Part shown: positions 1-10,558 of the stretch, one piece after another
How positions within the stretch are numbered: the first letter of the stretch is position 1
Layout of the letters: each line of letters opens with the position of its first letter
Assembly (NCBI GenBank): GCA_946478975.1
Contig: CAMLEO010000257.1
Location: 1-10,558 of the forward strand
Length of the DNA stretch: 10,558 nucleotides
Source: an uncultured Steroidobacter sp.
Lineage (GTDB): Bacteria > Pseudomonadota > Gammaproteobacteria > Steroidobacterales > Steroidobacteraceae
Reading direction: 5' to 3'
Translations under genes and position numbers: made by a program
Notes under the pieces: model-generated
Databases searched by the model: none
The model's input: only the letters and a program-made list of their open reading frames with translations
Told to the model about the DNA's origin: nothing

Positions 1-292
1 TGACGTGCGCGATCCACGGCCCGGGCTCGACCGAGCGCGCGCAGTCGGCGATCGTCACGCGATGCCCATCGGGCCGCCCCGTCCAGCCGAGTGTGCTGGT
101 CCAACGTCCTTTGCCTGCCGAGGTGAGTTCACCCGTGCGTCCATCAGGAGTTCGCCAACGCAGCTTGCCCTCCTCTGCCGCCGCGATATCCAACGACGTG
201 CCGTCGGTCATGCGATAGCTGCCAACTTCACAAGGCGCGGCAATAGATCCCGTGCTCGCAAGCACGAGAAGAATCAGAGTGAGGTGTTTCAT
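1..292 (-). CDS. N-terminal part of an exported protein, possibly an alpha/beta hydrolase (runs off left edge)
   Basis: An uninterrupted minus-strand frame starts with ATG at 290-292 and continues for 97 codons to the left edge, so only the N-terminus is visible. Residues 1-19 look like a Sec signal peptide: Lys2, a Leu/Ile/Val-rich core, then a cleavage site near SIAA-PCEV. The mature part begins CEVGSYRMTDG and continues with a short Trp/Gly-rich module containing LRWRTPDGRTG and TLGWTGRPDGH. I recall similar modules ahead of the catalytic domain in exported alpha/beta hydrolases of Xanthomonadales-like bacteria, but no catalytic Ser, Asp or His is in view, so that function is an inference. 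Cys21 and the Cys in IADC could form a disulfide. There is no clear Shine-Dalgarno sequence. The gene is divergent from the glycosyltransferase. A longer frame on the plus strand over the same DNA lacks protein-like features and is treated as a shadow. Confidence 0.6.
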   Translation of the reverse strand, partial: MKHLTLILLVLASTGSIAAPCEVGSYRMTDGTSLDIAAAEEGKLRWRTPDGRTGELTSAGKGRWTSTLGWTGRPDGHRVTIADCARSVEPGPWIAHV

Positions 293-547
293 CGGACGTT
301 CGACGCATCACGCACGCGCAGGGTTGCAGTGGGCCGAGCGCATCTGCCGTCATCGTCGAAGGTAGGTTTTATTCTGGGGGAGCTGAATGCGCGAATGGAG
401 GGCCGTGCGGCCGGCGCATCGAGCGACGGAAAAGCAGTGATCTGAACTCCCCCGCCGTGCTGAGAATATACCGCATCGGGGGGCTTGCCGAAAGCCGGGG
501 GCGATGACGCAGCATCGCGGCCGTTGCTTGATTACGGGAGCGATAAG
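293..547. promoter_or_regulatory. Divergent intergenic region between the exported protein and the glycosyltransferase
   Basis: This 255-bp gap holds no convincing gene. On the plus strand a possible weak sigma-70 promoter is seen: CTGAAC at 442-447, 16 bases, then GAATAT at 464-469, which would give a 5' leader of roughly 70 bases for the glycosyltransferase. The -10-like segment lies between CCCCCG (449-454) and CGGGGG (477-482), which could pair as a 6-bp GC stem with a loop of about 22 bases. A 17-codon ATG frame at 385-438 has a purine-rich run (GGGGGAG) just upstream but looks like chance. No promoter is recognisable for the minus-strand gene. Confidence 0.3.
536..540 (+). promoter_or_regulatory. 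Ribosome binding site that fixes the glycosyltransferase start
   Basis: GGGAG at 536-540 is followed by 7 bases and then ATG at 548. This spacing favours ATG 548 over an in-frame TTG at 485, whose extra 21 residues have no family similarity and lie ahead of the conserved first beta strand. Confidence 0.7.
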
Positions 548-1759
548 ATGCGCGTGTTGTTGACCACCTTTGGATCACGTGGCGATGTTCAGCCGGTGCT
601 CGCGCTTGCAGTCGCTTTACGAGCATTGGGCACGGATGCACGCGTGTGCGCGCCTCCGGATGAGGAGTTTGCAAAACTTTTTGACGCCGCCGGCGTGCCG
701 CTGTTGCCAGCGTTCACGACTGTCCGCGATTGGGTCGCCGAACGTTTGGCGAAGCGCGCGACGATTTCGTTGCCCCAGGTTGCGGCCCAGGTGATGGCGG
801 CACAGTACGAGGCCATCGGTGCGGCCGCCCGTGGATGTGACGTGATGGTTGCGACCGGCCTGTTCTCCTCCGTCCTCGCCGCGCGAGCGGTCGCTGAAAA
901 ACTGGGCGTGCATTACATACACGCAGCGTACTGCCCGATGTTTCTACCTTCGCCCCATCAAGCCCCGATGGAATTTCCCAGCCACCCCAATCCGCCGGGC
1001 ATGACTGACAATCAGCAGCTGTGGGACAGAAACATCCAGGTGATGAACGAGATCTTCGGCGCAGGCATCAACACGCTGCGTGCATCCGTTGGCTTGCCGA
1101 AGGTTGATAACGTGCGCGATCACGGCTTCACCGATCACCCCTGGCTGGCCGCAGATCCCGTGCTCGCGCCGTGGCGGCCGATACCGACACTCAACGTCAC
1201 GCAAACGGGAGCCTGGATTCTGCCGGACGAGCGGCCGCTGCCGACGGATCTGCTCACATTCCTCGATCGCGGCGACGCGCCCGTGTACGTCGGTTTCGGA
1301 AGTCTTCCCGCCCCGAAGGACTTTGCTCGCATGGCGATCGACGTCGTGCGAGCTCAAGGGCGTCGCGTGCTTCTTTCGCGCGGCTGGGCGGAGCTTGCGC
1401 TAGTGGACCAGCAGCCAGACTGCTTCATCGTCGATGAGGTCAACCAGCAAGCGTTGTTTCCTCGCGTGGCGGCAGTCGTTCATCACGGCGGCGCAGGCAC
1501 GACGACAGCGGCAGCGCGGGCCGGGACGCCTCAAGTCGTCGTGCCGCAACTCGCCGATCAGCCTTATTGGGCCGGCCGGGTTTGGGACCTCGGGATCGGT
1601 GCAGCTCACAACGGCCCGGCGCCGACAGCGGAGTCGTTGTCTGCCGCACTCACATCCGCGCTGAGCGACGGAGTTCGATCACGCGCGCAGTCGGTTGCAA
1701 ACACGATGCCCGGTGACGGAGCGATGCGAGCGGCAAAACTACTGCTCGAATCAACTTAG
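548..1759 (+). CDS. Glycosyltransferase, GT1/GT28 type (GT-B fold)
   Basis: This 403-residue protein is predicted to transfer a sugar from a nucleotide-sugar to a small, probably lipophilic acceptor, as do sterol and antibiotic glycosyltransferases of family GT1. Two Rossmann-like halves are recognisable. The N-terminal acceptor half (Glyco_transf_28 type) opens MRVLLTTFGSRGDVQP, with GSRGDVQP at residues 9-16; Asp13 occupies the position proposed as general base in the vancomycin-type Gtf enzymes. The C-terminal donor half carries HHGGAGTT (312-319), which should bind the donor phosphates, followed by ADQPYW (336-341), where the D-Q pair normally contacts the sugar. The length is typical for the family. 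No signal peptide or membrane segment is visible, so it should be cytosolic. No biosynthetic partner gene lies beside it and the acceptor is unknown. Its stop codon lies inside the 3' end of the convergent DUF885 gene. Confidence 0.9.
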   Translation: MRVLLTTFGSRGDVQPVLALAVALRALGTDARVCAPPDEEFAKLFDAAGVPLLPAFTTVRDWVAERLAKRATISLPQVAAQVMAAQYEAIGAAARGCDVMVATGLFSSVLAARAVAEKLGVHYIHAAYCPMFLPSPHQAPMEFPSHPNPPGMTDNQQLWDRNIQVMNEIFGAGINTLRASVGLPKVDNVRDHGFTDHPWLAADPVLAPWRPIPTLNVTQTGAWILPDERPLPTDLLTFLDRGDAPVYVGFGSLPAPKDFARMAIDVVRAQGRRVLLSRGWAELALVDQQPDCFIVDEVNQQALFPRVAAVVHHGGAGTTTAAARAGTPQVVVPQLADQPYWAGRVWDLGIGAAHNGPAPTAESLSAALTSALSDGVRSRAQSVANTMPGDGAMRAAKLLLEST

Positions 1760-3523
1760 CCGTCGCTGGATCCACTCGTCGACCAATTGCTCCAGCGTTG
1801 CGAGCGGGACCGCCCCGTTCGAGAGCACCACGTCGTGGAACTCGCGGATATCGAAACGCGAACCGAGCTGCTGCTGCGCGCGGGCACGCAGCTCGAGAAT
1901 TTTCAGCTGGCCGATCTTGTAAGCGAGCGCCTGCCCGGGCCATTCGATATAACGATCGACTTCGTTGGCGATGTCCGCTTCGCTGCGTGCCGCATGCGCA
2001 TTGAAATAGGCGATGGCCTGGTCGCGCGTCCAATGTTTGTAATGGATGCCAGTATCGACGACGAGCCGCACCGCGCGCCACATCTCGTAAGTGAGCTGGC
2101 CGAACTTGGAGTATGGATCGCGATACAACCCGAGCTCGTCCCCCAGGCTTTCGGCGTAGAGACCCCAGCCTTCGTTGAACGCGATTGCACCGCCATCGCC
2201 GCCGGCGTCGCGACGGAAGTTCGGCAAGCCTTCCAACTCGCGCGAGAGTGCAATCTGCAAATGGTGGCCCGGCACCGCTTCGTGCGCCGTGAGCACTTCG
2301 ATCTCGTACTTGGCACGGATCTCCGGACGATACAAGTTCACGTAGTAATAACCGGCGCGTGAACCATCGGCCGCGGGCGCCATGTAATACGCGACCGCCG
2401 TATTCTGCGCGATCTCTTCGGGGACGGGACGGACGCCGTAGGGCGTGCGAGGAAGCTTACGGAACAGCTTCACGAGCTCGGGCTCGATGGACTTCGCGGT
2501 GACGATATAAGCCCGCAGCAGATCGTCGGGCGATTTGAAATAAAACTGCGGATCGGTGCGCAGGAACACCAGGAACTCTGCGAAGCTGCCCTTGAAGCCG
2601 GTCTGTCGCATCACCTCATTCATCTGCTGCTCGATGCGCGCCACCTCCTTCAAGCCGATGGCGTGAATCTCTTCCGGCGTCATCGATGTAGTCGTGAAGT
2701 GCTGAGCGCGTTGCGCATAGAACGCGTCCCCGTTCGGCGTGTCCCACAGGCCCACTGTGGCTCGACTCGCTGGCAAGTAGCGTTGGCGAAAGAACTGTTC
2801 GAAGCGGCGATACGCTGGCAGCACGACGCTGGCGATCGCTTGTTTGCCCTCAGCCTGCAATCGCGCACGCTCGTCCGCAGCGACTGAGGCTGGAATTCGT
2901 GTGAAGGGCCGATAGAAAGCACTTTGCGTCGGATCTTTGACGGCGATCAATGCTGCCAGCGCGGTCTCGACGCGATCCATGACGACTCGCGGCTGAACGC
3001 GCCTCTCGCGAATGCCCCGCTCCAGCAACGCTTTGTTCTGATCGAGATAACGATCGATGGACCGCAGCCGGGCGATCCAGTTGTCGTAATCGGCGACCGT
3101 TGCGAACGGCAGCGCTTCGGCTTCGGCGGACAGACGATGTACGCCTTCACCCGCGCGCAGGTCGAAAAGATATGACTCGAAGGAGAAGGCCGCGACTCGG
3201 GTTCGATATCGATGCCGGAACACATCGTAGTTGAGGCGCTCGGCAGGCGTCAGCAGCTCGCGATCGATGTGATCCAATCGCGCCAGCGCTGCCACGTTCG
3301 CATCGTTGCGGCGCTGAAGCGCTCCGACAGACACATCCGGCCACAGCCGATCGTAACGACGGTCGCCTCGACCCGAAGCGAACAGAGGGTCTTCGCGCAA
3401 CCCTCGCTCCCAGGTCTCATCGAACAGCGCATGCAGCTCGCTCCTCGCCTGCTCCTGAGGCGACTGCGCATGGGCGGCAGCGGCAAACGCGAATATCGCC
3501 ACGCTGACGAATCCCTTGACCAT
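1751..3523 (-). CDS. Secreted DUF885 family protein, probable metallopeptidase-like enzyme
   Basis: The gene encodes a DUF885 (PF05960) protein of 590-591 residues, a normal length for exported members. It starts with a clear Sec signal (Met-Val-Lys, a hydrophobic Ala/Phe core, cleavage at AHA-QS near residue 20), so it should act in the periplasm or outside the cell. Numbered from the first Met, HEAVPGHH lies at 415-422 and FNEGWGLY at 450-457. The two His of the HExxx-GHH motif plus Glu452 look like the metal ligands and catalytic Glu of a zinc-peptidase-like active site; a peptidase role is family-level inference and the substrate is unknown. Two adjacent ATG codons (3524-3526 and 3521-3523) compete as start. 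GGAGG at 3528-3532 leaves 1 base before the first and 4 before the second, so I prefer 3523. The last 9 bp overlap the end of the convergent glycosyltransferase. Confidence 0.9.
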   Translation of the reverse strand: MVKGFVSVAIFAFAAAAHAQSPQEQARSELHALFDETWERGLREDPLFASGRGDRRYDRLWPDVSVGALQRRNDANVAALARLDHIDRELLTPAERLNYDVFRHRYRTRVAAFSFESYLFDLRAGEGVHRLSAEAEALPFATVADYDNWIARLRSIDRYLDQNKALLERGIRERRVQPRVVMDRVETALAALIAVKDPTQSAFYRPFTRIPASVAADERARLQAEGKQAIASVVLPAYRRFEQFFRQRYLPASRATVGLWDTPNGDAFYAQRAQHFTTTSMTPEEIHAIGLKEVARIEQQMNEVMRQTGFKGSFAEFLVFLRTDPQFYFKSPDDLLRAYIVTAKSIEPELVKLFRKLPRTPYGVRPVPEEIAQNTAVAYYMAPAADGSRAGYYYVNLYRPEIRAKYEIEVLTAHEAVPGHHLQIALSRELEGLPNFRRDAGGDGGAIAFNEGWGLYAESLGDELGLYRDPYSKFGQLTYEMWRAVRLVVDTGIHYKHWTRDQAIAYFNAHAARSEADIANEVDRYIEWPGQALAYKIGQLKILELRARAQQQLGSRFDIREFHDVVLSNGAVPLATLEQLVDEWIQRRLS

Positions 3524-3526
3524 CAT

Positions 3527-3588
3527 CCCTCCGAGCTGCGACCAGAAATGGCTAATATACCGGCAACCACCTCCGCAGGCGCCACCTC
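3527..3588. promoter_or_regulatory. Divergent promoter region between the DUF885 and tfoX-like genes
   Basis: An AT-rich island in otherwise GC-rich DNA, at 3553-3559, reads TATATT on the minus strand (5 of 6 to the sigma-70 -10 consensus) and TAATAT on the plus strand (4 of 6). On the minus strand it would place transcription start about 20 bases ahead of the DUF885 ATG, leaving room for the GGAGG ribosome site. No credible -35 hexamer sits 16-18 bases upstream in either direction, so this is tentative. Confidence 0.3.
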
Positions 3589-3984
3589 ATGCCGGTCAGC
3601 AGCGACTATCTTCAGTATGTGCTCGAACAGCTGGCTCGCTTACCGCGAGTGACTTCGCGGCGGATGTTCGGGGGCATCGGCCTGTACAGCGACGGCGTGT
3701 TCTTCGGCATCATCGACAACGACACGCTGTTCTTCAAAACAGACGACAGCACGCGCGAGCGTTATGTCGCGCTCGGCAGCCAGCCGTTTCGTCCGTACAA
3801 GGATCGACCGGAGGTGAGCATGAGCTACTTCCACGTGCCCGCAGAGATTCTGGAAGACGCTGACGAGCTCGTGCCCTGGGCTCAAGGTGCGGTTCGCGCG
3901 GCGGGTGCAGCGGCCGAGATGAAGCGCAAACCCAAGCGAGCTGCGAAGAAACGCGCCACGCGAAAGAAGTCGCGTGGCGCCTGA
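3589..3984 (+). CDS. TfoX/Sxy N-terminal-domain protein with a basic C-terminal tail
   Basis: This 131-residue protein consists of a single TfoX N-terminal domain (PF04993) at about residues 5-105. The family signature RRMFGGIGLY is at 24-33, followed by the usual short beta strands (VFFGIIDNDTLFFK, then RPYKDRPEVSMSYFHVP). The C-terminal domain of full-length Sxy/TfoX is absent, as in many small stand-alone TfoX-like proteins, which have no established role in competence. Residues 111-131 form a separate tail with 12 Lys/Arg in 21 positions; it may bind nucleic acid, but its DNA also doubles as a terminator hairpin, which may partly explain its composition. The ATG at 3589 is chosen because the domain begins directly after it; no Shine-Dalgarno sequence precedes it. 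The protein lacks a signal peptide and should be cytosolic. The gene ends 12 bp before the convergent receptor gene. Confidence 0.88.
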   Translation: MPVSSDYLQYVLEQLARLPRVTSRRMFGGIGLYSDGVFFGIIDNDTLFFKTDDSTRERYVALGSQPFRPYKDRPEVSMSYFHVPAEILEDADELVPWAQGAVRAAGAAAEMKRKPKRAAKKRATRKKSRGA

Positions 3985-3988
3985 TTTT
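3953..3988. terminator. Bidirectional hairpin terminator inside the 3' end of the tfoX-like gene
   Basis: GCGCCACGCGA (3953-3963) pairs perfectly with TCGCGTGGCGC (3970-3980) around a 6-base loop, AAGAAG. On the plus strand the hairpin is followed by CTGATTTTC, a short T run just past the stop codon of the tfoX-like gene. On the minus strand, 16 bases after the TBDR1 stop, the same hairpin is followed by GTTTCTTC. It can therefore serve both convergent genes. The T tracts are short, so efficiency is uncertain. Confidence 0.65.
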
Positions 3989-3996
3989 CGCAACGG

Positions 3997-6957
3997 TCAG
4001 AACTTCACTCGAGCGCCAACACTGTAGCGTGGTCCGTTCTCGTAGAAGCCGACGGGGATGCCGTCGTCGGTGTGCTGGTAGATCACCTCGTTGGTGATGT
4101 TGACTGCCGCGAGGTACACCGAGACGTCCTGCGTCACATTCCAGTTCGCCGTCGCATCGAGCTGCTTGTAAGCATCGGTGACGATCTGCGATCCCATGGT
4201 GAGCGCGCCATAAGCATCGGAGCGATAGTTATAGGACAGGCGCGCGCCGAAGCGATCGTTCTCGAAATACACCGACGCGTTCAGCTGATCCTCCGAATTG
4301 CCCTGGAGCTTGAGCTTCGGCTGGCCGGGCACAGGATCGACCTTCGCATCCGTAAACGTATAGTTCAGCAACATGCCGAAGCCCGCGCCGAACGACTGCT
4401 GCCACTGCAGCTCGACACCTTGAATATCGGCGCCTTCGTCGCTGTTGAACGGACGCGTGACATTCAACACGCGGCCATCGATGGTTTCGCTGGCCGTGCG
4501 CTTGTAGATGAACGTGTCGAGGCTCTTCCAGAAGTACGTCGCAGACACCAGTGACGCATCGGCGAAGTACCATTCCGCCCCCAGCTCGAACTGATCGGCA
4601 TAGATCGGATCGAGCAGTGGATTGCCGGCGCTGGCGCTGCCCGTCGTCGCGTCGATGGTGATGTTTGCACTCAAGTCCTGGAACGTATTGCGCGCCATCG
4701 CACGCGACGCGGCGCCTCGCACCAGCAGGTCGTCCCTGATTTCGAACACTGCATTCAAGCTGGGCAGATAGTCCGTGTACGTCCTCGACACCGTGCCGCG
4801 CGCACCGTTGATGTACGCCGTCGAGTCCTGCTCCGTGCGGATGCCACGCAGGCCGAGATTGCCTCGCAGGCGGCCCGACTCGAAATCGCCTTTGATATAC
4901 GCCGCCGTGATCTGCTCGTTGATCTTGTAGTACGCAAGCTGATCGAACGTGTACTGCAGGTCCAGCAGCGGGTTGATGACTCGCATGGCAGCCGCACCAT
5001 CGAGCCACGCATAGCGTCGCAACGATCCGGCCGTGCCCGCCTCGCCGTGCAACTCAGGCGTAATGCCGCCAGAGACGCGATCCATTGTGATCGCCTCCAG
5101 CGCCGCGCGATTCGGATTGTCGGGGCTCACGCGTCCGATGTGACGAGTGTTCTCGACCGTATCGTCACGAAACTTCACGCCGGTCTTGATGGCATTGAGC
5201 CAGCCCGCGTTCACTTTGAATGTGAGATCGCCCTGGCCGTAATACTCGTCCTCCTGCATCTTGCGCACCCAGTCGCGCAGGTTGTCGGGGACCAGGTGCA
5301 AGGCTGCGGGATTGGTTGCCTGCAGGTCCGGATACGACACTTCGATCGCCGACGGTCGCAGATTGATGGTTTCGCGCGTGTCGCCTTCGAACCAGTAGTT
5401 CTGGTCTCGATCGCTGCCGCCTTCGGCCTGCGTATAACCGACCTGGCCGTGCGCCACCCAACTCTCCGCATCGTAGGTGCCGTCCAGATCGATGACTTGT
5501 GACTTGATGAAAGCTTCGCGGTAGATCGGCTCGATCGCTGCGCCCGGCGTGGTGCTGTCGTTCAACGTACCCGCCACCAACGCGCGACGGCCGTCGCTGG
5601 TCGGCACGCACTCGGGAGTGGTAACTGTTGCTCCCCGCGGCAGCTTGTAGCCGCCGGGCATGAACAGATAGTTCTGGTTGTGATTATCCATGTCCATGTC
5701 GGAGTTGACGTAGTTGAGCGCGATGTCCCAACGATCCGTCGGCCGGAATTGCAACGTTGCATTCGCGGTGAGACGCTCGCGATCCTGCAGGAAGATGGCC
5801 GAACCGCCGCCCCACACGACATACACATCGTCGGTCACGTGACCGTTCTGGTCGGTGATGTCGAACAGCGTGTTGTCCGGAAACGCTTCCAGACCGTCGC
5901 GTCGCATCTTGCGCTTCTGATAACTCACGGACGCGAGCGCGCCGAACGTGCCACTGTCGTTTTTCCAGCTCACCAGGCCCGAGAACTGCGGGTCCACTTT
6001 ATCGGGCAGGTCGCTGTATTGAGCTTCGCCGGACAGCCGCACCGTGAACGGTTCCAAATCCATCGGCCGTCGAGTGCGCACGTTGACCAGGCCGCCGATG
6101 CTGCCTTCGTCCAGATCCGCTTGCGGGCTCTTGTGCACTTCCAGGCCGGCAACGAGCTCCGAGGCGAGGATGTCGTAATTGAAACCTCGGCTCGGATTGT
6201 CGTTCGCCCACCAGTACGCGGACGCCACGCTCTGCCCGTTCATCACGGTGCGATTCATGGTGCTGTCGGTGCCGCGAACAAAAATATCCCGGCCTTCGCC
6301 CCAGATGCGATCGACCGAGATGCCGGGAATTCGCTGCAACGAGTCCGCGACGTTCTTGTCCGGAAACTTGCCGATGTCTTCGGAGGTGATGACATCGAGC
6401 ACGGCGGTCGCTTCGCGCTTTGTTTGCAGCGACTCGCGCACGCTGCCGCGAATGCCGCTGACGACGACTTCCTCCAGCGAGCTGCCGCCGCCTTCGTTTC
6501 CTTCGGTCTGCCGCAAGCTGCGCACTTGCGGTGGCACATGCGTCATCGGAACAGTCTCCGCTTGTGCCAGCCGGATGAAACCCGGCTCGCGCCGTTCCGT
6601 CGCGCCCTGTGGTGATTTCAGCGGCGATTTCAGCGTCGCTTTGCCGGTCGGCAGAATCGTGACGGTGCGATGGTCGAGAAATTCGAACTCGAGCCCCGTG
6701 TCCGCCAGCAACTGGCGCAGTGCCTCGTCCGAGGGCAATCCGCTCGGCACCGCCGAAGACTTCACGCGATCGGCAACCCGAGACATATAAACAATCTGCA
6801 GTCCCGTCTGACGCGACAGCTCGGTCAGCGCGCTGTCGACAGGTTGCGAAGGAATGGCTTGGGTGATGAGTGCCCGGTCGACCTCCTGGGCCGCGGCCAA
6901 GGTGGAACTGAACGTCAACGCGATCACAATTGCCAGCCGGCGAGCTCGTCCGCACAT
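3997..6957 (-). CDS. TonB-dependent receptor with STN signalling domain (TBDR1)
   Basis: A complete 986-residue outer-membrane transducer of the FecA type. Residues 1-23 form a Sec signal (LAAA-Q cleavage). Residues 25-103 are an STN domain (QPVDSALTELSRQTGLQIVY ... RTVTILP), the part that contacts a FecR-type regulator in the periplasm. A Ser/Pro/Gly-rich linker follows, then a candidate TonB box EEVVVSG (162-168) and the plug domain at about 170-295, with IGKFPDKNVADSLQRIPG, RDIFVRG and GSIGGLVNVRT. These motifs match the Xanthomonas/Caulobacter-type receptor group. The rest is a long beta barrel ending in Phe (YSVGARVKF), as expected for assembly by the Bam complex. The substrate is not readable; the group includes sugar, oligosaccharide and siderophore transporters. 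AGGAGG at 6966-6971, 8 bases before the ATG, supports this start. The gene lies 76 bp after fecR behind a predicted sigma-factor-specific promoter. Confidence 0.93.
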   Translation of the reverse strand: MCGRARRLAIVIALTFSSTLAAAQEVDRALITQAIPSQPVDSALTELSRQTGLQIVYMSRVADRVKSSAVPSGLPSDEALRQLLADTGLEFEFLDHRTVTILPTGKATLKSPLKSPQGATERREPGFIRLAQAETVPMTHVPPQVRSLRQTEGNEGGGSSLEEVVVSGIRGSVRESLQTKREATAVLDVITSEDIGKFPDKNVADSLQRIPGISVDRIWGEGRDIFVRGTDSTMNRTVMNGQSVASAYWWANDNPSRGFNYDILASELVAGLEVHKSPQADLDEGSIGGLVNVRTRRPMDLEPFTVRLSGEAQYSDLPDKVDPQFSGLVSWKNDSGTFGALASVSYQKRKMRRDGLEAFPDNTLFDITDQNGHVTDDVYVVWGGGSAIFLQDRERLTANATLQFRPTDRWDIALNYVNSDMDMDNHNQNYLFMPGGYKLPRGATVTTPECVPTSDGRRALVAGTLNDSTTPGAAIEPIYREAFIKSQVIDLDGTYDAESWVAHGQVGYTQAEGGSDRDQNYWFEGDTRETINLRPSAIEVSYPDLQATNPAALHLVPDNLRDWVRKMQEDEYYGQGDLTFKVNAGWLNAIKTGVKFRDDTVENTRHIGRVSPDNPNRAALEAITMDRVSGGITPELHGEAGTAGSLRRYAWLDGAAAMRVINPLLDLQYTFDQLAYYKINEQITAAYIKGDFESGRLRGNLGLRGIRTEQDSTAYINGARGTVSRTYTDYLPSLNAVFEIRDDLLVRGAASRAMARNTFQDLSANITIDATTGSASAGNPLLDPIYADQFELGAEWYFADASLVSATYFWKSLDTFIYKRTASETIDGRVLNVTRPFNSDEGADIQGVELQWQQSFGAGFGMLLNYTFTDAKVDPVPGQPKLKLQGNSEDQLNASVYFENDRFGARLSYNYRSDAYGALTMGSQIVTDAYKQLDATANWNVTQDVSVYLAAVNITNEVIYQHTDDGIPVGFYENGPRYSVGARVKF
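6614..6637 (-). repeat. Two tandem 12-bp units in the STN-to-plug linker of TBDR1
   Basis: GATTTCAGCGGC (6614-6625) and GATTTCAGCGTC (6626-6637) differ at one base. In frame on the minus strand they encode the doubled Leu-Lys-Ser-Pro in the TBDR1 linker at about residues 109-116. The repeat keeps the frame and only changes linker length, so it looks like recent slippage in a flexible, unconstrained segment. Confidence 0.6.
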
Positions 6958-6965
6958 CCCTCTCC

Positions 6966-6971
6966 CCTCCT
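6966..6971 (-). promoter_or_regulatory. Strong ribosome binding site of TBDR1
   Basis: AGGAGG on the minus strand at 6971-6966, 8 bases before the ATG at 6957, is a full match to the anti-Shine-Dalgarno complement. It contrasts with the sigma gene, which has no such site. Confidence 0.8.
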
Positions 6972-6996
6972 CATTCTGGGTGACGCCTCATCCTGT

Positions 6997-7030
6997 TACG
7001 AGGCGGTTGCCGCACATCCGGGTACGAAAT
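6997..7030 (-). promoter_or_regulatory. Predicted ECF-sigma-dependent promoter of TBDR1
   Basis: On the minus strand, ATTTCGTACCCG (7030-7019), 16 bases and CTCGTA (7002-6997) lie in the 76-bp gap between fecR and TBDR1. The same two boxes with the same spacing occur before the sigma gene. CGTA in the downstream box fits the CGT-type -10 core seen in many ECF promoters. Transcription would start near 6990, giving a leader of roughly 33 bases that includes the AGGAGG site. That the local sigma factor reads it is inference from the shared motif and gene context. Confidence 0.7.
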
Positions 7031-7033
7031 ATT

Positions 7034-8128
7034 TCAGAGCACTGGCGCTGCCGCGCTGACGACGATCTCCTCGCGACCCCGCGCCACGTGTATATCCGGC
7101 TGACGCTCCAGGAATCGCAGGAAAGATTCCGCGTCGTAAGCACTGAAGATGCCGCTGATCTGCGTCGCCCGCAGCTCGGCGCCTTCCACTCGAATGCGTC
7201 GTTCAGCGTAGCGGTTGAATTCCTCGATCGCGGAGCCGAGCGGATCGTGATCGAACACGACCTGGCGCTGCAGCCACGCCACAGTCTTGCGCACCGTGTT
7301 GCCACGTTGTGAGATCTCGGCCGTACGACCGCTGATCATCGCTTGCTGATCGGCATCGAGTTGCGCGATCAGCTGTCGCATACCCTCGTTCGTGTCGACA
7401 TCCAGCGCGCGACGTGCATGCTCGAATACATCATCGGGCAAGCGCCACACCGCGACGCGCCCTTCGAGCACGGAAATCAGCGTGCGTCCTGGCTGACGAT
7501 AGACATCGAACTCCGTGCCCACGGCTCTTACCGCCGTATCGCCGGCGTAGACCCAGAACGGACGCTGCGGATCCTTGGCCACTTGAAACAAAGCCTGGCC
7601 GCGCACGAGCTCGACTCGCCGCTGCCGGCCGTCGAAGTGCACGCGAATCTCCGAGCTCGAATTCAAATGAACCGTCGAGCCATCCGGCATGCGCCAGGAG
7701 CGTTGCTCCGCATGGGCCGTTTGATAGTGATCGCGCTCATGAAACCACCAGCCGCCGCCGATCAGTACGGCAACCGCCGTCATCACCGCTGCAAGCGCCG
7801 TCCAAACATGAGCCCGCGCGGGAGAACGATTCGGCGCAGGACGCGGCGCAGTTGGAAACATCGGCTGCACCACGTCGTCATCTACTTCAGCACGCGCTCG
7901 CGCGATGAGCTCATCAGCAGGCGTCGTGTTCAGAGAAGCCGCCTGTTGCAAATCCTGCATGAAGCCCGTGAGCGCCACATACTCGTGCGCATGGGCCGGC
8001 GACTCGCACAACCAGTCGATGAACTGTTGCCGTTGAGCGGCGGTGAGATCGCCAGCGCGATGGAGCACGAACCACAGCTGCGCCTGGCTGGCGATCAAGG
8101 CGCGAACCGGATCCTGGCGGCGGTTCAT
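7034..8128 (-). CDS. FecR-family transmembrane anti-sigma/sigma regulator
   Basis: A 364-residue inner-membrane signalling protein that should hold or activate the neighbouring sigma factor in response to the receptor. Residues 10-58 form the cytoplasmic DUF4880-type helical segment that binds sigma (AQRQQFIDWLCESPAHAHEY). A Pro-rich stretch precedes a single membrane helix at about 108-128 (VWTALAAVMTAVAVLIGGGWWF). The periplasmic FecR domain spans about 138-230, with RMPDGSTVHLNSSSEI and VGTEFDVYRQPGRTLISVLE. Residues 290-358 resemble an STN fold and should meet the STN domain of TBDR1. A charged stretch of about 25 residues (231-255) interrupts the usual run from the FecR domain into the C-terminal part. 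The start at 8128 is chosen because GAGGGGG lies 7 bases upstream and the ATG overlaps the sigma stop as ATGA; an in-frame start 13 codons earlier lies inside the sigma gene and is less likely. Confidence 0.9.
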   Translation of the reverse strand: MNRRQDPVRALIASQAQLWFVLHRAGDLTAAQRQQFIDWLCESPAHAHEYVALTGFMQDLQQAASLNTTPADELIARARAEVDDDVVQPMFPTAPRPAPNRSPARAHVWTALAAVMTAVAVLIGGGWWFHERDHYQTAHAEQRSWRMPDGSTVHLNSSSEIRVHFDGRQRRVELVRGQALFQVAKDPQRPFWVYAGDTAVRAVGTEFDVYRQPGRTLISVLEGRVAVWRLPDDVFEHARRALDVDTNEGMRQLIAQLDADQQAMISGRTAEISQRGNTVRKTVAWLQRQVVFDHDPLGSAIEEFNRYAERRIRVEGAELRATQISGIFSAYDAESFLRFLERQPDIHVARGREEIVVSAAAPVL

Positions 8129-8652
8129 CGACCGGCCCCCTCGAAACGTTGCAGGCGATTGCGACACAGCGCGAGCCCCTGCATCACATACTTTTTCACG
8201 GCGTGCGTAGAGACGCCGAGCCGTGCGGCGATTTCTTCATACGACAGACCGTCGCGATACTGCAGGATCAGCACCGCCTGAAATTTCGCCGGCAATGTTT
8301 CGATCAGCTGCGAGGCCTGCGACAGCCGGACCTGCAGATCCACCTGCTCTTCCGGTGTGCGGAAATCGACCAGCGCCGGGTCCGTGGGCGGATCGACGGC
8401 ATCGACGGTGTGCTCCCAGCGACGATCCAATACCGCCTGCTCTCGCAGCAGGTTGACCGCCACCGTATATAGATAAGCCTCGGGATTGCGGATCAACTCG
8501 GCGCGATCGGCCCGCAACAGCCGCAGATACAGCTCTTGAGTGAGGTCCGACACATCGGCGGCCCGCCGCACCCGGCGCCGGATGAACGCAGCCAGATTTG
8601 GCCCATGCTGGCCAAAGATGCGGTCCCAGTAGCTCCGTCTGCCGTCCGTCAT
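8125..8652 (-). CDS. FecI-like ECF RNA polymerase sigma factor
   Basis: A 175-residue extracytoplasmic-function sigma factor. Sigma region 2 spans about residues 10-75, with the core-binding segment DVSDLTQELYLRLL (33-46) and the DNA-melting part EAYLYTVAVNLLREQ. Sigma region 4 spans about 118-168, with LPAKFQAVLILQYRDGLSYE and the helix-turn-helix IAARLGVSTHAVKKYVMQGL, which should read the -35 box. Length and motifs match FecI-type sigmas partnered with FecR and TonB receptors. The ATG at 8652 is chosen because sigma similarity begins just after it; a frame extending upstream to 8820 would overlap the preceding receptor gene and encodes low-complexity residues. No good Shine-Dalgarno sequence exists and a putative -10 box ends 6 bases upstream, suggesting a leaderless message. 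The stop overlaps the fecR start (ATGA), implying translational coupling. Confidence 0.92.
   Translation of the reverse strand: MTDGRRSYWDRIFGQHGPNLAAFIRRRVRRAADVSDLTQELYLRLLRADRAELIRNPEAYLYTVAVNLLREQAVLDRRWEHTVDAVDPPTDPALVDFRTPEEQVDLQVRLSQASQLIETLPAKFQAVLILQYRDGLSYEEIAARLGVSTHAVKKYVMQGLALCRNRLQRFEGAGR
8136..8142 (-). promoter_or_regulatory. Ribosome binding site of fecR inside the sigma gene
   Basis: GAGGGGG on the minus strand (8142-8136) ends 7 bases before the fecR ATG at 8128. It selects that ATG over the earlier in-frame start and places the fecR initiation signal within the last codons of the sigma gene. Confidence 0.6.
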
Positions 8653-8658
8653 ATTACA

Positions 8659-8692
8659 TACGAGTGTTCCCCGGCCAGGTCGGGTACGAAAT
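8659..8692 (-). promoter_or_regulatory. Predicted autoregulated promoter of the ECF sigma gene
   Basis: On the minus strand, ATTTCGTACCCG (8692-8681), 16 bases and CTCGTA (8664-8659) fill most of the 49-bp gap between TBDR2 and the sigma gene. Both boxes and the spacer length are identical to those before TBDR1, while the spacer sequences differ. Six bases (TGTAAT) separate the downstream box from the sigma ATG, so transcription should start at or next to the start codon. Positive autoregulation is inferred from the motif. Confidence 0.7.
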
Positions 8693-8701
8693 TCACCCGG
8701 C

Positions 8702-10558
8702 CTAGAAGCGATAGGACGCCCCCATCGTATAGGTGCGGCCGGTGAGCGTCTGATACAGCGGATCCTTGCGCCGGGAGTCGCTGTACTGGGTGGCCCATTC
8801 ATTGGTGAGATTCTGGGCATCGAGCGTCAGGCGCAGGCGATCCGTGACCGCATACGAGCTCGATGCATCGACGAAGATACTCGAACGAACGCCGTCGACG
8901 TCGCTGCCCGGGCCGCCGGAGGGCACCGTGACCAGGTAGCCGCTGCGATAGTTGAGCGAGGCGCGAATGCTGAACCTGCCGTCGTCGTAGTAGATCGTGC
9001 CGTTGGCGGAATGTTTGGACAGGCCGGCAAGATCGGTGGTCACGGTCTGTTCGGCATTCGCACCGACGACGTAGTCGACCTCCGAAGACACATAGACGTA
9101 ATTCAACAGCGTACCCAGCTTCGACAGGAACCCCGGCAAGAACGTAAACGGCTGCTGATAGTTGATCTCGAATCCTTTGAGCGGCCCGCCCTTAGCATTC
9201 ACCGCGCGCGTGACCTGAAACAAATCGTCGGGCGTCGCCTGCGAACCCTGCAGGATGCTCGGCGGCAACCCGGTCTCGCTGAAAGGCACCAGCCGTCGCA
9301 CGACCTGCACCGTGCTTTCGATGTCTTTATAAAACAAGCCCAGCGACACCAGCCCGCCGGTGCCGAAGTAATATTCAGCCGCGAGGTCCAGCGTGTTGGC
9401 GCGAACCGGATCGAGATTTGGATTGCCTATCGACAAGCCTCGGGAGACTGTCGTGATCGTGCCACCTGGGTTGAGCAGCGACAGCGGCGGCCGCGACATC
9501 ACGCGTGCGGCAGACAATCGCAGTTGCAGATCGGGTGTGAGTTCCGCGGCGAGATTCAGTGACGGCAGGACATCGTCGTACGAGCGTTTGATCACCGCTG
9601 CCTGAAAGAACAGCGGCGCCGGCAATATCACATAGCCCTTGGTTTCTACATCGGTCTGGAGGTAACGCACGCCCACGTTCCCGCGCGTCGTGAACGGCAG
9701 CAGATGCGTCTCGAAATCCAGTTGCACGAACCCACCGGTCACCTGCTCATCCACGGAGAAATTGCTGCCGAGCGCCTGGCTGTTGGGACCGACACCGACC
9801 AACTCGAACACGCCGCTGTTCGATTCGAGACCGAACACTTGATTGAACCGGTCGTAATCCGCAGCGACCCAGCCGCTCGGCACACCGCCACCGAGCCCGC
9901 GACCGAAGTGATCGATCTGGCGAGTGATGCTCGCGAGCGTCGTCCCCGCGGGAAGCGACGGCGTGATCCCGGACACCGTCGTTGCGCGTTGCGCCTGGCC
10001 GGAGGTGAATTCGCCCTCGCGATACTGTCCGCCGAACCGAAGCTTGAGCGCGTCGTTGAACGTGACATTCGCGTTGAGATTGGTCGTGAGAAAATCGTTG
10101 CGAACCTGATTCTCGACCACGCCGAGAATGCCCGTCACCGTGCCGTCGGCGCGTGCGGGCCCGAACGCAAATGCATTCGGGTCGGTGATATCGATGCCAT
10201 AGTGGATGAGCGGAATGCGCCGGCCGCCGCGGTAGTCCCAGGAGAAGTCATTGGTGTTGACCGCATCCAAAGTAATCGTCGTGCGCACCGGCTGATCCAG
10301 ATCCGAGCGCGTAAAGCCGACGAGCCCGTCGAGCGCGAACGTGTCGTTGAGCGTGTGCTCCGCCGTCAACACCGCTTGTTTGATGGTGCTGACGTAGCGG
10401 TCGGTGACCGATTCGGAGCGCAGGTCGACGCCATTGAACAGGCCATATTCCCAAAATCCATCCGGCGCGATCTCCGCAGCCAGCACCGACGTATGCGGCT
10501 TGCCGTTGTTGCCGAGGCCGCGACCGAAAGAAATGGGCGTGATGAAATTGTCGCTGCG
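8702..10558 (-). CDS. TonB-dependent receptor, C-terminal 618 residues (TBDR2, runs off right edge)
   Basis: The reading frame is open from the right edge to the stop at 8702-8704, so the N-terminus, plug and any STN domain lie outside the window. A GTG at 10486 is not the real start, because the frame continues upstream of it with receptor-like sequence (DNFITPISFGRGLGNNG). The visible part is beta barrel: alternating aromatic strands and the conserved late-barrel segment NPNLDPVRANTLDLAAEYYF, followed by VSLGLFYKDIESTVQVV. It ends in Phe (YTMGASYRF), as outer-membrane barrels do. It is clearly diverged from TBDR1 rather than a recent copy. It ends 49 bp before the sigma gene on the same strand. 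Whether it belongs to the same regulon depends on its promoter, which is not in view; its ligand is unknown. Confidence 0.9.
   Translation of the reverse strand, partial: RSDNFITPISFGRGLGNNGKPHTSVLAAEIAPDGFWEYGLFNGVDLRSESVTDRYVSTIKQAVLTAEHTLNDTFALDGLVGFTRSDLDQPVRTTITLDAVNTNDFSWDYRGGRRIPLIHYGIDITDPNAFAFGPARADGTVTGILGVVENQVRNDFLTTNLNANVTFNDALKLRFGGQYREGEFTSGQAQRATTVSGITPSLPAGTTLASITRQIDHFGRGLGGGVPSGWVAADYDRFNQVFGLESNSGVFELVGVGPNSQALGSNFSVDEQVTGGFVQLDFETHLLPFTTRGNVGVRYLQTDVETKGYVILPAPLFFQAAVIKRSYDDVLPSLNLAAELTPDLQLRLSAARVMSRPPLSLLNPGGTITTVSRGLSIGNPNLDPVRANTLDLAAEYYFGTGGLVSLGLFYKDIESTVQVVRRLVPFSETGLPPSILQGSQATPDDLFQVTRAVNAKGGPLKGFEINYQQPFTFLPGFLSKLGTLLNYVYVSSEVDYVVGANAEQTVTTDLAGLSKHSANGTIYYDDGRFSIRASLNYRSGYLVTVPSGGPGSDVDGVRSSIFVDASSSYAVTDRLRLTLDAQNLTNEWATQYSDSRRKDPLYQTLTGRTYTMGASYRF

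Follow-up and report, generated by a model that had tools for sequence, protein, structure and literature searches.

The stretch of DNA analyzed here (10,558 nucleotides, hereafter the window) carries two identical bipartite promoter-like sites on its minus strand, one ahead of an ECF sigma factor gene and one ahead of the TonB-dependent receptor gene of the same FecI-FecR-receptor module. Judged from sequence comparisons, both sites are very probably the -35/-10 promoters of the adjacent ECF sigma factor (8652-8125), which would drive a positive loop restrained by FecR. The features of the window are as follows.

1751-3526, minus strand: DUF885 protein, downstream of the module receptor
3589-3984, plus strand: TfoX N-terminal domain protein, downstream of the module receptor
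3997-6957, minus strand: TonB-dependent receptor with an N-terminal STN-like signalling segment (TIGR01782, 654 bits; Plug and barrel)
6997-7030, minus strand: bipartite promoter-like site ahead of the receptor gene, ATTTCGTACCCG-N16-CTCGTA (exact match; 8.3 bits with the family model)
7034-8128, minus strand: FecR-like anti-sigma/sigma regulator (PF04773, 82.7 bits, and PF16220)
8125-8652, minus strand: FecI-like ECF sigma factor, 175 aa (Pfam Sigma70_r2 and Sigma70_r4_2)
8659-8692, minus strand: identical bipartite promoter-like site ahead of the sigma gene, ATTTCGTACCCG-N16-CTCGTA (exact match; 13.7 bits with the family model)
8702-10558, minus strand: second TonB receptor, truncated by the window edge and stopping 49 nt ahead of the sigma gene

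On the minus strand the genes follow the order sigma factor (8652-8125), fecR (8128-7034) and TonB receptor (6957-3997), and the ATG of fecR overlaps the stop codon of the sigma gene by 4 nt (ATGA). The sigma factor consists of regions 2 and 4 only, in about 175 residues, as is required of ECF (group IV) members, and it scored above the cut-offs of PF04542 (39.3 bits) and PF08281 (49.2 bits) and of TIGR02937 (72.6 bits, cut-off 42.9). It is not a FecI proper, reaching 69.2 bits with the NCBIfam equivalog NF041727 against a cut-off of 260. Its listed relatives are mostly metagenomic proteins, and the two that carry an organism name, P0018 and P0035, belong to Steroidobacteraceae. The neighboring FecR, whose domains were scanned over 8167-7034, exceeded the PF04773 cut-off of 24 bits, as expected for a FecIRA-type module, and the STN match of the receptor occupied the expected place (residues 54-103) at 24.3 bits, below the cut-off of 28.4. 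Because the DUF885 gene and, on the opposite strand, the TfoX gene lie downstream of the module receptor, this receptor is probably transcribed alone. The TonB receptor at 8702-10558 probably stands outside the module, since no receptor was found at the matching place in Steroidobacter gossypii. Elsewhere in the window, a glycosyltransferase at 485-1759 (plus strand) resembles the rifamycin-inactivating Rgt family (450 bits, below the 800 cut-off).

The sequence-only reading had reported an identical pair of sites at 7030-6997 and 8692-8659, and both proved exact. No further match to ATTTCGTACCCG-N16-CTCGTA with up to three mismatches occurred elsewhere in the window, and none appeared in 200 dinucleotide shuffles of it. 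All 18 box bases agree between the two sites as against 3 of 16 spacer bases, as had been described. The gene coordinates also agree with the claim that the sites lie directly ahead of the sigma and receptor genes: the sigma-side site is flanked by the upstream TonB receptor's stop codon (8702) and by the ATG of the sigma gene (8652), the receptor-side site falls between the fecR stop codon (7034) and the receptor ATG (6957), and a matching site ahead of the coupled fecR is absent from the window. Because the sigma-side -10-like box (window 8652-8664) ends 6 nt short of the sigma ATG, the sigma message may be leaderless or almost so; the same gap is 7 nt in the measure of the family-frame scan described below, where the median for sites of at least 9 bits is 43 nt. 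A 39-nt gap carrying AGGAGG separates the receptor-side site from the receptor ATG, and the receptor message probably starts with a conventional leader bearing a strong ribosome site.

The closest relative in the genome collection, and the sole close ortholog compared, was S. gossypii, whose sigma factor is 83-84% identical to that of the window. The sequence-only reading had named absence of the motif ahead of orthologous sigma and receptor genes as a refutation, and both S. gossypii gaps contain it: CGTACCCG-N16-CTCTTA (L001:8925-8958) ends 42 nt ahead of the sigma start, and CGTACCCG-N16-CCCGTA (L001:10638-10671; 6.0 bits by the family model) lies on the receptor side. Relative to the window, both sites keep 8 of 8 core bases, the N16 spacing and 5 of 6 bases of box 2, but the spacer, too, is well kept on the sigma side (12/16; 9/16 on the receptor side), and within S. 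gossypii, box 2 of the two sites agrees in only 4 of 6 bases. By the family model the receptor-side sites are weak in both genomes. The proposed 12+6-base boxes are therefore exact in the window, but S. gossypii retains only CGTACCCG-N16-C[TC]C[GT]TA. Searched with up to three mismatches, the full 33-base pattern was uninformative in S. gossypii (17 matches, 13 for the reversed control), and the refined core was therefore used. This refined motif has three exact copies in the 7.1-Mb genome, two of them inside the module, and 11 copies with at most one mismatch versus 29 for the reversed control; the random genomic scatter that had been named as a mark against the motif was not seen. Because the refined motif is so rare, the putative regulon looks confined to the module. 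No second match to the window sigma factor at E 1e-55 was found in 396 genomes of the order, nor were relatives of it found in viral contigs and plasmids at the limits used.

Box matching was then compared across 210 unique sigma-fecR modules, taken from sigma-relative loci and from FecR matches in S. gossypii (32 matches), Peristeroidobacter soli (104) and the MAG OFTM314 (at least 150). The samples comprised 30 of 32 loci in S. gossypii, 15 loci and 20 regions in P. soli, and 15 loci and 40 regions in OFTM314; the 258 modules found were reduced to 211 after removal of sigma-3'-end duplicates and of modules with less than 120 nt upstream, and to 210 owing to short flanks. About 130 nt ahead of the sigma gene and 200 nt after fecR were searched for a 7+6-base pair with one common spacer. 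A perfect 13-base match occurred within 21 of the 210 modules, compared with 0.28% of cross-module pairs, and at least 12 of 13 box bases were common within 60 of the 210, compared with 5.3% of cross pairs. Permutations restricted to the same genome gave p values of 1e-4 in OFTM314 (83 modules), 1e-4 in P. soli (36) and 0.001 in S. gossypii (27). The box words themselves vary widely, for example GGTAGCC-N16-CCCGTC (L036), GGTATCCAC-N15-ACCCTA (L117) and CGGTACC-N15-GACTCT (L003), and certain words recur (L116 and L157). A sizeable share of the related modules seem to be wired alike, each with its own matching signal.

The expansion of FecIR in these genomes is extreme: the 4.0-Mb OFTM314 (G140) holds at least 150 FecR genes (150 of 175 candidates were scored, with 150 matches), and the 9.4-Mb P. 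soli genome (G172) holds 104. In one module (L066), the receptor is very close to that of the window (phmmer E 0.0) and the adjoining sigma factor is just 35% identical to the window's, which suggests reassortment of sigma factor and receptor.

Two-block EM on the 420 regions converged from all four starts on one motif in shifted registers, with a best log-likelihood of 388 compared with 51 in a single run on shuffled input. The resulting family frame is GGTA[CT]CC[AG]-N14/15-C[AG]CTCT; in the EM register it reads GGTA[C/T]CC[A/G], followed by one further loose base, then by a gap (13-14 in 82% of sites) and C[A/G]CTCT[T/A]. Sites of at least 9 bits were present ahead of 33% of sigma genes, 32% of receptor genes and 0.5% of fecR genes, against controls of 5% and 2% on the opposite strand and 3-4% in shuffled regions. 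In held-out genomes at 8 bits, OFTM314 (n = 83) had 17 sigma-side sites, 12 receptor-side sites, 11 modules with both and none ahead of fecR, and P. soli with S. gossypii (n = 63) had 19, 19, 10 and 1, respectively; shuffled regions in this cross-validation gave 2.3% and 3.3%. Because only about one third of the regions have a called site, many modules carry other motifs or wiring. The proposal of a new sigma-specific promoter is supported by these alignments and scans, but the motif does not stand alone: it is the local form of a broader promoter frame.

The two sites of a module also resemble each other within this frame. In 42 modules where both were called separately at 8 bits, identity was 12.4/16 within and 9.47 between modules, with a maximum of 10.45 in 20,000 permutations, and gap length was equal in 83% of comparisons within modules versus 40% between them. 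Both sites occurred together (8 bits) more often than expected in OFTM314 (13 vs 5.2), P. soli (9 vs 6.2) and S. gossypii (4 vs 1.8); this excess was missing in the mixed group "other" (13 vs 14.9 expected) and in SZAS-87 (2 vs 2.4). The receptor-side site of the window was miscalled where the scan entered coding DNA, and the window was therefore scored 0 on the receptor side in the wiring count; the site is called correctly with the first column masked.

It is exceedingly improbable that the paired boxes arose by chance or are a functionless remnant of local duplication. Within-module spacers resemble each other slightly more than those of different modules do (0.395 vs 0.324, p below 1e-4), as a duplication would leave them, but the 15-nt flanks, unlike the spacers, are not significantly so (0.301 vs 0.272, p = 0.08, n = 37), so that duplication alone does not explain the pairs. 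The low spacer agreement in the window, the empty shuffles and the retention of both sites in S. gossypii likewise argue against this origin, and the earlier judgment that duplication explains the window pair poorly stands.

The recognition helix of the window sigma factor is S-T-H-A151-V-K-K-Y. By alignment, residue 151 corresponds to T169 of sigmaE and K153 to R171; in the sigmaE/SigW structures, T169 contacts the -34 backbone and R171 contacts the partner of -31 (PMC6713349). A mutual-information ranking also returned strong pairs outside the helices (e.g., D105, L110 and I12) and is confounded by kinship; therefore, only tests of residues 151 and 152 with masked columns were relied on.

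Among modules with a site called while the first -35 column was masked, Met151 sigma factors had G at that position in 59 of 63. HAV sigma factors had C in 7 of 7 called modules, and other sigma factors in 2 of 91 (p = 2.6e-9 without a correction for kinship); among sigma factors less than 60% identical the same test gave 5 of 5 versus 2 of 48 (p = 7e-6, n = 53). The nearest non-HAV relative of the window sigma factor (THAVKK, CGTACCCGA) is L003 (THMVKK, GGTACCCGA), at 51% identity; the two differ in helix residue 151 and in the first box base as the code predicts. The HAV pattern occurred at eight places in 217 family genomes, seven of them modules. In three modules that were not used for model building (L234, L239 and L241), CGTACC was the best sigma-side site with the column masked, at 12.4, 13.3 and 9.4 bits, and in L239 it was identical at both sites; L234 and L239 count among the seven HAV modules above, and L241 falls just below the 9.5-bit threshold. 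The HAV sigma factor L179/L238 had no called site; its CGTACC was weak and ranked behind a different match that also began with C. In 369 genomes of the class the HAV pattern turned up at a single additional place, L242, that could not be resolved into a module. On the tree, HAV changed at least five times, and C was found in 2.9 of 3 well-supported independent contrasts on average; three contrasts are too few for significance alone in tree sign tests.

For Thr151, the first base was A in 7, G in 3, T in 3 and C in 1 ahead of the sigma gene, and T in 2 and A in 1 ahead of the receptor. HTV-type helices were found at 12 places, 10 of which resolved into modules, 5 of them new; the best sites of the new modules start with A in L245 (12.7 bits), L254 (15.2), L249 (8.7) and L244 (5.0) and with C in L243 (7.4). 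The lone place with an HMV helix (L255) could not be resolved into a module. Among the sigma relatives of the window, P0006 (89% identical), P0015 and P0024 have HTV and P0011 has HLV at these residues, and P0001-P0005 have HAV. A weaker rule links Ala152 to T at the fourth base (10 of 22 modules versus 0 of 67 others), with T also at two Val152 sites when the sides are counted separately. As covariation, these patterns point to a partly readable code in which residue 151 would set the first -35 base (G for Met, C for HAV) and would do so loosely for Thr.

This covariation bears on two further explanations. The boxes might bind another regulator, such as a dimeric activator or repressor acting on both genes, with the promoter elements located elsewhere; the two genes act in one pathway suited to common control, and the 12-base first box exceeds the usual -35 length. 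We nevertheless consider this very unlikely, because the box bases covary with the recognition helix of the module's own sigma factor and the modules carry matched variants. The spacing, the position and the CTCGTA/CTCTTA-like second box are, moreover, typical of ECF promoters. Alternatively, the boxes could be promoters of a different, paralogous sigma factor in the same genome, through cross-talk or hierarchy. The many FecI-like modules counted above in related genomes would provide candidates, and some promoter variants are similar; yet the variant follows residue 151 of the adjacent sigma factor and matching within modules exceeds cross matching in the same genome, leaving this explanation only a slight chance of being correct. 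Recognition by the adjacent sigma factor is the reading pursued below.

The module resembles FecI-FecR-FecA of Escherichia coli in its gene order, in the 4-nt overlap of sigma gene and fecR, in the sigma target directly ahead of the receptor and in the analogous helix S-I-S-S-V-K-K-Y. It differs in that the window sigma factor falls far short of the FecI cut-off (69 bits against 260) and that the present family model finds nothing above 3.1 bits in the fecR-fecA gap of E. coli, which upholds the earlier remark that the motif is not the classical FecI target. The wiring differs as well. The respective papers report that FecI (fecIR) and HasI are not autoregulated (PMC9249621), that HemI also lacks autoregulation (PMC12772443), that no motif was found for FecI of Sinorhizobium meliloti (PMC6180224), and that Rhodius et al. 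left the FecI-like groups ECF05-10 out of their promoter models as non-autoregulating (PMC3817407). The window, in contrast to the non-autoregulated FecI, HasI and HemI, has a promoter-like site common to the sigma and receptor gaps. With autoregulated ECF sigma factors (e.g., the sigmaE and SigW groups) it would share the self-promoter logic and a region 4.2 helix reading the -35 element. A FecI-like promoter of this autoregulated type was not described in any of the surveyed titles and abstract openings.

FecI-like modules of Xanthomonadales (Dyella, Rhodanobacter, Stenotrophomonas and kin) show a related -35/-10 frame on the receptor side, such as GGTACCCGA-N13-GACTCTT in L008 and GTTCTCCAC in Stenotrophomonas. 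In these modules (among loci L008-L079, many of them closely related), a 9-bit site stands ahead of the receptor in 24 of 24 and ahead of the sigma gene in 0 of 24, whose best sigma-side score within about 260 nt is 8.7 bits (L010). By their sequence, these modules have the classical receptor-only wiring.

By analogy with the FecIRA paradigm, the ligand-bound receptor would signal through its STN-like segment to FecR, which would then release or activate the sigma factor. The site at 7030-6997 would let the sigma factor transcribe the receptor gene, and the site at 8692-8659 its own sigma-fecR operon, giving a positive loop with the co-made FecR as a presumed brake. Covariation suggests that the helix H150-A151-V152-K-K would read CGTACC, and that the nearest Met151 paralogs would read GGTACC. 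The original observation is thus confirmed, and its interpretation is supported and widened to a FecIRA-type module with predicted self-promoters and a partly readable promoter code.

For the family as a whole, we think it fairly likely that in Steroidobacteraceae and some relatives a FecI-like class has been rewired from receptor-only to self-amplifying control. Many modules per genome, perhaps dozens, would be insulated by private, matched promoter pairs built on one frame, with residue 151 setting the first -35 base (G for Met, C for the Ala of HAV, mostly A for Thr) and residue 152 influencing the fourth. If this is true, the promoters of many uncharacterized FecI-like sigma factors would become readable by comparing the two gaps of each module. 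Genomes with more than 100 FecR paralogs would then offer ready-made collections of sigma/promoter pairs, in which one could test how cross-talk among paralogous regulators is avoided.
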